DNA from: Haloferula rosea
GTDB taxonomy: Bacteria; Verrucomicrobiota; Verrucomicrobiia; Verrucomicrobiales; Akkermansiaceae
Assembly (NCBI RefSeq): GCF_016595525.1
Contig: NZ_JAENII010000003.1
Location: forward strand, 124,001-188,000
Length of the DNA: 64,000 bases
Reading direction: 5' to 3'
Part shown: piece after piece, positions 1 to 64,000 of the stretch
How positions within the stretch are numbered: position 1 is the stretch's first letter
Layout of the letters: the number at the start of each line of letters is the position of its first letter
Translations under genes and position numbers: made by a program
Notes under the pieces: model-generated
What the model was told of the DNA's origin: nothing
The model's database searches: none
Seen by the model: only the letters and a program-made list of their open reading frames with translations

Positions 1-129
1 TCCATTCACGACGATGAAATCCAACCCGAGTTCCGCTTTTAAAACAGGTAGCTGCTCGATCACCGCTTTCCGGCCGGGTTCCCCGACGATATCGCCGAGA
101 AACATGATGCGTAACGCGTCGTTCGTCAT
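1..129 (-). CDS. YmdB-family metallophosphoesterase, N-terminal fragment
   Basis: The first 43 codons of a minus-strand gene that runs off the left edge of the window. The translation begins MTNDALRIMFLGDIVGEPGR and continues with a stretch ending FIVVNG. The GDIVG metal-binding motif followed by PGR and then a hydrophobic strand is characteristic of the YmdB/TIGR00282 calcineurin-like phosphoesterases, which hydrolyse 2',3'-cyclic nucleotides and are cytoplasmic. The next expected motif, N-x-EN, lies outside the window. It is divergent from the amidase gene, with about 50 bp between the starts, so the two probably share a promoter region. Family assignment rests on only 43 residues. Confidence 0.75.
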   Translation of the reverse strand, partial: MTNDALRIMFLGDIVGEPGRKAVIEQLPVLKAELGLDFIVVNG

Positions 130-179
130 GAGTGCCGCCATGGCAACCGCCCGTTGATCTTCCGCCAAGCAAATTCACC

Positions 180-1538
180 ATGAAGGGTTCACGCTCCACC
201 ATTCCCCTGCTCCTCACCCTGGTGCTGGCAGTCGGTCTCATGGTGTGGATGGGCCGGGATCAACCGGCTCCTGACCCAAGCGATCCGAACGGGCCTTCAT
301 CGGTCACAGACACCGACCCGGACAATTTGAATCCCCCATCGAAGCCGGATCTATCGACTGCCCCGCTCGGCCCCGCGCTTCCCGACCCCGAACCTCCGCT
401 TTCACCACTGGCATCGACGCCGAAATGGGAGCTCCTCAACCGCTGGCAAGCCCGCGTCACACGGGCCGAGTTCCTCGACATGATGGAATCCGTGTTCACG
501 GTCTCCTCATCCTGGCGGCAGTTCTTCCATCTCAGCGAGACCGACGTCCTGATCGAAACGGGGATCCCCGATGAGCGCTTCCGACTGCGCTTCGCCAAAC
601 CGGACCTCGCACTGAGCAATCCACGAGGCTGGCGCACCGCCGAGGAACTCGGTCCTGCCCCGGAGGATAAACCACTCGACGGACTGCGGGTGGCGATCGA
701 CCCCGGCCACATCGGCGGCGAGTGGGCGCGCATCGAAGAACGCTGGTTCCAGATCGGAACCGACACGCCTGTGCAGGAGGGAGACATGACCCTGCTGGTG
801 GCCCAGTTGCTCAAACCCCGCCTTGAAGAGCTCGGCGCCGAGGTATCGATGGTGCGGGACCAACCCATCCCCGTCACCTCAAAGCGCCCGGCTTCCCTGA
901 TCGATGAGGCCGGCTCGGGATCACCGGACTCACCTTCCAAACTCGCCGAGCGCTTGTTTTATCGCACCGCCGAGATCCGTGCCCGCGCCCACAAGGTGAA
1001 CAACACCATCCAACCCGACCTGGTGCTTTGTCTTCATTTCAATGCAGAAGCCTGGGGCGACCCGAACAAGCCGACCTTGGTTGATCGTCATCACTTCCAC
1101 CTGCTGCTCAATGGAGCCTACACTGACAGCGAGGTGGCCCTCGCCGACCAGCGCTATCAGATGGTGCGCAAAATTGTCGAAGGGACGCACCACGAAGAGT
1201 CCCGCCTCGCGAAGTCCGTCGCGGCCGCATTCGTCCAGGAAACCCGCCTTCCTCCCTACCTCTACGAGATCGATTCACGCCGCGCGGTGAACGTCGACGG
1301 CAACCCCTACCTATGGGCACGCAACCTGCTGGCCAACCGCCTCTACGATTGTCCCGTCCTGTTCCTCGAACCCTATGTAATGAATTCCAAGCAGGACTAC
1401 GTCCGCATCCAAGCTGGTGATTATGAAGGAGTCCGACCCGTCGGCGGCAAGCCGCTCCCCTCGATCTTCCGTGAGTATGCCACCGCTCTTGCCGACGGCC
1501 TTGGGAATTACTACCGCGAGGCGAGATCCACAGACTGA
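180..1538 (+). CDS. N-acetylmuramoyl-L-alanine amidase (Amidase_3)
   Basis: 452-residue zinc amidase expected to cut the amide bond between MurNAc and the peptide stem in peptidoglycan. Residues about 7-25 form one hydrophobic segment (signal anchor), followed by a Pro/Asp-rich linker to about residue 70. The catalytic domain starts near residue 185 with AIDPGH (first zinc His) and continues with an EGDMT segment (zinc Glu), LCLHFNAE (second His) and LFLEPYV, which holds the late catalytic Glu. A start at 132 is possible, but the ATG at 180 directly precedes the signal-anchor sequence. The domain carries insertions relative to minimal AmiC-type enzymes. It is followed by an unrelated secreted-protein pair, so no operon partner is evident. 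Confidence 0.85.
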   Translation: MKGSRSTIPLLLTLVLAVGLMVWMGRDQPAPDPSDPNGPSSVTDTDPDNLNPPSKPDLSTAPLGPALPDPEPPLSPLASTPKWELLNRWQARVTRAEFLDMMESVFTVSSSWRQFFHLSETDVLIETGIPDERFRLRFAKPDLALSNPRGWRTAEELGPAPEDKPLDGLRVAIDPGHIGGEWARIEERWFQIGTDTPVQEGDMTLLVAQLLKPRLEELGAEVSMVRDQPIPVTSKRPASLIDEAGSGSPDSPSKLAERLFYRTAEIRARAHKVNNTIQPDLVLCLHFNAEAWGDPNKPTLVDRHHFHLLLNGAYTDSEVALADQRYQMVRKIVEGTHHEESRLAKSVAAAFVQETRLPPYLYEIDSRRAVNVDGNPYLWARNLLANRLYDCPVLFLEPYVMNSKQDYVRIQAGDYEGVRPVGGKPLPSIFREYATALADGLGNYYREARSTD

Positions 1539-1584
1539 TGTCATCCCCGATAGGTCGGCGTTTGAGCTCCCGTTTAGATCGGGG

Positions 1585-3123
1585 ATGATTCGACTTTGGT
1601 TCGGCCTGATGGCCACGCTCGCCTTCACCGCCTCCGCGCAGGATGGCGGACAGCTCTACGAGACGTACTGCGGTGCGTGCCATGCTGCGAACGGCGAAGG
1701 AGCGACGGGGGGACAGTTTCCTCCACTGGCCGGCAGCGAATGGGTCGATGGCCCCGCGGAACGCGCCATCCAGATCGTGCTGCACGGCCTCGAAGGCCCG
1801 GTCGAAGTCAGTGGCAAGCCCTTCAATCTCCTGATGCCCCCACAGGGAGCGATGCTCCCGGACGACCAGATCGCCGCCATCCTCACCTACGTCCGGTCCT
1901 CGTGGGGAAATTCAGCCGACAAGGTCACTCCGGCCATGGTGGCGAAGGCCCGTGCTGCCACCGCGGACCGTTCCAAGCCGTGGACAGCCCCCGAGATCCT
2001 CAAGCTGCATCCGCTGCCGAAACCGGAAAGTCCCCTCCGGAACCTCACCTCACGCGTCTATCACGGTGAGTGGAAGAAGCTCCCTGATTTCGCGAAACTC
2101 ACCGCGGAGAACGTGGAGGAAGAGCACGATGGCATCCTCAGCGTCACGCACGCGGATCGCAAAGATCACTTCGGCATCGTCTGGGAGGCGGACTTCATGG
2201 TGCCGAAAACCGGCGAATACATCTTCCGCTTCGCCTGCGACGACGGAGGACGGATCATCCTCGACGGCGAAGTCATGCTCGAAGTCCACGGGCTCGGCCC
2301 CATGGGCGGTGGCCGGACTCAGGCCGCCAAGCTCACCCTGGAGAAGGGCCCCCATCCCATTCGAATCGAGTACTACGAATTCACCGGGCAGGAAGGCATT
2401 TCGATCTCATGGAAAGGCCCCGACTCGGATGACTGGAACGAGCTATCCGACACCAAGCTCAAACCAGGAAGAAAAGGCCCCCCCTCCATCCCGATCACCC
2501 CCACGGCCAAGCGCGCCGCGATCTACCGGAACTTCATCCAGGGAACCACATCACGCTCCATCGGCATCGGTTTCCCCGGAGGGGTGAACTTCGCCTACTC
2601 AGCTGACCACATGGCTCCTGAGCTCGCTTGGAAGGGCGACTTCATCGATGGCGGCCTGCACTGGACGAACCGCGGCGTCGGCGCCCAGTCGCCGGCTGGA
2701 AAAGATGTGGTGAAGCTCACGTCGGAACCCGCACTGCCCGAGGGGTCACGCTTCCGTGGCTACCAGTTGGATGCAGCGGGAAATCCCACCTTTTACAACA
2801 AGATCGGCGAACTGAAATTGTCCGACGCCTACCACGCCAGCGACAACCAGATCAGCCGGACCTTGTCCGTGGACGGGAACGGAGAACCGGTTTCCATCCT
2901 GATTTCTGAATCACACGCCATGGGCTCCATCGATGGCACAGCAAAGGTCATGCCGCAGCCGGACGGAACGACGAGAACGCGGCTGTCCGGAACCATGAAC
3001 TTCACGGTCCGTGACAAGCTCACGCTCAAAGTCGCCGGACCATCCCTCCTTGAGAAGGGCCCCGAGCTCTACCTCCTCCTCGCTCCGGGCGAATCCGCCA
3101 CCCTCACCTACACGTGGAAATGA
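1585..3123 (+). CDS. Secreted c-type cytochrome with PA14 domain
   Basis: 512-residue exported protein. The ATG at 1585 is chosen because it begins a classic signal peptide (MIRLWFGLMATLAFTASAQ). A mono-haem cytochrome c domain follows at once: CGACH binds haem at about residues 32-36, and the LMPPQG segment supplies a likely distal Met. Residues about 150-290 form a PA14-like beta-sandwich (WEADFMVPKTGEY, then FACDDGGRIILDG), a module that often binds carbohydrate. The last 200 residues are a beta-rich region I cannot name. The stop overlaps the next ATG (ATGA), so the downstream propeller gene is translationally coupled. Such cytochrome/propeller pairs are common in the PVC superphylum and are thought to oxidise sugars or polyols in the periplasm; the substrate is unknown. 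Confidence 0.8.
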   Translation: MIRLWFGLMATLAFTASAQDGGQLYETYCGACHAANGEGATGGQFPPLAGSEWVDGPAERAIQIVLHGLEGPVEVSGKPFNLLMPPQGAMLPDDQIAAILTYVRSSWGNSADKVTPAMVAKARAATADRSKPWTAPEILKLHPLPKPESPLRNLTSRVYHGEWKKLPDFAKLTAENVEEEHDGILSVTHADRKDHFGIVWEADFMVPKTGEYIFRFACDDGGRIILDGEVMLEVHGLGPMGGGRTQAAKLTLEKGPHPIRIEYYEFTGQEGISISWKGPDSDDWNELSDTKLKPGRKGPPSIPITPTAKRAAIYRNFIQGTTSRSIGIGFPGGVNFAYSADHMAPELAWKGDFIDGGLHWTNRGVGAQSPAGKDVVKLTSEPALPEGSRFRGYQLDAAGNPTFYNKIGELKLSDAYHASDNQISRTLSVDGNGEPVSILISESHAMGSIDGTAKVMPQPDGTTRTRLSGTMNFTVRDKLTLKVAGPSLLEKGPELYLLLAPGESATLTYTWK

Positions 3124-4586
3124 TCACCTTCCCCCACCGCCGCAGCCTGAGCCTGCTCACCTCCCTGCTCCTCGCAACCGCCAACGCGATGGCGGCCGTC
3201 CAGTCCGACTACTACATCCGCGAGGAGATCCCTCTGCCGGAGGGCGAAGTTATGGAATTGGGGTCCATCGCGCTGATGCCCGACAAGAAGGTCGCGGTCA
3301 CCAGCCGCCGCGGTGACCTGTGGATCTGTGAAGGCGCCTACGCCGAGGACCTCTCCCAAGTGAAGTGGACCAAGTTCGCCTCCCACCTTCACGAGCCTCT
3401 GGGCATGTTCTGGAAGGATGAGTCCCTCTGGCTCACCCAGCGCCCCGAGGTCACCCGCATCAAGGACACCAACGAGGATGGCATCGCCGACCTGTTCGAG
3501 ACCATCAATTCGGGTTGGGGCATTTCCGGCGACTACCACGAATACGCGTTCGGCAGCACGCCGGACGACGACGGGAACATCTGGATCGTGCTCTGCCTCA
3601 CCGGTTCAGCCAATGCCAAGGCCGACTGGCGGGGCTGGTGCGTCCGCGTGACTCCGGATGGAGAAATGATCCCCACCTGTTCCGGGATCCGCTCGCCCGG
3701 TGGCATCGGGTTCAATGCGCAGGGCGACTGTTTCTACACCGACAACCAGGGCCTGTGGAACGGCTCCTCGTCCCTGAAGTGGCTGAAACCCGGTTCCTTC
3801 CAGGGCAACCCGACCGGCAACAGCTATCACAAACTCGCCGACCTCCCCGCCCCACCCGACCCGAAGGACGGTTCGAGGATCATCGTCGAAAGGAAGCGCT
3901 TCCCCGACTTCATCCCGCCCGCCGTGGTGTTTCCACACGGTCTTGTCGGACAATCCCCAACGGCCGTCATCACCGACCAGTCGGACGGAGCATTCGGCCC
4001 GTTCGCCGGTCAGGTCCTCGTCGGAGAACAAACCCACTCGCAAGTCCAGCGCGTCTTTCTTGAGAAGGTCAACGGTCTCTATCAGGGCGCGGTCTTCCAC
4101 TTCCTCGAGGACTTCGAAGCCGGGATCGTCCCCATGCGACTCGACGACGACGGCACCCTGTTCATCGGCGGCACCAATCGCGGCTGGGCATCCCGGGGGA
4201 GCAAGCCATTCACCTTCGAACGCGTCCGCTGGAAAGGCACCACCCCATTCGAAATCCTCACCATGTCCGCCAAGCCGGATGGCTTCGAGCTGACCTTCAC
4301 GGAAGCGGTCGACCCCGGGACCGCGAATGATCCCACCGCCTACGCCATGTCCGCCTGGGACTACATTTACCAATCGAAATACGGATCGCCCCAGGTCGAC
4401 GCCTCCACTCCGGAGATCACCGACGTCAAGGTGTCCGACGACGGCCGCTCGGTCCGACTCGTCGTCGACGGCATGGTCCAGGGACACGTCCATCAACTCG
4501 ACACCGAAGGGCTGCAGTCCAAGGCAGGCACACCGCTCTGGCACACCAAGGCGTGGTACACGCTGAACGAGATTCCCTCACCCTGA
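3120..4586 (+). CDS. PVC-type secreted beta-propeller dehydrogenase-like protein
   Basis: 488-residue protein with a signal peptide (hydrophobic LSLLTSLLLATANAMAA). The body shows repeated propeller blades, for example LGSIALMPDKKVAVTSRRGDLW, HLHEPLGMFWKDESLWL, TNEDGIADLFE and GGIGFNAQGDCFYTDNQG. This is the pattern of the membrane-bound dehydrogenase family of Planctomycetes and Verrucomicrobia, related to glucose/sorbosone dehydrogenases. A GTG start at 3114 is possible, but the ATG at 3120 gives the ATGA overlap with the cytochrome gene and fits coupling. The C-terminal 100 residues (from EILTMSAKPDGFELTF) resemble an Ig-like domain. It probably passes electrons to the upstream cytochrome; substrate and cofactor cannot be read from sequence. 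Confidence 0.75.
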   Translation: MITFPHRRSLSLLTSLLLATANAMAAVQSDYYIREEIPLPEGEVMELGSIALMPDKKVAVTSRRGDLWICEGAYAEDLSQVKWTKFASHLHEPLGMFWKDESLWLTQRPEVTRIKDTNEDGIADLFETINSGWGISGDYHEYAFGSTPDDDGNIWIVLCLTGSANAKADWRGWCVRVTPDGEMIPTCSGIRSPGGIGFNAQGDCFYTDNQGLWNGSSSLKWLKPGSFQGNPTGNSYHKLADLPAPPDPKDGSRIIVERKRFPDFIPPAVVFPHGLVGQSPTAVITDQSDGAFGPFAGQVLVGEQTHSQVQRVFLEKVNGLYQGAVFHFLEDFEAGIVPMRLDDDGTLFIGGTNRGWASRGSKPFTFERVRWKGTTPFEILTMSAKPDGFELTFTEAVDPGTANDPTAYAMSAWDYIYQSKYGSPQVDASTPEITDVKVSDDGRSVRLVVDGMVQGHVHQLDTEGLQSKAGTPLWHTKAWYTLNEIPSP

Positions 4587-4591
4587 GGAGC

Positions 4592-4608
4592 GCGGGTTTG
4601 CAACCCGC
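4592..4608. repeat. Short inverted repeat (REP-like hairpin)
   Basis: GCGGGTTTGCAACCCGC forms a perfect 7-bp stem with a 3-nt loop in the short gap between the propeller gene and the SDR gene. There is no T-run, so it is not a convincing terminator. Its GCGGG/CCCGC arms match the style of the REP-like hairpins beside the RAYT gene near 54 kb, so it may be a solitary member of that repeat type. Confidence 0.5.
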
Positions 4609-4635
4609 AGCATCCGGGCTACTGATCTCTCCGCA

Positions 4636-5493
4636 ATGCACCTCCTCCTCTGCGGCCACGGCTACCTCGGCCAAGCGATCTCTCGGGACTTCCTCCAAGC
4701 AGGATGGTCCGTCACAGCTGTGTCCCGTACGGATGACGATCCTACTCCCCCTCACCCGCAACTCGACACCCATGCCACGGACATCTCGAGCCAGGAGGAC
4801 GTGGATTCCCTCAAACGGCTGTCGACCCGACCCGACTTCATCGTTCATTGCGCGGCCTCGGGACGCGGCGGCCCGGACGCCTACCGCGCTGTCTACCGGG
4901 ATGGCTGCAGAAATCTAGTCACGGCATTCCCCGACACCCCCCTGCTCTTCACCTCATCGACTTCGGTCTACGCACAGACCGATGGCTCCATCGTCACCGA
5001 GGAAAGCCCCGCGGATCCCGATCGGGAAACCGGCCGCCTACTGAGGGACGCCGAACAAATCGTGCTCGACGCCAAAGGAATCGTTTTCCGCCTCGCCGGG
5101 ATCTACGGCCCTTATCGTAGTGCGATCCTGAAAAAATTCCTCGCCGGTGACTCCACACTCGAAGAGGACGGTCGACGGTTCATCAACCAGATCCACCGCG
5201 ACGACGCCGCGGCCGCCGTCGTCCACGCCGCCACCTGCCCCCTGGCGTCCGGAATCTACAACGTCAGCGACAGTCACCCTCGCAGTCAGTTTGATACCTT
5301 CAAGTCCCTCTCCAAGCAGTTCGACATTCCCTTCCCGCCGAGCGTCCCACGCGACCTGAATCGGAAACGGGGATGGACCCACAAGCAGGTTTCGAATGCC
5401 AAGCTCCTTGCCACTGGGTGGATCCCTGAACACCCCGACGCCCTCGAGGCAGCACCGGCGATCGCATCCACGTTGCTCGGGGGAGAGGGTTGA
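4636..5493 (+). CDS. NAD(P)-dependent SDR epimerase/dehydratase, YeeZ-like
   Basis: 285-residue extended SDR protein. The N-terminus MHLLLCGHGYLGQAI holds the dinucleotide-binding GxGYLG motif, and IVHCAAS ends the fourth Rossmann strand. FTSSTSVYAQ gives a Ser and the start of the active site. The usual YxxxK is degenerate (the equivalent region reads LRDAEQIVLDAKGIVFRLAGIYGPYR), while RLAGIYGP is a conserved substrate-domain motif. This is typical of the YeeZ-like branch, whose substrates are unknown. The start gives the Rossmann motif immediately. The stop at 5493 lies 26 bp before the next gene, so the two are probably co-transcribed. Confidence 0.8.
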   Translation: MHLLLCGHGYLGQAISRDFLQAGWSVTAVSRTDDDPTPPHPQLDTHATDISSQEDVDSLKRLSTRPDFIVHCAASGRGGPDAYRAVYRDGCRNLVTAFPDTPLLFTSSTSVYAQTDGSIVTEESPADPDRETGRLLRDAEQIVLDAKGIVFRLAGIYGPYRSAILKKFLAGDSTLEEDGRRFINQIHRDDAAAAVVHAATCPLASGIYNVSDSHPRSQFDTFKSLSKQFDIPFPPSVPRDLNRKRGWTHKQVSNAKLLATGWIPEHPDALEAAPAIASTLLGGEG

Positions 5494-5519
5494 GAGCATC
5501 CGAACGGCAGCGGTCATTC

Positions 5520-6500
5520 ATGGACAAGAATCAAAAACGCTGGGGCTGGGGACTGATCGGACCCGGTCGGTTTGCGCGGGAATTCGCAACCGAATTGACC
5601 GCCATCGAGCGTGTCCGCCCGGTCGCCATCGGCTCCAGAACCCTCGAACGAGCGCGCGAGTTCGCCGATGACTTCGGTTTCGAACGCGCCCACGGCAGCT
5701 ATCAGGAACTCATCAACGATGAGGAGGTCGAGATCGTTTACATTGCCGTGCCCCACCCCTTCCATCGGGAGGTGGCCGAGATGGCCCTGCGTGCGGGCAA
5801 GGCAGTCCTTTGCGAAAAACCCCTGACCTGCACCGCTCGCGAATCGCAGTCGCTGTGCGCCTTCGCCAAGGACCGTGGAGTCTTCCTGATGGAGGCCATG
5901 AAGACCGGATTCCTTCCCGCCATCCGACAGGCGGCCGAGTGGATCCAGTCCGGAGCCATCGGCGAACCGAAGATCCTGAAGGCCGACTTCGGATTTCCCG
6001 GTTCGACCGACCCTTCCGGGCGCCTGATGAACCCCGACCTTGCTGGTGGCTGCATCCTCGATGTTGGCATCTACCCCCTCTATCTGAGTCAGCTCCTGTT
6101 CGGGCGAGCGGAGCGAATTCAGGCCTCAGGCTCGCTGACCGCCACCGGGGTGGAAGACACCGCCGTTATCAACCTGCGGCATGCCGGGGGCCCCTGCTCA
6201 GCGCTCACCGCCTCGTTCCAGACCACGGAAAGCATGGACGCCACGATTCTCGGCACCGAAGGCCAAATCACCATTCCCACTTTCCACGCTGCCAAGCAAG
6301 CAACGCTCACTGTCCCCGGCCAGCCTCCCACCGTCTTCAAGGATCCCGCGCCCGGAATGGTCACGGATGAGATTCACGCGGTCATGGATGCCCTCGATCA
6401 CCGCCTGCTGGAATGCCCCGGCCACCCCCATGATGACTCGATCGCACTGGCAGAGCTGATGGATGAGGTACTCCGCCAGATCCACCATCCTCCGGCGTAG
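5520..6500 (+). CDS. Gfo/Idh/MocA-family oxidoreductase
   Basis: 326-residue cytoplasmic NAD(P)-dependent oxidoreductase. The Rossmann domain opens with WGWGLIGPGRFAREFA (GxGxxA-like), and IVYIAVPHPFH and AVLCEKPLT (the family EKP motif with the nicotinamide-side Lys) follow. The C-terminal alpha/beta domain includes GGCILDVGIYPLYL, where the GxxxDxGxH region has Tyr-Pro in place of the usual catalytic His, as in dihydrodiol dehydrogenase-type members. A TTG start at 5490 overlapping the upstream stop is possible, but the ATG at 5520 leads more directly into the fold. Enzymes of this family oxidise sugars or cyclitols; the substrate is not readable. Confidence 0.85.
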   Translation: MDKNQKRWGWGLIGPGRFAREFATELTAIERVRPVAIGSRTLERAREFADDFGFERAHGSYQELINDEEVEIVYIAVPHPFHREVAEMALRAGKAVLCEKPLTCTARESQSLCAFAKDRGVFLMEAMKTGFLPAIRQAAEWIQSGAIGEPKILKADFGFPGSTDPSGRLMNPDLAGGCILDVGIYPLYLSQLLFGRAERIQASGSLTATGVEDTAVINLRHAGGPCSALTASFQTTESMDATILGTEGQITIPTFHAAKQATLTVPGQPPTVFKDPAPGMVTDEIHAVMDALDHRLLECPGHPHDDSIALAELMDEVLRQIHHPPA

Positions 6501-6547
6501 CCGACACGGCCGAACCTTGATCCAACAGCGTCCAGCGATGGACGCCC

Positions 6548-8035
6548 TCAGACACCAGGCACCTTCACGGAAAACAACTCGTTCTCCGACATCTGTTGCT
6601 TGAGGATGGCCTTCGCCTTCTCGATCCATTCGGGACGCTCCTTGGCGAGATTCTGTTGCTCACCGCGATCCTTGACGACATCGTAAACCTCCCAGTCTCC
6701 CGGAGACTTGGTTTTCAAACCCCGCCGCAGCACCTTCATGTCGCCCATCTGGACCGCCACCTGGCCACCGTATTCCGGATAGACCCAGACCATCGGCTTG
6801 CGCTCCGCCTTGGGCTCTCCACCGGTGATGACGGGCCACAGAGACTCGCCGTCCAGCGCTTCCGGCCCGGCAAGCCCGGTTGCTTCACACAGGGTCGGAA
6901 ACCAATCGGCGAAATACCCCGGTGCGTCGCTCGTCTGACCCGCCGCCACCTTGCCGGGATAGCGCACGATCATTGGAACCCGCAATCCGCCCTCGTACAC
7001 GCTGCCCTTGTAGCCCTTGAGGTCCAGGGTGCTGTTGAAGAACTGCGCGTCACAACCGCCGATATGGAAATGCGTGCTCGGATTCCCCGGGTGCGTCGTG
7101 CCGTTGTCCGAGGTGAAGACCACGAGGGTGTTGTCGGCCACTCCCGTCTTCTCGAGCGCCTTCATCACACGTCCCACGTAGCGATCCAGGTCGTTGATCA
7201 TCGCGGCATAGCCCGCCCTTGGACGGGGGTGAGGGATGTATCCACACTGGCCGCGGTAGGGCTCGTTGTCCCATTCGGTGGGGAAACGATCGACGGCTTC
7301 CTGAGGAGGATGAATGGACACGTGCGGCTCAATGAACGCGAGATAGAGGAAAAACGGCTTCTCCTTGTTTTCGTCGATGAACTCTTCCGCCTTGTCGATC
7401 ATCAGATAGGGCGCGTAATTCTCCGCCTGATAGTCCTCCAGCCTCACCTCACCCTTCGGCTTCTTGGAACGTCCGGGGATGGGGTTCTTGTTGATCTCGA
7501 TTTGCTTGTCGTTGTGCCACAGATAGCGCGGGAAGAAGCTGTGGGCCACGGCCTGGCAATTGTAGCCGAAGAACAGATCGAAACCCTGCTTGTTGGGGTC
7601 ACCGGTGCTACCCACCGGACCAAGTCCCCACTTTCCCATCGCACCGGTCGCATAGCCCGCATCCCGGAACACCTCCGCCATCGTCACCGCCTCGGCACTG
7701 ATCGGATGCTGCCCTTCCTTGAATTCGGGAAAGCTCAGGTGCGCCTGCCGGTTACCCCGGATCTCCGCATGCCCGCCATGCTTGCCCGTCATCAGGACGC
7801 AGCGAGCGGGAGCACAGACCGGCGCCCCACTGTAGTGCCGGGTGAACCGGGTCCCCTGGCTGGCAAGCGCATCGATGTTCGGCGTCGGAATCTTGGATTG
7901 CCCGTAGCAGCCGAGCTCTCCGTATCCGAGGTCGTCCGCGAGAATGAAAACGACATTCGGCCGCTCGGCCGCACCCAGCCCGCCCCCCCCCAGCAAACCA
8001 ATCAAGACCGACATCCGGCAAATCTTTCGAATCAT
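6548..8035 (-). CDS. Secreted sulfatase (arylsulfatase A-like), Cys type
   Basis: 495-residue exported sulfatase with a signal peptide ending near GGGGLGAA. Metal-binding DD appears in FILADDLGYGE. The formylglycine signature is CAPARCVLMTGKHGG, with Cys as the residue converted by a formylglycine-generating enzyme or anSME. GAMGKWGLG is the second family signature, and VVFTSDNGT supplies late metal ligands. The ATG at 8044 is an alternative start. It is convergent with the oxidoreductase and divergent from the gene at 8168. The family hydrolyses sulfate esters, often of algal or animal polysaccharides; the exact substrate and subfamily cannot be set by eye. Confidence 0.9.
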   Translation of the reverse strand: MIRKICRMSVLIGLLGGGGLGAAERPNVVFILADDLGYGELGCYGQSKIPTPNIDALASQGTRFTRHYSGAPVCAPARCVLMTGKHGGHAEIRGNRQAHLSFPEFKEGQHPISAEAVTMAEVFRDAGYATGAMGKWGLGPVGSTGDPNKQGFDLFFGYNCQAVAHSFFPRYLWHNDKQIEINKNPIPGRSKKPKGEVRLEDYQAENYAPYLMIDKAEEFIDENKEKPFFLYLAFIEPHVSIHPPQEAVDRFPTEWDNEPYRGQCGYIPHPRPRAGYAAMINDLDRYVGRVMKALEKTGVADNTLVVFTSDNGTTHPGNPSTHFHIGGCDAQFFNSTLDLKGYKGSVYEGGLRVPMIVRYPGKVAAGQTSDAPGYFADWFPTLCEATGLAGPEALDGESLWPVITGGEPKAERKPMVWVYPEYGGQVAVQMGDMKVLRRGLKTKSPGDWEVYDVVKDRGEQQNLAKERPEWIEKAKAILKQQMSENELFSVKVPGV

Positions 8036-8167
8036 GGCCAGCATCTACGCGGGCGGATTGATCAATCTCAATCGGAATTGCGTTTTCTGCGGAATATCGC
8101 AAAATTTTGGGGCAAAAGTGTAACCAGATCCGTTATCCCGGCATACCTCTCACCGAACCACTCCACC

Positions 8168-9106
8168 ATGAGCCGTAAAACCAGCTTCCTTGCCGCCATT
8201 CTCGTCCTCCTTCTCGGTGTCGCAGCCGTCGCCATCGTCCGCATGGGCAACGATGACAATAACGGAGACGAAACCGCTTCGACCCCACCCGCCCGCGACG
8301 GCTCGGCCAACTCGGCTTCCCGCTTCACCGGGGATGCGAATTCAGGCACCGAGCGCATCTCGAAACGCAGCGAGCGCGAAGTCCGCAATGAGGAACTCGT
8401 CGAACAATACGGTGAAGCCCGTACCAATCTCGCCCGCCACGTGTCCGACAACGTGGTCTCGCTGCTCGACGACGCCATCCAGATGGGTGAGATGATGACC
8501 AGTGGTCAATCGAACTTCGGAGGCGGCAACTGGGCCATCCGCGGCATCCTCCGCAACGCCGGCGTGGAACTCACCGACGAACAACGCGAGCAGGCCAGCG
8601 AACTCTACAAAGACTACCAGAAGCGCGAACTCGAGAAGACCAAGAAGGCCGTCGAACAACTCCGCACCGACCCAACCTCCCTGATGAGCATGGTCCTCGC
8701 CGGAGACGCGAAATCAAGGGGTGATCTCGGCGAAGAGGAATACGCCTCGCTGCAAGCCGCCAACGCCGAGGCCCTCGGCGACATCATCAACCCGCTGGAC
8801 CGCAACAATTTCCGTGGCGGCAGCCCGATGGAGGACGAAGCCTTCCGCAGTGGATTCGAAAGTCTGCTCGACCCCGAACAAGCCGAGACCTTCAACGCCA
8901 AGATGGCTGAGAATGAAGCCTCCGACTCAGGGCGCCAACAGACCGACATCACCCAAATGCCCACCATGGATCTGGAATCCCTCGATCAGGCGGTCAGCTC
9001 CGCCAAGCAAATGACCACCGGAGTCCGTTCCATGATGGAGGGCATGAACGGACTGCGCGAGCTCCAGCCGCTCATGGAGCAGCAGAACAATCCCGAAGGC
9101 GAGTAA
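8168..9106 (+). CDS. Hypothetical anchored helical protein
   Basis: 312 residues that I do not recognise. Residues about 5-23 are a single hydrophobic segment (FLAAILVLLLGVAAVAIV), then comes an acidic Thr/Ser/Pro linker, and the rest is highly charged and mostly helical. Two segments suggest paired helices: SNFGGGNWAIRGILRNAGVELTDEQ and the Lys/Glu-rich stretch just after it. The frame stays open far upstream across the antisense of the sulfatase, but the ATG at 8168 begins the hydrophobic segment and is the only sensible start. It is probably a periplasmic protein on a signal anchor. It stands alone between divergent and downstream genes. Confidence 0.7.
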   Translation: MSRKTSFLAAILVLLLGVAAVAIVRMGNDDNNGDETASTPPARDGSANSASRFTGDANSGTERISKRSEREVRNEELVEQYGEARTNLARHVSDNVVSLLDDAIQMGEMMTSGQSNFGGGNWAIRGILRNAGVELTDEQREQASELYKDYQKRELEKTKKAVEQLRTDPTSLMSMVLAGDAKSRGDLGEEEYASLQAANAEALGDIINPLDRNNFRGGSPMEDEAFRSGFESLLDPEQAETFNAKMAENEASDSGRQQTDITQMPTMDLESLDQAVSSAKQMTTGVRSMMEGMNGLRELQPLMEQQNNPEGE

Positions 9107-9198
9107 GGCCCGACGCAGCCGGGCTCGCCCCCCATCTCTCCCCCAGTCACCCTCCGCGCTTGTCGTGGTCCCGGCGGCCCCGTACAACTCCCGGGCCA

Positions 9199-9978
9199 AT
9201 GGCCGTCTCGCGTCCCACCATCCTCATTCCCAGCTTCAATACCGGGCCGCTGCTCCTCGAGACAGTTGAGGCCGCCTTGGCGACTGGCTACCCGGTCCGA
9301 GTGGTCATCGACGGCTCCACCGACGGTTCGGAAACGCTGCTGGAAGACCTAACCGCCACGGACAACCAGCTCCGGGTCCACATTCTTCCCCAAAACCAAG
9401 GGAAGGGAGCGGCCGTGCTGTTCGGCCTGGAGAAGTCACTGGAAGACGGATTCACCCACGCCCTCGCGATGGATGCCGATGGCCAGCACCCGGCGGACTC
9501 GGTCACCGCATTTCTCGAGCTTTCCAGCCGCCACCCCGAGGCCGCCATCTTCGGCCGACCCGTCTTCGATGACTCCGCTCCCGCCCTGCGCGTCAATGGG
9601 CGCAAGATTTCCAACTTCTGGGCCAACCTTGAGACACTTGGCTGGGGCATCGACGATTCCCTTTTCGGCATGCGCCTCTATCCGATCCGTAAATTGATCG
9701 AGACGCTTGAGGAGACCCGCTTCGCCCGACGCTTCGATTTCGATCCGGAAGTCGCCGTCCGACTTGCGTGGAAAGGCGTCCCCATCGTCAACCTGCCGAC
9801 TCCAGTCCGCTACATCGACCCGGAGGATGGCGGCGTCTCGCAGTTCCGCTACCTGCGTGACAATACGCTGCTCACCTGGATGCATTTCCGCCTGATGATC
9901 GGGTTTCTCATCCGCTCGCCATGGCTCGGCATGCGCGGCGAGAACCCACTCCTCCACCTCAGTCCCCCTGCCCGATGA
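9199..9978 (+). CDS. Family 2 glycosyltransferase
   Basis: 259-residue GT-A fold enzyme. It begins TILIPSFNTGPLL, continues with VVIDGSTDGSETLL (nucleotide-binding DGSTDG) and has AMDADGQHP as the DxD-equivalent metal/sugar-nucleotide motif. The C-terminal segment YIDPEDGGVSQFRYLRDN then TWMHFRL is a pattern I associate with GTs of aryl-polyene and related outer-membrane lipid clusters, though that link is from memory. The ATG at 9199 is chosen because it starts the fold directly. The stop overlaps the next ATG (ATGA at 9975), so the methyltransferase downstream is coupled. It probably acts at the cytoplasmic face of the inner membrane. Confidence 0.82.
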   Translation: MAVSRPTILIPSFNTGPLLLETVEAALATGYPVRVVIDGSTDGSETLLEDLTATDNQLRVHILPQNQGKGAAVLFGLEKSLEDGFTHALAMDADGQHPADSVTAFLELSSRHPEAAIFGRPVFDDSAPALRVNGRKISNFWANLETLGWGIDDSLFGMRLYPIRKLIETLEETRFARRFDFDPEVAVRLAWKGVPIVNLPTPVRYIDPEDGGVSQFRYLRDNTLLTWMHFRLMIGFLIRSPWLGMRGENPLLHLSPPAR

Positions 9979-10625
9979 CCTCCGCCCAAATCGCGCAACT
10001 CGCAGGATCCTACCGAGGACGATCGGATCGCTACTACGTCAGTGCCAAACTCAAGTCCGACCCGCTTTACGATGCCGTCTTCGAGCAATTGAAAGGGTCG
10101 ACACTCCCACTCCTCGATCTGGGTTGTGGCCTCGGACTCCTCGCCTTCTTCCTCCGCGATTCCGGTCTGGATTTCCCCATCCAATCGCTCGACTACGACG
10201 AACGCAAAATTCGTGAAGCGCGGGAACTGACCGCTGCTCGGAAAGACACGGACCTCACATTCGCCCACCATGACGCCCGCGAAGGCCTTCCCGAGCATCA
10301 TGGCAATGTCACCATCCTCGACATCCTCCAGTTCTTCGACCCAAGCCAGATCGAAGAGCTGCTCACCCTTGCCGCCGAGCGTGTCTGCAGCGGCGGCAAG
10401 CTCGTCCTCCGCTCCGGGCTGAAGGACGACTCATGGCGGTTCAAGGTCACTGTCGCCGGAGACTTCCTTGCCAAGGCCACCTTCTGGATGAAGGCCGCGC
10501 CCATTCACTATCCGACCGCCGAGGACTTCGAGACGATCCTCGAACCCTTCGGCAGGGTCACGATCACCCCGCTCTGGGGAAAGACGCCCTTCAACAACCA
10601 CCTGATCGTGCTGGAGAAGGCCTGA
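9975..10625 (+). CDS. SAM-dependent class I methyltransferase
   Basis: 216 residues with the Rossmann motif I LLDLGCGLGLLAFFL (SAM binding), an acidic motif II region SLDYDERKIREA, and DAREGLPEHHGNVTILDILQFF as motifs III-IV. This order is typical of class I methyltransferases. The start overlaps the stop of the upstream GT2 gene (ATGA), which indicates coupled translation and a shared pathway. The substrate is presumably the product or carrier handled by that glycosyltransferase, perhaps a lipid- or polyene-linked sugar; this is inference from gene context only. Confidence 0.8.
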   Translation: MTSAQIAQLAGSYRGRSDRYYVSAKLKSDPLYDAVFEQLKGSTLPLLDLGCGLGLLAFFLRDSGLDFPIQSLDYDERKIREARELTAARKDTDLTFAHHDAREGLPEHHGNVTILDILQFFDPSQIEELLTLAAERVCSGGKLVLRSGLKDDSWRFKVTVAGDFLAKATFWMKAAPIHYPTAEDFETILEPFGRVTITPLWGKTPFNNHLIVLEKA

Positions 10626-10658
10626 CAAGCCGCGGTGCCGGAGGCTATACCTGCTTGC

Positions 10659-11201
10659 ATGAACCCAGCCCTCTTCCTCGCCATGGTGCTGACCCTCGCC
10701 GCGCCCTGCTTGAGTCAGGAGGCCGAGAAGGATGCGGTCATGCAACCCCGGACCGTGGTCGAGATTTTCAGCTTCCCCCGCTCGCAAGCGACGAAAACGG
10801 CTCGCTTCGCCTTCGATGACGAGCGCAGCGGATACACGCTGCGAACGGCAGGCGGTCAGGTGATCCACAAGAACATCCTTTATGTAAAAACCTTCGGAGG
10901 GCGCCCGGCCACACCGAGCGTTCATCTGATTGATTCACGCTACGTCGTCTACCCGGAGACCGTGGCCGACAGCGACGTCCCCGACACCCTGTTTCACGAT
11001 ATGATGGCGGTCACCCACGTGTACGATCTCCAACGAGGAAAACTCATCCACACCAGCGAGCCCTATCAGTATGACCACGATGTCCCGCTCAGGTATGACG
11101 TCGATGAGATTCTACTGCTTGGAATGCTCGAAGAGGCCCACGACAAGAAACCCGCGATGCCAGAGGGAAACCCAGCTCCCGAGGAGGCCGGGACCTGGTA
11201 G
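10659..11201 (+). CDS. Hypothetical secreted protein
   Basis: 180 residues, unrecognised. The ATG at 10659 opens a clear signal peptide (MNPALFLAMVLTLAAPCLSQ). The mature part has mixed alpha/beta composition with several Tyr-Val strands (HLIDSRYVVYPETVA) and a charged, Pro-rich tail. A start at 10635 would put eight residues ahead of the signal peptide and is less likely. It follows the GT2/methyltransferase pair by 33 bp and may belong to the same transcript. It converges on the deacetylase gene with a gap of only 8 bp. Confidence 0.65.
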   Translation: MNPALFLAMVLTLAAPCLSQEAEKDAVMQPRTVVEIFSFPRSQATKTARFAFDDERSGYTLRTAGGQVIHKNILYVKTFGGRPATPSVHLIDSRYVVYPETVADSDVPDTLFHDMMAVTHVYDLQRGKLIHTSEPYQYDHDVPLRYDVDEILLLGMLEEAHDKKPAMPEGNPAPEEAGTW

Positions 11202-11209
11202 CCTCGGCC

Positions 11210-12397
11210 CTACGATTCCTCCACCTTGCACTTCTCGATCACCCGCTCCGCCAACTGACTGGCAACCGGTGTGGCCTCATGCATCAAGAGCACATCTCCA
11301 TCCCGGAGGTCCTTCGTCAGTCGTCGCACGATTCCGTCGACATCGCCAAGCACCGCATCAAATGCACGTCGCGTCCACGCCATGACCTCGAGTCCCAGCG
11401 CCGAGGTCACCGGGTGGGTGAAATAGTTCCGGTGGCCCACGGGGGCACGGAACCACCGCGGCCGCACGCCGGCGACTTCCTCGATCGTCTTCTGGCACTC
11501 GGAAATCTCGCGCCAGGTTTTCCACGGCCCGATGATCCACATGCTCCCCTGTGGGTGGGTCATCGTATGATTCCCCAACTCATGACCGCGCGCCACGATC
11601 TCACGGGCCAACTCGGGGAACTCTCGTACTTTGTCACCCACGACGAAGAAGACGGCCTTCACGCCATGCTTGTCGAGCAGATCGAGGATCAACGGCGTAT
11701 CCTGGGGATGGGGGCCGTCATCGATGGTCAGTAGCGGCCCCCGACCTTCGACCCGACGCGCCACCGGCCCGAAAATCCGTGAAGCAGGACGGAACACACA
11801 CAGTGCCCAGAACCCGCAGATCACCATTCCGCAAGCCAGTCCTGCCTGCCACCCTTCACGCCACCAGATCACGACCATGGCCCCGTGCACGACAAGGGCC
11901 AGAACCCCTCGGAAAACCAAGCCGGGCACCCCAGCCACACCCATCAGGCTCCGCCACCCGAGGACCAACAGGGCCGGAACCTGCATGACCAGCCACAGAA
12001 GCCACGCCCAAGCCACCCACGCGACCGGCGTCTCGCCTCCGCGGGCGACCATCCATCCACTCCATGCGCCCAAAAGCAGCGACCAGACCCAGAATGCACG
12101 CAGCGGATTGCCGAGCCTGAGTCCGAATGCCAGCACATGCATCAGCAAAAAGGTCGCCGGTACCACCAGCAGTGCCGCCGGCCATGCTCCAGCCCAGCGC
12201 CACAGTCCGTCGAAGGCCGCCATCCCGATCACCAGCGGAAATGCCACACCAAGGGTGATCCACTCCAGGCGATGAAGCGCCGATCCTTCCGCCCGGCGAA
12301 CCCGCTCGGCCTGAACCGCGGGCCCTGCCCCCCCGAATACCTTGAACCATGGCGACACCGCCCGGTTGTCCATCGCACGGATGGTTTCCCGCTTCAC
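11210..12397 (-). CDS. Membrane polysaccharide deacetylase (NodB domain)
   Basis: 395 residues in two parts. Residues about 40-200 hold five or six hydrophobic segments (for example WITLGVAFPLVIGMAAF and AWLLWLVMQVPALLVLGW). From about 215 comes a NodB homology domain: LLTIDDGPHPQDT (metal Asp and general base), GHELGNHTMTH (HxxxH zinc ligands) and WFRAPVGHR; LLMHEAT is the late His motif. Such enzymes remove N-acetyl groups from carbohydrates. The fusion to a polytopic membrane part suggests a membrane-lipid-linked sugar substrate. It overlaps the upstream acyltransferase by 4 bp, so the two are translated together. Confidence 0.82.
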   Translation of the reverse strand: MKRETIRAMDNRAVSPWFKVFGGAGPAVQAERVRRAEGSALHRLEWITLGVAFPLVIGMAAFDGLWRWAGAWPAALLVVPATFLLMHVLAFGLRLGNPLRAFWVWSLLLGAWSGWMVARGGETPVAWVAWAWLLWLVMQVPALLVLGWRSLMGVAGVPGLVFRGVLALVVHGAMVVIWWREGWQAGLACGMVICGFWALCVFRPASRIFGPVARRVEGRGPLLTIDDGPHPQDTPLILDLLDKHGVKAVFFVVGDKVREFPELAREIVARGHELGNHTMTHPQGSMWIIGPWKTWREISECQKTIEEVAGVRPRWFRAPVGHRNYFTHPVTSALGLEVMAWTRRAFDAVLGDVDGIVRRLTKDLRDGDVLLMHEATPVASQLAERVIEKCKVEES

Positions 12398-13335
12398 GAC
12401 GCCCCCCCTTTCAGCCGCCGGAAGACCGGCTCAAACACAAACCACTGGTCCCAGTTCGGACGCACCACACCCAGAATGGTCGACGCCCAGATCCGGGCCG
12501 CCGGGTCATCTCCCTTCCCTCTCCGCCGCTCAGGCAGCTCCAAGGGCGGAGAGACTTCCACCCGATATCGACGCCATCCATCCCGCAGGATGAAAAGCGG
12601 GTACACATCCGCCTTCGAAATCCGGGCGAGAAACAAGGGGCCGCGCGGCAGCGCCATCCGCAGCCCATCATCCAGATCAACTTCCATCGGAGAGACCTCG
12701 AACACCACCCGGTCGCCCTGAACCGCCACCACATTTCCCTCACCCAGCAAGCGGGCCAACTCGACGCCCAGCATGTCTCCGTCCTTGTTGTAGAGCGTCT
12801 TGAAAAGCGGCTGCTCCCGCTCCTTCTCACGCAGTTCCGCTTCCTTGATCTTCTGCATCTCCGCCACCCGCTCGGGCGCCCGCACCGCATAGATCGTCCT
12901 GCCGAAGTTCGTGGCGAACAGAGGAGCCGCCATATCGTAGTTCCCCATGTGCGCGGTCAGCACGAGGCTCCCCTCCTTCGAGGCCGCAAGCCGCTCAAAG
13001 GAATCAATCCCATCAACCACCCAGTCCACCTCTCCCGTCCCCGCTTCGCAGCGCATCGCATCGACGTAGGTCCAGGCGAAATTCAGGAACACACGGTAGG
13101 CACCAAAAGCCACCCTCAGCCCACCCCAGTCCGGAAACAGGGCGCGCAGGTTGGAGATCACCGCCCGACGCTGCTCACCGGCCACCCAATAAAAAAGCAG
13201 CGTCCAGATCGGAACCAACGACCACTCGACGAACCAAGGAGCACTCCGCAACCCCGACAGCAGGAAGCGTGTTGGCAGATCGCCAAACACACCCACCCGA
13301 TCCTTCCACGAGCCGCTCTCCTGTTGATCCGTCAA
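12394..13335 (-). CDS. LpxL/HtrB-like lysophospholipid acyltransferase
   Basis: 313 residues of the LPLAT/lipid A acyltransferase family. A hydrophobic N-terminal segment (FVEWSLVPIWTLLFYWVAG) is followed by RRAVISNLRALFP, typical of LpxL-type enzymes. The catalytic H(X4)D motif is HMGNYD within LVLTAHMGNYDMAAPLF. VVAVQGDRV and FLARISKADVYPLFI fill the later acyl-acceptor and glycine-arginine motif positions. The protein sits at the inner membrane and transfers an acyl chain from acyl-ACP. It is the first gene of a two-gene cassette with the NodB deacetylase, facing the GT2/methyltransferase pair, which suggests outer-membrane lipid decoration. The acceptor is unknown. Confidence 0.8.
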   Translation of the reverse strand: MTDQQESGSWKDRVGVFGDLPTRFLLSGLRSAPWFVEWSLVPIWTLLFYWVAGEQRRAVISNLRALFPDWGGLRVAFGAYRVFLNFAWTYVDAMRCEAGTGEVDWVVDGIDSFERLAASKEGSLVLTAHMGNYDMAAPLFATNFGRTIYAVRAPERVAEMQKIKEAELREKEREQPLFKTLYNKDGDMLGVELARLLGEGNVVAVQGDRVVFEVSPMEVDLDDGLRMALPRGPLFLARISKADVYPLFILRDGWRRYRVEVSPPLELPERRRGKGDDPAARIWASTILGVVRPNWDQWFVFEPVFRRLKGGAS

Positions 13336-13465
13336 TTCGCGCCGAGGAAAACCGCCCGCCCCGGGACATGCAAGCCCTAGTCACCCGCGAACCCCTGCGT
13401 CGGGTCAGGCCGGCGCCTCCCCGGCTATCGGCCCTCCGGACCGACCATTCACCCCTCAAGCCTGC

Positions 13466-14029
13466 TTACTCGATCAGCGAGCGCAGGCGGTCGTCAAGCG
13501 AGGCGAAGGCGTCATCCCCAACGGGAAATCCGCAGTTCTCCTCCCAGCCTTCCGGTGGTTCTGGGAGATCGATCCAGCTACGACACCCGCCGTATTTCTT
13601 CTCGTAAGGAAACACCCAGGGATGCTCGAGCTTGCGCAGCCGGACGAGCGCCACATGGATGCTGCCTGCGGACATCCCCTTGCCCTCCCAATCAAAACGC
13701 TGGCGCACGGTGTCCTCCGTCCAGATATGGTAGGGCTCGAGTGCGGCAACCGCCTCCCAATCCGTCAGCGTTTTCGCCCACAGGGCCTCGCAGTGGTGGG
13801 TGATCGCCACCTCGTCGCCCACCTCCCACTCCGGCTGGGGATCCACCTCCCCCTCCTTCACGAACTGCCCTTGGTTGTGAAACCGTGTCGGGAACAGAAA
13901 GAAGGACTCCGCCCCGAACGAAAAACCCTCCCGACCTTCGTGAATCCCCCCTTTTCGAAGGATGATCGACTGCCGCCCGGTCGCCAGCGCATCGCAGACC
14001 ACCTGCCATTCCTTGAAGCCCTTTTCCAT
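13466..14029 (-). CDS. DUF1802 family protein
   Basis: 187 residues matching the DUF1802 pattern: EWQVVCDALATGRQSIILRKGGIHE at the N-terminus, then FLFPTRFHNQ and a C-terminal half with a basic/aromatic surface (LEPYHIWTEDTV, LRKLEHPWVFPY). Function is unknown; members are small cytoplasmic proteins. The ATG at 14029 is chosen because the conserved domain starts immediately; a start at 14047 would add six residues. Longer upstream reading frames on this strand only mirror the divergent MetX gene. About 100 bp separate the two divergent starts, enough for back-to-back promoters. Confidence 0.75.
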   Translation of the reverse strand: MEKGFKEWQVVCDALATGRQSIILRKGGIHEGREGFSFGAESFFLFPTRFHNQGQFVKEGEVDPQPEWEVGDEVAITHHCEALWAKTLTDWEAVAALEPYHIWTEDTVRQRFDWEGKGMSAGSIHVALVRLRKLEHPWVFPYEKKYGGCRSWIDLPEPPEGWEENCGFPVGDDAFASLDDRLRSLIE

Positions 14030-14131
14030 GCCGCCGAGCCTAGCCATCCTCGCCCCCCGCTCAAGCAACATGCCGCAAGATTTCAACCTTCGTGGTTGGA
14101 CCTTCCCGGTTCGGCGTTCATTCTCCTCCCC

Positions 14132-15277
14132 GTGTCCGCCGTCACCACCCAGTTTTTCACGATCCGCGACGAGGCCCCGCTGAAGCTCCGCGAGGGCGGG
14201 GAATTGCCTGAAGTGACGTTGGCTTACGAGACCTGGGGTGAGCTGAATCCAGATCGCTCCAACGCCATCCTCCTCTTCCACGCGTTGTCCGGAAGCCACC
14301 ACGCCAAGGGCCATAACCCGGCCATCCCCGGCACCGACGACCGCTGGCAGCCGGAAATGCACGACGGCTGGTGGAACGAATTCATCGGCCCGGGCAAGGC
14401 GCTCGACACCGACCAGTATTTCATCATCTGCGCGAACTACCTCGGAGGCTGCTACGGCTCGACCGGACCCGCATCCATCGACCCACGCAGCGGATCACCC
14501 TATGGATCCCACTTTCCCCAACTCACCGCCGCCGACCAGGTCGACGTCCAGGCCCGACTGCTCGACCACCTCGGCATCGGCAAGCTCAACGCCGTCGTCG
14601 GTCCCTCCGTTGGAGGTCTGGTCGCCCTCTCCTTCGCAACGCTGCTCCCCGAGCGGGTCGACCGGGTCATCTCCATTGCCTCCGGGTTCAAGACGACGGT
14701 CCTCAACCGCCTGATCCTCTTCGAGCAGATTCTTGCCATTGAGAACGACCCGTATTTCAACGGCGGCAACTACTACGACAACGGTCGCCCGGACTACGGC
14801 TTGGCCCTCGCACGCATGATCTCCCACAAGACCTTCGTGCACATCGATGCCTTCGAGCGGCGCGCCCGGCGCGACGTGATTCCGGAGAAGGAAATGCTCG
14901 CCTGGTACAACGTGCAGGACCAGTTCCAGAGCTACATGCTGGCCCAGGGAAAGAAGTTCGTGAAGCGCTTCGACGCCAATACCTACCTACGCATCATCGA
15001 CCTCTGGTCGAGGTTCAATCCCATCACCGAAGGAGGCGCCGAAGATGAAGTGGACCTCCTCAAGCGCTCCCAGGCGGCAGGCCACAAGTGGTTGATCTTC
15101 TCCATCGATTCGGACTTCTGCTTCTACCCCGAGGAACAAGCCGAGCTCGCCAAACACCTCACCGAGGCCGGTGTCGAACCGATGCACATCACCGTCCACT
15201 CGGACAAGGGGCATGACTCCTTCCTGCTCGAGCCTCATCTCTACACGCCACACATCCAGTGGCTGTTGGGTCAATAG
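14132..15277 (+). CDS. metX: Homoserine O-acyltransferase (MetX family)
   Basis: 381-residue alpha/beta-hydrolase fold acyltransferase that activates homoserine for methionine synthesis. It starts at a GTG (VSAVTTQFF), since no in-frame ATG lies just upstream of the domain. Landmarks are LAYETWGELN, LLFHALSGSHHAKGH (oxyanion loop), ICANYLGGCYGSTGP and VVGPSVGGLVALSFA, with nucleophile Ser near residue 159. SIDSDFCFYPEE supplies the acid and DKGHDSFLLE the base His. Length and motifs fit MetX rather than MetA. Whether acetyl-CoA or succinyl-CoA is used cannot be told from these motifs. I see no SAM riboswitch in the 100 bp upstream. Confidence 0.88.
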   Translation: MSAVTTQFFTIRDEAPLKLREGGELPEVTLAYETWGELNPDRSNAILLFHALSGSHHAKGHNPAIPGTDDRWQPEMHDGWWNEFIGPGKALDTDQYFIICANYLGGCYGSTGPASIDPRSGSPYGSHFPQLTAADQVDVQARLLDHLGIGKLNAVVGPSVGGLVALSFATLLPERVDRVISIASGFKTTVLNRLILFEQILAIENDPYFNGGNYYDNGRPDYGLALARMISHKTFVHIDAFERRARRDVIPEKEMLAWYNVQDQFQSYMLAQGKKFVKRFDANTYLRIIDLWSRFNPITEGGAEDEVDLLKRSQAAGHKWLIFSIDSDFCFYPEEQAELAKHLTEAGVEPMHITVHSDKGHDSFLLEPHLYTPHIQWLLGQ

Positions 15278-15436
15278 GCTCCGGCACCCGGCGGAGGGTG
15301 GCCAGCCCTCCCGTCAATGGGATCAGGGTCAGGCAGGCCTCCCGATAAGGTTCGGGGAGCGATGCATCGTTGCTTCTTCTTGACCGGAACACGGACCTCA
15401 AATACGGCCCTGCCGGCTCAACCAGCCCATACTAAC

Positions 15437-16066
15437 ATGTCCGTACTCGTAGGTAAAAAAGCACCGTCATTCCGCGCCAAAGCCGTCCAACGTGAGACCA
15501 TCATCGAGGACTTCTCGCTCGAGCAATTCCTCGGCAAGAAATACGTCGTGTTCTTCTTCTACCCGAAGGATTTCACCTTCGTCTGCCCGACCGAACTTCA
15601 TCGCTTCCAGGAAGAACTCGCCGAGTTCGAGAAGCGTGAGGTCGCGGTCGTCGGCTGCTCGACCGACTCCGAATTCTCCCACTGGGCCTGGCTCAACACG
15701 CCCCGCGAAAAGGGTGGCATTGAAGGGGTGACCTACCCACTCGTTGCCGACATCAACAAGACCATCTCCGAAGCCTACGACGTGCTTGCCGGCGAGCAGA
15801 CCATCAACGAGAACGGCGATTACACGGTCGATGGTGAACTCGTCGCCTACCGTGGACTGTTCCTCATCGATCGTGAAGGCATCGTCCGCCATCAGGTCGT
15901 GAACGACATGCCACTCGGCCGCTCGGTCCGCGAGTGCCTTCGCATCGTCGACGCCCTGCAGCACTTCGAGGAAAACGGAGAAGTCTGCCCGATGGACTGG
16001 CAGAAGGGTGACAAAGCCATGACCGCCGATCACAAGGGCGTCTCGGACTACCTCGCCGGGAACTGA
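15437..16066 (+). CDS. Typical 2-Cys peroxiredoxin (AhpC/Prx1 type)
   Basis: 209-residue thiol peroxidase that reduces H2O2 and organic peroxides in the cytoplasm. The peroxidatic Cys is residue 50 in FYPKDFTFVCPTE, and the resolving Cys is about residue 184 in NGEVCPMDWQKG, both in the canonical places. The segment between DVL and the AYRGLF strand carries a short extra loop (GEQTINENGDYTVDGE), longer than in most AhpC proteins. The frame is open upstream to 15317, but the ATG at 15437 starts the conserved fold. The 160 bp upstream show no recognisable operator. No AhpF or thioredoxin reductase gene is adjacent. Confidence 0.92.
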   Translation: MSVLVGKKAPSFRAKAVQRETIIEDFSLEQFLGKKYVVFFFYPKDFTFVCPTELHRFQEELAEFEKREVAVVGCSTDSEFSHWAWLNTPREKGGIEGVTYPLVADINKTISEAYDVLAGEQTINENGDYTVDGELVAYRGLFLIDREGIVRHQVVNDMPLGRSVRECLRIVDALQHFEENGEVCPMDWQKGDKAMTADHKGVSDYLAGN

Positions 16067-16112
16067 CGGTTCCCGGGATTCCCGGGCTCGCGGTCAACAA
16101 GACCCGCGTCGC

Positions 16113-16787
16113 TCAAAGGTATCGTCCCCACGCCGATTCGTCCTCGAGCGAATCGGCGATTTGGTCGGCACCTCCCAGACCGTCGGCTCCGAAAGCACCG
16201 GTCGCCACCGCGAGGCACCGGGCGCCCATCGCCGCAGCACAGGCGATATCCTTCGGCGTATCACCGATCACCAAGGTCTCTTCCGGAGAGAAGGTCCGGC
16301 CCGTGTGACGACCGGCCCGCTCCAAAGCGACCGGACCCAGACGGTTCCGGTCCGAGTGGTCACATCCGTAGGCGCCAAAGCCGAAGTGGTGGGCCATGCC
16401 GAAGTGGCGCATCTTGGCGAGCGCTCCCGCCTCCACATTGCCCGTCAGCAGCCCGACCGCGATGTCAGACTCACCAGCGAGGTGATCGAGGAGATCCCCC
16501 GCCCCGGGCAAGGCGATTCCCGGGAATCCTCCGTGCATCAGGTTCCACTCGAGACGTTCCAGATAGACCGCGCAGTAGGCCTCAAAATCCCCATCGCCAT
16601 ACGGACGACCGAAGTATTCGAACAAACCAGCCACCAGGCCGGAATCCGTCGCCCCCGCAAGGTCCAGGGCAGGCCCCGACTCACCGAAGTAGCGCTCGGT
16701 GGCCTCATTCAACGCCGCCAGACCGGCGCCGCCGGTATCCACCAGCGTGCCGTCAATGTCGAACAACCAGAGCTTGGCTTTCGCCAT
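16113..16787 (-). CDS. HAD-family hydrolase, phosphoglycolate phosphatase-like
   Basis: 224 residues with the HAD motifs in order: LWLFDIDGTLVDT (nucleophile Asp and acid Asp), VGLLTGN (motif II Thr), a Lys/Arg region around SDRNRLGPVALERAG (motif III) and TLVIGDTPKDIACA (motif IV). The C1-cap helical insert lies between motifs I and II, as in Gph-like phosphatases. It is the last gene of a thrS-infC-HAD operon: its ATG overlaps the infC stop by one base (TGATG). The substrate is a small phosphorylated metabolite, not determinable here. Confidence 0.85.
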   Translation of the reverse strand: MAKAKLWLFDIDGTLVDTGGAGLAALNEATERYFGESGPALDLAGATDSGLVAGLFEYFGRPYGDGDFEAYCAVYLERLEWNLMHGGFPGIALPGAGDLLDHLAGESDIAVGLLTGNVEAGALAKMRHFGMAHHFGFGAYGCDHSDRNRLGPVALERAGRHTGRTFSPEETLVIGDTPKDIACAAAMGARCLAVATGAFGADGLGGADQIADSLEDESAWGRYL

Positions 16788-17476
16788 CAGGCGTCTGCCT
16801 TTTCTTCCTCGGAGTCTTCCGACTCGCTGGAAACGACCTCTTCTTCCTCGGATCCATCCTCCTCATCCTCGAAGTCGTCCTCATCCATGAGTTCACCATG
16901 GAAGAGCTGGAACCGGCGCTTGCGCTGTTCCTTCGGAAGTGGGGAAAGGGTCATGCCGATGACTCGACCACTGAGCCGTGGCGGTTGGTCGACGTTGGCC
17001 ATCGTCTTCAGGTCTTTGAGGATCCGCTCCATCTTCTCGAAGCCAATCTCGCGGTGGGCATTCTCCCGACCACGGAATTGAAGGATCACGCGGGCCTTGT
17101 GTCCTTCGTCGAGGAAGGTCTCAAGGCGGTTCAACTTGATGTTGTAGTCATGCTGCTCGGTCCGCACCCGGAACTTCACTTCCTTCATGCGGGAGACGTT
17201 CTTGGTATTCGTCTTCTGCTGCTTCTTGAGCTTGGCCTGCTCGTACTTGTATTTGCCATAGTCGATGATGCGACAAACCGGCGGATCGGCCTTCGCTGCA
17301 ATCTCGACCAGGTCCAGACCAACCATCTTGGCCTTTTCCAAAGCCTCCTTCGAGCTCATCACCCCCAATTGCTGGCCGTCGGGAAGGACAACACGGACAC
17401 GAGGGGCGCGGATTCGTTCGTTCACGCGAGTCATGTCGCGTGGCGCACGGCGGAACTTTTTCTTTGGCTTAGCTAT
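16787..17476 (-). CDS. infC: Translation initiation factor IF-3, probable AUA start
   Basis: IF-3 binds the 30S subunit and checks the start codon and initiator tRNA. The core is clear: RVNERIRAPRVRVV and QQLGVMSSKEALEKA (N-domain), then KADPPVCRIIDYGKYKYEQ, then KEVKFR and GREN in the C-domain. The first ATG (17434) would leave only two residues before VNERIR. Reading upstream in frame gives AKPKKKFRRAPRD after an ATA codon at 17476, matching the basic tail before INGEIRA in E. coli IF-3. No ATG, GTG, TTG or CTG lies between the upstream stop (17522-17524) and 17434. A non-AUG start would fit IF-3 autoregulation. The protein also carries an acidic tail of about 35 residues not found in E. 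coli IF-3. If AUA is wrong, the gene ends at 17434. Confidence 0.85.
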   Translation of the reverse strand: MAKPKKKFRRAPRDMTRVNERIRAPRVRVVLPDGQQLGVMSSKEALEKAKMVGLDLVEIAAKADPPVCRIIDYGKYKYEQAKLKKQQKTNTKNVSRMKEVKFRVRTEQHDYNIKLNRLETFLDEGHKARVILQFRGRENAHREIGFEKMERILKDLKTMANVDQPPRLSGRVIGMTLSPLPKEQRKRRFQLFHGELMDEDDFEDEEDGSEEEEVVSSESEDSEEEKADA

Positions 17477-17607
17477 GGTTCTAGTGGTCTTGGTTTCAGT
17501 GCGACACGAGGGCCGACCATATCATGGCCGCACCCAACGTGAAGGGGGTCGTGGAACGTGGAGCCGGGACACGCGTCATACGTCATCAACAGCAGCTCTC
17601 TCGGTCA

Positions 17608-19482
17608 TCAAAGTGACCGATTCGCAATTTCCTCGCATATCGTTCCAATAAAATCATCAAGCGGCTGGGAGCCGAGGTCATCCTTGTCGCGGTGGCGAAC
17701 GGATACCGTTCCTTCCTCCACCTCGCGGGCGCCTAGGACGAGCATATAAGGGACGCGATCGAGCCGGGCAAGACGAATCTTGGCCCCGACCTTGTCGGAA
17801 TTCCGATCCAGCGTCACCCGCACTCCCGCGTCCGCCAGCTTCGCAGTCACCTCTTCGGCTTCGACGAGGAACTTGTCGGAAATCGGCAGCACGCGGACCT
17901 GCTCGGGGGCCAACCAGGTCGGGAATTTGCCTTCGAAGTGCTCGATGAGCAAACCGACGAAACGTTCCAGCGAGCCGAAGGGTGCCCGGTGGATCATCAC
18001 CGGACGGTGGGTGGCATTGTCCGAACCCACGTATTCCAAACCGAAGCGCTCGGGCAGGTTGTAGTCGACCTGCACCGTGCCGAGCTGCCAATCGCGGCCG
18101 ATCACATCCTTCACCACGAAGTCGATCTTCGGACCATAGAATGCCGCTTCGCCGAGTTCCTCAGTGTATTCCAGACCAAGCTCCTGAACCGCCTCGCGGA
18201 GGGCGTCTTCCGCCTTGTCCCAATTCTCGGGCGAGCCGACATACTTGTCGCTGTCGGGATCCCTCAGGGAAAGGCGCACGCTGTACTCCTCCATGCCCAG
18301 ACTCGTCAGCACGGTCTTCACCAGCCCGAGACACCCCTGGATCTCCGCCGCCACCTGATCGGGCGTGCAGAACAAGTGGGCATCGTCCTGAGTGAACCCA
18401 CGGACCCGGGTCATGCCGCTGAGCTCACCACTCTGCTCCCAGCGATACACGGTGCCGAACTCCGCAAGACGCACCGGAAGATCCCGGTAGGAGCGATGCT
18501 CACTGGCGTAGATCTTGATGTGATGCGGGCAGTTCATCGGCTTGAGGAGGTAGCCCTCGAAGGTGCCGGTCTCCAACCCGTTGATCAGTTGGTCGCAGCT
18601 GGCTCCCTCGTCGGCCAGTTTCTCAAGCGTATCCCGCTCGGGAATCGCCGGATACTGGCTGTCCTGGTAATACGGGTAGTGCCCGCTCGTCCGATACAGA
18701 TCGAGCTTGCCGATGTGGGGCGTGAACACCTGCGAGTAGCCCTGCTTGTCGAGCTCTGCGGTGATGAAATCCTGAAGCTGCCGGCGCACCAACGCCCCCT
18801 TCGGTTTCCACAGGATCAAGCCCTGCCCCACCGCTTCGTCGATATGGAACAACTGAAGCTCACGACCCAGCTTGCGGTGATCCCGCTTCTTCGCTTCCTC
18901 CAGCCGCTCGAGGTGGCTCATCAGTTCGTCCTTCGTCGGAAACGCCGTGCCATACACCCGCTGCAGCTGCCCTTTCGACTCGTCGCCCATGTAGAAGGAC
19001 GAGGACACCGACATCAGCTTGGCGTGCTTGCACTTCGAGGTCGAACCCATGTGCGGACCCGCACACAGGTCGAGGAAATCGCCGTTCTTGAAGCAGGAGA
19101 TCTCCTCGCCCTCGGGAATCTTGTCGATCAGGTCGAGCTTGAACTGGCTTGGATTCCCCTCGCGCTCGCTCAGACCACCCAGCCGCCCGCTTTCGGCAAG
19201 CGCTTTGGCTTCCTCGCGTGAAATCACCACCCGCTCGAAACGCTGGTTCTCCTTCGCCACCTTGCGCATCTCCGCCTCGATCTTCTCGAAGTCATCCGGG
19301 GTGATCCGATGATCCAGGTCGAAGTCATAATAGAATCCGTTCTCCACCGGTGGGCCGTAGGCGAACTGAGCATCGGGCCAGATCCGCAGGATCGCGGTGG
19401 CCATGACGTGGGCAGTAGAGTGGCGCAGACGCTCCAAATCCGACATCTGCTGGCGCTCCTCGATCGTTTTCCGTTCGGACAT
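17608..19482 (-). CDS. thrS: Threonyl-tRNA synthetase lacking the N-terminal TGS domain
   Basis: 624 residues. The usual TGS (N1) domain is missing: the protein enters the N2 editing domain almost at once (RLRHSTAHVM, with the zinc-like HxxxH residues), followed by LDLCAGPHMGST. The class II core shows YLLKPMNCPHHIKIY (zinc Cys), RGFTQDDAHLF (zinc His) and MIHRAPFGSLERF (zinc His; motif 3). An insertion of about 35 residues (from SQYPAIPERDTLEKLADEGA) sits just before the MNCP motif compared with E. coli. The anticodon-binding domain is complete to the C-terminus. The ATG at 19482 is chosen over 19509 because the first nine residues look non-conserved. thrS-infC is a classic gene order. Confidence 0.92.
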   Translation of the reverse strand: MSERKTIEERQQMSDLERLRHSTAHVMATAILRIWPDAQFAYGPPVENGFYYDFDLDHRITPDDFEKIEAEMRKVAKENQRFERVVISREEAKALAESGRLGGLSEREGNPSQFKLDLIDKIPEGEEISCFKNGDFLDLCAGPHMGSTSKCKHAKLMSVSSSFYMGDESKGQLQRVYGTAFPTKDELMSHLERLEEAKKRDHRKLGRELQLFHIDEAVGQGLILWKPKGALVRRQLQDFITAELDKQGYSQVFTPHIGKLDLYRTSGHYPYYQDSQYPAIPERDTLEKLADEGASCDQLINGLETGTFEGYLLKPMNCPHHIKIYASEHRSYRDLPVRLAEFGTVYRWEQSGELSGMTRVRGFTQDDAHLFCTPDQVAAEIQGCLGLVKTVLTSLGMEEYSVRLSLRDPDSDKYVGSPENWDKAEDALREAVQELGLEYTEELGEAAFYGPKIDFVVKDVIGRDWQLGTVQVDYNLPERFGLEYVGSDNATHRPVMIHRAPFGSLERFVGLLIEHFEGKFPTWLAPEQVRVLPISDKFLVEAEEVTAKLADAGVRVTLDRNSDKVGAKIRLARLDRVPYMLVLGAREVEEGTVSVRHRDKDDLGSQPLDDFIGTICEEIANRSL

Positions 19483-19669
19483 GCGGCCACGGAGAAAACA
19501 AAGGCGCACGCAACTTACAACCGCAATTCACGTCCATCCAGATTACCTAGATCGGCCTTGCCCGGCCGGCCACTCCTCACCTACCCTTTGGCACCAAGCT
19601 CATGTTGTTCTTTGTTGAGAACAATGTGACCCTACTTCTCTGCGGCACGAACCTTAAGAATCCTTCCTT

Positions 19670-20821
19670 GTGAGCGACTTTTTCCACTCCCAATACCCAT
19701 CCATCGAGCTCCTCCGTGAAAAGGCCCGGAAACGCATGCCGGGATTTGCCTTCGACTATCTCGAGGGTGGCTGCTTCTCCGAGGTCAACCTGCGGCGCAA
19801 CACCGACGACATCCGCGAGATCGAGCTCCGGCCCTGGTATCTGAAGGACTTCGCCGGCGCCTCCCAGAAGACCGAGATCTTCGGTGAGACCTACGATTCC
19901 CCCTTCGGGATCGCCCCGGTCGGCCTGCAGGGCTTGATGTGGCCGAAGTCCTGTGAGTTCCTCGCCAAGTCCGCGACCAACCACAACATCCCCTTCGTGC
20001 TCAGCACGGTGAGCACTGCGAGCATCGAAACCGTAGCCGAGATCACCAACGGCAAGGCATGGTTCCAGCTCTACCATCCCGCCGAAGACGAGATGCGCGA
20101 CAAGCTCCTCGATCGTGCTGCCGATGCCGGCATGCCCGTCCTCGTCATCCTCGCGGACACCCCCACCTTCGCCTACCGGCCCAAGGAGATTAAGAACGGA
20201 CTTTCGATCCCACCGAAGATGTCCCTGCGGAACGTCTTCCAGATGACCACCCACCCGACCTGGTCGTTCTCCCAGCTCTTCGCCGGCGCTCCTGAGTTCA
20301 AGACCATGAAGCCCTACATGCCGAAGGGACTGAACATGAAGCACCTCGCCCTCTTCATGAACAAGACCTTCTCCGGCAGGCTCAATGAGGAAAAAATCAA
20401 GGCCATCCGCGACAAATGGAAGGGCAAGCTCGTGGTCAAGGGAATCGTCACCGAAGAGGATGCCGACATGGTCGTTCGTCTCGGTGCCGATGGCTTCATC
20501 GCCTCGAATCACGGCGGCCGCCAGCTGGACGCCGGGCAGTCGACCATCAAACCCCTCCCCATGCTCGCAGAGAAGTTCGGCGACAAGACCACCGTGATGA
20601 TCGATAGCGGCATCCGCGGTGGCCAGGACGTCGCCTGCGCCTTGGCCAGCGGTGCCAAATTCACCTTCATGGGCCGTTCGTTCATGTATGGCGTCTGTGC
20701 CCTGGGTGAACAAGGCGGCGACCACACCATCAACATGCTCAAGCGCCAGCTGCAGCAAGTGATGGAGCAATTGGCCTGCGAGAAGGTCTCCGATTTCCCC
20801 AACCACCTGATCAAGCACTGA
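19670..20821 (+). CDS. FMN-dependent alpha-hydroxy-acid oxidase/dehydrogenase
   Basis: 383-residue TIM-barrel flavoprotein of the glycolate oxidase/lactate dehydrogenase family. FAFDYLEGGC gives the N-terminal active-site Tyr. SPFGIAPVGLQGL and FVLSTVSTASIE line the FMN pocket; WFQLYHP and VILADTPT follow. LVVKGIVTEEDADM holds the flavin-contacting Lys, and FIASNHGGRQLD has the catalytic His-Gly-Gly-Arg. IDSGIRGGQDV and FMGRSFMYG bind the FMN phosphate. It starts at GTG (19670). There is no obvious hydrophobic anchor, so it is likely cytoplasmic or peripheral. Substrate (lactate, glycolate or a longer hydroxy acid) is not fixed by these motifs. Confidence 0.88.
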   Translation: MSDFFHSQYPSIELLREKARKRMPGFAFDYLEGGCFSEVNLRRNTDDIREIELRPWYLKDFAGASQKTEIFGETYDSPFGIAPVGLQGLMWPKSCEFLAKSATNHNIPFVLSTVSTASIETVAEITNGKAWFQLYHPAEDEMRDKLLDRAADAGMPVLVILADTPTFAYRPKEIKNGLSIPPKMSLRNVFQMTTHPTWSFSQLFAGAPEFKTMKPYMPKGLNMKHLALFMNKTFSGRLNEEKIKAIRDKWKGKLVVKGIVTEEDADMVVRLGADGFIASNHGGRQLDAGQSTIKPLPMLAEKFGDKTTVMIDSGIRGGQDVACALASGAKFTFMGRSFMYGVCALGEQGGDHTINMLKRQLQQVMEQLACEKVSDFPNHLIKH

Positions 20822-20885
20822 CGGGCGACCCCGTCGCTGCTTGTGCTTGTCGGGCCTCCCGAATTCTGGGATGCCATGGGGGAAC

Positions 20886-21440
20886 ATGAACCCATCCCTT
20901 CTCTCCACTCTGTCCCGGAACTGGTGGCTCCTGCTTCTGCGTGGCCTCTTCGCCATTATGTTCGGCATCGCCGCCTTCTCCTGGCCCGGTCTGACGCTCG
21001 CGCTGCTCGTGCTGATGTGGGGAATTTATGCCGGCCTCGACGGACTGTTCGCCATCATCGCCGCCATCAAGGGAGGCACGCCCGCACCCCGGTGGTGGCT
21101 GGCCCTTGTCGGCCTGCTGGGTCTCGGCGCCGCCGCGGTCTGCATCGTCAATCCCGGGATCGCCATTGCCGTCATCATCATGATCATCGGCTGGACGAGC
21201 ATCATCCGCGGAATCTTCGAAATCGTCGGCGCCATCGGGCTGCGCAAGGAAATCGAGGGAGAATGGTGGCTCATCCTCTCCGGGTTGTTCTCAATCCTCC
21301 TCGGCGTCATCTTCGTCACCCGCCCCGGAGCAGGCGCTCTCGCGATGATCTGGCTGATCGCCGCCATGGCAATTGTGGCAGGCATCGCCATGGTGCTTCT
21401 CTCTCTCCGCCTCCGCAGGCATGCCAAACAGGCCGGCTGA
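20886..21440 (+). CDS. HdeD/DUF308-type integral membrane protein
   Basis: 184 residues consisting of six evenly spaced hydrophobic segments, arranged as three pairs (FGIAAFSWPGLTLALLVLMWGIYAGLDGLF and two similar units). This repeat of paired helices is the DUF308/HdeD pattern; E. coli HdeD is linked to acid resistance, but the biochemical role is unknown. The start at 20886 is chosen because the first helix follows; 20871 is an alternative. The C-terminus is basic (LRLRRHAKQAG), suggesting a cytoplasmic tail. It stands alone between the oxidase and sulfatase 2. Confidence 0.8.
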   Translation: MNPSLLSTLSRNWWLLLLRGLFAIMFGIAAFSWPGLTLALLVLMWGIYAGLDGLFAIIAAIKGGTPAPRWWLALVGLLGLGAAAVCIVNPGIAIAVIIMIIGWTSIIRGIFEIVGAIGLRKEIEGEWWLILSGLFSILLGVIFVTRPGAGALAMIWLIAAMAIVAGIAMVLLSLRLRRHAKQAG

Positions 21441-21551
21441 CCGAGCTCACGCTGGTGACGGAATTTTCTGTTTGCACCCGCATGAATTCGCTTATGTTAG
21501 GGACTTGTCGTCTCTGCCACCATTGAGGCCGACTGAAACTGAACCATTCCA

Positions 21552-23111
21552 ATGAAAACGAACCATCTGATCTGCTCCATCGGGAGCCTGCTCGCCGCGG
21601 CCATCGTGTCCGCAGCGGAAAAGCCCAACATCCTGGTGATCTGGGGCGACGACATCGGTCGCACCAACATCAGCAAATACAGTCACGGCGTCATGGGCTA
21701 CCAAACGCCCAATATCGACCGCATCGCCAACGAAGGCATCTACTTCACCGATTATTACGGCGAACAGTCCTGCACCGCTGGTCGTTCGTCCTTCATCATG
21801 GGCCAGAGCGTCTTCCGCACCGGCCTGTCCAAGGTCGGCTTGCCCGGCGCCAAGGAAGGCATGAGCGAAGCCGACCCGACCATCGCCGGCCTCCTCAAGG
21901 ACCAGGGCTACGCGACCGGTCAATTCGGCAAGAACCACCTCGGTGACCGCGACGAACACCTTCCGACCAACCACGGCTTCGACGAATTCTACGGCAATCT
22001 CTACCACCTGAACGCCGAAGAAGAGCCTGAGAACGAGGACTACCCGAAGGATCCGGAATTCCGTAAGAAGTTCGGCCCACGTGGCGTGATCAACTCCACT
22101 GCCGACGGCCAGATCGAGGACACCGGCCCTCTGACCAAGAAGCGCATGGAGACCGTCGATGACGACACCTCCGACCGCGCGATCGACTTCATCAAGCGCC
22201 AGCACGCCGCAGGAAAACCATGGTTCGTATGGTGGAGCGGTACCCGCATGCACTTCCGCACCCACGTGAGCGAGGAGAAGATGGCGGAAATCAAGAAGGA
22301 TAACCCGCACGCTGACGAGTACACCTGTGGCATGATCGAGCACGACATGCACATCGGCAAATTCCTCGACGTCCTCGACGAACTCGGAATCGCCGACAAC
22401 ACGATCGTCCACTACTCGACCGACAACGGCCCCCACTACAACACCTGGCCAGATGCCGCTTCCACTCCCTTCCGTGGTGAGAAGAATACCAACTGGGAGG
22501 GCGGTTGGCGCGTTCCCTGCGCCATGCGCTGGCCTGGCGTGATCAAGCCGGGCTCGATCTCCAATGGCATTGTCCACCACATGGACATGCTCCCGACCTT
22601 CCTCGCCGCAGCAGGCAAGGATGACATCAAGGAAGACCTCCTCGACGGCTACAAGTCGACCGCTCTCGGTCGCGACTACAAGATCCACCTCGATGGCTAC
22701 GACGTCACCGCCCACCTGAAGGATCCAAGGGGAACCGAGAGCCCTCGGAAGGAGATCTTCTACTTCTCCGACGATGGTGACCTCACCGCGCTGCGCTACA
22801 ACGACTGGAAAGTGATCTTCATGGAACAGAAGACCGCCGGAACGTTCCGTGTGTGGATGGACGCCTTCGATCCACTTCGCGTGCCCATCATCGAGAACCT
22901 CCGTCGCGACCCGTGGGAACGCGGTCTGACCACATCGAATACTTACTTCGACTGGATGATCGACCGTGCCTACATGCTCGTTCCAGCCCAAGCCTACGTC
23001 GGCAAATTCCTCGAAACCTTCAAGGAATACCCACCGCGTGCCAAGGCAGCCAGCTTCTCGCTCGACCAGGTCATGGACTCGCTCAGCGAAGGTGCTGCAG
23101 GTGCCAGATAA
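21552..23111 (+). CDS. Secreted sulfatase (arylsulfatase), Cys type
   Basis: 519 residues with a signal peptide (ICSIGSLLAAAIVSAAE). Metal residues appear in LVIWGDDIGRTN. The formylglycine signature is SCTAGRSSFIMGQ, with Cys as the modified residue. ATGQFGKNHLGD is the second signature and HYSTDNGPHYNTW supplies late metal and substrate ligands. FRGEKNTNWEGGWRVP and a long C-terminal region follow the pattern of arylsulfatases that also accept phosphonates or small aryl sulfates, though the natural substrate is unknown. It is monocistronic: a strong terminator follows the stop by about 30 bp. It belongs to a different subfamily from the sulfatase at 6548. Confidence 0.9.
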   Translation: MKTNHLICSIGSLLAAAIVSAAEKPNILVIWGDDIGRTNISKYSHGVMGYQTPNIDRIANEGIYFTDYYGEQSCTAGRSSFIMGQSVFRTGLSKVGLPGAKEGMSEADPTIAGLLKDQGYATGQFGKNHLGDRDEHLPTNHGFDEFYGNLYHLNAEEEPENEDYPKDPEFRKKFGPRGVINSTADGQIEDTGPLTKKRMETVDDDTSDRAIDFIKRQHAAGKPWFVWWSGTRMHFRTHVSEEKMAEIKKDNPHADEYTCGMIEHDMHIGKFLDVLDELGIADNTIVHYSTDNGPHYNTWPDAASTPFRGEKNTNWEGGWRVPCAMRWPGVIKPGSISNGIVHHMDMLPTFLAAAGKDDIKEDLLDGYKSTALGRDYKIHLDGYDVTAHLKDPRGTESPRKEIFYFSDDGDLTALRYNDWKVIFMEQKTAGTFRVWMDAFDPLRVPIIENLRRDPWERGLTTSNTYFDWMIDRAYMLVPAQAYVGKFLETFKEYPPRAKAASFSLDQVMDSLSEGAAGAR

Positions 23112-23138
23112 GCCTACCGATTCGCTTGAATCATCCCG

Positions 23139-23172
23139 CCGCATCCGGATCATCTCCGGATGCGGTTTTTTT
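23139..23172 (+). terminator. Rho-independent terminator of sulfatase 2
   Basis: A perfect 11-bp stem, CCGCATCCGGA pairing with TCCGGATGCGG across a 5-nt loop (TCATC), followed immediately by seven Ts. It lies 27 bp after the sulfatase stop and before the start of the barrel gene, so it should isolate the two genes. Confidence 0.9.
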
Positions 23173-23222
23173 ATGGGAAACCCGACCCGAACGGGAACAA
23201 ACCGAACATCGTAAGAACCGCG

Positions 23223-24437
23223 ATGACGTTCTGGTATTCCGAGTGGCAAACAAACGACCCGCCACACAGGCGGCACAGGATCCACCGCTGGGCGGTGGTG
23301 GCCTGCCTCATCCTCCTTCATCCCCTCCAGGCCGATCCCGACGAGGGCTTCCTGCCACGACACTTCCCTCAACTCTTCGACCCAGAGGACGGCAACCTGG
23401 ACCTGAGCCAGATCCTTGACGAACCGCAGGGCTTCTTTCCCCTCGTCACACCCATCACGGAACCCGCCGTCGGGTATGGAGCCGCCGTCGTCCCCATCTT
23501 CATCGACCTACCCGAGGAGAAAGGCCGACGCCCGGACATCTGGGCGACCGGAGCCCTTGCAACGGCAAACGGATCACGTGGATATTTCGGTGGATACTCC
23601 GGCTACCTCGACGACGACCGCTGGCACATCTTCGGCGGAGGAGGAAACTTCTCCATCAATCTCGACTTCCATGGTCTAGGGAATGTGAGCACCGGCACCC
23701 CGCTCCGCTACAACCTCGATACCGTCGGAGGGCTCATCGGAGCGGACCGCCGTATCGGAGACTCCGCATGGCGCGTCGGGCTCCGCTACCTCTACGGGGA
23801 AATCGACCCCTCGCTGGTTCTCTCTGGAGATGCCGGCCGTCTCTCAGCCCCGGATTTCATTTCACGCTTCGGTCCCTTCGACTTTTCCAGCACGGTCAGC
23901 AGTCTGCAGCTCGCCGTCATCCGTGACACCCGCGACAACATCTTCACCCCCACCCGCGGTTCCTACATGGAGATCGACCTGACCGCCAACCTCCCCGCCA
24001 TCGGAGCGTCGCATGAGTATTACCTGCTCGCTTGGACCGGTATTCGTTACCGCCCGCTTCACGATGAGCGCTTGTTTCTCGGTTGGCGTGGTGACTTCGT
24101 TCAGAGCTTCGGCGACGTCCCCTTCTACCGCCGGCCTGCCATAAGCATGCGGGGCGTCCCCGCCCAGCGCTTCCAGGGCGCCGGCATAGCGTCCACCGAG
24201 GCAGAGCTCCGCTGGCAATTCCACCCACGCTGGAGCGTGCTGGGCTTCGCCGGAGTCGGCGCCACTTGGTCAAAAGACCGACCTTTCGACATGGTGCGTG
24301 CCACCGCCTCGGGCGGCGTGGGTTTCCGCTATCTCATCGCACGCCGCCACAGACTGCATACCGGCATCGATCTCGCAGTCGGCGAAGACGGCCCGGCAAT
24401 TTACGTCCAGTTCGGTAGCGGGTGGTTCCGGCCTTGA
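23223..24437 (+). CDS. Outer-membrane beta-barrel, Omp85/surface antigen-like
   Basis: 404 residues. An N-terminal hydrophobic stretch (WAVVACLILLHPLQA) acts as a signal peptide preceded by a long basic leader. No POTRA domains are obvious. The mature part alternates aromatic/polar residues as in barrel strands, with ITEPAVGYGAAVVPIFI near the start, RDTRDNIFTPTRGSYMEID (the RDxRD...P..G motif of the BamA/TamA barrel) and the final strand IYVQFGSGWFRP. RGVPAQRFQGAGIASTEAELRW resembles the conserved substrate-facing motif (RGY.E) of D15 proteins. It is therefore a short POTRA-less Omp85 relative. The start at 23223 is the first ATG after the terminator that leads into the signal sequence; the exact start is uncertain. 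Confidence 0.75.
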   Translation: MTFWYSEWQTNDPPHRRHRIHRWAVVACLILLHPLQADPDEGFLPRHFPQLFDPEDGNLDLSQILDEPQGFFPLVTPITEPAVGYGAAVVPIFIDLPEEKGRRPDIWATGALATANGSRGYFGGYSGYLDDDRWHIFGGGGNFSINLDFHGLGNVSTGTPLRYNLDTVGGLIGADRRIGDSAWRVGLRYLYGEIDPSLVLSGDAGRLSAPDFISRFGPFDFSSTVSSLQLAVIRDTRDNIFTPTRGSYMEIDLTANLPAIGASHEYYLLAWTGIRYRPLHDERLFLGWRGDFVQSFGDVPFYRRPAISMRGVPAQRFQGAGIASTEAELRWQFHPRWSVLGFAGVGATWSKDRPFDMVRATASGGVGFRYLIARRHRLHTGIDLAVGEDGPAIYVQFGSGWFRP

Positions 24438-24483
24438 GGACTCATCGCACCTCAACTAGCCGGTCAACCCGGATTGAGAAAAC

Positions 24484-25905
24484 TCAGTTCGAGAACTCGC
24501 TGACGAGCCCGGCCACCGTCGCTTTCGCGTCCCCGTAAAGCATGCGTGTATTCTCCCGGAAGAAGAGGCTGTTCTGGAGACCTGAGAAGCCGGCTCCCTG
24601 ACCGCGCTTGAGGCAGTAAACCGTGCGCGCCTCGTGGGCCAGAATGATGGGCATGCCATAAATCGGGCAACCTTCATCTTCCAGCGCCGCAGGATTCACC
24701 ACGTCGTTCGCCCCGATCACGATCGCCACATCAACGGTCGGCATGATCGGGTTCACCTGATCCATTTCCTGAAGTTGCTCGTAAGGCACATCCGCCTCCG
24801 CAAGCAGAACGTTCATGTGCCCCGGCATCCGTCCGGCGACGGGGTGAATCGCGAAGCGGACTTCCGCCCCGTTCTCCTCGAGAATCTCCGCAAGTTCCTT
24901 CACCGCGTGTTGAGCCTGCGCCACTGCCATCCCATAGCCCGGGATGATCACCACGCTTTGGGCCGCCTCAAGAACGTAGAACGCATCTTCGATGGAAGCC
25001 GCCTTCATCTCGCCCTCGACCTCACCGCCCGACTGCGAAGCGGCTCCAAATCCACCGAAAAGCACATTGCCCAGCGTCCGGTTCATCGCCTTGCACATGA
25101 TCACCGTGAGGATCATGCCGCTTGCGCCGACCAGACAGCCAGCCACCACAAGCACATTGTTGGCGATGATGAAACCCGCCATGGCCGCGGCGACACCGGA
25201 AAAGGAATTCAGCAGCGAAATGACCACCGGCATGTCACCCCCGCCGATCGGGATGGTCATCATCACACCGACGAGCATTGCAAGCACCACAAGCGAGACC
25301 CCGGCGATCAATGCCGTGCTTCCGTCCGCATTGGACACGATGAGGGCCATCGCTGCGACCGCCACGCCCAGCACCGCAAGATTCACAAACCGCTGCCCGG
25401 GGAAGACCGTCGGCTTGCCATCTAGTTTCCCAGAGAGCTTGCCATACGCGATCAGGCTGCCCGTGAAGGTGATACCACCGATCAGTACCGCCAGTCCGAT
25501 GGCGACAAGCACGAACCAGGCTGGAACCGCGACCCCGCTTTGCGCCTCCAGGGCATCGAGGTAGCCCGTGATCTTCAGGTCCTGGACCTTGGCGAACTCG
25601 GCACCTCCTACCAACAAGCTGGCGATTCCGCCAAAGCCATTGAATAGCGCCACCAGCTCGGGCATGCCGGTCATCTGCACACGACTGGCCGCGATCGCTC
25701 CGATCGCTCCGCCAACCACCACCCCGGCCACCACCATCCACCATGACAGCCCGCCGTAGAGAAGCGTGGCAATCACCGCGAGGAGCATGCCCACCGAGGA
25801 AAGCTGGTTCCCCTTCCGCGCGGTCTCCGCGGACCCAAGCATCTTGATCCCGAAAATGAACAGGATCGAGGCGGCAATGTAGATCAGGTTGATCAGGGCA
25901 CTCAT
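24484..25905 (-). CDS. pntB: NAD(P) transhydrogenase subunit beta
   Basis: 473-residue PntB. The N-terminal half has eight or more transmembrane helices of domain II (for example LVVLAMLVGVMMTIPIGGGDMPVVISLLNS, with the conserved GGGDMPVVISLLNSFSG). The C-terminal domain III binds NADP(H): VVIIPGYGMAVAQAQHAV and RFAIHPVAGRMPGHMNVLLAEA are hallmark motifs, and VIGANDVVNPAA follows. The enzyme couples hydride transfer from NADH to NADP+ to inward proton flow. The start overlaps the preceding subunit gene by 4 bp. It ends convergent to the Omp85-like gene. Confidence 0.96.
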   Translation of the reverse strand: MSALINLIYIAASILFIFGIKMLGSAETARKGNQLSSVGMLLAVIATLLYGGLSWWMVVAGVVVGGAIGAIAASRVQMTGMPELVALFNGFGGIASLLVGGAEFAKVQDLKITGYLDALEAQSGVAVPAWFVLVAIGLAVLIGGITFTGSLIAYGKLSGKLDGKPTVFPGQRFVNLAVLGVAVAAMALIVSNADGSTALIAGVSLVVLAMLVGVMMTIPIGGGDMPVVISLLNSFSGVAAAMAGFIIANNVLVVAGCLVGASGMILTVIMCKAMNRTLGNVLFGGFGAASQSGGEVEGEMKAASIEDAFYVLEAAQSVVIIPGYGMAVAQAQHAVKELAEILEENGAEVRFAIHPVAGRMPGHMNVLLAEADVPYEQLQEMDQVNPIMPTVDVAIVIGANDVVNPAALEDEGCPIYGMPIILAHEARTVYCLKRGQGAGFSGLQNSLFFRENTRMLYGDAKATVAGLVSEFSN

Positions 25906-26213
25906 GCGTCCGTCCCTCCCTTCGAATCACCCTTCTTCTTGAACATGGCGAGCATTCGATCGGTAACGAGGTAGCCACCTACCACATTGATCGTAGCAAA
26001 GACCACCGCGGCGAAGCCGATCCACTGCGCGTATGCCGAACCTCCCGATGACAAGGCGAGAAGCGCGCCGACGATGGTGATGCCGGAGATCGCATTCGAG
26101 CCACTCATCAGCGGCGTGTGCAATTGGGATGGAACCTTCGAGATGAGTTCAAACCCAAGGAAAACCGCCAAAGTGAAGGCGAACAACAGAAGCAATAGTG
26201 GAGCGTAGTCCAT
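25902..26213 (-). CDS. pntAB: NAD(P) transhydrogenase membrane subunit alpha-2
   Basis: 103 residues with three hydrophobic segments (LLLLLFAFTLAVFLGFELI, ISGITIVGALLALSSGG, WIGFAAVVFATINVVGGYLVTDRML). This is the membrane part that is fused to the C-terminus of PntA in E. coli but is a separate subunit in Rhodospirillum-type enzymes. The motifs VPSQLHTPLMSGSNAISGI and GGYLVTDRML are characteristic. It is flanked by pntAA (12-bp gap) and pntB (4-bp overlap), so the operon makes a three-subunit proton-pumping transhydrogenase. Confidence 0.94.
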   Translation of the reverse strand: MDYAPLLLLLFAFTLAVFLGFELISKVPSQLHTPLMSGSNAISGITIVGALLALSSGGSAYAQWIGFAAVVFATINVVGGYLVTDRMLAMFKKKGDSKGGTDA

Positions 26214-26225
26214 GATTTGGATGAT

Positions 26226-27353
26226 TTAGGAAGTGAACCGTTCGTGGACGATCTTGCCCTCGTGGGTGAGAAGACAGCCGGTGATGATCTCATCATCGAA
26301 ATTCAGGCGGAGGGACGAGGATTCCTTGTCCCAGAAGTGCTCGATCAGGTTCACCATGTTGGAGGAATACATCTGACTGGCATCGCGCGGAACCCGGCAT
26401 TCAAGAGCCCCCCAACCGATGATCCGGACCCCGGCATCCGTCACGATCTCCTGATCGCAGACCGTTCCCTCGACGTTGCCTCCACTTTCGGCAGCCAAAT
26501 CCACCACGATGCTGCCGGGACGCATCCCCTTGAGCATCTCCGCCGAGAGCAGGCGGGGCGCCTTCCGCCCGAACACCTTGGCAGTCGTGATCACGATGTC
26601 GGAGGATGCACAGACCTTCGCCATTCCGGCCTGCTGCATCTTCACCTGCTCGGGCGTCAATTCCTTCGCATAGCCCTGCTCGGTTTGCCCCGTATCACCG
26701 ATGTCGATCTTGACGAACTTGGCACCCAGCGACTTCACCTGCTCCTCGACCACCGGGCGGGTGTCAAAGGCTTCGACCCTGGCCCCCAAACGACGCGCGG
26801 TCGCAATCGCCTGCAATCCGGCCACGCCGACGCCAATGATGAAGACCTTGGCCGGTGAAATGGTCCCGGCGGGAGTCATCATCATCGGCAGAATGGAATC
26901 CAGACGCTCGGTCGCAATCACCACCGCCATGTAACCGGCAAGATTCGCCTGACTGCTCAGCACGTCCATCTTCTGCGCAATCGTCGAACGCGGAATCAAC
27001 TCGCTGCACAAGGCGCTGATCCCGGCATCCGCATGCGCCTTCATCAAATCCTCTGATCCAAACGGGTCCATCAGCCCGGATGCCATCGAACCCCGCTTCT
27101 GCAGTGCCACCTCCCGTGGATCCGCCGGCCGCACCCTCAGCACCAGATCCGCAGATTTCAGGCCGTCCTCACGCTCACGAATCTCAGCACCTGCATCCGA
27201 GTAGTCGGAATCCGGATATCCCGCAGCCTCTCCCGCCCCGGATTCCACGGCCAATTCCGCACCCATTCCGATCAATTTTTTCACCGACGGGGGCACCAAA
27301 GCCACCCGGGTCTCACCTTCCACGCTTTCTTTCGGAACAAATATCAACATCAC
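26226..27353 (-). CDS. pntAA: NAD(P) transhydrogenase NAD-binding subunit alpha-1
   Basis: 375 residues forming domain I. FVPKESVEGETRVALVP is the alanine dehydrogenase/PNT N-terminal motif, and VFIIGVGVAGLQAIATARRLGARVEAFD is the NAD-binding Rossmann fold. DIVITTAKVFGRKAPRL and SIVVDLAAESGGNVEGT match the mobile and RQD-loop regions. It ends where E. coli PntA continues into membrane helices, here supplied by the next gene. A start one codon later (27350) is equally likely. It is divergent from the matrixin gene with about 200 bp between, which would hold the operon promoter. Confidence 0.94.
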   Translation of the reverse strand: MMLIFVPKESVEGETRVALVPPSVKKLIGMGAELAVESGAGEAAGYPDSDYSDAGAEIREREDGLKSADLVLRVRPADPREVALQKRGSMASGLMDPFGSEDLMKAHADAGISALCSELIPRSTIAQKMDVLSSQANLAGYMAVVIATERLDSILPMMMTPAGTISPAKVFIIGVGVAGLQAIATARRLGARVEAFDTRPVVEEQVKSLGAKFVKIDIGDTGQTEQGYAKELTPEQVKMQQAGMAKVCASSDIVITTAKVFGRKAPRLLSAEMLKGMRPGSIVVDLAAESGGNVEGTVCDQEIVTDAGVRIIGWGALECRVPRDASQMYSSNMVNLIEHFWDKESSSLRLNFDDEIITGCLLTHEGKIVHERFTS

Positions 27354-27557
27354 ATCAAAGGGCTACCCCCATCACCGTGGCTGGGCCTTCATTCAAAATC
27401 CCCAAGCCCCACATCTCAAGATCAATAGCCGGAAGAAACGTTTCTTTCGTGTCATCCCAGTGGGAGGTTCACCGCCCGGGGCGCAAGGACGGGCAAGGCG
27501 CACGAAATCCGAATTTGAAAACACTTTGGACTGCTTTACGATTGAATCTTCGTAGTC

Positions 27558-30500
27558 ATGTTTCCGCGCCCATCTCTTCTCCTCCTTCTCGGTTTCCTGG
27601 GCGCAGTCGTCTTTGGCTACTTGCAGTCTCAGCCCGATCCAACTTCCTCGATCGCCGCTGAAGAAACCTCTCACCCCCCATCCCGCTCGGTCGGACAAGT
27701 TTACGCCATGGTGGATCCCGAAAGGCCCGAGATCCGCCCGTCCGCCATGGAACCGTCGGAGGGCACGGACAGAAAAGCCTGGGTCGAAATGGCCGACGCC
27801 CGGCAGTTGTTCGAGGAACACCACTGGCATCAGTCGCTCCACCGTGCTGCCTCGCCGGAGCTCACTCGGCTTTCCACCGATGAGATGATCGAACGCCTGC
27901 CGGAAGGCTACCAGGAGCAGGCTCGCAGCTACCAACGACAACTCGGCACCCTCGATCCGGAATTCCGACGCTACATCTGTTGGGCACCCGACACCCCGGA
28001 TGCCGTCGTACAGACGTTCCGCCGGATCGAGATCGAGGGAGGAATGGCCCCCGGAGAGTTGCGCATCCAGGCCAACCAGTTTTTGGGCAGCGGCCATTGG
28101 AACCGCACCGCCCTCAGTGGCACGAACAATGAGATCCAAGGCCAACCCGTCACCCTGACATGGAGTATCGCTCCCGATGGCACGAATGTTCCGGGCCTCA
28201 GCTCAGGCACTGCGGGCTCGGACCTCATCGCATGGCTTACCGGGATCTACGGCACCAATGGTGGCACCCTCGAGAACGAACCATGGTTCCCGCTCTTTGA
28301 AGAAGCCTTCGCGGATATCTCCGCCCGCACCGGACTGCGGTTCGTCTATCAATCCCTCGATACCGGTTCGGCCTTCAGCACGTTTCGGACAGGTTCCACC
28401 AACTCGCGCGGTGACATTCGTTTCGGGGCACGAGCCCTGGATGGCAACAGCGGCACGCTCGCATTTGCCTACGCTCCGGACTACGGCGATATCGTATTTG
28501 ATTCCGCGGATTCCTTCTTCAACAACACTACCAACAACTCGATCCGCTTCGTCAACGTCCTCACCCATGAATTGGGGCATGCCCTCGGACTCGACCATGT
28601 CTGCCCGATCAATACCACCAAGTTGATGGAGCCATTCGCAGCTACCAACTTCAGGGGGCTGCAGTTTGACGACACCTATTCGCTACAGCGTCAATACGGT
28701 GACGTATTCGAAGTCGGTGATACGCGGACCAACAACGATGCCCCATCGCTCTCCGAGGTGCTGCAATTTACCGAAGAAACGACATCGGCGTGGCAATGGT
28801 TGAGCATCGATGACAACAGCGACGTCGACTACTTCCGCATCACCACCGCACCGAACCGCGAAGTGACGATCCGTGTGATTCCATCGGATCCCGTGAGCTT
28901 CGGAACCACTTACCTTGAAGGCGCCCAGAACAATGACGGGAGTTGCACTGCTGGAACCCCATTCGATCCCACCAACCGCCAGAACCTGACGCTGGAGCTT
29001 CTGGCCGCGGACGGCACCACGGTGCTTGCGTCCTCGGATGCCGCTCCTTCCGGGGCCGGCGAAGAAATCACCGCATTCGATCTACCGGACGGCGGCAGCT
29101 ACTTCATCCGGGTGAACGGAGACAACGCCAACGCCGCCCAACTCTACCGCCTCGAATTGCTTGTCGAAGCCCTTCCCGACGCACCACTGGTGAAGATCGT
29201 CGGGCAGACCGTGATCGATGAATCCAACGTCCCCGCCAATGGATTCCCCGACCCGGGGGAAACCATTCAACTTGCACTGGATGTCACAAACCAAGGAGGC
29301 ATCGACGCCAGCAACCTCCAGGCGACCCTGAGTGGACCAGCCTCCTTCACTGGATTCACGACCACCACACCGGCCACCGATCTCAATGCGGGTGGCAGCG
29401 GGCAATGGATCTTCACTTTTGCCCTCGACGGCAACTGCGGCGACACCGTGGACCTCACCGTGGATTTCAGTGCAGCCAATGGCTACCAATCCAGCGCCAC
29501 GATCGAGGTCACACTCGGCGATGCCGGACCCGCCGCCGCCCTGAGCGAGAACTTCGACGAATTTCCCGTTCTCCCCGATGGCTGGGTCGGCACCACCACC
29601 GGTGCATCACAGAACTGGAACATCACGACCGCCAATCCAAACAGCGGACCGAGGTCCGCATTCGGAGACTCCGCCACCAGCGTGGGAGAAGCCATCCTCA
29701 CCTCGCCCGCATCTCTGCTAGGAACCGGAAGTTCCCTCACCTTCCGGCACAGTTATGATCTTGAGTCAGGCTATGATGGCGGTGTGCTTGAAGCTTCTCT
29801 CGACGGGGGACCGTGGTTCGACCTTCAGCTGGCGACAGGAGTGAGCACCAGCGGTGGCTACAACGACATTATCAGCGGAAGCTATCAGTCCCCCATTGCA
29901 TCCCGTGAGGCATGGAGCGGGGACTCCGGAGGCTACCTGACCGTGTCCATGGACCTCCCCCCAGAATGGCAGGGACAAAGCATCCGGTTTCGCTGGATCA
30001 GCGCTTCCGACTCCAGTTTCGATGACATCGGCTGGTATCTGGATGACGTCGAGCTCATCACCGGAACCTCCAGCTGCCTTCCCTTCCGCCCTTCCCTCTC
30101 GATCACAGCCAATGGCAACTCCCTCGAAGAAGGGAATCCATCATCGACCATATCCGGAACCATCAGCACCCCGCTGCCTTTGGCTCGCGACCTGCAGCTC
30201 ACCCTGATGACATCCGGTACCGCGGACAGCGACGACCTCGCAGAGGATCTCGACCTCGTTTTGCCAAGTGGTTCGACCAGCATCAGCTTCGACCTCTCCG
30301 CCATCTCCGATGCGGAAACCGAAGGCGTCGAGGACCTCGTGATCTTCATTCCGAACGACCAACCCGGATTCACACCATCAACATCCTCCGAGATCAGCCT
30401 CGTGATCCAGGAACCTCAGGTCACCTTTGCCACATGGGCGAATTCGTTTGCCGGGCTGAATCCTTCTCCGGAAGCAGACGACGACGGCGATCGCTGGAGC

Positions 30501-30761
30501 AACCTCTTCGAATATGCTTTCAATACCGACCCTCTGATTGCGGCAAGCTCACCCATCGTCACCCACCAACTCACAGCGAGCACCCTAAGCCTTGATCTTC
30601 CCGCCTTGGATCTACCTGGTGATGTGCTTGTCACAGGAGAAACCTCCACCGACCTGCTTTCCTGGGACACGGAAGATGTCAGTCAAACCGCGTCGGGCTT
30701 CTCGGTTCCTCGTGACGGGCCGCAGCGATACTTGCGACTTCGAGCGACCCTCATCCCCTGA
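27558..30761 (+). CDS. Large secreted matrixin-like metalloprotease with modular tail
   Basis: 1067 residues. The signal sequence is MFPRPSLLLLLGFLGAVVFG. After a pro-region comes a metzincin domain with the zinc motif HELGHALGLDH (about residues 337-347) and a Met-turn KLMEP shortly after. A PPC-type beta domain covers about residues 405-535 (DVDYFRI...YFIRVNGDNANAAQLYRLEL). Then come a CARDB-like repeat (NVPANGFPDPGETIQLALDV), a jelly-roll region with GWYLDDVELI, a Calx-beta-like segment, and a DDDGDRWSNLFEYAFNTDP element typical of secreted Verrucomicrobial proteins. The C-terminus (SFSVPRDGPQRYLRL-like) may be a sorting domain. It probably digests extracellular protein; the true substrate is unknown. 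Confidence 0.85.
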   Translation: MFPRPSLLLLLGFLGAVVFGYLQSQPDPTSSIAAEETSHPPSRSVGQVYAMVDPERPEIRPSAMEPSEGTDRKAWVEMADARQLFEEHHWHQSLHRAASPELTRLSTDEMIERLPEGYQEQARSYQRQLGTLDPEFRRYICWAPDTPDAVVQTFRRIEIEGGMAPGELRIQANQFLGSGHWNRTALSGTNNEIQGQPVTLTWSIAPDGTNVPGLSSGTAGSDLIAWLTGIYGTNGGTLENEPWFPLFEEAFADISARTGLRFVYQSLDTGSAFSTFRTGSTNSRGDIRFGARALDGNSGTLAFAYAPDYGDIVFDSADSFFNNTTNNSIRFVNVLTHELGHALGLDHVCPINTTKLMEPFAATNFRGLQFDDTYSLQRQYGDVFEVGDTRTNNDAPSLSEVLQFTEETTSAWQWLSIDDNSDVDYFRITTAPNREVTIRVIPSDPVSFGTTYLEGAQNNDGSCTAGTPFDPTNRQNLTLELLAADGTTVLASSDAAPSGAGEEITAFDLPDGGSYFIRVNGDNANAAQLYRLELLVEALPDAPLVKIVGQTVIDESNVPANGFPDPGETIQLALDVTNQGGIDASNLQATLSGPASFTGFTTTTPATDLNAGGSGQWIFTFALDGNCGDTVDLTVDFSAANGYQSSATIEVTLGDAGPAAALSENFDEFPVLPDGWVGTTTGASQNWNITTANPNSGPRSAFGDSATSVGEAILTSPASLLGTGSSLTFRHSYDLESGYDGGVLEASLDGGPWFDLQLATGVSTSGGYNDIISGSYQSPIASREAWSGDSGGYLTVSMDLPPEWQGQSIRFRWISASDSSFDDIGWYLDDVELITGTSSCLPFRPSLSITANGNSLEEGNPSSTISGTISTPLPLARDLQLTLMTSGTADSDDLAEDLDLVLPSGSTSISFDLSAISDAETEGVEDLVIFIPNDQPGFTPSTSSEISLVIQEPQVTFATWANSFAGLNPSPEADDDGDRWSNLFEYAFNTDPLIAASSPIVTHQLTASTLSLDLPALDLPGDVLVTGETSTDLLSWDTEDVSQTASGFSVPRDGPQRYLRLRATLIP

Positions 30762-30994
30762 ACCTTCAGAGCAAAGAGCTGTCGTGAATCCCCATGGATC
30801 GGCTAGTACGATCCTGCTCTCTAACAAGACCATCACCCGAGGGAGCATCCGGGACGCCTCGCTGCTTTCATGACTCCTCCAATCAAGTTAATCCTTGCTA
30901 TTCCCCGAAGTCCGACTATCCCTCCGCCGCTCCCTTGAATGTGGGTGCAGGCGGGCGATTCGACGTGCCGCAAGCCGGTGTCGATCTCCTTTCG

Positions 30995-32341
30995 ATGAGT
31001 GATTCAACCCGGTCTGACCAAACCAAGCACATCATCGTCAACGCCGCAGGACCTCAACCGATGGTCCTGCCACACCACATCATGACACCCAAGACCTTCG
31101 CGGATATCCCGCTCGCCGCCCCGATTCAACGCGCTCTGAGCGAGCGGAACTACGAAATCCCATCGCCCATCCAGGCCCAATCGATCCCCTTCCTTCTTGA
31201 GGGTCGTGATCTCCTCGGATGCGCCCAGACCGGCACCGGCAAGACGGCAGCCTTCTCCCTCCCGATCCTGCACGCCCTGCACACCCGCCCCGGAAAGCGG
31301 AGACCGAAACAAGCACGCGTGCTCGTCCTCACCCCAACCCGTGAGTTGGCAACCCAGGTCGGCAAGAGCCTCGAAGCTTACGGGACCCACCTCGATACCC
31401 GGCACGCCCTCGTCTTCGGAGGAGTCGGACAACGACCTCAGGTCCAGTCGATGCGCAAGGGAACCGATGTCCTCGTCGCCTGCCCCGGTCGCCTGCTCGA
31501 CCTCATCGAGCAGGGCTATGTCGATCTGTCAGCCGTCGAGTTCTTCGTCCTCGACGAGGTCGACCGCATGCTCGACATGGGCTTCCTGAAGGATGTGAAC
31601 CGGATCGTCTCGATGCTTCCCAGCAAGCGTCAGTCACTCTTCTTTTCCGCCACGCTGGCTCCATCCATCGTCGAACTGGCGCATAACATCCTGCGTGATC
31701 CTGAAACCGTCACGATTGCCCCGGAAACCACCACGGCCGAGAAGGTCGAGCAGACGGTCCGCTTCGTGAAACGCGATCACAAGCGACTCATGCTTGTGGA
31801 CACCTTGAAGTCCCAGCCCAAGGGTGAGCTCACGATCGTGTTCGGCCGGACCAAGTACGGTTGTGACAAACTCTCACGCCTTCTGAACAAGAACGGCATC
31901 ACTTCCGAGGCCATTCACGGAAACCGATCGCAACCCCAGCGGGACAAGACCCTTGACCGGTTCCGCAGCGGTAAACTTCCCGTCCTCGTCGCCACCGATG
32001 TGGCCGCGCGCGGAGTCGACGTCAAAGCCGTCACGCTCGTCATCAACTTCGACCTGCCAAAGGAACCGGAAGCCTATGTCCACCGGATCGGACGGACTGG
32101 TCGGGCTGGCGAAACCGGCCATGCCGTCACCTACTGCACGGAAGATGAAATGAAGGAACTCCGCGCTGTTGAGAAGCAGATCAAGCAGAGCATCCCGGTC
32201 GATACCGACCACGAATGGCACGCACCCGATCTCGCCGCGGACTACCAGAACCGCCGCCCCACCCAACCCGCGAAGAAGAAGACCGCGAGTGGCACAGGGA
32301 ACCGTCGACGCCGCCGTCGACGCCCGGCATCCCGCTCCTGA
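30995..32341 (+). CDS. DEAD-box RNA helicase (RhlE-type)
   Basis: About 448 residues. The Q motif lies in TFADIPLAAPIQRALSERNY with SPIQAQSIP. Then motif I AQTGTGKT, Ia PTRELA, motif II DEVD (VLDEVDRMLD, Val replacing the usual Ala), III SAT, V ATDVAARGVD and VI HRIGRTGR. The tail is Lys/Arg-rich (GTGNRRRRRRRPASRS), which helps RNA binding. Starts at 31061 and 31082 are also possible; none has a convincing SD. Such helicases unwind structured RNA in ribosome assembly and mRNA turnover. The 233 bp upstream hold no gene I can support. Confidence 0.9.
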   Translation: MSDSTRSDQTKHIIVNAAGPQPMVLPHHIMTPKTFADIPLAAPIQRALSERNYEIPSPIQAQSIPFLLEGRDLLGCAQTGTGKTAAFSLPILHALHTRPGKRRPKQARVLVLTPTRELATQVGKSLEAYGTHLDTRHALVFGGVGQRPQVQSMRKGTDVLVACPGRLLDLIEQGYVDLSAVEFFVLDEVDRMLDMGFLKDVNRIVSMLPSKRQSLFFSATLAPSIVELAHNILRDPETVTIAPETTTAEKVEQTVRFVKRDHKRLMLVDTLKSQPKGELTIVFGRTKYGCDKLSRLLNKNGITSEAIHGNRSQPQRDKTLDRFRSGKLPVLVATDVAARGVDVKAVTLVINFDLPKEPEAYVHRIGRTGRAGETGHAVTYCTEDEMKELRAVEKQIKQSIPVDTDHEWHAPDLAADYQNRRPTQPAKKKTASGTGNRRRRRRRPASRS

Positions 32342-32461
32342 GCCTTGTCAGGAACTCAGTCTTGCAACAGCGCCGGATGCCCCCTGACACAACGTGGTCC
32401 GGCAAGCTCCCCCCACGGTGAGGAAGCGAAACCGGACCACAGCCATGCGCAAAACACTCAA

Positions 32462-33100
32462 CTACAGGGGCTGCTGAAAGACCTCGGAGTCGACCTTGAA
32501 GTCATCGACTGCATCAAACACCCGGGCCGAGCCATCAAGCATCAAGCCCGCAACTTCGCCACCATAGCGCTCCGGATCCGGCAACGGACCACCGGGCTCG
32601 ATCATCCCGTAACCATCCTTCCTCGCACCGTCGGCGAGCACGAGGGTTGAAGCTGGACGACGGAAATTGACCATTCTCTTCGGAGTCGCAGTATCCCCAT
32701 CATCGTCACTCGTTCCACGTCCAAGGACGCGAACATTCCAGCCGTAGGAAATCGTTGCCTCGACCCGGTCGGGATCGAACTCGCGGTGCCCCGGGCTCTT
32801 GAAGAAATCCGCAGGGTCATACTCCTCGGTATCGACGAGTTCCTGCCACCAGTAGACCTCGCCATCCCGCCATACAGGAAGGCGCCCTTGATTATCCTGC
32901 GAGTATGCCATGAGCATGGGACCCAGATCACGGACCCTCTGCACACTGGTCGAAAGTTTCGCCTTGGTCTTCACCCTGGAGGCGACACCGAATGCCAGTG
33001 CTCCCAGGACGGCCATGATCGCGACAACAATCATGAGTTCGATCAGGGTGAATCCACTTCGATGGCTCGAGTTGACTCTTGGATGGTTCTTCATGTTCAT
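32462..33100 (-). CDS. Type IV pilin/GspG-like pseudopilin
   Basis: 212 residues with the prepilin peptidase site and methylated-helix signature SGFTLIELMIVVAIMAVLGAL near residue 15; cleavage would be after the Gly before FTLIE. The rest is a soluble globular domain (ARKDGYGMIEPGGPLPDPERYGGEVAGLMLDGS) like those of many PVC H-domain pseudopilins. It is processed by PilD and assembled in a type II secretion or type IV pilus system encoded elsewhere. No partner genes are adjacent. The 198 bp upstream, to 33298, contain nothing I can identify. Confidence 0.85.
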   Translation of the reverse strand: MNMKNHPRVNSSHRSGFTLIELMIVVAIMAVLGALAFGVASRVKTKAKLSTSVQRVRDLGPMLMAYSQDNQGRLPVWRDGEVYWWQELVDTEEYDPADFFKSPGHREFDPDRVEATISYGWNVRVLGRGTSDDDGDTATPKRMVNFRRPASTLVLADGARKDGYGMIEPGGPLPDPERYGGEVAGLMLDGSARVFDAVDDFKVDSEVFQQPL

Positions 33101-33298
33101 ATGCGAGTGATTTGGAATAGAATTCTGTTAGAAGGCCTCATCGGTCTTGTTCATGATCTGTACATGCCCTTTGCGACACGACTTTGGCCGACACACGAAG
33201 AGCAATTGCCCCGCCATGCCACGCGACTCCGCGAACTATCCCATGAATTCGACTAACTCAGAGCGCCCTGATTGCTCCGTCGGTCCTCATGACTCGAA

Positions 33299-34405
33299 TC
33301 ACTCGCCGGTTCGGAATTCCTGCGAGCCCACCCGACCCGCTTCACCAAGCAGTTGCTGACCAAGGTATTGCGCCACCACCCGGTCCACCGAGCGACCGAA
33401 TCCATTCCCATGTCCACCCCCCTTGATCGTGATCAATGGAGCTTCCACATCCGCAGACTGCAGGGCTTTCGACAACTTGAGTGACTGCCCGTATGGCACC
33501 AACTTGTCGCTGGTTCCATGGACCAGCAACATCGGGGCGGCTTTCCCATCCACATGGTGAATGGGCGATGCCTCCTTGGCCACCTCGGGAAATTGGGCGA
33601 TCGGTCCACCCACCAACAGACTCTCCGGAGAATTCGGACCTGAGTGGTTCATCACGCTTCCCTGTTCATCCATCACGAGCAACTCGGATGGACCGAAGAA
33701 GTTGACCACACAGCGCACACTGGATGATTCATCCAGATGCTCACCCAGCTTCCCCTCCAGTTTGGGATCCTCTTGACTCACACCGAGCATCGCGACGAGG
33801 TGCCCTCCTGCCGAAGCGCCCCACACCGCCACCCTGCTTGCATCAAGGCCATACTCTTCGGCATTTGCCTTCAACCAGCGGATCGCCGCCTTGCAGTCGT
33901 GGATCTGAGCCGGCCAGGTCGCCTCTTGGGTCAGACGGTAGCCAATCGAGACTCCCGCGTAATTGCCCGTCGCCACCAATTCCTCGAGCCGACGAGCCCT
34001 GTCCTTGCTCCCTTGTCGCCAGCCGCCACCGTGAATCCAGCACACCACCGGCAAGGGCGCATCTCCACGGACTTTCGGCCGGTAAATGTCCAACATCTGA
34101 CGCGTGTTGCCATCACCCACGTAGTCGACATTCTTCACGACCTCCACTCCCGCCAGAGGCGGGGCGTCGGCCTGCTTCCTCAGGAAGGCACGCACGCCTC
34201 GGTCTTCGAGGCGCGATACGAAGCCATCGCCATCGCGATCGACCTTGTCAAAGAATCCCTGCAGTTCGACCGGCAGTTCGAGCTTCGAGAGGCGCCCATC
34301 GCGATCCTTGTCAAGCGCCTCGAACGGGGGCAACTCGGAGGCACTCCAAGCCACCGAGATTGCGGCGAGGAGCACGGTCATGACGGTCAATGGGAATCTC
34401 TGCAT
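33299..34405 (-). CDS. Secreted EF-hand alpha/beta-hydrolase (esterase)
   Basis: 368 residues. The ATG at 34405 begins a signal peptide (MQRFPLTVMTVLLAAISVAWSA). Two EF-hand-like loops follow: DKDRDGRLSKLEL and DRDGDGFVSRLED. The esterase domain has HGGGW (oxyanion), VAVWGASAGGHLV (nucleophile Ser in GxSxG), HGTSDKLVPY (acid) and GGGHGNGFG (base His). It resembles feruloyl/acetyl-xylan esterases of the BD-FAE type fused to calcium-binding loops. It is likely periplasmic or secreted and acts on esterified polysaccharide; specificity is unknown. An alternative start at 34447 adds residues ahead of the signal peptide and is less likely. Confidence 0.85.
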   Translation of the reverse strand: MQRFPLTVMTVLLAAISVAWSASELPPFEALDKDRDGRLSKLELPVELQGFFDKVDRDGDGFVSRLEDRGVRAFLRKQADAPPLAGVEVVKNVDYVGDGNTRQMLDIYRPKVRGDAPLPVVCWIHGGGWRQGSKDRARRLEELVATGNYAGVSIGYRLTQEATWPAQIHDCKAAIRWLKANAEEYGLDASRVAVWGASAGGHLVAMLGVSQEDPKLEGKLGEHLDESSSVRCVVNFFGPSELLVMDEQGSVMNHSGPNSPESLLVGGPIAQFPEVAKEASPIHHVDGKAAPMLLVHGTSDKLVPYGQSLKLSKALQSADVEAPLITIKGGGHGNGFGRSVDRVVAQYLGQQLLGEAGRVGSQEFRTGE

Positions 34406-34520
34406 CACGGAATTAACCCAGGTCACGAGATGAAGTCGCGCAACCAAAAATCCCGGGGATCGGGCTCACCCGGTCCTCCTGCTGCTTGTGAAGCCGTGGC
34501 GCTCACGCTAACACTGCGGA

Positions 34521-34976
34521 ATGACGATCCGACTTCTCATCGCCCTTTTCACTTCAATCACCGCATCCGCCGACGAAGCCAAACCCGCGGCCTGGCAGAA
34601 GGACAGCGGACCAGCCAAGGAACTCACCGAACTGAATTCAAAGCTGACCCAGGCCTATCAGGAGGAAAACCTGCCCGTCCTCCGCGAAATGCTCTCGGAT
34701 GCCCACGTCCACAACAATGTCTTCGGCTCGACCATGGGCAAGGACCAGTTCCTCAAGGACATCGAAGATGGCACCCTCGTCTTCGAGACCTACACCACGC
34801 CTGAACTCCAATGGCACATCAAGGGAGATGTCGCGATTGCAACGGGACTCATCGACGCGAGGGCCGTTCGCGCTGGAAAACCCGTGCCTGCATCAACATT
34901 CCGGTTCACCCGTGTGTTCTCCCGCGAGAACGGCAAGTGGAAGGTGCTGCTCTTCCACAACACGATGACCCGATGA
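34521..34976 (+). CDS. Secreted NTF2-like protein (DUF4440-type)
   Basis: 151 residues with a short signal peptide (IRLLIALFTSITASA). The body has the NTF2 cone fold order: LTQAYQEENLPVLREMLSDAHVHNN (first helix pair), then beta strands LQWHIKGDVAIATGLIDAR and a closing strand FSRENGKWKVLLFHNTM. Such proteins are ligand-binding or enzyme scaffolds with no fixed role. It is divergent from the esterase gene with 115 bp between, and the following CPBP protease starts 80 bp later on the same strand. Confidence 0.75.
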   Translation: MTIRLLIALFTSITASADEAKPAAWQKDSGPAKELTELNSKLTQAYQEENLPVLREMLSDAHVHNNVFGSTMGKDQFLKDIEDGTLVFETYTTPELQWHIKGDVAIATGLIDARAVRAGKPVPASTFRFTRVFSRENGKWKVLLFHNTMTR

Positions 34977-35055
34977 ACCAGGCATCGACAGCGTCGATGT
35001 TTGGAAATCGCCTTTCGATTCCACGGATCAAAGGCGATCCGCTACAGATCCTTTC

Positions 35056-35754
35056 GTGAAATCCCACGCACTTCCCTGGTCGGTCATCATCCCGGCGATG
35101 GTCGTCCCCCTCCTCGGCTCGCTTGTTTACTTCGTGTGGTTTGCGGAAGGTGCCGTCGGGCAGGCCGCCTACACACTGACCAAGGTCTTCACGCTGGTCT
35201 ATCCGTTCATCTTCCTGCGTTGGATCGGCGCCAAGGGACTGGTGCCCGCCGCAGGAACGAAGAAAAGTTCCATCCTGTGGGGTCTGGGTAGTGGACTCAC
35301 CATTTGCGCGGTCGGGGTGCTGGCCATGCTCAGCCCCATCGGATCCATGATCCGGGACTCCGCGGCGGCCATTGCAGACCGCGCGGATGGTCTCGGCTTT
35401 GATGACCACTACCTGCTCTTCGCTGTTTTCATTTCCCTCATCCACTCAGGACTTGAGGAGTTCTACTGGCGTTGGTTCGTCTATGGGCAGCTCCGGGAGC
35501 GCCTCGCTGGACGATGGGCCCACGTGCTCGCCGCCCTCTCATTCGCCGCCCACCATCTGGTCGTCACCCTGCAGTTCTTCCCGGCTCCACTCGCGTACTT
35601 CCTCGCCGGCTGCGTCGCCATCGGAGGGCTGGTCTGGTCATGGATGTACGAGAAACATGGTGGCTTGCTCGGTTGTTGGATCAGCCACCTCTGCGTCGAC
35701 GTGATGCTGATGGCCGTCGGCTATCAACTCATCCAGTCCACCGCCGCCGTCTGA
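35056..35754 (+). CDS. CPBP-family intramembrane glutamic endopeptidase
   Basis: 232 residues, polytopic. The catalytic motifs are SGLEEFYWRWFVYG (EExxxR), LSFAAHHLVV (second motif His) and CWISHLCVDVML (third motif His/Asp). These three are the hallmark of CAAX-protease-like (Abi/CPBP) enzymes, with about six transmembrane helices. It starts at GTG (35056). In bacteria the substrates are mostly unknown; some members protect against bacteriocins. No bacteriocin-like gene is nearby, and the stop at 35754 is 2 bp from the convergent propeller gene stop. Confidence 0.88.
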   Translation: MKSHALPWSVIIPAMVVPLLGSLVYFVWFAEGAVGQAAYTLTKVFTLVYPFIFLRWIGAKGLVPAAGTKKSSILWGLGSGLTICAVGVLAMLSPIGSMIRDSAAAIADRADGLGFDDHYLLFAVFISLIHSGLEEFYWRWFVYGQLRERLAGRWAHVLAALSFAAHHLVVTLQFFPAPLAYFLAGCVAIGGLVWSWMYEKHGGLLGCWISHLCVDVMLMAVGYQLIQSTAAV

Positions 35755-35756
35755 TC

Positions 35757-36995
35757 CTACTTTCCGGTGATCTTCCACAGGAAACCTTCGGAGCGCTGGT
35801 AAATCGCTCCGTCAATCACCACGGGTGATGCGAACAGACGGTCGCCCATCTCGATTTGCTCAACCAACTCTCCTCCCTCTGGAGAGACTTTCATTACGAA
35901 AAACACACCATCCTCGGATGGAGCATAAAGAAGCCCCGATTTCGTGAGAACCGGAGAGGCCGAGAAGTTGCCTGGCAATTTCGAGCGCCACTTCAACTCT
36001 CCCGTTCCCTCGTCGAGGCAGATCACCCGGCCCGTATCATCGACCGAGTAGATCGCTCCCTCATCGACCACCAACGATGGAATCTTCGGGATCTGTTTCT
36101 CCACTTCCCACTCCACATGCGTTTGCGTGACATCGCCCTTCGCCCCCTCGAGGCGAATCTTCAACAGATTGGGAGTCATGAACCCGGTGCTGACGAAAAC
36201 ACGCCCTTTCGAGACGACGGGCTTTGGCGTGACCGAAAAGCCATTGAAATCCACCCTCCAGATCAATCGCCCGTCCGCCGGATCGTAGCCGCCGACCATG
36301 TTGCTCGCGCTGCTGATGATCTGCATCGACCCATCCACCTCGGCGGCAACCGGCGTAGCAAAGGAGAACTTGTTCGTCACCTCCACATTCCGCTCCACCC
36401 GCCAGGCGATTTCACCGGAATCCGCCTTGAGGGCGACAAGCGTCGGTTTCTCCTCCCCATCCGCACTGAAGACCAGCAGGTCATTCACCCGGATCGGGGT
36501 GCATGCTCCGCCGTGTTTCGGCTTGTAAGAAATCTTGCGAGTCCACAGCACCTTGCCGGTCTTCGCATCCAGCGCGGCGGTGCCCATATGCCCGAAGTGC
36601 GCATACACCCGACCGTCGGCCAGGAGAGCAGTGGGAGACGCCAGGCTGTTCTTCGGGTGAATGGCCGCCACCTCGGCTTCCGTGGGCTTCAGAGCCACCG
36701 TTCGCCACAGCAGCTTGCCGTCCTCGGGACGAAACGCCATGACCTCAAGATGAGTGTTCGATCCCTCCTTCGTGGCGGATGTCAGGACCAGTTGCCCATC
36801 GGCGAAGACGGGTGTCGACCACCCCGAACCGGGCACCGCCACTTTCCAAGCCACGCCCTCTTTCGCAGTCCACGACGAAGGCCCGTCGCTCTCAGCCACC
36901 CCATTGCCAAGCGGCCCATGAAACTCGCGCCATTCTCCTGCTGAGGCGACGAATCCCAGCCCCAGCGCCAGCCCGACTTGTTGGATCAATTTCAT
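35757..36995 (-). CDS. Secreted PQQ-like beta-propeller protein
   Basis: 412 residues. The ATG at 36995 opens a signal peptide (MKLIQQVGLALGLGFVASA). Seven or eight propeller blades carry the PQQ-repeat pattern, for example AWKVAVPGSGWSTPVFADGQLVL, ALDAKTGKVLWTRK, GYDPADGRLIWRV and CLDEGTGELKWR. The first motif WREFHGPLGNGVAESDGPSSW is frequent in Verrucomicrobial/Planctomycete PQQ-domain proteins. No haem motif is present. It is probably a periplasmic scaffold or ligand-binding protein, not necessarily a quinoprotein enzyme. Confidence 0.82.
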   Translation of the reverse strand: MKLIQQVGLALGLGFVASAGEWREFHGPLGNGVAESDGPSSWTAKEGVAWKVAVPGSGWSTPVFADGQLVLTSATKEGSNTHLEVMAFRPEDGKLLWRTVALKPTEAEVAAIHPKNSLASPTALLADGRVYAHFGHMGTAALDAKTGKVLWTRKISYKPKHGGACTPIRVNDLLVFSADGEEKPTLVALKADSGEIAWRVERNVEVTNKFSFATPVAAEVDGSMQIISSASNMVGGYDPADGRLIWRVDFNGFSVTPKPVVSKGRVFVSTGFMTPNLLKIRLEGAKGDVTQTHVEWEVEKQIPKIPSLVVDEGAIYSVDDTGRVICLDEGTGELKWRSKLPGNFSASPVLTKSGLLYAPSEDGVFFVMKVSPEGGELVEQIEMGDRLFASPVVIDGAIYQRSEGFLWKITGK

Positions 36996-37120
36996 AACTT
37001 CGGAAATTGCCAGACGACTTCCCTGTCCCATGGCGCCATGACTCTTCCCCTCATCCTCTCGGCATGCAAGGGACATCATGCAGACTTGAGGTGGAGCTTG
37101 GCGAGGCCCACACTCCCGGG

Positions 37121-37618
37121 GTGAAACGACCACTCCTCCGCAGCACCCTGGCATCGCTGGTGCTGGCGTCGTGTCAATCGGTCGAAGAAGTCGCCCCGGT
37201 TCCTCCCCCAGTGCGACCGAAGCCTGCTGCAAAGACCACCCCGGAACCTGCGGTAGACCCCGCCCCGACTCCCACCGTCAAACGCGGCACCATCACCCAG
37301 ATGCCGCTGGATCAGTTCTTCGTCATGCGCAGCGAGGGCAAGACCCTCGTCGTGGATGTTCGGCGTTCCGTCATGTTTGCCTTGGGACACATCGACGGCG
37401 CCATCAACCTTCCCCTCAGCAGCTTCGAAAGCAGCTTCACGAAACATCGCAATCAGATCGACGAAGCCATCGCCCAAGGGAAAGTCGTCGTCCTCTACTG
37501 CGATGGCGAGGACTGCCCCGATGCCCACAACACCGCCAAGGCCTTCGCGGAACGTGGCTACTCAACCTCCATCTACCGTGGCGGGTGGGCCGAGTGGAAA
37601 CAGGCGGGCATGGAATGA
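37121..37618 (+). CDS. Rhodanese-domain lipoprotein
   Basis: 165 residues with a GTG start. VKRPLLRSTLASLVLASC is a lipoprotein signal with lipobox LASC. A Pro/Lys linker follows (about residues 25-60), then a rhodanese domain: LVVDVRRSVMFALGHIDGAINLPL and the active-site loop VVLYCDGEDCPDAHNTA, in which Cys in LYCDG is the expected sulfur-accepting residue. It would handle sulfur transfer or bind partners in the periplasm, anchored to a membrane. Upstream starts (37007, 37064) would not produce the lipobox signal at the N-terminus. It overlaps an ATGA of the next frame at its stop (37615-37618). Confidence 0.75.
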   Translation: MKRPLLRSTLASLVLASCQSVEEVAPVPPPVRPKPAAKTTPEPAVDPAPTPTVKRGTITQMPLDQFFVMRSEGKTLVVDVRRSVMFALGHIDGAINLPLSSFESSFTKHRNQIDEAIAQGKVVVLYCDGEDCPDAHNTAKAFAERGYSTSIYRGGWAEWKQAGME

Positions 37619-37638
37619 TTCCTCCTCACTTTTCCGTG

Positions 37639-38043
37639 ATGAAAGCAATCCCCCTTCTCCTGCTCCTCCAGTTCGCAGCCTGCTTCGGGACGCCGTCATC
37701 ACCTGACCCCTTTGAACTCCGCGACTCCGCCGACACTTTGGTCGACTATCACGGAGACGGCTCAATGGATCTCGGAATCAAGAACACGGACGGGCGCACC
37801 CTACGCCTCGACCTGAAACAGCTTCGCCAGTTCTTCGATCAACAGAAACACAAGGCCCTCATTGTCGTCGTCATCGCCAAGCAAAGATGGCCCGATGAGA
37901 AACTCCGTGAAGAGGTTGACCGCTTGAGGAGTTACTTCATCAAGCGGGGATATCGCCGGATCGTGATCCAACAAGCGACTTCGGGCGGGCACTGCCCGAC
38001 CTACCTCGACCACACGGTTCCCGCACTGCCCCCGAAGCCCTGA
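37639..38043 (+). CDS. Small unknown lipoprotein
   Basis: 134 residues. The signal MKAIPLLLLLQFAACFG contains a lipobox FAAC, so the mature protein likely starts at Cys. The mature part is unrecognised, with a helical Lys/Gln-rich segment LKQLRQFFDQQKHKALIVVVIAKQRW and a C-terminal half resembling ExbD/TolR-like folds (RLRSYFIKRGYRRIVIQQA). An ATG at 37615 overlaps the rhodanese stop (ATGA) and could be the coupled start, giving an eight-residue extension before the lipobox Met; I prefer 37639. Both genes probably form one unit. Confidence 0.65.
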   Translation: MKAIPLLLLLQFAACFGTPSSPDPFELRDSADTLVDYHGDGSMDLGIKNTDGRTLRLDLKQLRQFFDQQKHKALIVVVIAKQRWPDEKLREEVDRLRSYFIKRGYRRIVIQQATSGGHCPTYLDHTVPALPPKP

Positions 38044-38087
38044 ATGCCTTCTCGGCGACCTCCGCCAACAAATCCCTGCCTTCCGGA

Positions 38088-38275
38088 CAAAAAAGTGGGG
38101 GCTGCGCACTCACGCAGCCCCCGAATTGTCATGAAATTAAAGTTTCGCTGGGGTCTCCCTCGCAGCTGGGTGAAACATGCACGAAATGACGCTTCGTGTC
38201 ATGCCCCCATAAATAGGGGCGTAGCCACAAGACGCCTACCTTGAGCGACTTACATCCGAAATCACCTGGAAAAAA
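38088..38275 (-). ncRNA. Duplicated structured RNA element, copy 1
   Basis: A 188-nt non-coding element that is repeated at 39926-40113 with no net insertion or deletion. Bases 38088-38220 (133 nt) differ from copy 2 at about 15 positions, roughly 89 percent identical; the outer 55 nt keep the TTTTTTCC block at exactly the same distance. Read on the minus strand the 3' end is a 10-bp hairpin, GGGGGCTGCG against CGCAGCCCCC, loop TGAGTG, followed by AC and six Ts, an intrinsic terminator. Upstream are a GCCCC/GGGGC hairpin, a CACGAA/TTCGTG hairpin (copy 1) and a nested GTTTC, CAGC, GGG helix. The element starts just after the UbiE-like gene stop. No open reading frame of note fits. I do not recognise the RNA family; small RNA, 3'-UTR RNA or leader are all possible. 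Confidence 0.6.
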
Positions 38276-38282
38276 CCTTCCT

Positions 38283-39014
38283 TCAGGGCTTCTCAGCGTG
38301 ATATTCGCTGAAAATGCTCATGATCGGGCGCCGTTCCACGTTCTTGAATCCCGCCTCCTTGAGCGCCGCAAGGATGTCCTCCGGCGGCACGCAGGCCTCG
38401 ATGGTCTCCCAGTAGTAGGCGAACATTTCCTCCGCATCCTCACTCCCCGTCACCACCTTCGACATGGCCGGGATGATGTCGCGGAAATACAGCTTCGCGA
38501 GTGCCATGCCGACCTTGGTCTTCGGGCGGGAGATTTCGAGAATCAGGGCCTTCCCTCCGGGCTTCAGCACACGCAGGTATTCCTTGAAGGCCAGCACCAG
38601 ATCCGAAACGTGGCGCAGGGCGTAACCCATCGAGAGGAAATCAAACTCATTGTCCTCCACCGGGAGCTCCTCAGCGCGTCCCCGACGGAAATCGGCATCG
38701 ATGGTCTTCTTCGCTTCCGCCATCATGCCCGAGCTGGGATCCACCGCGACCACCGAGCCTTCATCACCGACGATCTCAACCCCGGGGCGCGTCACGGCAC
38801 CCGTACCGCAGGCGACATCAATCAACCTCATCCCGGGTTTCAAGCCTGCCAGCTGGAGCGCCCGCTTGCGGTAGGCATGGCCGCTTCCCAAGAAGCCGAT
38901 TTTGCCGATGACATCGTAATAGGGAGCTCCCCGGTCAAACAGGTCTTCCACGTATCCAGGACGTTCGGACTCCGTTTGATAGCGTTTCAGGATCGGTTTA
39001 TGGGGCGTGCTCAT
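38283..39014 (-). CDS. UbiE/COQ5-like methyltransferase
   Basis: 243 residues of the class I methyltransferase fold. The UbiE-like landmarks are LIDVACGTGAVT (SAM motif I), LSMGYALRHVSDLVLAFKEYLRVLKPGGKALILE and a preceding YYDVIGKIGFLGSGHAYR. Ubiquinone/menaquinone C-methyltransferases share this layout, but the C-terminal tail (NVERRPIMSIFSEYHAEKP) differs from the canonical UbiE end, so the substrate may be another quinone-like or lipid molecule. The ATG at 39014 is chosen over 39047. It is the 3'-most gene before RNA element copy 1, on the same strand. Confidence 0.78.
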   Translation of the reverse strand: MSTPHKPILKRYQTESERPGYVEDLFDRGAPYYDVIGKIGFLGSGHAYRKRALQLAGLKPGMRLIDVACGTGAVTRPGVEIVGDEGSVVAVDPSSGMMAEAKKTIDADFRRGRAEELPVEDNEFDFLSMGYALRHVSDLVLAFKEYLRVLKPGGKALILEISRPKTKVGMALAKLYFRDIIPAMSKVVTGSEDAEEMFAYYWETIEACVPPEDILAALKEAGFKNVERRPIMSIFSEYHAEKP

Positions 39015-39080
39015 GGTCGACGGCGGCACCCTAGACCCGGGATTCACAAGAGGTCGAGCGCGATACGCTGGAAAAACCGC

Positions 39081-39860
39081 CTATTTCCACTCCGATCGCG
39101 CCTCCTCGAGCAGACGGACGAAGGACGAATTCGACAGAAGCCCATCGACGATCTGCCTCGCCAGCAACCGTCCCGCCTCGGTATCGCTCGGGAAATGCAC
39201 CCCTGCCACCTCCCGGTTCTCTCCAATCCGGCGCGCATCCTCCAAATAGCGGCCCGCCTGATCGGGGTTCAATTCCTGCAGTAAATACGCCAGCCCATAC
39301 GCCCCCGTGGCATGCCCGCTTGGATACGCCGGATGCCCGGGAATCTCGATCGAGGATGAAAGCGGGATCTCCAGCCTGCCAGCCAACACCGAAGGTCGGA
39401 CCCGGTCAAAACGCTGCTTGAAGACGAAGGTCACCACCGTCAGATCCAGATACGCCAGCTTTAGTAATTCACCCGTCTTCGAGAATTCCTTCCGCGTGAT
39501 CAGGTCCTCATAGCGATGATCACCAAAGCGGAAATTCTCCACGAGGATCTCGCGATTGATTGCCTCCTGATGCTGTTCACGCTTCTCCATCTGCTCCACC
39601 AGGAACTCCAATTCAGCCCGCGTGCGTGCCGATGAATTCGCCGGTGGCTCGACCAGTTGGAATCGCTGCTTCCAATCCGCAGGCAGGAACTTCGTCCGCC
39701 CCCTGGCCCACTCACTGAACTCCCGCCCCCAGGCCGACGTGTTGCGAAACCCGACTCCATCGCAGGCCGCATCCGCCCCGGCTCCAGAGAGGTGCTTGAA
39801 ATCATCGGCAGCCACCACCGCGACTACCACCAGATTCCATAGCACGATCAACCCCTTCAT
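39081..39860 (-). CDS. Secreted class A acid phosphatase (PAP2)
   Basis: 259 residues with an N-terminal signal sequence (LIVLWNLVVVAVVAA). The three phosphatase motifs are present: KQRFDRVRPS (KxxxxxxRP), YPSGHATGAYGLA (PSGH) and NREVAGVHFPSDTEAG (the late His/Asp motif). This order is typical of bacterial class A non-specific acid phosphatases such as PhoN, which cleave phosphate from nucleotides and sugars in the periplasm. RNA element copy 2 ends with a terminator about 65 bp upstream of its start, so transcription of this gene could be controlled by read-through. Confidence 0.85.
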   Translation of the reverse strand: MKGLIVLWNLVVVAVVAADDFKHLSGAGADAACDGVGFRNTSAWGREFSEWARGRTKFLPADWKQRFQLVEPPANSSARTRAELEFLVEQMEKREQHQEAINREILVENFRFGDHRYEDLITRKEFSKTGELLKLAYLDLTVVTFVFKQRFDRVRPSVLAGRLEIPLSSSIEIPGHPAYPSGHATGAYGLAYLLQELNPDQAGRYLEDARRIGENREVAGVHFPSDTEAGRLLARQIVDGLLSNSSFVRLLEEARSEWK

Positions 39861-39925
39861 GGGCCACCATGATGCGGTCCTCCCTCATCGAAACAACCCT
39901 TTCCAAGACGAATCCAGCACGTGGG

Positions 39926-40113
39926 CAAAAAAGTGGGGGCCGCGCACTCACGCGGCCCCCGAATTGTCATGAAATTAAAGTTTTGCTGGGGTCTCCCTCG
40001 CAGCTGGATGAAACATGCACAAATTGGCGTGATTCGTCATGCCCCCATAATTTGGGGCATACCCGTAACTCACTGATCATCAGATGAAAACCTCGGAAAA
40101 TGACCGGAAAAAA
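39926..40113 (-). ncRNA. Duplicated structured RNA element, copy 2
   Basis: Second copy of the element at 38088-38275. The terminator stem is GGGGGCCGCG against CGCGGCCCCC: both partners of one pair differ from copy 1 (U-A changed to C-G), a compensatory change in a stem. The T6 tail and loop are identical. A stretch of 28 nt between the nested helix and the terminator is unchanged in both copies and is predicted to be largely unpaired. On the minus strand this copy lies between the response-regulator stop (40116) and the PAP2 start (39860), so it could act as an attenuator leader for PAP2, or as a separate small RNA. Confidence 0.6.
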
Positions 40114-40115
40114 GT

Positions 40116-40835
40116 TCAGGACAGGTCGAGAAACCCACGGCGGATCGCCTCACTAACGGCAGCTGGGAGGTTGCGGACATGCAATTTGTCGAAGCTCCGC
40201 TTGATGTAGTCCGTCACCGTATACTGGCTGATGCCAAGGGCGTCGGCGATCTCCTGGCGGGTCAGTCCTTTCGCGGACAACTGCAACACTTCGCGCTCCC
40301 TCTCGGAAAGCGCCTCGCCCTCGGTCACCGGGCTGATTTGCCGGAAGGTCTGCAGGATCATTCCCGCGATCTTCGGATCCAGCGGCGTTCCTCCCGCAAG
40401 CACTTCCTCAAGGGTCGAGATCAGACGCGTCGCGCTCCCCGCCTTCACGAGATACCCGTGGGCCCCCGCTTCGAGCGCGGCAAAAACCTTCGCCTTGTCC
40501 GTGAAGGCCGTCAGCACCAGCACCTGCACCAGCGGAAGGATCTCGCGGATCTGGCGGATGCCATCAATGCCACTCATGCCGGGCAGTCCGAGGTCGGACA
40601 GGACAAGGTCGGTCTCCAAGCCTCCACGAAATTCCTCCAGCGCATCCTCCATGTTGGAGAACTCGCCCACACACTCGTAGTTTCCGCGCTGCTCCAGCAC
40701 CATCGATACCGATTCGCGGAAATCCGCGTGGTCCTCGATGAGAACAATCCGCACCAACTTCGCTTCGCCACCCACGTCCTCTGTCGTTTCCTCTGACACT
40801 GCCGAAAAGACTAGCCGATCCCCTTCAGTCAGCAA
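40116..40835 (-). CDS. NarL/LuxR-type response regulator
   Basis: Up to 239 residues. The receiver domain has RIVLIEDHADFRES (acidic pocket), phospho-acceptor Asp in LVLSDLGLPGMSG (about residue 81) and HGYLVKAGS (conserved Lys). The C-terminal LuxR helix-turn-helix is LSEREREVLQLSAKGLTRQEIADALGISQYTV. The start is unclear: TTG at 40835, GTG at 40799 or 40775 are all in frame and none has a clear SD. It lies 33 bp or more downstream of its cognate kinase on the same strand and would be phosphorylated by it. The target genes cannot be told from the sequence. Confidence 0.88.
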   Translation of the reverse strand: MLTEGDRLVFSAVSEETTEDVGGEAKLVRIVLIEDHADFRESVSMVLEQRGNYECVGEFSNMEDALEEFRGGLETDLVLSDLGLPGMSGIDGIRQIREILPLVQVLVLTAFTDKAKVFAALEAGAHGYLVKAGSATRLISTLEEVLAGGTPLDPKIAGMILQTFRQISPVTEGEALSEREREVLQLSAKGLTRQEIADALGISQYTVTDYIKRSFDKLHVRNLPAAVSEAIRRGFLDLS

Positions 40836-40868
40836 CCCCCAAGGTCAGGGTCGCGACCCGGAAGCCAC

Positions 40869-42914
40869 TCACGACTTCCTGCGGCGCTTCTTCTTCACCG
40901 CGAGCGGAATCCTCAGGTCGAGCACGGTTCCCTCGCCACTCGCCGTCTCCACATCCATCGTCGCCTCCAGCGCCGCGACCCGTTGGCGCAGCGCCCGCAG
41001 CGTCGACTTGCGCGCCATCCGCTTCTCGTCGATGCCACAGCCGTTGTCCGCGATGACGAGGTGAAAACTCTCCTCGTCCTGATCGACCCGCACCGTCACC
41101 TCGGTGGCCGACGCATGCCGCAGGATGTTGTGCAGCGCTTCCCGGAAAAACAGGAAGAGATGGCGGTTCTGTTCATCCGAGAGTTCCCCCTGCCAGGCTT
41201 CTTCATTGGCCGTGAACTCCCACTTCATCGGCTCGAGCATGATCGAACTCGTCTCCCGAAGGTGCTCCACCGTCCCGATCCGGTGATCTCCCCCGGGGCG
41301 CAGCAACCACACGATGTCGCGCACCGCACTGACCGTTTCAGCCGCGATCCGCTGGATCCGCTTCAGTTCCTCCGAGGGCCCCGAACGCCCCTCCGCCAGG
41401 TCGGCGAACATCTGAATGCTGCCCAGGTTGCTGCCCACCTCATCGTGCAGATCCCCCGCGATGCGCTCGCGCACCTTGCCGAGCTCGCGCCTCTCACGCA
41501 CCCGGTATCTCAAGGGAAGGGCGATCAGGACGAAAGCACCCGCCGCCCCGAGCAGGGCAACTACGGTAAACCCCATACGACGCCAGCCGTAGATGATGTC
41601 CCGCACTTCCTGCTCGAGTTCATGGCGCTTCGTTTCCAACTCCAGCCGCCGGTCCAGCAGCTTCAGCCACTCCCTCCGCGACACCAGTTTTCCTTCCGGT
41701 CCGAAGCCGTCACACAAACTCACCGCGCTCCAGTAACGCGAACCGGGAGCCACCACATTGCCCATCCCGTCGGGTGACCTGACCGCCGCCCCGAGCGCGA
41801 CGTTCCCGGCCCCGTCAAGGACCTGGATCTCGCTCAGCGCAAAGAACGCCGGGTAGCTCTCGAACTCCTTCCACAATTCGGTCGCCTCGATCCGCACGAA
41901 CCGCCCCCGCGTCCGCTCGAGCGGCAGATAGAATGGATTGTGTCCCGGATTCCCCAGCTTCCCGGATTCGAGCACGATCCGCCCCGTCGCCTCACGCCCT
42001 CCTCGCTGATCAGACACCGAAATACGCAGCTGCTTGGGGAAACCAAACCCGCTCGGAAGATCCGCCGTCGGACGTTTCGCCGGGAACAACTTCAACCCGT
42101 CGAACTCACGGGACTCGCCGAGATCGAGCTCCAACCAGGCCGCGTCCAGCGCGCGGGCCCGGCCATTGGAGATCCAGCCCACGTTCCGATGCTCGCCATC
42201 CACCACTTCCGGCAGCCCCAGCGGCGTCTGACCATCCAGCAGGAACTCATTCCTCCAGTGCCACGGAGACGCCGGCGACATGCTCCCCGCCACCTTTACA
42301 GTCGCGCGCCGCGCCACATTCTCCTCCCCATCGAACACCATCGCTTCGGCCCAGGCATGGACGTAGCTGTCGGAAACATCCGAATCCAAAGCGAGCCGGC
42401 CCGCCACGATCCTCATGCCCCAAGCCACCACCGGCTCCGCCAACTCATAGACGAAAGGATGTCCCGCCCTGACCGGGTCCGACCACAAGCCATGCTCGTT
42501 GGCGACCACCTTCACCACCGCACCCTTCTCATCAAGCAACTCGAGCTTGAACGCATCAGGCATGCCGAACTGCGGGTCCAATCCATCCACTTCATACCGC
42601 CTCGCCGGCACCAGCGCGACCATCCCGACCCGCGCTTCCTTTTCGAAAACCAGTGACACCGCATGGTCCCCGGCCTTCTTCGGCACCGCTTGGGGATGGA
42701 GGCTGGCAAACCCGCCGGTTCCACCCTGGTCATCCGCCGGCAGGCCGGGCAGGCCCGGCAGTTCTTCCTCGACCCTGCCGAGCTCAGCCTCGGCCTCAGC
42801 CAGACGCCCCGAAAGCGTCCGAGCCAACCGCTCGTCCCAACCGCCCTCCTCCGCCAACGCGGGAAGCACCACCCCAACAAGGACGAACGGGATGCTCAAT
42901 CGTGGGAACCTCAT
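40869..42914 (-). CDS. Sensor histidine kinase with discoidin-like sensor domain
   Basis: 681 residues. A signal sequence at 1-21 is followed by a large extracytoplasmic part. Residues about 195-370 have an F5/8 type C (discoidin) pattern: VARRATVKVAGS, LLDGQTPLG, AWLELDLGESREFDGLKLF and RFVRIEATELWKE. One transmembrane helix lies at about 449-468. The kinase core is of the NarX/DesK type: RIAGDLHDEVGSNLGS (HisKA_3, phospho-His about residue 490), FREALHNILRHA (N box) and IADNGCGID (G1 box). Discoidin domains bind carbohydrates or lipids, so it may sense extracellular polysaccharide, although no ligand is shown. The C-terminal tail is basic (KKKRRRKS). Its partner response regulator follows directly. 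Confidence 0.87.
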   Translation of the reverse strand: MRFPRLSIPFVLVGVVLPALAEEGGWDERLARTLSGRLAEAEAELGRVEEELPGLPGLPADDQGGTGGFASLHPQAVPKKAGDHAVSLVFEKEARVGMVALVPARRYEVDGLDPQFGMPDAFKLELLDEKGAVVKVVANEHGLWSDPVRAGHPFVYELAEPVVAWGMRIVAGRLALDSDVSDSYVHAWAEAMVFDGEENVARRATVKVAGSMSPASPWHWRNEFLLDGQTPLGLPEVVDGEHRNVGWISNGRARALDAAWLELDLGESREFDGLKLFPAKRPTADLPSGFGFPKQLRISVSDQRGGREATGRIVLESGKLGNPGHNPFYLPLERTRGRFVRIEATELWKEFESYPAFFALSEIQVLDGAGNVALGAAVRSPDGMGNVVAPGSRYWSAVSLCDGFGPEGKLVSRREWLKLLDRRLELETKRHELEQEVRDIIYGWRRMGFTVVALLGAAGAFVLIALPLRYRVRERRELGKVRERIAGDLHDEVGSNLGSIQMFADLAEGRSGPSEELKRIQRIAAETVSAVRDIVWLLRPGGDHRIGTVEHLRETSSIMLEPMKWEFTANEEAWQGELSDEQNRHLFLFFREALHNILRHASATEVTVRVDQDEESFHLVIADNGCGIDEKRMARKSTLRALRQRVAALEATMDVETASGEGTVLDLRIPLAVKKKRRRKS

Positions 42915-43022
42915 GTGGCCCGGAGACTAACGCACTCGTTTCCGGAAGGTCAGTCGAATTCATCGACACCCCCGCCACCCGGCTCACCGAGGTCGGCTTG
43001 ACAGCTGGATCACGCTGCTTCC

Positions 43023-43394
43023 ATGAGTGCCCCAAAAGTCCTTCTCATTGGTCTCCATCCCTCAAGCGTCGACTACACCAAATGGCCCGAGTTGAGCCCG
43101 GAGAAACTGAATAATGCCTTCGAGCAAGCCCGTGCTGAACTGGAAGCCGCCGGCTTCGAAGGAGTATGGTGTCTGACCGACACCGGTGAATCCGCCGGGC
43201 AACAGGTCTCAACGCACCTCGAGAGCTTCCAACCGCAGATCGTCATGATTGGTGCCGGAGTGCGAACCGACCCGGACCTTCTGCCATTGTTCGAGAAGAT
43301 CCTCAACATCATCCACCTCAAGGCACCCCACTCGAAGATTGCGTTCAATACCTCTCCCTACGACACGGTCGAAGCCATCCAGCGATGGATCTAG
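43023..43394 (+). CDS. Small hypothetical protein
   Basis: 123 residues with a Rossmann-like start KVLLIGLHPSSVDY and alternating strand/helix pattern (FQPQIVMIGAGVRTDPDLLPLFEKIL, HSKIAFNTSPYDTVEAI). It has no signal peptide and no recognisable catalytic motif. The 30-60 residue region is Glu/Ala-rich and helical. It is preceded by the divergent kinase gene (109 bp gap) and convergent with PhoH. I cannot assign a function. Confidence 0.65.
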   Translation: MSAPKVLLIGLHPSSVDYTKWPELSPEKLNNAFEQARAELEAAGFEGVWCLTDTGESAGQQVSTHLESFQPQIVMIGAGVRTDPDLLPLFEKILNIIHLKAPHSKIAFNTSPYDTVEAIQRWI

Positions 43395-43454
43395 GGGGAC
43401 GACGGAGCCCCCATTGCCATCATGGGGGCTCAGGCTCTCGAACACTGACATGGA

Positions 43455-44423
43455 CTACTCAGTCCCCCGCGCCCGATCGTAGGCCGCGATGATCCGTCCC
43501 ACCACGGGATGGCGCACCACGTCCTCACCTTGGAATCGCACGAATCCGATCCCGGCAATCCCTTCCAAGGCGCGTTCGGCCTCCGCCAGACCGGACGAAA
43601 TCCCCCGCTTGAGATCGACCTGCGAAGCATCGCCCGTCACCACCATCCGCGAGTCCTCGCCCAGCCGCGTCAGCGCCATGAACATCTGCTCACGCGTCGT
43701 ATTCTGAGCCTCGTCAAGGATCACGAAAGAGCGAGCCAGCGTCCGCCCACGCATGAATGCCAGCGGTGCAATCTCAATCGTCCCGTCCTCCAGATATCGC
43801 TCCCCCTCCTCCATGCCGATCATGTCGTGGATGGCGTCGTAAAGAGGCCGCAAGTACGGCGCGACCTTCTCACGCATATCCCCGGGCAGAAAGCCGAGCG
43901 CCTCGCCCGCCTCCACCGCCGGACGGGTCAGGACCACCCGGTGGATGAGCTTCTGCTTGAGCATGGTCAGCCCCATCGCCATCGCCAGGTAGGTCTTGCC
44001 CGTTCCCGCCGGCCCGAGACCGAAACACACATCGTTCGCTTCGATCGTCCGCAAATACTCGAGCTGCCTCGGCGTCTTGGGCACGACCGGGCGTCGCCCC
44101 CGACGCCCCAGCAAACGCACTCCATTCAGCTGGCTGACCCCCGTCTCGCCGCCCTTCGCTCCCACTTCCACCGCCAAGCGGAAGTCCCGCGACGAAATCT
44201 CCGCCCCGCTGCGCTTCGCTTGCTCCAGATCCGCGAAAACCCGCTCGGCCGCCCGCACTCCAGCCTCCGGCCCCACCACCAGCAGCCAGCCGTCCCGCGT
44301 CACCGTCCGAACCTCAAGTCGTTCTTCCAGAAACTTCAATTCCTCCGCATCATTCGCGAACAACGAATGCAGGAACGGAGCCGTCTCAAACTCCAGTTTC
44401 ACCTCGATCTCGTCTGCACTCAT
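43455..44423 (-). CDS. PhoH-family ATPase (YbeZ-like)
   Basis: 322 residues. The P-loop is [16 protein letters not shown] and the Walker B is [17 protein letters not shown], both standard for PhoH/Ybe[13 protein letters not shown] is the sensor motif. The N-terminal 80 residues have a KH-like fold ([21 protein letters not shown]). YbeZ proteins associate with the endoribonuclease YbeY and act in RNA metabolism and rRNA maturation; no ybeY gene is adjacent, although it is the usual downstream partner. It is cytoplasmic and divergent from the nitroreductase gene with 47 bp between the starts. Confidence 0.92.
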
Positions 44424-44470
44424 CGCGCTTCCCTAACCAAGGCCCCGCCACTCCTCAACCGCAAAGCTCC

Positions 44471-45130
44471 ATGGCCGACACCCACCGCCTCGATTTCACC
44501 CGCCTGACCCCGTCTGAAATGCAGCATCAGGCCCGGACATTCTCCACCCACCTGCGCCGCCGACGCAGCGTCCGCGACTTCTCGGAGGACCCGATCCCCG
44601 ATGGAATCATCGAGGATTGCCTGCTCGCCGCCGGAAGCGCCCCGAACGGAGCGAACCTGCAGCCATGGCACTTCGCTGTCATCACCCGGCCCGACACCAA
44701 ACGCGCCATCCGCGTGGCCGCCGAGGCGGAAGAACGCGAATTCTACGGCGGGCGGGCTCCCCAGGACTGGCTCGACACCCTCGCCCCTCTCGGGACCGAT
44801 GCCTCCAAGCCCTTCCTCGAACACGCCCCCGCCCTGATCGCCATCTTCCAGCAATCCCAGACGCTCGATGCCGAAGGCCGGGAGACGAAAACCTACTACC
44901 CGAAAGAATCCGTCGGCATCGCCACCGGCTTCCTCATCGCCGCCCTGCACCAAGCGGGACTCACGACGCTCACCCACACCCCGAGCCCGATGCGGTTCCT
45001 GAATGAAATCCTCCACCGGCCCGCGTCCGAAAAACCATTCCTGCTCCTTGTCGTCGGCTACCCGGCCGACGACTGCCACGTCCCCGTGATCACCAAGAAG
45101 CCGCTCGACGAAATCGCGAGCTGGCATTGA
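44471..45130 (+). CDS. Nitroreductase-family FMN oxidoreductase
   Basis: 219 residues. [43 protein letters not shown] is the FMN-binding nitroreductase signature (RRSxRxF and SGxNxQPWxF). [29 protein letters not shown] is the second conserved helix, and [12 protein letters not shown] the late strand. Members use NAD(P)H to reduce nitroaromatics, quinones or, in iodotyrosine deiodinase-like cases, halogenated rings; the wide insert [13 protein letters not shown] resembles that last branch. The physiological substrate is unknown. It is divergent from PhoH. Confidence 0.87.
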
Positions 45131-45150
45131 GCAGGGAGCGGTCGGCGACA

Positions 45151-45675
45151 TCAATCTTCTCCCATGTCCTGCCGGTGCCGTTTGATCGCCTCACGAAGAA
45201 ATTCACGCTCTTTATCCCACTCACCTCCATACCATTCGCCCCCGAGTTCATCTTCGGTTCGAATGTACCACTCAAGAGCCTCGACATGCCGTTTTTGACC
45301 TTGCTGGACATAGCATGAAAATCCGAGGAGGATCACGGCAAAGAACCCGACAACTGCCATCATCCTGGAGCTTCCCGGCTTACCGCGGACCATCTGATAG
45401 GTCGCCATCAGGCAGAATACGGCCAGGAGCACACTGAGAACGAGGAAGATGCCAGCCAGCGACCATGGGAAATCACCTGCAGGCTCGTAAAAAACCAGGG
45501 AGATGATGCTGGATCGCCCTCCAGAGAAGCCGGGAACGCCATAGATCCAGGCAGCCACCATCTGCATCCAGGTGAACCACCACAAACATCCCGCATTCAC
45601 CGCAGTCACCATCAGCTCCGCCCACGGCGAAGGCCGATAAGGCGGAGGAAGCGACACACGTGAAATGAGATTCAT
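45151..45675 (-). CDS. Hypothetical membrane protein
   Basis: About 174 residues with three hydrophobic segments: ELMVTAVNAGCLWWFTWMQMVAAWIYG, WSLAGIFLVLSVLLAVFCLMATY and MMAVVGFFAVILLGFSCYV. The remaining C-terminal part is charged and polar (YIRTEDELGGEWYGGEWDKEREFL) and should be cytoplasmic or periplasmic depending on topology. No family recognised. The ATG at 45693 would add six residues. It stands between the convergent nitroreductase and the divergent ABC operon, with the 129 bp upstream available for promoters. Confidence 0.6.
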   Translation of the reverse strand: MNLISRVSLPPPYRPSPWAELMVTAVNAGCLWWFTWMQMVAAWIYGVPGFSGGRSSIISLVFYEPAGDFPWSLAGIFLVLSVLLAVFCLMATYQMVRGKPGSSRMMAVVGFFAVILLGFSCYVQQGQKRHVEALEWYIRTEDELGGEWYGGEWDKEREFLREAIKRHRQDMGED

Positions 45676-45803
45676 GCCATGATTCTGGTCCATTCCCGTT
45701 CAGACACTAGATTTTCACTTGCCAAAAAACGATTTCAGTTTTTTCAAAACACGCACCTGCCACGGTGCCGCTATGGCCGATGGCAAACCCACAGCGACAC
45801 ACC

Positions 45804-46553
45804 ATGATTGAAGTCGAAAACCTAACCAAGAAGTTCGGCAGCAAGACTGCCGTCGATGACCTGAGCTTCTCCGTCAAAAAGGGCGAAGTGCTCGGATTTC
45901 TGGGACCGAACGGCGCCGGCAAGTCCACCACCATGCGCATGGTCACCGGGTTCATTCCTCCGACGAGTGGCAGCATCCGCGTCTGCGGCGTCTCGGTCGT
46001 GCAGGACCCCATGGGAGCCAAGCGCCACATCGGCTACCTTCCGGAATCCGCACCGCTCTACAATGACATGACCGTCATCGGCTTCCTCAACTTCGGGGCC
46101 GAGATCCGCGGTCTCTCCGGCAGCGCGAAAAAGGACTCCGTCGAGAAGGCCATCGAGACCTGCTTCCTGCAGAGCGTGGCGAATCAATCCATCGACACCC
46201 TTTCCAAGGGCTACCGCCACCGGACCTGCCTCGCCCAGTCACTTCTCCACGACCCCGACGTGCTCATTCTTGATGAACCGACCGACGGCCTCGACCCGAA
46301 CCAGAAGCACGAGGTCCGCCAACTCATCCGCCGCCTCGGCGAGGACAAGGCCATCCTCTTCTCCACCCACATCCTCGAGGAAGTCGAAGCCGCCTGCACC
46401 CGCGCCGTCATCGTCGACCGCGGCAAGATCGTCGTCGACGGCACCCCGGCCGAATTGATCGCGAAATCCGGCACCGGCTCACTGACCGACCTCTTCCGTC
46501 AGGTCACCACCCTGGACACCGCCTCATCGGCAACCAGCGAGGACGCTGCCTGA
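45804..46553 (+). CDS. ABC transporter ATP-binding protein, GldA-like
   Basis: 249 residues. Walker A is GPNGAGKST and Walker B LILDEPTDGLDPNQ; the signature loop reads LSKGYRHRTCLAQSL instead of LSGGQ, a variant also seen in GldA/CcmA-type exporters. FSTHILEEVEA holds the switch His. It begins MIEVENLTKKFG, the usual start of the family, and the ATG at 45804 is chosen over 45765. It heads a four-gene operon with an ABC-2 permease, a GldG-like protein and a DUF4340 protein. In Bacteroidota these components are linked to gliding; here the role is not known. Confidence 0.88.
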   Translation: MIEVENLTKKFGSKTAVDDLSFSVKKGEVLGFLGPNGAGKSTTMRMVTGFIPPTSGSIRVCGVSVVQDPMGAKRHIGYLPESAPLYNDMTVIGFLNFGAEIRGLSGSAKKDSVEKAIETCFLQSVANQSIDTLSKGYRHRTCLAQSLLHDPDVLILDEPTDGLDPNQKHEVRQLIRRLGEDKAILFSTHILEEVEAACTRAVIVDRGKIVVDGTPAELIAKSGTGSLTDLFRQVTTLDTASSATSEDAA

Positions 46554-46592
46554 TCCATTCCCACCGAACCAACCCACTTCACGGAAACCACC

Positions 46593-47327
46593 ATGAAAGA
46601 CGTCTGGACCATCTTCAAACGCGAGCTTTCGAGCTTCTTCAGCCAGCCCATCGCCTACGCCATCATTGTCATCTACCTGCTGCTCTCGATGGTATTCACC
46701 TTCACCCTCGGGAACTTCATCGAGACCGGCGATGCCTCGCTGACCTACTCCTTCTTCCTCTATCAGCCGTTCGTGCTGATGGTGCTCGTGCCCGCCGTCG
46801 GCATGCGCCTCTGGTCGGAGGAACTCCGCAGCGGCACCATCGAGCTGATCGGCACCTACCCCATCTCCCTGTGGTCCGTGATCCAGGGGAAATTCAAGGC
46901 TGCCGCCACCGTCTGGCTCATCGCCATCCTCCTCACCTTCCCCATCTGGATCACGGTGAACTGGCTCGGCGAACCCGACAACCTCGCCATCATCTCCGGC
47001 TACATCGGCACCTACCTGCTGGCCTGCACCTTTCTTGCCATCACGCTGCTCGTGTCCGCCTTCACACGCGATCAGGTCGTCTGCCTGATCGTTGCCTCGG
47101 CGATCTGCATCGGCCTGGTCTTCGCCAGCTTCGAGCCCTTCGTCCGCCAGTATTCGAAAACCTTGCCCGGAGGCATCAAGGACGCCATCACCGCACTCGG
47201 CGTGTGGGACCACTACCTGTCACTCGCCCGCGGCTCATTCCGCCTGCAGGACTTCGTGTGGTTCATCTCATTCATCGTCGCCTCACTCCTCGGCACCAGC
47301 GCCATTCTGTCCGCCAAGCGTGCCTGA
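46593..47327 (+). CDS. ABC-2 type permease, GldF-like
   Basis: 244 residues with six hydrophobic segments, for example YAIIVIYLLLSMVFTFTLG, FVLMVLVPAVGMRLW, LIAILLTFPIWITVNW and FLAITLLVSAFTR. The first loop WSEELRSGTIELIGTYPIS is the conserved ABC-2 membrane-coupling motif (RRxGTxE-like). It follows the ATPase by 39 bp, and no SD motif is visible before the start (preceded by GGAAACCACC). It forms the channel or exporter part of the complex with the GldA-like ATPase. Confidence 0.87.
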   Translation: MKDVWTIFKRELSSFFSQPIAYAIIVIYLLLSMVFTFTLGNFIETGDASLTYSFFLYQPFVLMVLVPAVGMRLWSEELRSGTIELIGTYPISLWSVIQGKFKAAATVWLIAILLTFPIWITVNWLGEPDNLAIISGYIGTYLLACTFLAITLLVSAFTRDQVVCLIVASAICIGLVFASFEPFVRQYSKTLPGGIKDAITALGVWDHYLSLARGSFRLQDFVWFISFIVASLLGTSAILSAKRA

Positions 47328-47363
47328 CCCCGCATTTCCAACCCAAACTCCACCTACAACATC

Positions 47364-49334
47364 ATGAGCCAGGAAGGAAAATCCATCCACCCCGTGGGCC
47401 GCGCGATCCTCGCGATCGCCGCCCTGCTTATCATCGTCATCTCGGGCAACGTGCTGGTTGCCAAACTCGGCATCGGCCACAAGACGCTCGACCTGACCGA
47501 GGACAAGATCCACTCGCTCTCCGACGGAACCAAGAGCATCCTCGACGAGCTCGCCGCACCCGTCGTCGTTCGCTACTACGCCACCCGTAGCACGAACTAC
47601 CTCCCCGAGGAGATGAAGCTCCACATGCGCCGGGTCGATGACCTGCTCGCGGAATACGAGAGCCTGTCCGACGGCAAGCTGCAGATCGAAAACCTCGATC
47701 CTGAGCCCGACACCGACGCCGAAGACGCCGCCAACCTCGACGGCATCAGCGGCCAGTCCATCAATCAGGAGAACCTGTATTTCGGCCTCGCCATCTCGTG
47801 CCTCGACCGGACCAGCACCATCCCCTTCCTCGATCCCAATGACGAGACCATGCTCGAGTATGAGATCTCCCGCCGGATCGCGGAAGTCAGCGCCGCGCGC
47901 AAGCCGCTGATCGGTGTGATGTCCGCGCTGGACCTCGGCGGTGGCCCCGCTGCCATGCCCGGAACCCGGCCGACCCAGCCATGGGTGATCTACAACCAAC
48001 TCCAGCAGTCCTACGAGGTCGAAGACCTGACCATGACCCCCGCAGAGATCGACCCGGAAAAATACTCCATGGTCCTGCTCATCCACCCCGCCGGCATCAC
48101 TCCGGAGGCCGAGTTCGCGCTGGATCAGTACATCCTGCAGGGCGGCACCGTGATGGCCTGCATCGACCCCTTCTCCGTCGCCGCACAGATGACCGGAGGC
48201 GGCAACCCGATGATGGGTCAGCCCGGCCTGCCCACATCCTCCGATCTCCCCAAACTGATGGAGGCATGGGGCGTCGAGATGGCAACCAACCAGGTGGTCG
48301 GTGATGGTCGCTACCAGACCAACATGCAGGGAGGCCGTCCCGGTCTCGCCGTGCTTACCGTGCCCCAGGAGGGCATGCCCCAGGAAGACAGCATCGTCAC
48401 CCGTGACCTCAGCAGCGTCACCCTCTTCCTTCCGGGTGGCATGATCAAGAAGGGCGGCTCCGGCGTGGAAATGGACAGCCTCATCACCTCGTCTCCGGAA
48501 TCCGGCCTGGTCGACAACATGCCGGCCTCCCGCCTCGATCCCTCGCTGATCACCACCTTCCGTCCCGACGGCAAGACCTACGACCTCGCCCTTCACCTCC
48601 ACGGCACCTTCAAGACCGCCTTCCCTGATGGCGATCCCGCGGCAGCAACCGAAGAAGAAGCCGAAGAGGAACAAGGTGACGAAGCACCTGTCGCGACCGG
48701 AGGAGACGAATCCGAAAACGTCGGGGAAGAGACCACCAAGGAGGAACCCGCCGCCGCCGAATCGCTCAAGGAGGGCACCAAACCGGGCAACGTTTTCCTC
48801 ATCGCCGATGTCGACGCCTTTTACGACAACTTCGCCTATCAGGTACAACGCCTCGGCAACATGCAGTTGGCCCAACCGATCAACGGCAACTCCTCGCTGT
48901 TCTTCAACCTCATCGACCAAGCCGCATCCTCGACCCACCTGATCGGCTCACGCAGTCGTGCGGCCACCAGCCGTCCGTTCACCGTGTTCCGTGAGATGGA
49001 GGCCGATGCCAACCAGCGGGTCGGCGCCAAGATCGTCGAGTTCGAGGAAAAGGCGCAGGAAGCCCAGCAGCGCATCAACGAGCTGCAGTCGCAGAAGAGC
49101 CAGGGCGACCAACTCTACCTCACTCCTGAGCAGGAGGAGGAACTCCGCAAATTCCGTGCCGAGGAAGTCGATGCCCGCAAGCAGATCCGCGAGTTGCGCA
49201 AGGATCTGCGCCGGGACAAGGACGCCATTGCTGGAACCATCATCAAATACAACATCGCGGGAGTTCCCACGATCATCATCCTCATCGGCCTCGGGCTGTT
49301 CGCCGCCCGTCGCGCCCGCACCCGTGCACGCTAA
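47364..49334 (+). CDS. GldG-like ABC auxiliary protein
   Basis: 656 residues. One transmembrane helix near residues 14-33 (ILAIAALLIIVISGNVLVA) is followed by an extracytoplasmic domain that starts LDLTEDKIHSLSDGTKSIL and VVVRYYAT, the standard opening of GldG/ABC_transp_aux proteins. An acidic Glu/Ala-rich stretch covers about residues 425-470, a Glu/Gln-rich coiled coil lies near residues 550-620 (ELQSQKSQGDQLYLTPEQEE) and a second transmembrane helix (IAGVPTIIILIGLGLFAAR) ends the protein. It sits 36 bp after the permease gene and no SD is visible. In Bacteroidota GldG works with GldA and GldF; its function elsewhere is not settled. Confidence 0.85.
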   Translation: MSQEGKSIHPVGRAILAIAALLIIVISGNVLVAKLGIGHKTLDLTEDKIHSLSDGTKSILDELAAPVVVRYYATRSTNYLPEEMKLHMRRVDDLLAEYESLSDGKLQIENLDPEPDTDAEDAANLDGISGQSINQENLYFGLAISCLDRTSTIPFLDPNDETMLEYEISRRIAEVSAARKPLIGVMSALDLGGGPAAMPGTRPTQPWVIYNQLQQSYEVEDLTMTPAEIDPEKYSMVLLIHPAGITPEAEFALDQYILQGGTVMACIDPFSVAAQMTGGGNPMMGQPGLPTSSDLPKLMEAWGVEMATNQVVGDGRYQTNMQGGRPGLAVLTVPQEGMPQEDSIVTRDLSSVTLFLPGGMIKKGGSGVEMDSLITSSPESGLVDNMPASRLDPSLITTFRPDGKTYDLALHLHGTFKTAFPDGDPAAATEEEAEEEQGDEAPVATGGDESENVGEETTKEEPAAAESLKEGTKPGNVFLIADVDAFYDNFAYQVQRLGNMQLAQPINGNSSLFFNLIDQAASSTHLIGSRSRAATSRPFTVFREMEADANQRVGAKIVEFEEKAQEAQQRINELQSQKSQGDQLYLTPEQEEELRKFRAEEVDARKQIRELRKDLRRDKDAIAGTIIKYNIAGVPTIIILIGLGLFAARRARTRAR

Positions 49335-49355
49335 ACCCACCAACGACCCACGATC

Positions 49356-50732
49356 ATGAACAAGAGACAAATCCTCGTCCTCTGGATCATCGCCGTCGTC
49401 CTCGTCGTCGCGCTGATCGCCGTGAACTCATCCAGCAAGGATGGCTTCGAAAGCGCCACCCAACGCGAACGCGGCGAAACCCTGCTCGAAGACTTCCCGG
49501 CCACCGATGTGACCCGCCTGACCATCAAGAGCGGCGAGCAAGCCGTCACGATGAACAAGGAAGCATCCGGCTGGGTGGTCGCCGAACGCGACAACTACCC
49601 GGCGAACACCAAAAACATCAACGACCTGCTGCGCACCGTCGCCGAAGTGAAGGTGACGCAAGGCATCGAGGCGGATCCGGAATTCGCCCCACGCTTCGGC
49701 ATGGACCCGAAGGCCGAGGATGATGCCGAAAAAGGCACGGCACTCGTGATGAAGGGAACGGACGGCAAGGTATTGGCCGAACTGACCTTCGGGCGGAACC
49801 TGGAAAGCGGTTCGTCAAGCAGCCCGTTCGGCGGCGGGTCGACCGGACGCTTTGTCCGCAACGAGGCGGACGACTCGGGCGTCTATGTCACCAGCGAGTT
49901 GTTCCCCACCCTCGATCCCGACATCACCCGCTGGCTCGATGACTCATTCCTCAAGGTCGAGAAGATCCAGTCCGTAGCCGTCAGCAAGCCGGGTCAGGAA
50001 AACGAGATCCAATGGAAGCTCACACGGCCGGATGAAGCTTCCGACTTCGAGCTTGAAGGCAAGAAACCCGAGGAAAACCTCGATACTTCCGCCATCAATC
50101 CGATCAAGAACCTGTTCTCCTACGCCCGCTTCGAAGACGTCGTGCCCGCGTCAGAAGCGGAGGACGCCTGGGACAAGGACAAGCGCCAGACCGCGGTGAT
50201 CGAAACCGTGGAAGGCTTCACCTACAACGTCACCTTCGGACCTCGCAAGAAGGCCGATGAAGACGCCGCGGACGATGCCTACCTGCTGCGGGTCACCACC
50301 ACCTCCGAGATTCCCACAGAGCGGAAAAAGGAAGACGGCGAATCCGAAGAGGATGCCAAGGAGAAGGACGAGGCATTCACCGAGCGCAAACAGCAGCTTG
50401 AAGAGAAACTCGCTGAGACCAAGAAGTTGGAGGGAATCACCTACCAAGTGACCAAGTTTACGGTCGATCCCCTGCTGAAAGACCGCACCGGCCTGATCAA
50501 GTCCGCTCCTCCCGCCCAGGCCCAACCCCAGGCCGGAGCTGGCAACACCGCTCCCCCGATGCTGCAGCGCCCTCCGTCCCAGCCTGCGAAACCGACGCCA
50601 CCGAAACGCCGGACTCAGGCGGTGACCCCTCCAATCGCCATTCCGCCCATGCCTCCGAAGGAAGAAGAGGAAAAGCCTGAGGAAGGCACCAAGGCGCAGC
50701 CCGACAACGAGGGCGAGCCGAGCGAAGAATAA
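49356..50732 (+). CDS. DUF4340 domain protein
   Basis: 458 residues, last gene of the Gld-like operon. The N-terminal helix ILVLWIIAVVLVVALIAVN anchors the protein, then comes a DUF4340 region (DFPATDVTRLTIKSGEQAVTMNKEASGWVVAERDNYPAN). The middle is acidic (KADEDAADDAY) and the last 110 residues are Pro/Gln/Lys-rich low complexity (PAQAQPQAGAGNTAPP, PAKPTPPKRRTQAVTPP). DUF4340 proteins are often found beside GldG-type genes and probably interact with them. It starts 22 bp after the GldG-like stop and is followed by a terminator. Confidence 0.82.
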   Translation: MNKRQILVLWIIAVVLVVALIAVNSSSKDGFESATQRERGETLLEDFPATDVTRLTIKSGEQAVTMNKEASGWVVAERDNYPANTKNINDLLRTVAEVKVTQGIEADPEFAPRFGMDPKAEDDAEKGTALVMKGTDGKVLAELTFGRNLESGSSSSPFGGGSTGRFVRNEADDSGVYVTSELFPTLDPDITRWLDDSFLKVEKIQSVAVSKPGQENEIQWKLTRPDEASDFELEGKKPEENLDTSAINPIKNLFSYARFEDVVPASEAEDAWDKDKRQTAVIETVEGFTYNVTFGPRKKADEDAADDAYLLRVTTTSEIPTERKKEDGESEEDAKEKDEAFTERKQQLEEKLAETKKLEGITYQVTKFTVDPLLKDRTGLIKSAPPAQAQPQAGAGNTAPPMLQRPPSQPAKPTPPKRRTQAVTPPIAIPPMPPKEEEEKPEEGTKAQPDNEGEPSEE

Positions 50733-50757
50733 GCGCTTCCCACCCTCCACTCCCTCA

Positions 50758-50789
50758 GAAGCCCGCTGGCAACAGCGGGCTTCTTTTTT
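50758..50789 (+). terminator. Rho-independent terminator of the Gld-like operon
   Basis: A 10-bp perfect stem, GAAGCCCGCT pairing with AGCGGGCTTC over a 6-nt loop (GGCAAC), then six Ts. It lies about 25 bp after the DUF4340 stop and closes the four-gene operon. Confidence 0.9.
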
Positions 50790-50858
50790 GTCCTGATTTC
50801 TCATGAAAACGGAAATAAAATGAAACCTCGTGCCCATTCAGACGTAGATTCCGCCATC

Positions 50859-51722
50859 ATGAAACGCTCATCCATGCTTGCGGCAATGCTTGCTGCAACC
50901 GCCCTGACGGGCAGTGCCAACGCCATCGAACCCGCTGAGCTCGCAAAACGGCAATGCCGGTCGATCCACCTCGGCTACCCGGCACCCGCCTCGGAATGGG
51001 CCCTGATCGATGTGATCGCGGAGAAATCCGCACCCGGCACCTACTTTTGCGCGCTGGGCTTCAATCGCGGCTACTTCGGCATGCAGGAACTCGCCAGCGG
51101 CAAGAAGGTCGTGATCTTTTCCGTGTGGGACAAACACGACCCGAACAACAAGACTGACCGCCAGCAGGACACCGCCGAAGCCAACCGGGTCGGCGTCATC
51201 GAGGTCGGCGACGGCGTCCGGAAAGGCCGCTTCAGCGGCGAAGGAACGGGCAGCCAGAGCTTTTATGACTACGACTGGAAGATCGGTGAACCTGTTCGCT
51301 TCGCCGTCCACGCCAAACCCGAAGGCGAGTTCACCACCTACACGGGACAGTTCTACGATGCATCCCGTAAGCAGTGGCAGTTGATGGCATCCTTCCGAAC
51401 CCACAGCGGAGCACCGCTCGCCGGACTCTACTCATTCGTCGAGGACTTCAGGAGAAACTACGAGTCCGCCAAGATCGCAAGGCGCGCGCGATTCGTGAAT
51501 GGCTGGGCAATGGATACCAAGGGAGCATGGCACCCCCTGATCCAGGCCCGATTCACCGCCGACCCGACCCCGTCGAATGCCATCGACGCCGCTCCCGTGG
51601 AGGACGGGTTCTTTCTCCAGACTGGTGGCGACACCAAGAACGAGAAAACCAAACTGCGCGACATGATGAAGCGCCCGAAGCCCGCGGCCGACAAACCCGC
51701 GCTTTCCGATCTCAAGCTGTGA
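50859..51722 (+). CDS. Secreted DUF3472 protein
   Basis: 287 residues. The ATG at 50859 begins a signal peptide (SSMLAAMLAATALTGSANA); the frame is open from 50820 but would put 13 residues ahead of it. The mature region has the DUF3472 pattern: SIHLGYPAPASEWALIDVIAEKSAPGTYFCALGFNRGYFGMQEL, then VIFSVWDKHDP and FYDYDWKIGEPVRFAVHA. These domains are found in secreted proteins of PVC and Bacteroidota, sometimes beside glycoside hydrolases. Its 3' end overlaps the convergent glycosyltransferase gene by 11 bp. Confidence 0.82.
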   Translation: MKRSSMLAAMLAATALTGSANAIEPAELAKRQCRSIHLGYPAPASEWALIDVIAEKSAPGTYFCALGFNRGYFGMQELASGKKVVIFSVWDKHDPNNKTDRQQDTAEANRVGVIEVGDGVRKGRFSGEGTGSQSFYDYDWKIGEPVRFAVHAKPEGEFTTYTGQFYDASRKQWQLMASFRTHSGAPLAGLYSFVEDFRRNYESAKIARRARFVNGWAMDTKGAWHPLIQARFTADPTPSNAIDAAPVEDGFFLQTGGDTKNEKTKLRDMMKRPKPAADKPALSDLKL

Positions 51723-52740
51723 TCCGCTCGTAAACCGCGAGCACCTTCCGGGTCATCGCATCCAGAGTCACTTCCCTGGCCACCAGCTCGAAGGAGGGCT
51801 TGAGCATCTCGCGCAGGCCCTCGAGGTCGCCGAGTGCCAGCTTCAGACCGCGCACCAGTTCATCGACCGAGTGGGTTTCCATCAGCGCCCCGTCCGGAAG
51901 GAACTCGGCGGCAAATCCCACCCTCGTGGAAATGCACGGCACATCCATGTGAAGTGCCTCGGCGAGCGTGTAGGGTCCACCCTCATTTCTCGACGCCACC
52001 ACGAACAAGTCGGCGCATCCCATCAGGCCCACCGCATCATCGCGGTGCCCCGCCATCCACACCCGCTCGCCGAGCTCGTGCTCTTCAATCAAGCCTTCGA
52101 GCATCTTCCGCTGAAAGCCGTCCCCGACGAGCCACAGCTTGAAGCCGGGCACCTGCGCAACGGCCTGAAGCAGCAGGTCCATGCCTTTGGCCGGGACCAG
52201 ACGTCCCACCGTGCAGAAGACGGGCTCCTGTCCACCGAGAAACGGAGGTTCCGTCGCCAACGCGGCCTCCTTGGTCCCTGCCGGAGGCGGCTCGATGGAG
52301 TTCCAGATCACCGTCGCGGGTAGTCCGCCGAGCGAATCCTTCACCTGCGCCGATGCCGTGATGATGGCATCGTAATCCCGGAACGGTTTCGCACTCCGCT
52401 TGATGTTCTGAACCGTGGCGACCCGCTTCATTTTCCCCAGCTTGTCACGCAGACTGCGAACCATCGCTCCCGCCTTGTTGGCATGGGCGTGGACGATCTG
52501 CGCCTGCGTGGAAACGATCCGCCGCTTGAGAGCCCCGAGGTTCCACGGGTTCAAGCGACCTCCGGACATCGGGTGCGCGACAAACCTCACGTCGGAGGAG
52601 AAGTGCTCCCGCATCGTCTCATCAGCCACCGCACTGACCTCGTGACCCAGTGATGCCTGGCGGTTGGCCAGCTCGATCACGTTCTTCTCCAGTCCACCCT
52701 TTTCCCCGACACTGGCTAGCACGTGACACACCCGGAACAT
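51712..52740 (-). CDS. Family 4 glycosyltransferase
   Basis: 342 residues of the GT-B fold. VASVGEKGGLEKNVIELANRQ is the N-terminal acceptor-side GG loop, FCTVGRLVPAKGMDLLLQAVA begins the sugar-nucleotide domain, and ASRNEGGPYTLAEALHMDVPCISTRVGF contains the EGxxxxxxE-type retaining motif of GT4. The ATG at 52740 is chosen over 52776. It is soluble or peripheral and probably adds a sugar to a glycan or lipid-linked acceptor. It is divergent from the CgeB-like gene, with about 130 bp between. Confidence 0.83.
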   Translation of the reverse strand: MFRVCHVLASVGEKGGLEKNVIELANRQASLGHEVSAVADETMREHFSSDVRFVAHPMSGGRLNPWNLGALKRRIVSTQAQIVHAHANKAGAMVRSLRDKLGKMKRVATVQNIKRSAKPFRDYDAIITASAQVKDSLGGLPATVIWNSIEPPPAGTKEAALATEPPFLGGQEPVFCTVGRLVPAKGMDLLLQAVAQVPGFKLWLVGDGFQRKMLEGLIEEHELGERVWMAGHRDDAVGLMGCADLFVVASRNEGGPYTLAEALHMDVPCISTRVGFAAEFLPDGALMETHSVDELVRGLKLALGDLEGLREMLKPSFELVAREVTLDAMTRKVLAVYERITA

Positions 52741-52872
52741 GGCGCGGAGCTTCCCGCCCGACGCACCAAACATCAAACCTCAAATCACCGCCGATGCATC
52801 GGCGAACCACCGACCACCCTGCCCTGCATCCGGGGATTTTGGCCATTGATCTCCGCGCTTGGGGGTTTGAGG

Positions 52873-53883
52873 ATGAAGGCCATGCGCATCGTTCATGCCG
52901 CCAATCTCCAACTCGACAAGGACGGGGCGCACCTGTGGAACCAGGATCAGAAGATCCATCACGGGTTGATCCGGCTCGGACACTTCGTCTACCCGTTCTC
53001 GATCAACGACCGCGCCCGCATGCTGTCGCCGACCGGCAGCAAGACCTTCGGCAAGGGCAAGGCGAACAAGGCTTTGCTCGAAACCTGCCGGAACGTCCAC
53101 CCGGACCTGCTGATCCTCGGGCATGCCCAATACATCTCCGCCGAAACTTTGGGAGAAATCCGAGCCATCCTGCCCGACATCCGAATTGGCCTGTGGTATG
53201 TCGACCCGCTATGGGACGAAGAGCCGACCCAGCACCTTCGCGAGCGGACCTCATTGCTCGACGGCCTGTTCTGCTCGACCGGCGGCCCGCTGCTGGAGTC
53301 CTTCGCCACCCCGAATTGCCCGACCCATTTCATCCCGAGTGCCGTCGATGCCGGCATCGAATGCCACCGTGCATTCGAGACCCCCGAGGAAGAGATCGTT
53401 CACGACCTGCTCTTCTTCGGCCGCGACAAGGGCCAACCCGACCGGCGTGCGTTTCTCCAGGACCTCCGTGACCGCCTGCCCGACCTCCGGGTCGGCTACT
53501 ACGGATGCCTCGACCAACCGCTCATCATGGGCTGGGAAAAGGAACAGATCATTCGCAAGTCCAAGATGGCGCTCAACCTCTCGCGCCGCAACGATGTCGA
53601 GCTCTACTCATCGTCACGCATCGCCGAGTTGATGGGCAACGGCATCCTCACCCTCACTCCCCAGGGTGCAGGACTTGAGAAGCTCTACGCTGAAGACGAA
53701 ATCGTTTACTACAACACCATCGACGACCTTGTCGAACGAGTGCGCCACTTCGCCAGCGCCACCGACGAGCGGGTCGCCATCGCGCGCAAAGGCTGGGAGC
53801 GGAACCACCGTGACTACTCCGGCACCGAAGTCGCCAGAATCATCGTCGATGGCATCAGCAGAGCCGGCAATCCTGCCCGTTGA
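52873..53883 (+). CDS. CgeB-like glycosyltransferase ending inside a REP repeat
   Basis: 336 residues. MRIVHAANLQLDKDGAHLW starts a GT-B-like N-domain; the C-domain has VHDLLFFGRDKGQPDRRAFL, then MALNLSRRNDVELYSSSRIAELMGNGILTLTPQGAG and EIVYYNTIDDLVERVRHFA. This matches the CgeB/glyco_trans_1_2 pattern (usually NVxREYSSxRxFEAxAxGxxxL). The ATG at 52873 is chosen over the upstream frame. The last residues (RAGNPAR and stop) are encoded by a repeat copy (53861-53919), so the original 3' end was probably changed by repeat insertion. Confidence 0.75.
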   Translation: MKAMRIVHAANLQLDKDGAHLWNQDQKIHHGLIRLGHFVYPFSINDRARMLSPTGSKTFGKGKANKALLETCRNVHPDLLILGHAQYISAETLGEIRAILPDIRIGLWYVDPLWDEEPTQHLRERTSLLDGLFCSTGGPLLESFATPNCPTHFIPSAVDAGIECHRAFETPEEEIVHDLLFFGRDKGQPDRRAFLQDLRDRLPDLRVGYYGCLDQPLIMGWEKEQIIRKSKMALNLSRRNDVELYSSSRIAELMGNGILTLTPQGAGLEKLYAEDEIVYYNTIDDLVERVRHFASATDERVAIARKGWERNHRDYSGTEVARIIVDGISRAGNPAR

Positions 53884-53919
53884 ACAAGCCACCAATCCCG
53901 GTTCCCCAACCCACTCCGC
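53861..53919. repeat. Partial copy of the RAYT-flanking repeat
   Basis: Sequence 53861-53919 matches the first 60 nt of the two full 116-bp repeats (after their CCCGTAAGGAG start), with a few changes. It contains the GCCGGCAATCCTGCCCG hairpin arms. It supplies the last codons and stop of the CgeB-like gene. The rest of the unit is missing. Confidence 0.7.
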
Positions 53920-53930
53920 ATAACCCGCAC

Positions 53931-54046
53931 CCCGTAAGGAGAGCGGGCAATCCTGCCCGCTGAACAACCAACCAACCCGGTTCCCCAACCCACTCCGCCG
54001 ATCCCTCAGCCCCAACCCTCACTTCTGCGGGCGGGATCGCCCGCAC
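53931..54046. repeat. 116-bp direct repeat, downstream copy
   Basis: Starts CCCGTAAGGAGAGCGGGC and is present again at 54686-54801 in the same orientation, with about ten differences. Two REP-type hairpins lie inside: GCGGGCAATCCTGCCCGC (7-bp stem with ATCC loop) and GCGGGCGGGATCGCCCGC near the end. It abuts the stop-codon end of the RAYT gene, which ends 3 bp away. Confidence 0.85.
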
Positions 54047-54049
54047 TCC

Positions 54050-54649
54050 CTACACATTTTTGGCGCGCTCGCTTTCCCACAAAGTGAAGTCCCCGGCTTT
54101 CAACTTCAGTGGGTTTCGCCGGATGTATCGAACCGCGTTCATGAAGTGGCGCCCGTCTCGTACCAAAGTGTCCCGGTATCCTCGCTGCCAGATCCCCCCC
54201 TGACCGATCTTCCGGGCTGAGATTCCCTTCCACTTGCGCAACAGGTCTGCGATCGGAGCCATAGGCCGGAACAGTAGATGAACATGATTCGGCATAATGA
54301 CCCATGCGTGATGCTCCACCATCACCCCTTCATCATACAGCAGGACAGCTTCCAACTGCTTCCGATACTCCTTGCTTCGAAGCAAACACGATCCGTAGCC
54401 AGCATCCAATCCGTCTTCCATCTCCCGAGTGAACCTCTCGTGATAGGCTTTCTCCGTGGCATCCTCCCATGGCTTCGGATGGTGACCCAGCCACACCTTC
54501 CTCTCCTGCGACCACTTCCTCAGTTTCGCTTCCGGCATCGAATCGCCAAGCCGGAATGTCACGAACTGCATGACCTCCCCCTGCTGCCAATGCGGCAGTC
54601 TCTTGCCATGCTTGCAAACCTCCTTCGAAGGATCGAAGAACTCACTCAT
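54050..54649 (-). CDS. REP-associated tyrosine transposase (RAYT)
   Basis: 199 residues of the Y1/IS200-like fold. The HUH metal motif is VIMPNHVHLLF (His122 and His124), preceded by LLYDEGVMVEHHAW. IWQRGYRDTLVRDGRHF and RYIRRNPLKL follow; the conserved Tyr before xRRNP is the likely nicking residue. Length fits RAYTs, which act on REP palindromes and are usually single-copy and vertically kept rather than free insertion sequences. Two 116-bp direct repeats with REP-like hairpins flank it. The ATG at 54649 is chosen because the fold starts there; the frame is open to 54748 through a repeat. Confidence 0.88.
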   Translation of the reverse strand: MSEFFDPSKEVCKHGKRLPHWQQGEVMQFVTFRLGDSMPEAKLRKWSQERKVWLGHHPKPWEDATEKAYHERFTREMEDGLDAGYGSCLLRSKEYRKQLEAVLLYDEGVMVEHHAWVIMPNHVHLLFRPMAPIADLLRKWKGISARKIGQGGIWQRGYRDTLVRDGRHFMNAVRYIRRNPLKLKAGDFTLWESERAKNV

Positions 54650-54685
54650 ACTCGAATGACACCCGCGCAACACCCCATCATCAAG

Positions 54686-54801
54686 CCCGTAAGGAGAGTG
54701 GGCAATCCTGCCCGCTGAACAACCAACCAACCCGGTTCCCCAACCCACTCCTCCGATTCCTCAGCCCCAACCCTCACTTCTGTGGGCCGGATCGCCCGCA
54801 C
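54686..54801. repeat. 116-bp direct repeat, upstream copy
   Basis: Same unit and orientation as 53931-54046: starts CCCGTAAGGAGAGTGGGC, continues with the shared AACCAACCAACCCGGTTCC segment and ends with a GTGGGCCGGATCGCCCGC hairpin (one arm changed). It lies upstream of the RAYT start on the coding strand, so it may include the transposase promoter. Confidence 0.85.
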
Positions 54802-54814
54802 CCTTTACCACCCC

Positions 54815-55264
54815 TTACGGCTCGGGATCTTCCGCGACTTCCTCGTCCTCCGGGGTCGCAGCGTCTTCAATTTTCTCCCCGACCCGTTTCAGCCACCGGC
54901 CAGTCGCATCACCTGCCTTGCGGAGGCCTTCCTCGGTCTTCTCCCCGGCGGTCTCAAGTGCCCCACCGGTTTTCTCCAGGGCGACTCCGACACCTTCCTT
55001 GGTCTTCTCACCTGCGACCTTCAGGCCATCGCCGGTTTTTTCGATCGCACCATCAAGGCGCTCTCCCGGTGTGGGAGAATCCTCTTCAGGTTCCTCGGCC
55101 TCCTCGCTCTCTCCCTCCACGGGAATCCCCGCAGCCGGGGGTGGAGTCGCAGGCGCCGCCTCAGCAGCGGGCTCCACCACGATTTCAGCCTTGGGCGGCT
55201 CTTCCTTGTCACAGGAAACAATCAACCCACACGCTCCGATCGCCAATATCCACGATGCTTTCAT
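54815..55264 (-). CDS. Acidic lipoprotein with EKT-type repeats
   Basis: 149 residues. MKASWILAIGACGLIVSC has a lipobox VSC. The mature part opens with a Pro/Glu/Ala region (EPAAEAAPATPPPAAG) and then carries tandem amphipathic segments: IEKTGDGLKVAGEKTKEGVGVALEKTGGALETAGEKTEEGL, i.e. about four 11-residue units like LEA or apolipoprotein-type repeats (split here for length: KTGDGLKVAGE; KTKEGVGVALE; KTGGALETAGE; KTEEGLRKAGD). The tail is acidic. It may coat or stabilise the outer membrane or bind lipids. It stands alone beside the RAYT repeat region. Confidence 0.7.
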   Translation of the reverse strand: MKASWILAIGACGLIVSCDKEEPPKAEIVVEPAAEAAPATPPPAAGIPVEGESEEAEEPEEDSPTPGERLDGAIEKTGDGLKVAGEKTKEGVGVALEKTGGALETAGEKTEEGLRKAGDATGRWLKRVGEKIEDAATPEDEEVAEDPEP

Positions 55265-55310
55265 CACCGATGCACTAACTTGGAATCCGATGGATGCCTA
55301 GAAAATCCGA

Positions 55311-57032
55311 TCAGTAGACGTCGCGCTGGTAGCGCTTGTCCTTCTTGAGTTGCTTGACGAATTCAACCGCCTCTTCCGCACTCATGCCACCGTGCTTCTC
55401 AGCAACCGCATGCAGAGCGTCGTCGACGTCCTTGGCCATCCGCGATGCGTCACCGCACACGTAGAAGGCAGCGCCTTCCTGCAACCAATTCCAGAGCTCG
55501 GCGCCATGCTCCACCATCAGGTGCTGAACGTAGACCTTGTCCTTCTGATCACGGGACCAGGCCAAGTCGAGACGCTGGAGTGTGCCATCCGCGACGAAGC
55601 CTTCGAGTTCCTCCTGGTAGAGGAAGTCGGTCGCTTGGTGGGGATTGCCGAACAACAGCCAGTTCTTGCCTGCGGCCTCGGAGATCTTGCGTTCTTCAAG
55701 GAAGGCGCGGAAGGGAGCGATGCCCGTTCCCGGCCCCACCATGATGAGCGGCGTGTCCCCACTCTCAGGCAGACGGAATGCCTTGTTGCTGTGCACGAAC
55801 ACGCCTGGCGTGAGCCCTTCGGAACGATCCGAAAGGAAGGTCGAGCAAATGCCACCCCGCTTGCGCCCATGAGACTCGTAGCGAACGATGCCCACGCAGA
55901 GATGAACCTCACCCGGATGGGCATTCGGGCTGGAAGCAATCGAATACAGGCGTGGCTGCAGTTTCTTGAGCACGCCCACGAAATCCTCACCGTCCGAAAA
56001 GTCGGCTGGGTGATCACAGACGAGGTCGATCAGATCACGCCCCCAGCAGAAGTCGGCGTAGGCGGCCTTGTCATCGGCTTCCACCAGCGACCGGAGGTAT
56101 GGCGAGCCACTGCGCTCCTGCCATTTCTGGATCAGAGGCTTGTTGATCGTCCCGATATCGTAGTGGGAAATCAGCGCTTCGCGGAGGTCACCCTCACGCC
56201 CATCCGGAAGCGGCACCTCGGTATTCGTGTTGAAAGGAAGGTTGGCGAGAATCTCGTCGACCACGGCCGGGTCGTTTTCGGGCACCAGGCCGAGTGCATC
56301 ACCCACTTCGTAGGTTAGCTCGGATCCTTCCAGGGAGAGTTCGATATGGTGGGTCTCCTTCTCGCCGCCGGTGTTCAGGTTGTAGTTGTTGAGGATCGTC
56401 GACGGGAAAGGCCGGGTCTTCGAATATCCATCTTCTTCCTGATCGAGCGCGGTCGGGTCCTGCACCACTTCGAACTCGGGTGCCAGCACACTGACCACCG
56501 CCTCCGACCACTCCTTGAACGGCTGATCGAAGTCGACATCGCTGTCGACGCGATCTGAGATCCGGGTGGCTCCCAAGGCGAGCAAACGTTCGTCGAAATC
56601 GATCCCGCACTTGCAGAAGTCCGGGTAGCTGGTGTCACCCAGCGAAAGCACCGAATAAGACACCCCCTCAAGCTTCGGCGCTTCATCGGAAAGGATCCAC
56701 TCGTAAAGATCCGCGGCATTATCGGGTGGCTCACCGTCACCATAGGTCGACGTGATGATGAGCAGGTTCTTCTCCTCCGGCAGACGCGAGCGATCATAGG
56801 CGCCCATATCGTGCATCTCCGGTTCGAAATTCCCCTTCTTGAGACGCTTCACCAATTTCTTGGCCAAGCCTTCCGCATTTCCGGTCTGGGAACCCCAAAG
56901 CACCGTGACGGGAACCGCCGGGCCGGTGGGAGCTGCAGGAATCGAAACACCAGCCAGAGTCTTGGTCAGGAAATCTTCCAGCCAAGCACGCTGCTCAGTG
57001 GTGAATGGGGCGTCTTCTGGGAGTCGAATCAT
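55311..57032 (-). CDS. CysJ-like FMN/FAD diflavin reductase
   Basis: 573 residues. The flavodoxin domain has VLWGSQTGNAEGLAKKL (FMN phosphate loop), STYGDGEPPDNA and LGDTSYPDFC. The FAD domain follows with RLYSIASSPNAH (RxYS) and GICSTFLSD. MVGPGTGIAPFRAFLEER, YVCGDASRMAKDVDDAL and the final KRYQRDVY form the NADPH site, and the last motif matches CysJ. No CysI/sulfite reductase haemoprotein gene is nearby, so it may serve another acceptor. The ATG at 57032 is chosen because 57113 would add an unrelated basic tail. The 128 bp to opcA hold a GC-rich hairpin near 57065-57082. Confidence 0.85.
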   Translation of the reverse strand: MIRLPEDAPFTTEQRAWLEDFLTKTLAGVSIPAAPTGPAVPVTVLWGSQTGNAEGLAKKLVKRLKKGNFEPEMHDMGAYDRSRLPEEKNLLIITSTYGDGEPPDNAADLYEWILSDEAPKLEGVSYSVLSLGDTSYPDFCKCGIDFDERLLALGATRISDRVDSDVDFDQPFKEWSEAVVSVLAPEFEVVQDPTALDQEEDGYSKTRPFPSTILNNYNLNTGGEKETHHIELSLEGSELTYEVGDALGLVPENDPAVVDEILANLPFNTNTEVPLPDGREGDLREALISHYDIGTINKPLIQKWQERSGSPYLRSLVEADDKAAYADFCWGRDLIDLVCDHPADFSDGEDFVGVLKKLQPRLYSIASSPNAHPGEVHLCVGIVRYESHGRKRGGICSTFLSDRSEGLTPGVFVHSNKAFRLPESGDTPLIMVGPGTGIAPFRAFLEERKISEAAGKNWLLFGNPHQATDFLYQEELEGFVADGTLQRLDLAWSRDQKDKVYVQHLMVEHGAELWNWLQEGAAFYVCGDASRMAKDVDDALHAVAEKHGGMSAEEAVEFVKQLKKDKRYQRDVY

Positions 57033-57160
57033 TTTGGATGAGTAGAATAATCGCGGAAACTTTCCCGCCCTCTGCGGGCGGCGGAACATGGGACGCAATT
57101 TAGGTCCAATCAAGCCCGTTTCATGCCAGCCTGAGGCATGGATCGTGGTTCTTTTTCAGG

Positions 57161-58270
57161 CTATGACCCGGACTCATGCCAATCGTGCTCGGACAGCATG
57201 GTCAGGAATCGAGGGAGAATCTTTCGGTAGAGGGAATTTTTGCCGCCGCGGGACAGCTGTTCGCCGACCAATCCGAGGGAATCGTCGGAATTCACCGGCC
57301 CGTGGGTCTCCACCTTGTGCCCCGGCGCATCGAGCCTGCGGCTCAGACGATCGGATCCCGCCTCGCGGTGCACTTCGACCTTCAGGCCCTCGCCTTCGAG
57401 ACTGAGATTGCCCAGCGGGGCCGATGACTCGCTGGCGCGAAGCGAAGCCACCACGGCGACGCCCTCCCGCGATTCGAATGAGAAGCCCTCGGTCTCGTCC
57501 GTGCGGCGCGCATCGGCCAGACTGAGCTCCATGCCCGGGCGCCAACGCGCCTGCACCGAGAGCCAGGCCAGCAACTGGAGCGCTGCCATCCGATGCTTCG
57601 GGTGGTGAACGATCTCCACCTTGGAAATCGAACTCAGACCTGCGGAAGCCACTGGATCGTCGAACAAGGCCGCCACGGAAACGCGGAACTGGTAACTCCG
57701 GGTCCACGACAGATCCTGAATGATCAATTCATCCGATTGAGCGGCCGCTTCATGCACCCGCGCAAAGGACGACACCGGATCCGCCCACTCGGAACTGTCG
57801 AGAATGAACCGGTCCACCAGGCTGTAGAGGCGCTCGGTGAAGATCGGGCTCAATTCCCCCTGCCACCAGAAGGTCAGCGGCAGGTCCGAGTTGAGGTGGG
57901 CGAAAACCGTATTCCGCAGGCGTCCGGTAGCCCGCCCCTTGAGCGCAAACGCCAGCTGCTCACAGCATACCGCCTTCTGCCCGTTGAGCAGGTGACAGTG
58001 CGCCGTGATCCAAGCTTCGATCGACGCTTCGGGAGCCTCGCGGTTGATGCCGATCAGGAGCGCGCGGCAAGCATGCTCACGCGTCAGTTCACGAATCGCC
58101 TGCGAATTCTCCACCAGCGCACCACGGCGCTCGGTGTAGATCGCCAGATTGATCAGCGAGGCATTCGTGCGTGCATCATCCTCCGCCCACAGACGGCGGA
58201 GTTCGCGATCGATCTCGCCCACCGGCACCTTCCGGCCCAGCTCGGGATGATATTCAAATTCTTCACTCAT
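57161..58270 (-). CDS. opcA: Glucose-6-phosphate dehydrogenase assembly protein OpcA
   Basis: 369 residues. INLAIYTERRGALVENSQAIRELTREHACRALLIGINREAPEASIEAWITAHCHL matches the OpcA N-domain (split here: RTNASLINLAIYTE; HACRALLIGINRE). Cys residues (CHLLNGQKAVCCEQL) and NSDLPLTFWWQGELSP are conserved features; the latter is the hallmark LPxxFWWQG. In cyanobacteria OpcA binds and activates Zwf and responds to thioredoxin redox state. It follows zwf by 14 bp on the same strand, so the two are co-expressed. The ATG at 58270 is chosen over 58300. Confidence 0.9.
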   Translation of the reverse strand: MSEEFEYHPELGRKVPVGEIDRELRRLWAEDDARTNASLINLAIYTERRGALVENSQAIRELTREHACRALLIGINREAPEASIEAWITAHCHLLNGQKAVCCEQLAFALKGRATGRLRNTVFAHLNSDLPLTFWWQGELSPIFTERLYSLVDRFILDSSEWADPVSSFARVHEAAAQSDELIIQDLSWTRSYQFRVSVAALFDDPVASAGLSSISKVEIVHHPKHRMAALQLLAWLSVQARWRPGMELSLADARRTDETEGFSFESREGVAVVASLRASESSAPLGNLSLEGEGLKVEVHREAGSDRLSRRLDAPGHKVETHGPVNSDDSLGLVGEQLSRGGKNSLYRKILPRFLTMLSEHDWHESGS

Positions 58271-58284
58271 GGTGGCAGCGAGGG

Positions 58285-59817
58285 TCACAGTCGGCGCCAT
58301 GCATGGCCGTCTTCGCGCAACAGGTCATCCGCTTCCTTCGGACCCCAGGTCCCGGCGACGAACTCGGCCATCACAGGCGGTTCTTCGCTCTCGTGCCAGG
58401 CGTGCTCGATATGATCGATGAACTTCCAGGCTTCCTCCACTTCGTCACGGCGCGCAAACAAGGTGGCATCACCCGCCATCGCATCAAGCAGCAGACGTTC
58501 GTAGGCTTCAGGGCTCCCCTTGCCGAAGCTGGTGGCATAGCGGAAGTCCATCTTCACCGGCTCGAGCCTCATGCTCGTGCCGGGGATCTTCGAGACCGTC
58601 CGCAGCGAAATACCCTCGTCCGGCTGGATGCGGATCACCAGCACGTTCGACTCGGCCGCACTCGATCCCTGGGTGTTGAATAGCACGCTCGGCGGCGACT
58701 TGAAATGCACCGAAATCTCGGTCGCCTTCTTCGGCAGGCGCTTGCCCATCCGGATGTAGAACGGCACGCCGCTCCAGCGCCAGGTATCGACCATCAGACG
58801 GAGCGCCACGTAGGCCTCCGTCATGCTCTCGGGATCCACGCGGTCCTCTTCACGATAGCCGGGGACCGACTCACCATCGACGTAGCCAGCCTGATACTGA
58901 CCGCGCACGACATTCTTTGCCACCTTCTCCGGCGTGTCCCACTGACGGAGCGAACGAATGACCTTCACCTTCTCGTCACGCACGCCATCCGCACTGAGAT
59001 CGGTTGGAGGCTCCATTGCGACCAGACTCATCAACTGCAGCAGGTGGTTCTGCACCATGTCGCGCAGGGCTCCCGCCGTGTCGTAGTAGCCCCCACGTCC
59101 GCCTTCCATGCCAAGGTTCTCCGCACAGGTGATCTGAATTTGGTCGATGTAGCGGTTGTTCCAAAGCGGCTCGAAGATCGAGTTGGCGAAACGCAGCACC
59201 ATGAGATTCTGCGCCGTCTCCTTGCCGAGGTAGTGGTCGATACGGAAGGTATCGCGTTCCTCGAAGGTCCGGCTGACCACCTCATTGAGGTGCCGTGCCG
59301 TCGCCAGATCGGTCCCGAATGGCTTCTCAACAATCACGCGTGCCCAGCACCCGTCGCTCGCCTTGTTCAAGCCCGCCGCCTTCAGGTTCTCAAGAATGTC
59401 GTCGAAAAAATCGGGAGCACTCGCGATGTAGAACAAGCGGTTGCCCTTGCCACCACATTCGCGGTCGATCTCGTCCAAGCGCTCGGAAAGCCGCTGGTAG
59501 CCATCCGCATCCGTGAACTCACTGCGGTGATAGGTGATGCTCTGCACGAAGTTGCCCCAGAGTTCATCGTCGTGACCGGAACGCGAAACCTTGCGGTTCA
59601 GCTCTTCCAATCCAGCTCGGAACTCATCGTCAGCTTTGTCACGACGTGCAAAGCCCACGATCTTGACGCCGTGGGGAAGTTCGCCGTCAACGGCGAGATT
59701 GTAGAGGGCCGGAACCAGCTTGCGGTGGGTCAGATCACCGGTGGCACCGAAGATCACGACGGTGCAGGGCTGAGGACGGCTACGGGAGACGAGGTCTTCT
59801 CGGAAAGGATTACTCAT
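58285..59817 (-). CDS. zwf: Glucose-6-phosphate dehydrogenase
   Basis: 510 residues. VVIFGATGDLTHRKLVPALYNL is the NADP-binding start (GASGDL type), VIVEKPFGTDL is the substrate-side EKP motif, and FRIDHYLGKETAQNLM is the catalytic His-bearing signature. WSGVPFYIRMGKRL and late YERLLLDAMAGD are also canonical. It makes 6-phosphogluconolactone and NADPH. The ATG at 59817 is chosen over 59841 because the extra eight residues look unrelated. It is the first gene of zwf-opcA; the CysJ-like gene follows on the same strand. Confidence 0.95.
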   Translation of the reverse strand: MSNPFREDLVSRSRPQPCTVVIFGATGDLTHRKLVPALYNLAVDGELPHGVKIVGFARRDKADDEFRAGLEELNRKVSRSGHDDELWGNFVQSITYHRSEFTDADGYQRLSERLDEIDRECGGKGNRLFYIASAPDFFDDILENLKAAGLNKASDGCWARVIVEKPFGTDLATARHLNEVVSRTFEERDTFRIDHYLGKETAQNLMVLRFANSIFEPLWNNRYIDQIQITCAENLGMEGGRGGYYDTAGALRDMVQNHLLQLMSLVAMEPPTDLSADGVRDEKVKVIRSLRQWDTPEKVAKNVVRGQYQAGYVDGESVPGYREEDRVDPESMTEAYVALRLMVDTWRWSGVPFYIRMGKRLPKKATEISVHFKSPPSVLFNTQGSSAAESNVLVIRIQPDEGISLRTVSKIPGTSMRLEPVKMDFRYATSFGKGSPEAYERLLLDAMAGDATLFARRDEVEEAWKFIDHIEHAWHESEEPPVMAEFVAGTWGPKEADDLLREDGHAWRRL

Positions 59818-60268
59818 GCGCGGGCCCGGGGTTTCGCTCATCTTCCCCGCTTGGGAAAGTCAAATGGAGGCGAAATCTCGTCACCCGAACGATGAACAGG
59901 TTTCACGGCGCGGATTCCACCCTCATGAGCACGGCATTTCAAAGCACCACAGAGCATCAAAACCCCTGCCATTTCCCGCATGGATCATGCCTCGAACCGG
60001 ATGCCATCGGTGGACGGCCGGTCGGGGTCCGGTCCCTCAAGATGATCCAGCAATCGATCATATCTCGTCCACGCGTCGATCGCGCGTGGTCGATCGCAGA
60101 AGCTCACCTCGTGCTGTCCGAGGTGGATACCTCTGGATTTCATGGCCCTCCAAGGGCGCAGACAACCGGTGGATTCGAGGTCACCACCAGACGGAAGCCC
60201 CAGACCTAGAGGTCGTGACCGACGGCGTCAAGGAAGCGCCAGACAATCCGGGCACGGCACTCAAACGC
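59818..60268. other. Intergenic region, no supported gene
   Basis: A 451-bp stretch between the divergent-facing end of the ribosomal-protein genes and the zwf start. Reading frames exist on the plus strand (for example 59816-60316) but the translation has no hydrophobic core, no domain and an Arg/Pro/His-biased composition, so I do not call them. The 120 bp just before 59817 should hold the zwf promoter; I see no firm -10/-35 pair. No tRNA or riboswitch structure is evident. Confidence 0.6.
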
Positions 60269-60298
60269 AAAAAGCGCCCGGAGTTTCCTCCGGACGCT
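60269..60298 (-). terminator. Rho-independent terminator after rpsD
   Basis: On the minus strand AGCGTCCGGAG pairs with CTCCGGGCGCT around a GAAA tetraloop (one G-T type wobble), and a run of about five Ts follows. It lies about 30 bp after the rpsD stop and ends the rpsM-rpsK-rpsD operon without rpoA. Confidence 0.85.
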
Positions 60299-60326
60299 TC
60301 TTGGAAATCGAGATGATCGAAGCCGA

Positions 60327-60941
60327 TCAGCGCGAGTAGAGCTCAACGATGAGCTGCTCGTTGACGATCGGATCGATGTCGCTGCGCTCAGGAACACGCT
60401 CGACGGTGCCTTCCATGGACTCACGGTCCACTGTCAGCCAATCCACAAGTGGCACCGACTGGGTCAGGTCCATCATGCGAAGAGCAAGTTGCTGCGAGGA
60501 GGCCTTGCCACCGATCTTGATCTTGTCGCCAGGCTTCACTTGGTAGCTTGGGATATCGACGCGTTGACCGTTCACCAGCACGTGGCCGTGATTGACGATC
60601 TGGCGGGCAGCAGCACGGCTGTTGCCGAATCCAAGACGGAAGCAAACGTTGTCGAGACGGGTCTCAAGCAGTTGAAGAAGGATCTCACCGGTCACACCAC
60701 GACGGCTTGCAGCCTCTTCGTAGTAGGAGCGGAATTGCTTCTCGAGCACTCCATACATGAAACGGAGTTTCTGCTTCTCACCAAGAGCGATCGAGTAATC
60801 ACTCTTCTTCTTGCGACCGGCACGCAGACCGTGCTGGCCTGGTGGGAACGGGCGACGCTCAAGCGTCTTTGCGGTGGAGCCAAAGAGAGCAACGCCAAAA
60901 CGGCGGCTGAGCTTTGCGCGGGGTCCGGTATAACGAGCCAT
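60327..60941 (-). CDS. rpsD: 30S ribosomal protein S4
   Basis: 204 residues. MARYTGPRAKLSRRFGVALFG is the S4 start, and RPFPPGQHGLRAGRKKKSDY and LRFMYGVLEKQFRSYYEEA follow. The S4 RNA-binding domain is LETRLDNVCFRLGFGNSRAAARQIVNHGHVLVNGQRVDIPSYQV (core parts LETRLDN, ARQIVNHGHVLVNG). It lacks N-terminal zinc Cys residues, so it is the C-minus type. S4 nucleates 30S assembly and often autoregulates its operon. The start is preceded by CTTTTTAGAATC with no SD. Confidence 0.97.
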   Translation of the reverse strand: MARYTGPRAKLSRRFGVALFGSTAKTLERRPFPPGQHGLRAGRKKKSDYSIALGEKQKLRFMYGVLEKQFRSYYEEAASRRGVTGEILLQLLETRLDNVCFRLGFGNSRAAARQIVNHGHVLVNGQRVDIPSYQVKPGDKIKIGGKASSQQLALRMMDLTQSVPLVDWLTVDRESMEGTVERVPERSDIDPIVNEQLIVELYSR

Positions 60942-60965
60942 GATTCTAAAAAGTGATCGGTTGGA

Positions 60966-61619
60966 TTAAACGCGGCGCGCCTTCTTCGGACGGCAGCCGT
61001 TGTGAGGGATGGCGGTCACGTCCTTGATCCCGGTGACGTCGACTCCGAGGCCTTGGACGGCACGAACCGCGGACTCACGACCCGAACCCGGGCCCTTGAC
61101 GCGGACTTCAGCCTCCTTGAGACCGTGGCCCATGGCCTGACGACATGCGTCCTGCGACACCACCTGAGCGGCGTAAGCCGTGCTCTTGCGGGATCCGCGG
61201 AAGCCCATCTTGCCGGCGCTCGACCACCCGATGGCATTGCCACTCGGGTCGGTCACGCTGACGATGGTGTTGTTGAAGGTCGCGGTCACGTGGACAATGC
61301 CCTTGGTGACGTTCTTCGACTTCTTCGCCTTGTGAATCTTGATCTGAGTCTCGTCGGCACCGGCGAGCTCAGCGAAAATGTCGCGCTTCTCCTCTTTCTT
61401 CGGAGCACCGCCTTCGGCAGCACCTTCCTCAGCCTTGGGAGCTTCAGCACCTTCAGCCTTCGGAGCTTCGGCACCTTCGCCTTCGGCAGCGGCAGGAGCT
61501 TCAGCAGTTGCGGGAGCCTCAGCGGCAGGAGCAGCCTCTTCAGCAGCAGGAGTTGCTGCGACTGCTTCTTCCGGAGCTTCTGCAGCCGGAGTTTCGTTCT
61601 TGGTTTCTTCGTCAGCCAT
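60966..61619 (-). CDS. rpsK: 30S ribosomal protein S11 with acidic N-terminal extension
   Basis: 217 residues against about 129 in most bacteria. The last 125 are an ordinary S11: [44 protein letters not shown], and the conserved tail [17 protein letters not shown]. The first 90 residues are a low-complexity Ala/Glu/Pro stretch ([19 protein letters not shown]) followed by a [14 protein letters not shown] hinge. There is no ATG near the canonical start of the core that would suggest a shorter product, so the extension seems real. It lies between rpsM (32-bp gap) and rpsD (24-bp gap). No SD precedes the start. Confidence 0.95.
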
Positions 61620-61651
61620 CTTGGATGATTGTTAGTGGACTATAAGCCGGA

Positions 61652-62020
61652 TTACTTCTTCACACCCACGGTCTTACGCTTGCCCTTACGGGTGCGTGCG
61701 TTCGTCCGAGTGCGCTGACCGCGAACCGGAAGACCACGCTTGTGACGGATGCCACGAACGCAGTTGATCGATGTCAGACGCTTGAGCTGAGATTGTTTTT
61801 CACGACGGAGATCACCCTCGATGATGATGCCTTCGCCTTGGATGACCGTGCCGATCTTGACCAGCTGGTCTTCGCTAAGCTGTCCGGTGCGCAGGTTCGG
61901 GTCGATGCCTGCTTGATCCAGAATGCGGGAAGCCGTCGTTGGGCCAATGCCGTAAATATACCGCAAAGACGCTTCGATGCGCTTTTCGTTGGGGATTTCG
62001 ATGCCGAAAATTCGTGCCAT
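61652..62020 (-). CDS. rpsM: 30S ribosomal protein S13
   Basis: 122 residues. MARIFGIEIPNEKRIEASLRYIYGIG starts the protein; RILDQAGIDPNLRTGQLSEDQ and SINCVRGIRHKRGLPVRGQRTRTNARTRKGK are the canonical S13 segments (short core: RHKRGLPVRGQRT). It contacts the 50S subunit in the head bridge B1. As the first gene of the local S13-S11-S4 cluster it probably carries the operon promoter in the 254-bp divergent region with the MoxR gene. No SD before the start (CGAGTATC). Confidence 0.97.
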   Translation of the reverse strand: MARIFGIEIPNEKRIEASLRYIYGIGPTTASRILDQAGIDPNLRTGQLSEDQLVKIGTVIQGEGIIIEGDLRREKQSQLKRLTSINCVRGIRHKRGLPVRGQRTRTNARTRKGKRKTVGVKK

Positions 62021-62274
62021 GATACTCGGTGGTGAGCGGGATTCCGCCGCGCTCAGATGCCGACACGTCGTCGATCACCATAGCGGAGCGGGCGGGCTGT
62101 TTAGCAGAGGCGGAGGGTCTGACAAGTGGGAAATCGCAATTTTCCCGCGAAATTACCGGATTCCCCCATCCGGGCTCTGAAATCCTCCTTTTCGCGAAAA
62201 AACCCGCTGTCCTCGCGACTCGACAAAACGAAGCCTGATCCTAGCTTCGCTGCAAAGCTGAATCCTAGCCACTC

Positions 62275-63324
<1,050 letters not shown>

Positions 63325-63382
63325 TCGACATTGGCCCGCCATCGGCCGGGTTTCCCGACCGAAGGTCATCCACTACCACCTG

Positions 63383-64000
63383 ATGAACTACGATTTCCTC
63401 GATTCCGACCTGCTCTCGCGACTCGGCGCCCTGCCCGTGGAGTCGCGCATGCCCATGGTCGGCAACGTGGCCGGCAAACACCGGTCTCCGCATCGAGGCT
63501 CCTCGGTGGAATTCGCCGAATACCGGAAATACGTGCCCGGTGACGACACCCGCCGCCTCGACTGGAAGGCCTTCGCGCGGTCGGACCGGTTCTACATCAA
63601 GGAATTCGAAGCCGACACCAACCTACGTGCCTACTTCGTGGTCGACGCATCGGGCTCGATGAACTTCGCCGGCGAAGGCGAATCCAAAGTCGAGTACGCC
63701 CGCCGGATCGCCGCCTCCCTCTCCTACCTCCTGGTCAACCAGGGCGATGCCGCCGGACTTTCGCTGTGCACGGAAAAGCTGCACCTCGAGGTCCCGCCCA
63801 GCCGGCGCGCCGCCCACCTGCAGCGGATCTTCGAGACCCTCAAGGACCTCAAACCGGAAGGTGAGACCGGACTCGTCCCGGCGCTCCACCAGATCGCGGA
63901 GAAGATCGGCCAGCGTGCCTTTGTCGTGATCCTTTCCGATCTCTTCACGGATACCGACGAACTGGCGGACGCCCTCCAGCACCTCCGCTACCGGAAGCAC
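63383..64000 (+). CDS. DUF58 protein, truncated by window edge
   Basis: The first 206 codons of a DUF58 gene, open to the last base. MNYDFLDSDLLSRLGALPVESRM precedes the family core GSSVEFAEYRKYVPGDDTRRLDWKAFARSDRFYIKEFE (hallmark segments YRKYVPGDD, LDWKAFAR, YIKEFE). FVVDASGSMNF is a MIDAS-like VWA motif (DxSxS). It begins at the ATG at 63383. DUF58 proteins work beside MoxR ATPases, and the gene sits directly downstream of one. The C-terminal part is missing, so its length is unknown. Confidence 0.92.
   Translation, partial: MNYDFLDSDLLSRLGALPVESRMPMVGNVAGKHRSPHRGSSVEFAEYRKYVPGDDTRRLDWKAFARSDRFYIKEFEADTNLRAYFVVDASGSMNFAGEGESKVEYARRIAASLSYLLVNQGDAAGLSLCTEKLHLEVPPSRRAAHLQRIFETLKDLKPEGETGLVPALHQIAEKIGQRAFVVILSDLFTDTDELADALQHLRYRKH

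Follow-up and report, generated by a model that had tools for sequence, protein, structure and literature searches.

The two similar repeats at positions 38088–38275 and 39926–40113 of the window, the 64,000-nucleotide stretch of DNA analysed here, are probably complete genes of a regulator-activated, multicopy and base-pairing small RNA family, wired like the Gac–Rsm and CiaR–csRNA systems but new. In the mechanism that we envisage, a histidine kinase would phosphorylate the response regulator encoded beside copy 2. A dimer of this regulator would then occupy a 20-bp palindrome beside the -35 box, with its predicted centre near -44, and activate a weak sigma70-type promoter; binding and activation are deduced from conserved synteny, co-occurrence and the form of the operator. 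The product would be an RNA of about 80–83 nt, predicted to be expressed, whose architecture is visible in the DNA: a hairpin that would protect the 5' end, then an unpaired stretch containing UUUCAUGAC, and last an intrinsic terminator. More speculatively, in hosts without Hfq or CsrA, UUUCAUGAC may pair with GUC-AUG-AAA-like translation starts and so block ribosome binding, and variation of copy number by duplication could provide a higher dose or varied targets.

The two copies in the window

On the minus strand, both copies present the same order of a palindrome, a -35-like box ATGAC(A/G), a variable spacer, a -10-like box and a predicted RNA of about 83 nt made of a 5' hairpin, the single-stranded motif and a terminator (Table 1). 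They are equally long and the same at 148 of 188 positions; the original prediction of about 15 differences among the first 133 nt proved right, as a recount gave exactly 15 there, with 25 more in the remaining 55. BLAST and a repeat finder matched them over 142 nt at 87–88%, and they are the only two copies found in the 4.68-Mb window genome. Identity by segment was 82/86 in the RNA core, 6/6 in the -10 box, 9/17 in the spacer, 21/25 in the operator and -35 box and 30/54 in the outer flank, a pattern that by itself separates the putative transcribed and signal parts from free spacer.

Both copies lie, as had been noted, just after the stop of a minus-strand gene, copy 1 3' of a UbiE-type methyltransferase gene and copy 2 3' of a response regulator gene. 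These neighbours had been called unrelated, and the one beside copy 2 is instead the probable regulator of the RNA. The terminator hairpin with its T6 tail is present in both copies, and the reported U-A to C-G stem change is real and falls inside this hairpin, where the wider family shows the same covariation. The shared outer block TTTTTTCC exists as described; it is best read as a residue of duplication, since the upstream flanks of both copies align above chance (score 41 against 24.6 +/- 4.0 in shuffles, 0/500) and the block is absent from the corresponding place in the other genomes compared.

Table 1. Predicted features of the two copies and of the adjacent two-component system (window coordinates)
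Feature	Position	Strand	Basis
Copy 1 operator, 20-bp palindrome CGCCCCTATTTATGGGGGCA	38202..38221	-	Column-wise conservation in 75 copies; RNA covariation only in window genome
Copy 1 -35-like ATGACA	38197..38202	-	GAC invariant at fixed position in 75 copies
Copy 1 promoter spacer, 17 bp	38180..38196	-	9/17 same between window copies; low information in 75 copies
Copy 1 -10-like CATGTT	38174..38179	-	A at position 2 in 70/75, last T in 65/75; TATNCT at about the same place in g57
Copy 1 predicted small RNA, ~80-83 nt	38088..38170	-	Start placed from -10 box; covariance model R1 match; fold z -3.8
Copy 1 5' hairpin GCUGCGAGGGAGACCCCAGC	38147..38166	-	Predicted fold; helix covaries in family
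Copy 1 single-stranded UUUCAUGAC, complement of GUCAUGAAA and candidate seed	38128..38136	-	Invariance; unpaired probability
Copy 1 intrinsic terminator hairpin and T6	38089..38122	-	Two-sided changes at 9/10 pairs in family
Copy 2 operator, 20-bp palindrome TGCCCCAAATTATGGGGGCA	40040..40059	-	Conservation in 75 copies
Copy 2 -35-like ATGACG	40035..40040	-	Conserved in 75-copy alignment
Copy 2 -10-like CATGTT	40012..40017	-	Same in both window copies
Copy 2 predicted small RNA	39926..40008	-	R1 match; also end to end by R3, a model from another family only
Copy 2 single-stranded UUUCAUGAC	39966..39974	-	Invariance; unpaired probability
Copy 2 terminator hairpin and T6	39927..39960	-	Family covariation
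NarL/FixJ-type response regulator, probable activator	40116..40835	-	Response_reg and GerE domains; orthologues precede RNA in most carriers
Cognate histidine kinase (HisKA_3), sensor region F5/8C-like	40869..42914	-	Domains; syntenic in relatives

The neighbouring two-component system

A HisKA_3 kinase and a Response_reg/GerE regulator are encoded directly before copy 2 (window 42914–40116). The N-terminal region of the kinase resembles F5/8 type C (carbohydrate-binding type) domains with a match below the Pfam cut-off, hinting at a glycan-related signal, and the true start of the regulator is probably downstream of the TTG that opens the frame listed in Table 1. The order kinase, regulator, RNA is conserved in relatives: in the 10-kb loci compared, one to three RNA copies come after regulator orthologues of 79–86% identity, and relatives of the regulator include those of Haloferula luteola YC6886, Haloferula sp. 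BvORR071 and Luteolibacter marinus NBU1238. Among 45 loci retrieved by the regulator protein, the operator lies shortly downstream of the regulator stop in 33, while 12 have no operator nearby. In a sample of the order, 25 of the 26 genomes with the regulator at at least 78% identity also have the RNA, a co-occurrence nested in two related genera and therefore not independent of ancestry; in one genome (G290) the regulator is present and the RNA was not found. In four genomes (G210, G240, G292 and G176), an RNA copy lies on another contig than the regulator.

Scanning the 18 genus genomes with TGTCCCAAATCTTGGGGACATGACA at up to three mismatches returned 30 sites against none for a reversed control, and comparison with the coordinates of the covariance model R1 (below) shows that each of the 30 precedes an RNA match by about 51 bp. 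The window copies have the lowest operator scores (19.0 and 27.7, against up to 45.2) and are so divergent that they fall outside this search. A symmetric operator change from TGT..ACA to TGC..GCA occurs only in the window genome, and only the window regulator has the recognition helix TVTDYI, where the others have S-x-TEYI. The altered E-to-D position is what we take to be a DNA-contacting residue in NarL. Confined to one lineage, this joint change of helix and operator is no more than suggestive of a regulator–operator match.

A different controller of the LuxR/NarL type could instead govern the same small RNA, or the regulator could repress it, with the adjacent pair merely a frequent neighbour. 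The window genome indeed encodes a paralogous regulator 62% identical to the adjacent one (G000:C10:9876), dispersed copies lie far from the kinase–regulator pair, and operator binding by the adjacent regulator is a prediction. However, the conserved gene order, the co-occurrence and the joint change specific to the window speak against such a controller, as does the same order in g57, a genus of another family, around a regulator 35–36% identical to that of the window. We regard this alternative as unlikely and retain the adjacent regulator as the candidate activator.

In the whole window genome, TGYCCC-N8-GGGRCA occurs at six places (L134–L139), against one for a reversed control, and these are possibly sites of the paralogous regulator. 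At L136, the palindrome continues with ATGACA. At L138 (G000:C33:368926), TATACA stands 16 nt after the palindrome TGTCCC-N8-GGGACAAGACA, ahead of a secreted-protein gene starting MKTHEPTPRW; this protein gene may belong to the same regulon or to a paralogous one.

Predicted RNA gene and DNA operator

The original prediction treated each repeat as a structured RNA element of 188 nt. The predicted transcript covers no more than the 3' part of about 83 nt, and the outer 100 nt or so would instead hold the operator, the promoter and leftover duplicated flank. Within the RNA, 13 of 14 pairs show two-sided changes among 53 aligned matches (90 cells, against 21 in shuffles). The upstream palindrome TGTCCCAAATCTTaGGGACA, in contrast to these covarying hairpins, is near-invariant in 75 copies. 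Over 63–75 copies, no compensatory change was found in it outside the window genome, where pair 3/18 changed from T-A to C-G on both sides, and pair 5/16 is broken (C-T or C-C) in 13 copies without compensation. With its sequence fixed and its pairs broken, the palindrome behaves as a DNA operator and not as an RNA stem. The GCCCC hairpin, earlier taken for such a stem, is best read as this DNA palindrome, with 13 broken and hardly any compensated pairs in the 75 copies.

All 75 copies share a fixed architecture of operator, wGACA, a 17-nt low-information spacer and CAtnTT, which is a predicted sigma70-type promoter whose -35 box directly adjoins a palindromic operator; the transcript would start about 6–8 nt downstream of the -10 box. 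TATNCT-like boxes at the corresponding place in g57 support this promoter reading.

A structured RNA of about 190 nt that includes the upstream GCCCC hairpin, for instance a riboregulator or a 3'-UTR element of the preceding gene, would accommodate the ability of the palindrome to fold, the two-sided change at pair 3/18 in the window and the folding of the full-length repeats, which is better than that of shuffles (z -2.95 and -2.09). It is nevertheless quite improbable, given the fixed sequence and broken pairs of the palindrome, the lack of further stem compensation in the copies aligned, the variability of the next 17 nt followed by a -10-like box at a fixed distance, and the dispersal of copies 3' of many different genes. 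A coding function was also considered and rejected: peptides read from the conserved ATGAC have no common sequence across copies, and their lengths to the terminator differ modulo 3.

Distribution of the predicted small RNA genes

BLAST of the element against 57 relatives gave matches in 10 of the 18 genus genomes, the window genome included, and in no other genus. The covariance-model search of relatives that had been recommended as a check was made with R1, built from 16 copies, and revealed covarying homologues in 17 of these 18 genomes (all 16 near-complete ones) with 1–5 matches each, and in g13, a related genus of the same family (Akkermansiaceae). R1 matches at E 0.001–0.005 in G231, G289, G039 and G153 were treated as chance; a match in G003:C8 and terminator-only matches of the R2 search (below) were left out because they come without the operator. 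RNA-level covariation and the many homologues bear out the suggestion of an undescribed small RNA family on the minus strand. Its lack of a known family also stood: Rfam 15 at gathering thresholds returned no family in the window, nor did it at the elements in 12 related loci, and relaxed thresholds gave only weak sub-threshold matches at the elements. An exact 30-mer of the element had no match in the genome contig collection, and the 25 matches of a 15-mer in viral contigs were scattered and at about chance level.

Some copies of the sister genus g13 carry a different single-stranded region in place of UUUCAUGAC. In one subclade (L244, L245, L253, L264 and L228), UUUCAUAAGGGAUUGUGAA or a sequence near it replaces UUUCAUGAC while the operator is otherwise unchanged, suggesting a switched target set. 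Three sister-genus copies (L258:3671-3824, L220:3667-3830 and L220:4831-4994) have a second 5' hairpin next to the first, the loops of both being similar, which looks like a duplication of the hairpin itself.

The element had alternatively been seen as an attenuator. It does possess a strong intrinsic terminator, and copy 2 lies about 65 bp before a PAP2-phosphatase gene. A terminator or attenuator module for a downstream gene is still very unlikely, since the roughly 850 bp beyond copy 1 hold no minus-strand gene, tandem copies have another copy as their next element, and a crude ORF count put the next gene on the same strand 38 times against 32 on the opposite one, leaving no constant sense-strand gene as expected downstream of an attenuator or riboswitch leader. 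A mobile, MITE-like repeat without any function for the cell, which the multiple dispersed and sometimes tandem copies might evoke, is scarcely credible against the low copy number (1–8), the presence in every near-complete genus genome, the compensatory changes and the recurring place after the regulator gene.

Possible mode of action

Neither Hfq (PF17209) nor CsrA/RsmA (PF02599) was found in the 18 genus genomes, with positive controls for both. The motif UUUCAUGAC does not vary among the first 16 genus copies and has a mean unpaired probability of 0.64 against 0.37 elsewhere. Its complement, GUCAUGAAA, reads as a start codon with a lysine codon after it. By analogy with the streptococcal csRNAs (below), we propose that pairing through UUUCAUGAC could block translation start sites. 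A strict ten-base target search with GTCATGAAAT in six genomes, with the sites of four inspected, brought no recurring gene, and many sites in these four lay outside gene starts.

Related elements beyond Akkermansiaceae

With R2, a model of operator, promoter and RNA together, 384 genomes of the class were searched, and convincing full-length matches outside Akkermansiaceae came from the genus g57 alone. The g57 copies have the operator TGTCCCCACAACTGGTGACA, a TATNCT-like -10 box whose T, A and T are invariant in nine copies, and a different RNA body; at two loci (L323 and L326), they lie about 20–25 nt after the stop of a NarL-type regulator gene that itself follows a kinase gene. R3, a model made from g57 copies only, matched copy 2 of the window, along with further copies in Akkermansiaceae, over their full length (E 1e-5 to 7e-3). 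Within the g57 order it found elements in 69 of 293 genomes, in 27 genera and with up to 8 copies. Those inspected in this order share a palindrome like TGTCnCCAGtACTGGTGACw, the -10 box and the terminator, most of the families inspected have a GUUCUC loop, and no regulator of the NarL/FixJ type was seen beside the copies inspected in its other families. At L352 (G617:C610), an R3-type element has four matches to Acido-Lenti-1 RNA (RF01687) no more than about 1.1 kb away.

The families of the g57 order and of the window may have either one ancestor or a common switch only, since at 35% identity their regulators are no closer to each other than many NarL proteins are. Going further, we tentatively entertain, at somewhat less than an even chance, a class-wide system of Verrucomicrobiota in which an ancient palindromic operator and promoter cassette, driven by NarL-type two-component systems, would mostly serve small RNAs. 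Their bodies would have been swapped or have diverged while the switch was kept, giving the UUUCAUGAC type in Akkermansiaceae and the GUUCUC-loop type in other families, and at least the window's genus would apparently operate without Hfq and CsrA.

Significance and comparison with known systems

Catalogues of small RNAs hold very few from bacteria other than Proteobacteria and Firmicutes, and a 2022 review counted 8 distinct annotated ones for the whole Planctomycetes–Verrucomicrobia–Chlamydiae group (PMC9029176). The present family has covariance support; its candidate regulator can be named, its operator is precisely placed, a seed is predicted and some hosts are in culture (Haloferula luteola and Luteolibacter marinus), so that control by the regulator and Hfq-independent pairing are directly testable. 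The R3 cassettes of another order suggest a common mechanism missed by annotation.

The five copies of the ~110-nt LhrC1-5 of Listeria are controlled by LisRK and act on lapB mRNA independently of Hfq (PMC4132741). As multicopy RNAs under one two-component system with Hfq-independent action they are comparable; they differ in their CU-rich pairing sites and in having no defined LisR consensus, and are without sequence relation to the window RNA.

The streptococcal csRNAs are several similar small RNAs under one two-component system (CiaRH) in hosts without Hfq, with two stem-loops and a conserved unpaired region between them that carries a CAU anti-start codon (PMC3091779). The window RNA is likewise multicopy, linked to a two-component system and Hfq-free, and its UUUCAUGAC is an unpaired CAU anti-start-type motif between two stem-loops. 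The CiaR site is a direct repeat, TTTAAG-N5-TTTAAG (PMC3091779), whereas the promoter region here has a 20-bp inverted repeat and the regulator is of the GerE-containing NarL/FixJ type and no CiaR orthologue; the sequences are unrelated and the phylum is another. CiaR also controls protein genes, unlike the window system as we read it.

In Pseudomonas, GacS/GacA–RsmX/Y/Z combines a kinase and a NarL-type regulator with a palindromic upstream activating sequence and duplicating multicopy small RNAs (PMC2375449, PMC7911923). The window system may share this wiring, with a conserved palindrome adjoining the predicted -35 box and the gene of a NarL-type regulator adjacent, and GacA is among the better NCBIfam matches of that regulator, though below the cut-off. 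The RsmY model scored 13.6 bits at the element against a cut-off of 57. That no CsrA/RsmA was found in the 18 genus genomes sets the RNA apart from sequestering RNAs of the CsrB/RsmY type, as the same result for Hfq does from Hfq-dependent ones. Another difference is that here the regulator gene has an RNA gene immediately after it. The kind of system is thus known from Pseudomonas and Streptococcus, while the literature and databases searched appear to contain no description of the family, of the type and position of its regulator or of its spread in Verrucomicrobiota. The window feature is best described as a new two-component-linked, multicopy small RNA family with a defined, predicted operator.

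Follow-up and report, generated by a model that had tools for sequence, protein, structure and literature searches.

The question raised by this locus is what kind of element holds a small transposase gene between two nearly identical repeats. A reading made from the letters of the 64,000-nucleotide stretch of DNA (that whole stretch is called the window here, and that reading the sequence-only reading) had proposed a REP/RAYT arrangement, with a complete Y1/HUH tyrosine transposase bordered by two REP-containing direct repeats. In window coordinates, the features are as follows.

53857-53933, plus strand: incomplete third unit that includes one REP (53858-53880, 3 mismatches)
53931-54053, plus strand: REPIN unit A, the left direct copy, from repeat comparison and DNA folding
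53934-53961, plus strand: REP A1, with head GTAAGGAG at 53934-53941 and hairpin AGCGGGCA-ATCC-TGCCCGCT at 53942-53961
54026-54053, minus strand: REP A2, with head GTAGGGAG at 54046-54053 and hairpin at 54026-54045, adjoining the 3′ end of the RAYT gene
54050-54649, minus strand: RAYT gene, 199 aa, flanked by the near-identical direct units
54686-54808, plus strand: REPIN unit B, the right direct copy, from repeat comparison
54689-54716, plus strand: REP B1, head GTAAGGAG plus hairpin, facing the 5′ end of the RAYT gene
54782-54804, minus strand: REP B2, decayed, with 4 mismatches to the consensus

The best NCBIfam family for the 199-aa product is REP_Tyr_transpos (58.8 bits, cut-off 80), Pfam gives Y1_Tnp (22.8 bits, cut-off 23), and the closest solved structure is PDB 4er8, the TnpAREP of E. 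coli (2.2e-5). Confidence is low (pLDDT 66) for a structure predicted from an alignment of 17 sequences; Foldseek with this model again returned 4er8 as the top PDB match (E 0.06). The HUH motif is H122-V-H124, and H122, H124, Y175, N179, and P180 are invariant across the 17 aligned RAYTs; from the conserved YIRRNP and the alignment with 4er8, Y175 would be the catalytic tyrosine. The guide motif reads WQRGYRDTLVR, and the protein carries NPLKLK, with K replacing G, where the signature given in the available text of PMC2817692 is NP(L/V)(R/K)xG. The gene has no second copy; the most similar other RAYT in the genome is 41% identical. Its nearest relatives in named organisms are from Akkermansiaceae and Verrucomicrobiaceae MAGs and from Rubritalea, in keeping with the suggestion that the genome is verrucomicrobial. 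Adjoining unit B, 54815-55267 (minus strand) encodes a small protein that is lipoprotein-like by prediction, contains repeated EKT..GL segments, and has no Pfam match.

The two direct units, described beforehand as near-identical over 116 bp, are 123 nt long and 93% identical at a spacing of 755, and 96% identical over the first 116 nt. The partial third copy was likewise recovered, with slightly wider limits than the 53861-53919 first given; it is 86% identical to 77 nt of the full unit and encodes the final residues and stop of a glycosyltransferase ORF (52723-53883), just as the TAG stop of the RAYT is supplied by the head of REP A2. The DNA fold of the unit has two stems of 8 bp each with loops of 4 nt (z -4.65; 0 of 200 shuffles equal). 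Each REP consists of an 8-bp stem, an ATCC-type loop, and a GTA(A/G)GGAG head that places GGAG at the foot of the hairpin. The unit reads GTAAGGAG plus AGCGGGCA-ATCC-TGCCCGCT on one strand and GTAGGGAG plus TGCGGGCG-ATCC-CGCCCGCA on the other. The hairpin pair is therefore one REP in two orientations, and the unit is an inverted REP pair, or REPIN; the sequence-only reading was right about two hairpins per unit but not about two separate palindromes. Since whole REPINs lie in direct orientation on both sides, the gene-proximal REPs, A2 (minus) and B1 (plus), border the RAYT as inverted copies. The heptamer TAAGGAG (e.g., 53935-53941) is common among the heads, and it is complementary to the anti-Shine-Dalgarno end of 16S rRNA. 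Nor is the unit larger than usual, as had been thought: its length of 112 nt, counted from GGAG to CTCC, is comparable to the two spacings, 71 and 110 bp between 16-mers, that are common among the REPINs of P. fluorescens SBW25 (PMC3116915, as excerpted).

The REPs are not confined to the locus. The pattern GGAGNGYGGGCRATCCYGCCCGC, allowing up to 3 mismatches, was found 17 times in the 4.68-Mb genome (69 contigs), and the reversed pattern used as control was not found at all. Seven of these copies, together with the decayed B2, form four REPINs, two at the RAYT locus and two at contig C11, and the other ten stand single; GTAA or GTAG precedes GGAG in 13 of the 17, read by eye. The family is thus dispersed and includes REPIN pairs, but it is small: populations of 91-323 REPINs are named in the accessible part of PMC8049555. 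Hairpins beside the other RAYTs of the genome differ (e.g., GGACC-GCGAGC-TTCA-GCTCGC at C5, locus L153), and hence the 17-copy family most likely belongs to the RAYT at 54050-54649. One single REP of this family is found about 120 nt downstream of a longer Y1-transposase-like gene (C9:394-1630, L024), whose frame has 366 aa.

Protein matches to the RAYT at E 1e-10 were found in 86 of 195 family genomes. Orthologues are 50-65% identical and are adjoined by tag-plus-hairpin REPs with species-specific stems; in a tag-anchored listing, all 50 RAYT loci (L043-L092, some being the same place drawn from two collections) have at least one candidate REP within 700 nt, and while the stems vary by species, the foot stays GGAG, or GGGG in a few. 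The first G of the head is not conserved. A tag-free count of 4-mers in hairpin flanks near 116 RAYTs also put GGAG at the top (229 of 892 flanks, from 446 hairpins), with 49 occurrences in the far set (332 hairpins). The generic pattern AAGGAGN{2,4}GRCANTCCTGYC occurs 462 times, in 52 of 190 family genomes, and its reversed control nowhere in the 190. It is present in 25 of the 31 genomes with a RAYT of the locus’s clade versus 27 of 159 others (Fisher p 1e-11, uncorrected for kinship), and the six clade genomes lacking it include some whose heads, TAGGGAG or CGGAG, the pattern cannot match. The sequence-only reading had named hairpins unrelated to the RAYT in other genomes as grounds for its own dismissal; the 50 loci and the genome counts instead show the two in association. 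Eight REP-positive genomes have no RAYT match at E 1e-10, and thus REPs can persist after a RAYT is gone or occur where none is detected. At loci L051 and L081, the REPs form tandem arrays by the RAYT: seven copies repeat every 38 nt on the upstream side, and four repeat every 26 nt on the downstream side.

How the GGAG foot might be read is suggested by one residue. Aligned to E. coli TnpAREP, the RAYT retains W94, Q95, and R104, while D replaces E100 and T replaces H101; these residues are treated together with the guide in the available portion of PMC6006769, and the guide contacts in that of PMC8266576. Heads could be called from at least 2 hairpins for 72 RAYTs, and 70 of them follow the rule that H101 goes with GT(A/G)G and T or R with GGAG (12 of 12 with H101, 58 of 60 with T or R; exceptions L108 and L153); with single-hairpin heads admitted, the rule holds for 97 of 104, with 7 exceptions. 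However, for these rows the tree shows a single change at residue 101, so that the association amounts to one contrast and is no proof of head reading. Pseudomonas RAYTs with GT(A/G)GGAG heads belong to subclass 2.5. The contrast would fit the remark in PMC6006769 that R occasionally replaces H101 in subclasses 2.5 and 2.7. Pairing between loop and head had also been considered, as the loops of the closest clade (TTCC, CTCC, ATCC, and CTTA) seemed complementary to the head; it was dropped as a general rule, since across all loci TCC-containing loops are no rarer with GTAG (7 of 20) or GTGG heads (10 of 21) than with GGAG heads (52 of 154).

Given the gene and its motifs, the REP and REPIN anatomy, the 17 dispersed copies, and the association of the clade with GGAG-footed REPs across species, the locus is very probably a REPtron, in which a single-copy HUH tyrosine transposase of the RAYT/TnpAREP kind has its cognate REPs on either side, in the form of two direct REPINs. 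Against this stand the profile scores, below the curated cut-offs in both NCBIfam and Pfam, and the modest number of REPs, 10 of 17 being single. By analogy with the TnpAREP of E. coli and of group 3, we infer that this RAYT binds, cleaves, and mobilizes REPs. It would bind a REP that folds while single-stranded in the course of replication, read the purine head at the foot of the stem (GGAG, within GTA(A/G)GGAG), form a 5′-phosphotyrosine link at a nearby CT-type dinucleotide, and join the strand elsewhere; REPs and REPINs would in this way be copied or moved in trans, and the RAYT gene itself would seldom move. That the same repeat borders the gene on both sides could also mean that repeats and gene are one IS200-like transposon moving as a unit, with the direct units as its ends. 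We regard this as very improbable, since the gene is single copy while REPs stand alone at many other places in the genome, which also argues against membership in IS200/IS605, and since each unit is an entire REPIN in direct orientation, not a left end paired with a different right end. More weight is due to a transposase domesticated for a host function, its REPs being relics or binding sites for RNA or protein, though we still consider this unlikely: TnpAREP is termed a domesticated transposase in the accessible text of PMC8266576, and the REP copies in this genome are few and partly decayed, but from one species to another REP stems vary in step with the RAYTs, and some genomes hold many near-identical REPs (the generic pattern matches 79 times in G036 and 67 times in G165, for instance).

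The RAYT at 54050-54649 belongs to a wider Verrucomicrobiales RAYT family in which some lineages lie in frame within essential genes, one of them in this same genome. The only leuS-grade match of the genome (C66:156532-159783; 956.9 bits with its neighbours, cut-off 548.4) is interrupted, and its other matches to the leuS profile fall below the cut-off and are, by score, related synthetases. This leuS (L174:1030-4446, minus strand) is an unbroken frame of 1139 aa with a RAYT in frame, 41% identical to that of the locus; the insert falls where the editing domain ends, between profile positions 363 and 370. In uninterrupted leuS genes of eleven genomes the site is occupied by a short loop that does not vary in length (VVQPNGDADWQGYTDPGTAVNSG and variants); a somewhat longer loop is seen in six other genomes, and seven yielded no frame with the anchors used. 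Longer loops without a RAYT occur at this site in L241 (G101), L227-L230, and L242 (G086), and they are possibly scars or REP-only inserts.

Many of the protein matches fall in very long open frames. Those of about 500 aa or more were picked by eye among the matches listed, and they yielded at least 45 frames over 450 aa that contain a RAYT, or 44 when L179 and L219, which are the same place, are counted once. A host reference is matched by 39 of the 44; in 38 the match extends to both sides of the RAYT, and in L197 to one side only because its contig ends; the five without a host match (L187, L203, L213, L214, and L216) may be chance frames. The 39 hosts among the matches listed are LeuRS (20), MetH (6), CarB (4), adenosine deaminase (3), a DUF5107-TPR protein (3), HsdR (2), and IspG (1), with one insertion site per host protein. 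Domain scans (Pfam and NCBIfam on eight reference frames, Pfam on seven more) place host domains on both sides of the RAYT in LeuRS, MetH, CarB, IspG, HsdR, and DUF5107-TPR, the RAYT domain itself passing only in NCBIfam, or by motif, in some frames. In the adenosine deaminase frames, Pfam recognizes only the part after the RAYT, and the part before it is conserved among the three; one of them (L209:1670-4297) has a Cas_NE0113 match near its start. Within their E-value limits, the Pfam scans returned only Y1_Tnp and host domains and no splicing domain, and the RAYT domain thus probably stays in the enzyme. Among the matches listed, HxH is kept in 39 of 39 nested RAYTs and a Y..NP-type motif in 36 of 39. 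Pairwise dN/dS of the nested RAYT part is 0.03-0.15 where unsaturated, with host parts much alike; for the pair L178-L208, the part taken as RAYT wrongly extended into the host. Outside the family, Pfam detects a RAYT within one AlaRS gene (L247) and one creatininase (L250); in a second AlaRS (L252), Y1_Tnp goes unreported at 1e-5, and the RAYT is recognized there by family match and motif.

Whether such nested RAYTs move or are merely inherited was approached through trees. On three versions of a tree of 134 RAYTs, the third built from core columns with the guide motif left out, host labels change 8, 7, and 7 times (minimum 7; average of shuffles 37), and RAYT lineages are thus bound to particular host genes. 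A LeuRS tree of 34 rows (17 interrupted and 17 uninterrupted, after trimming removed 3 interrupted and 7 others) requires at least 7 changes between the interrupted and the empty state, 4 of them on well-supported branches. AU tests were run on 18 genes with both trees: an 11-member clade of the LeuRS tree is rejected by the RAYT data (p 0.005), as is the pair L179+L202 (p 0.027), and two RAYT clades are rejected by the LeuRS data (p 2e-5 for each). The groups were chosen once the trees were known, which weakens these p-values. With that qualification, a single insertion followed by strict vertical descent is rejected. One ancient insertion per host gene, inherited vertically, often lost, and immobile, would account for one site per host, for the sorting of lineages by host, and for the smooth course of sliding identity in six close pairs, where a homing signature was sought and no clear step appears at the RAYT borders; patchiness taken alone could likewise reflect repeated loss. 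We nevertheless find this account doubtful, given the recurrent presence/empty changes on the LeuRS tree and the mutual rejection of the two trees, which we read as lateral movement into one site. Nested RAYTs are probably host-gene-specific in-frame guests that move laterally. On balance, and with only modest confidence, we favor the fuller view that Verrucomicrobiota harbor a host-gene-specific class of in-frame RAYTs: the HUH transposase, together with its REPs, would form an added domain of an essential enzyme at one loop site per gene, keep its active site, move laterally between alleles of that gene in a homing-like manner, and be protected by the essentiality of the host protein, the free-standing REPtron of the locus being a relative.

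RAYTs are known as lone, domesticated transposases, and their persistence is debated. Should RAYT lineages persist in frame in LeuRS, MetH, and CarB, this would give a direct reason for their not being lost; nested RAYTs would then join inteins, introns, and short palindromic insertions as one more class of guest within genes, and RAYT persistence would become testable, one genome having its only leuS interrupted. In-frame RAYTs within essential enzymes appear to be undescribed so far, no description of a RAYT or transposase domain within a housekeeping or host protein having been found in the literature searched, which was mostly open-access. Unexpectedly long TnpAY1 proteins were set aside as gene fusions or annotation errors in a phylogenomic survey (PMC6006769, in the sections available), and nested RAYTs could therefore have been lost there. 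Like inteins and homing endonuclease genes, nested RAYTs occupy one site in essential genes, are patchy, and form lineages tied to the host gene; unlike them, they are HUH-Y1 nucleases flanked by REPs, and the Pfam scans place no self-splicing domain in them. Rickettsia palindromic elements are also palindromic repeats in frame in protein genes (PMC3733652, as excerpted), but they are short and without a transposase, whereas the nested RAYTs carry a whole HUH transposase domain.

The locus itself adds a GGAG-footed REPtron outside Proteobacteria. A RAYT between REPs is an ordinary arrangement; the phylum is unusual, and the head differs slightly from those known. With the REPtrons of Gammaproteobacteria (E. 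coli yafM, Pseudomonas, and Stenotrophomonas), the locus shares an HUH-Y1 protein, inverted REPs by the gene, one REP type per RAYT, and dispersed REPs (available parts of PMC2817692, PMC6006769, and PMC8266576). It differs from E. coli in the hairpin foot, GGAG instead of GTAG, and in residue 101, and the closest REPs are those of Pseudomonas and Xanthomonas, with GT(A/G)GGAG heads (Table 1 of PMC2817692, seen as an extract). Set beside the RAYT criterion GT(A/G)G, the heads here are GTAAGGAG or GTAGGGAG and the foot is GGAG; REP subclasses without GT(A/G)G have been published, according to the portion of PMC6006769 available. The REPINs of P. fluorescens SBW25 are similarly inverted REP doublets with a spacer near a RAYT (PMC3116915, in excerpt), but they number in the hundreds, against four in this genome. 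Finally, the REP/RAYT system had been introduced as one known from Proteobacteria, but it has been reported beyond them: the accessible text of PMC3733652 describes REP families in the verrucomicrobium Opitutus terrae, of the same phylum as the present genome, with heads of GTAG or GTGG and with REPs, not RAYT genes, reported inside genes such as uvrA.
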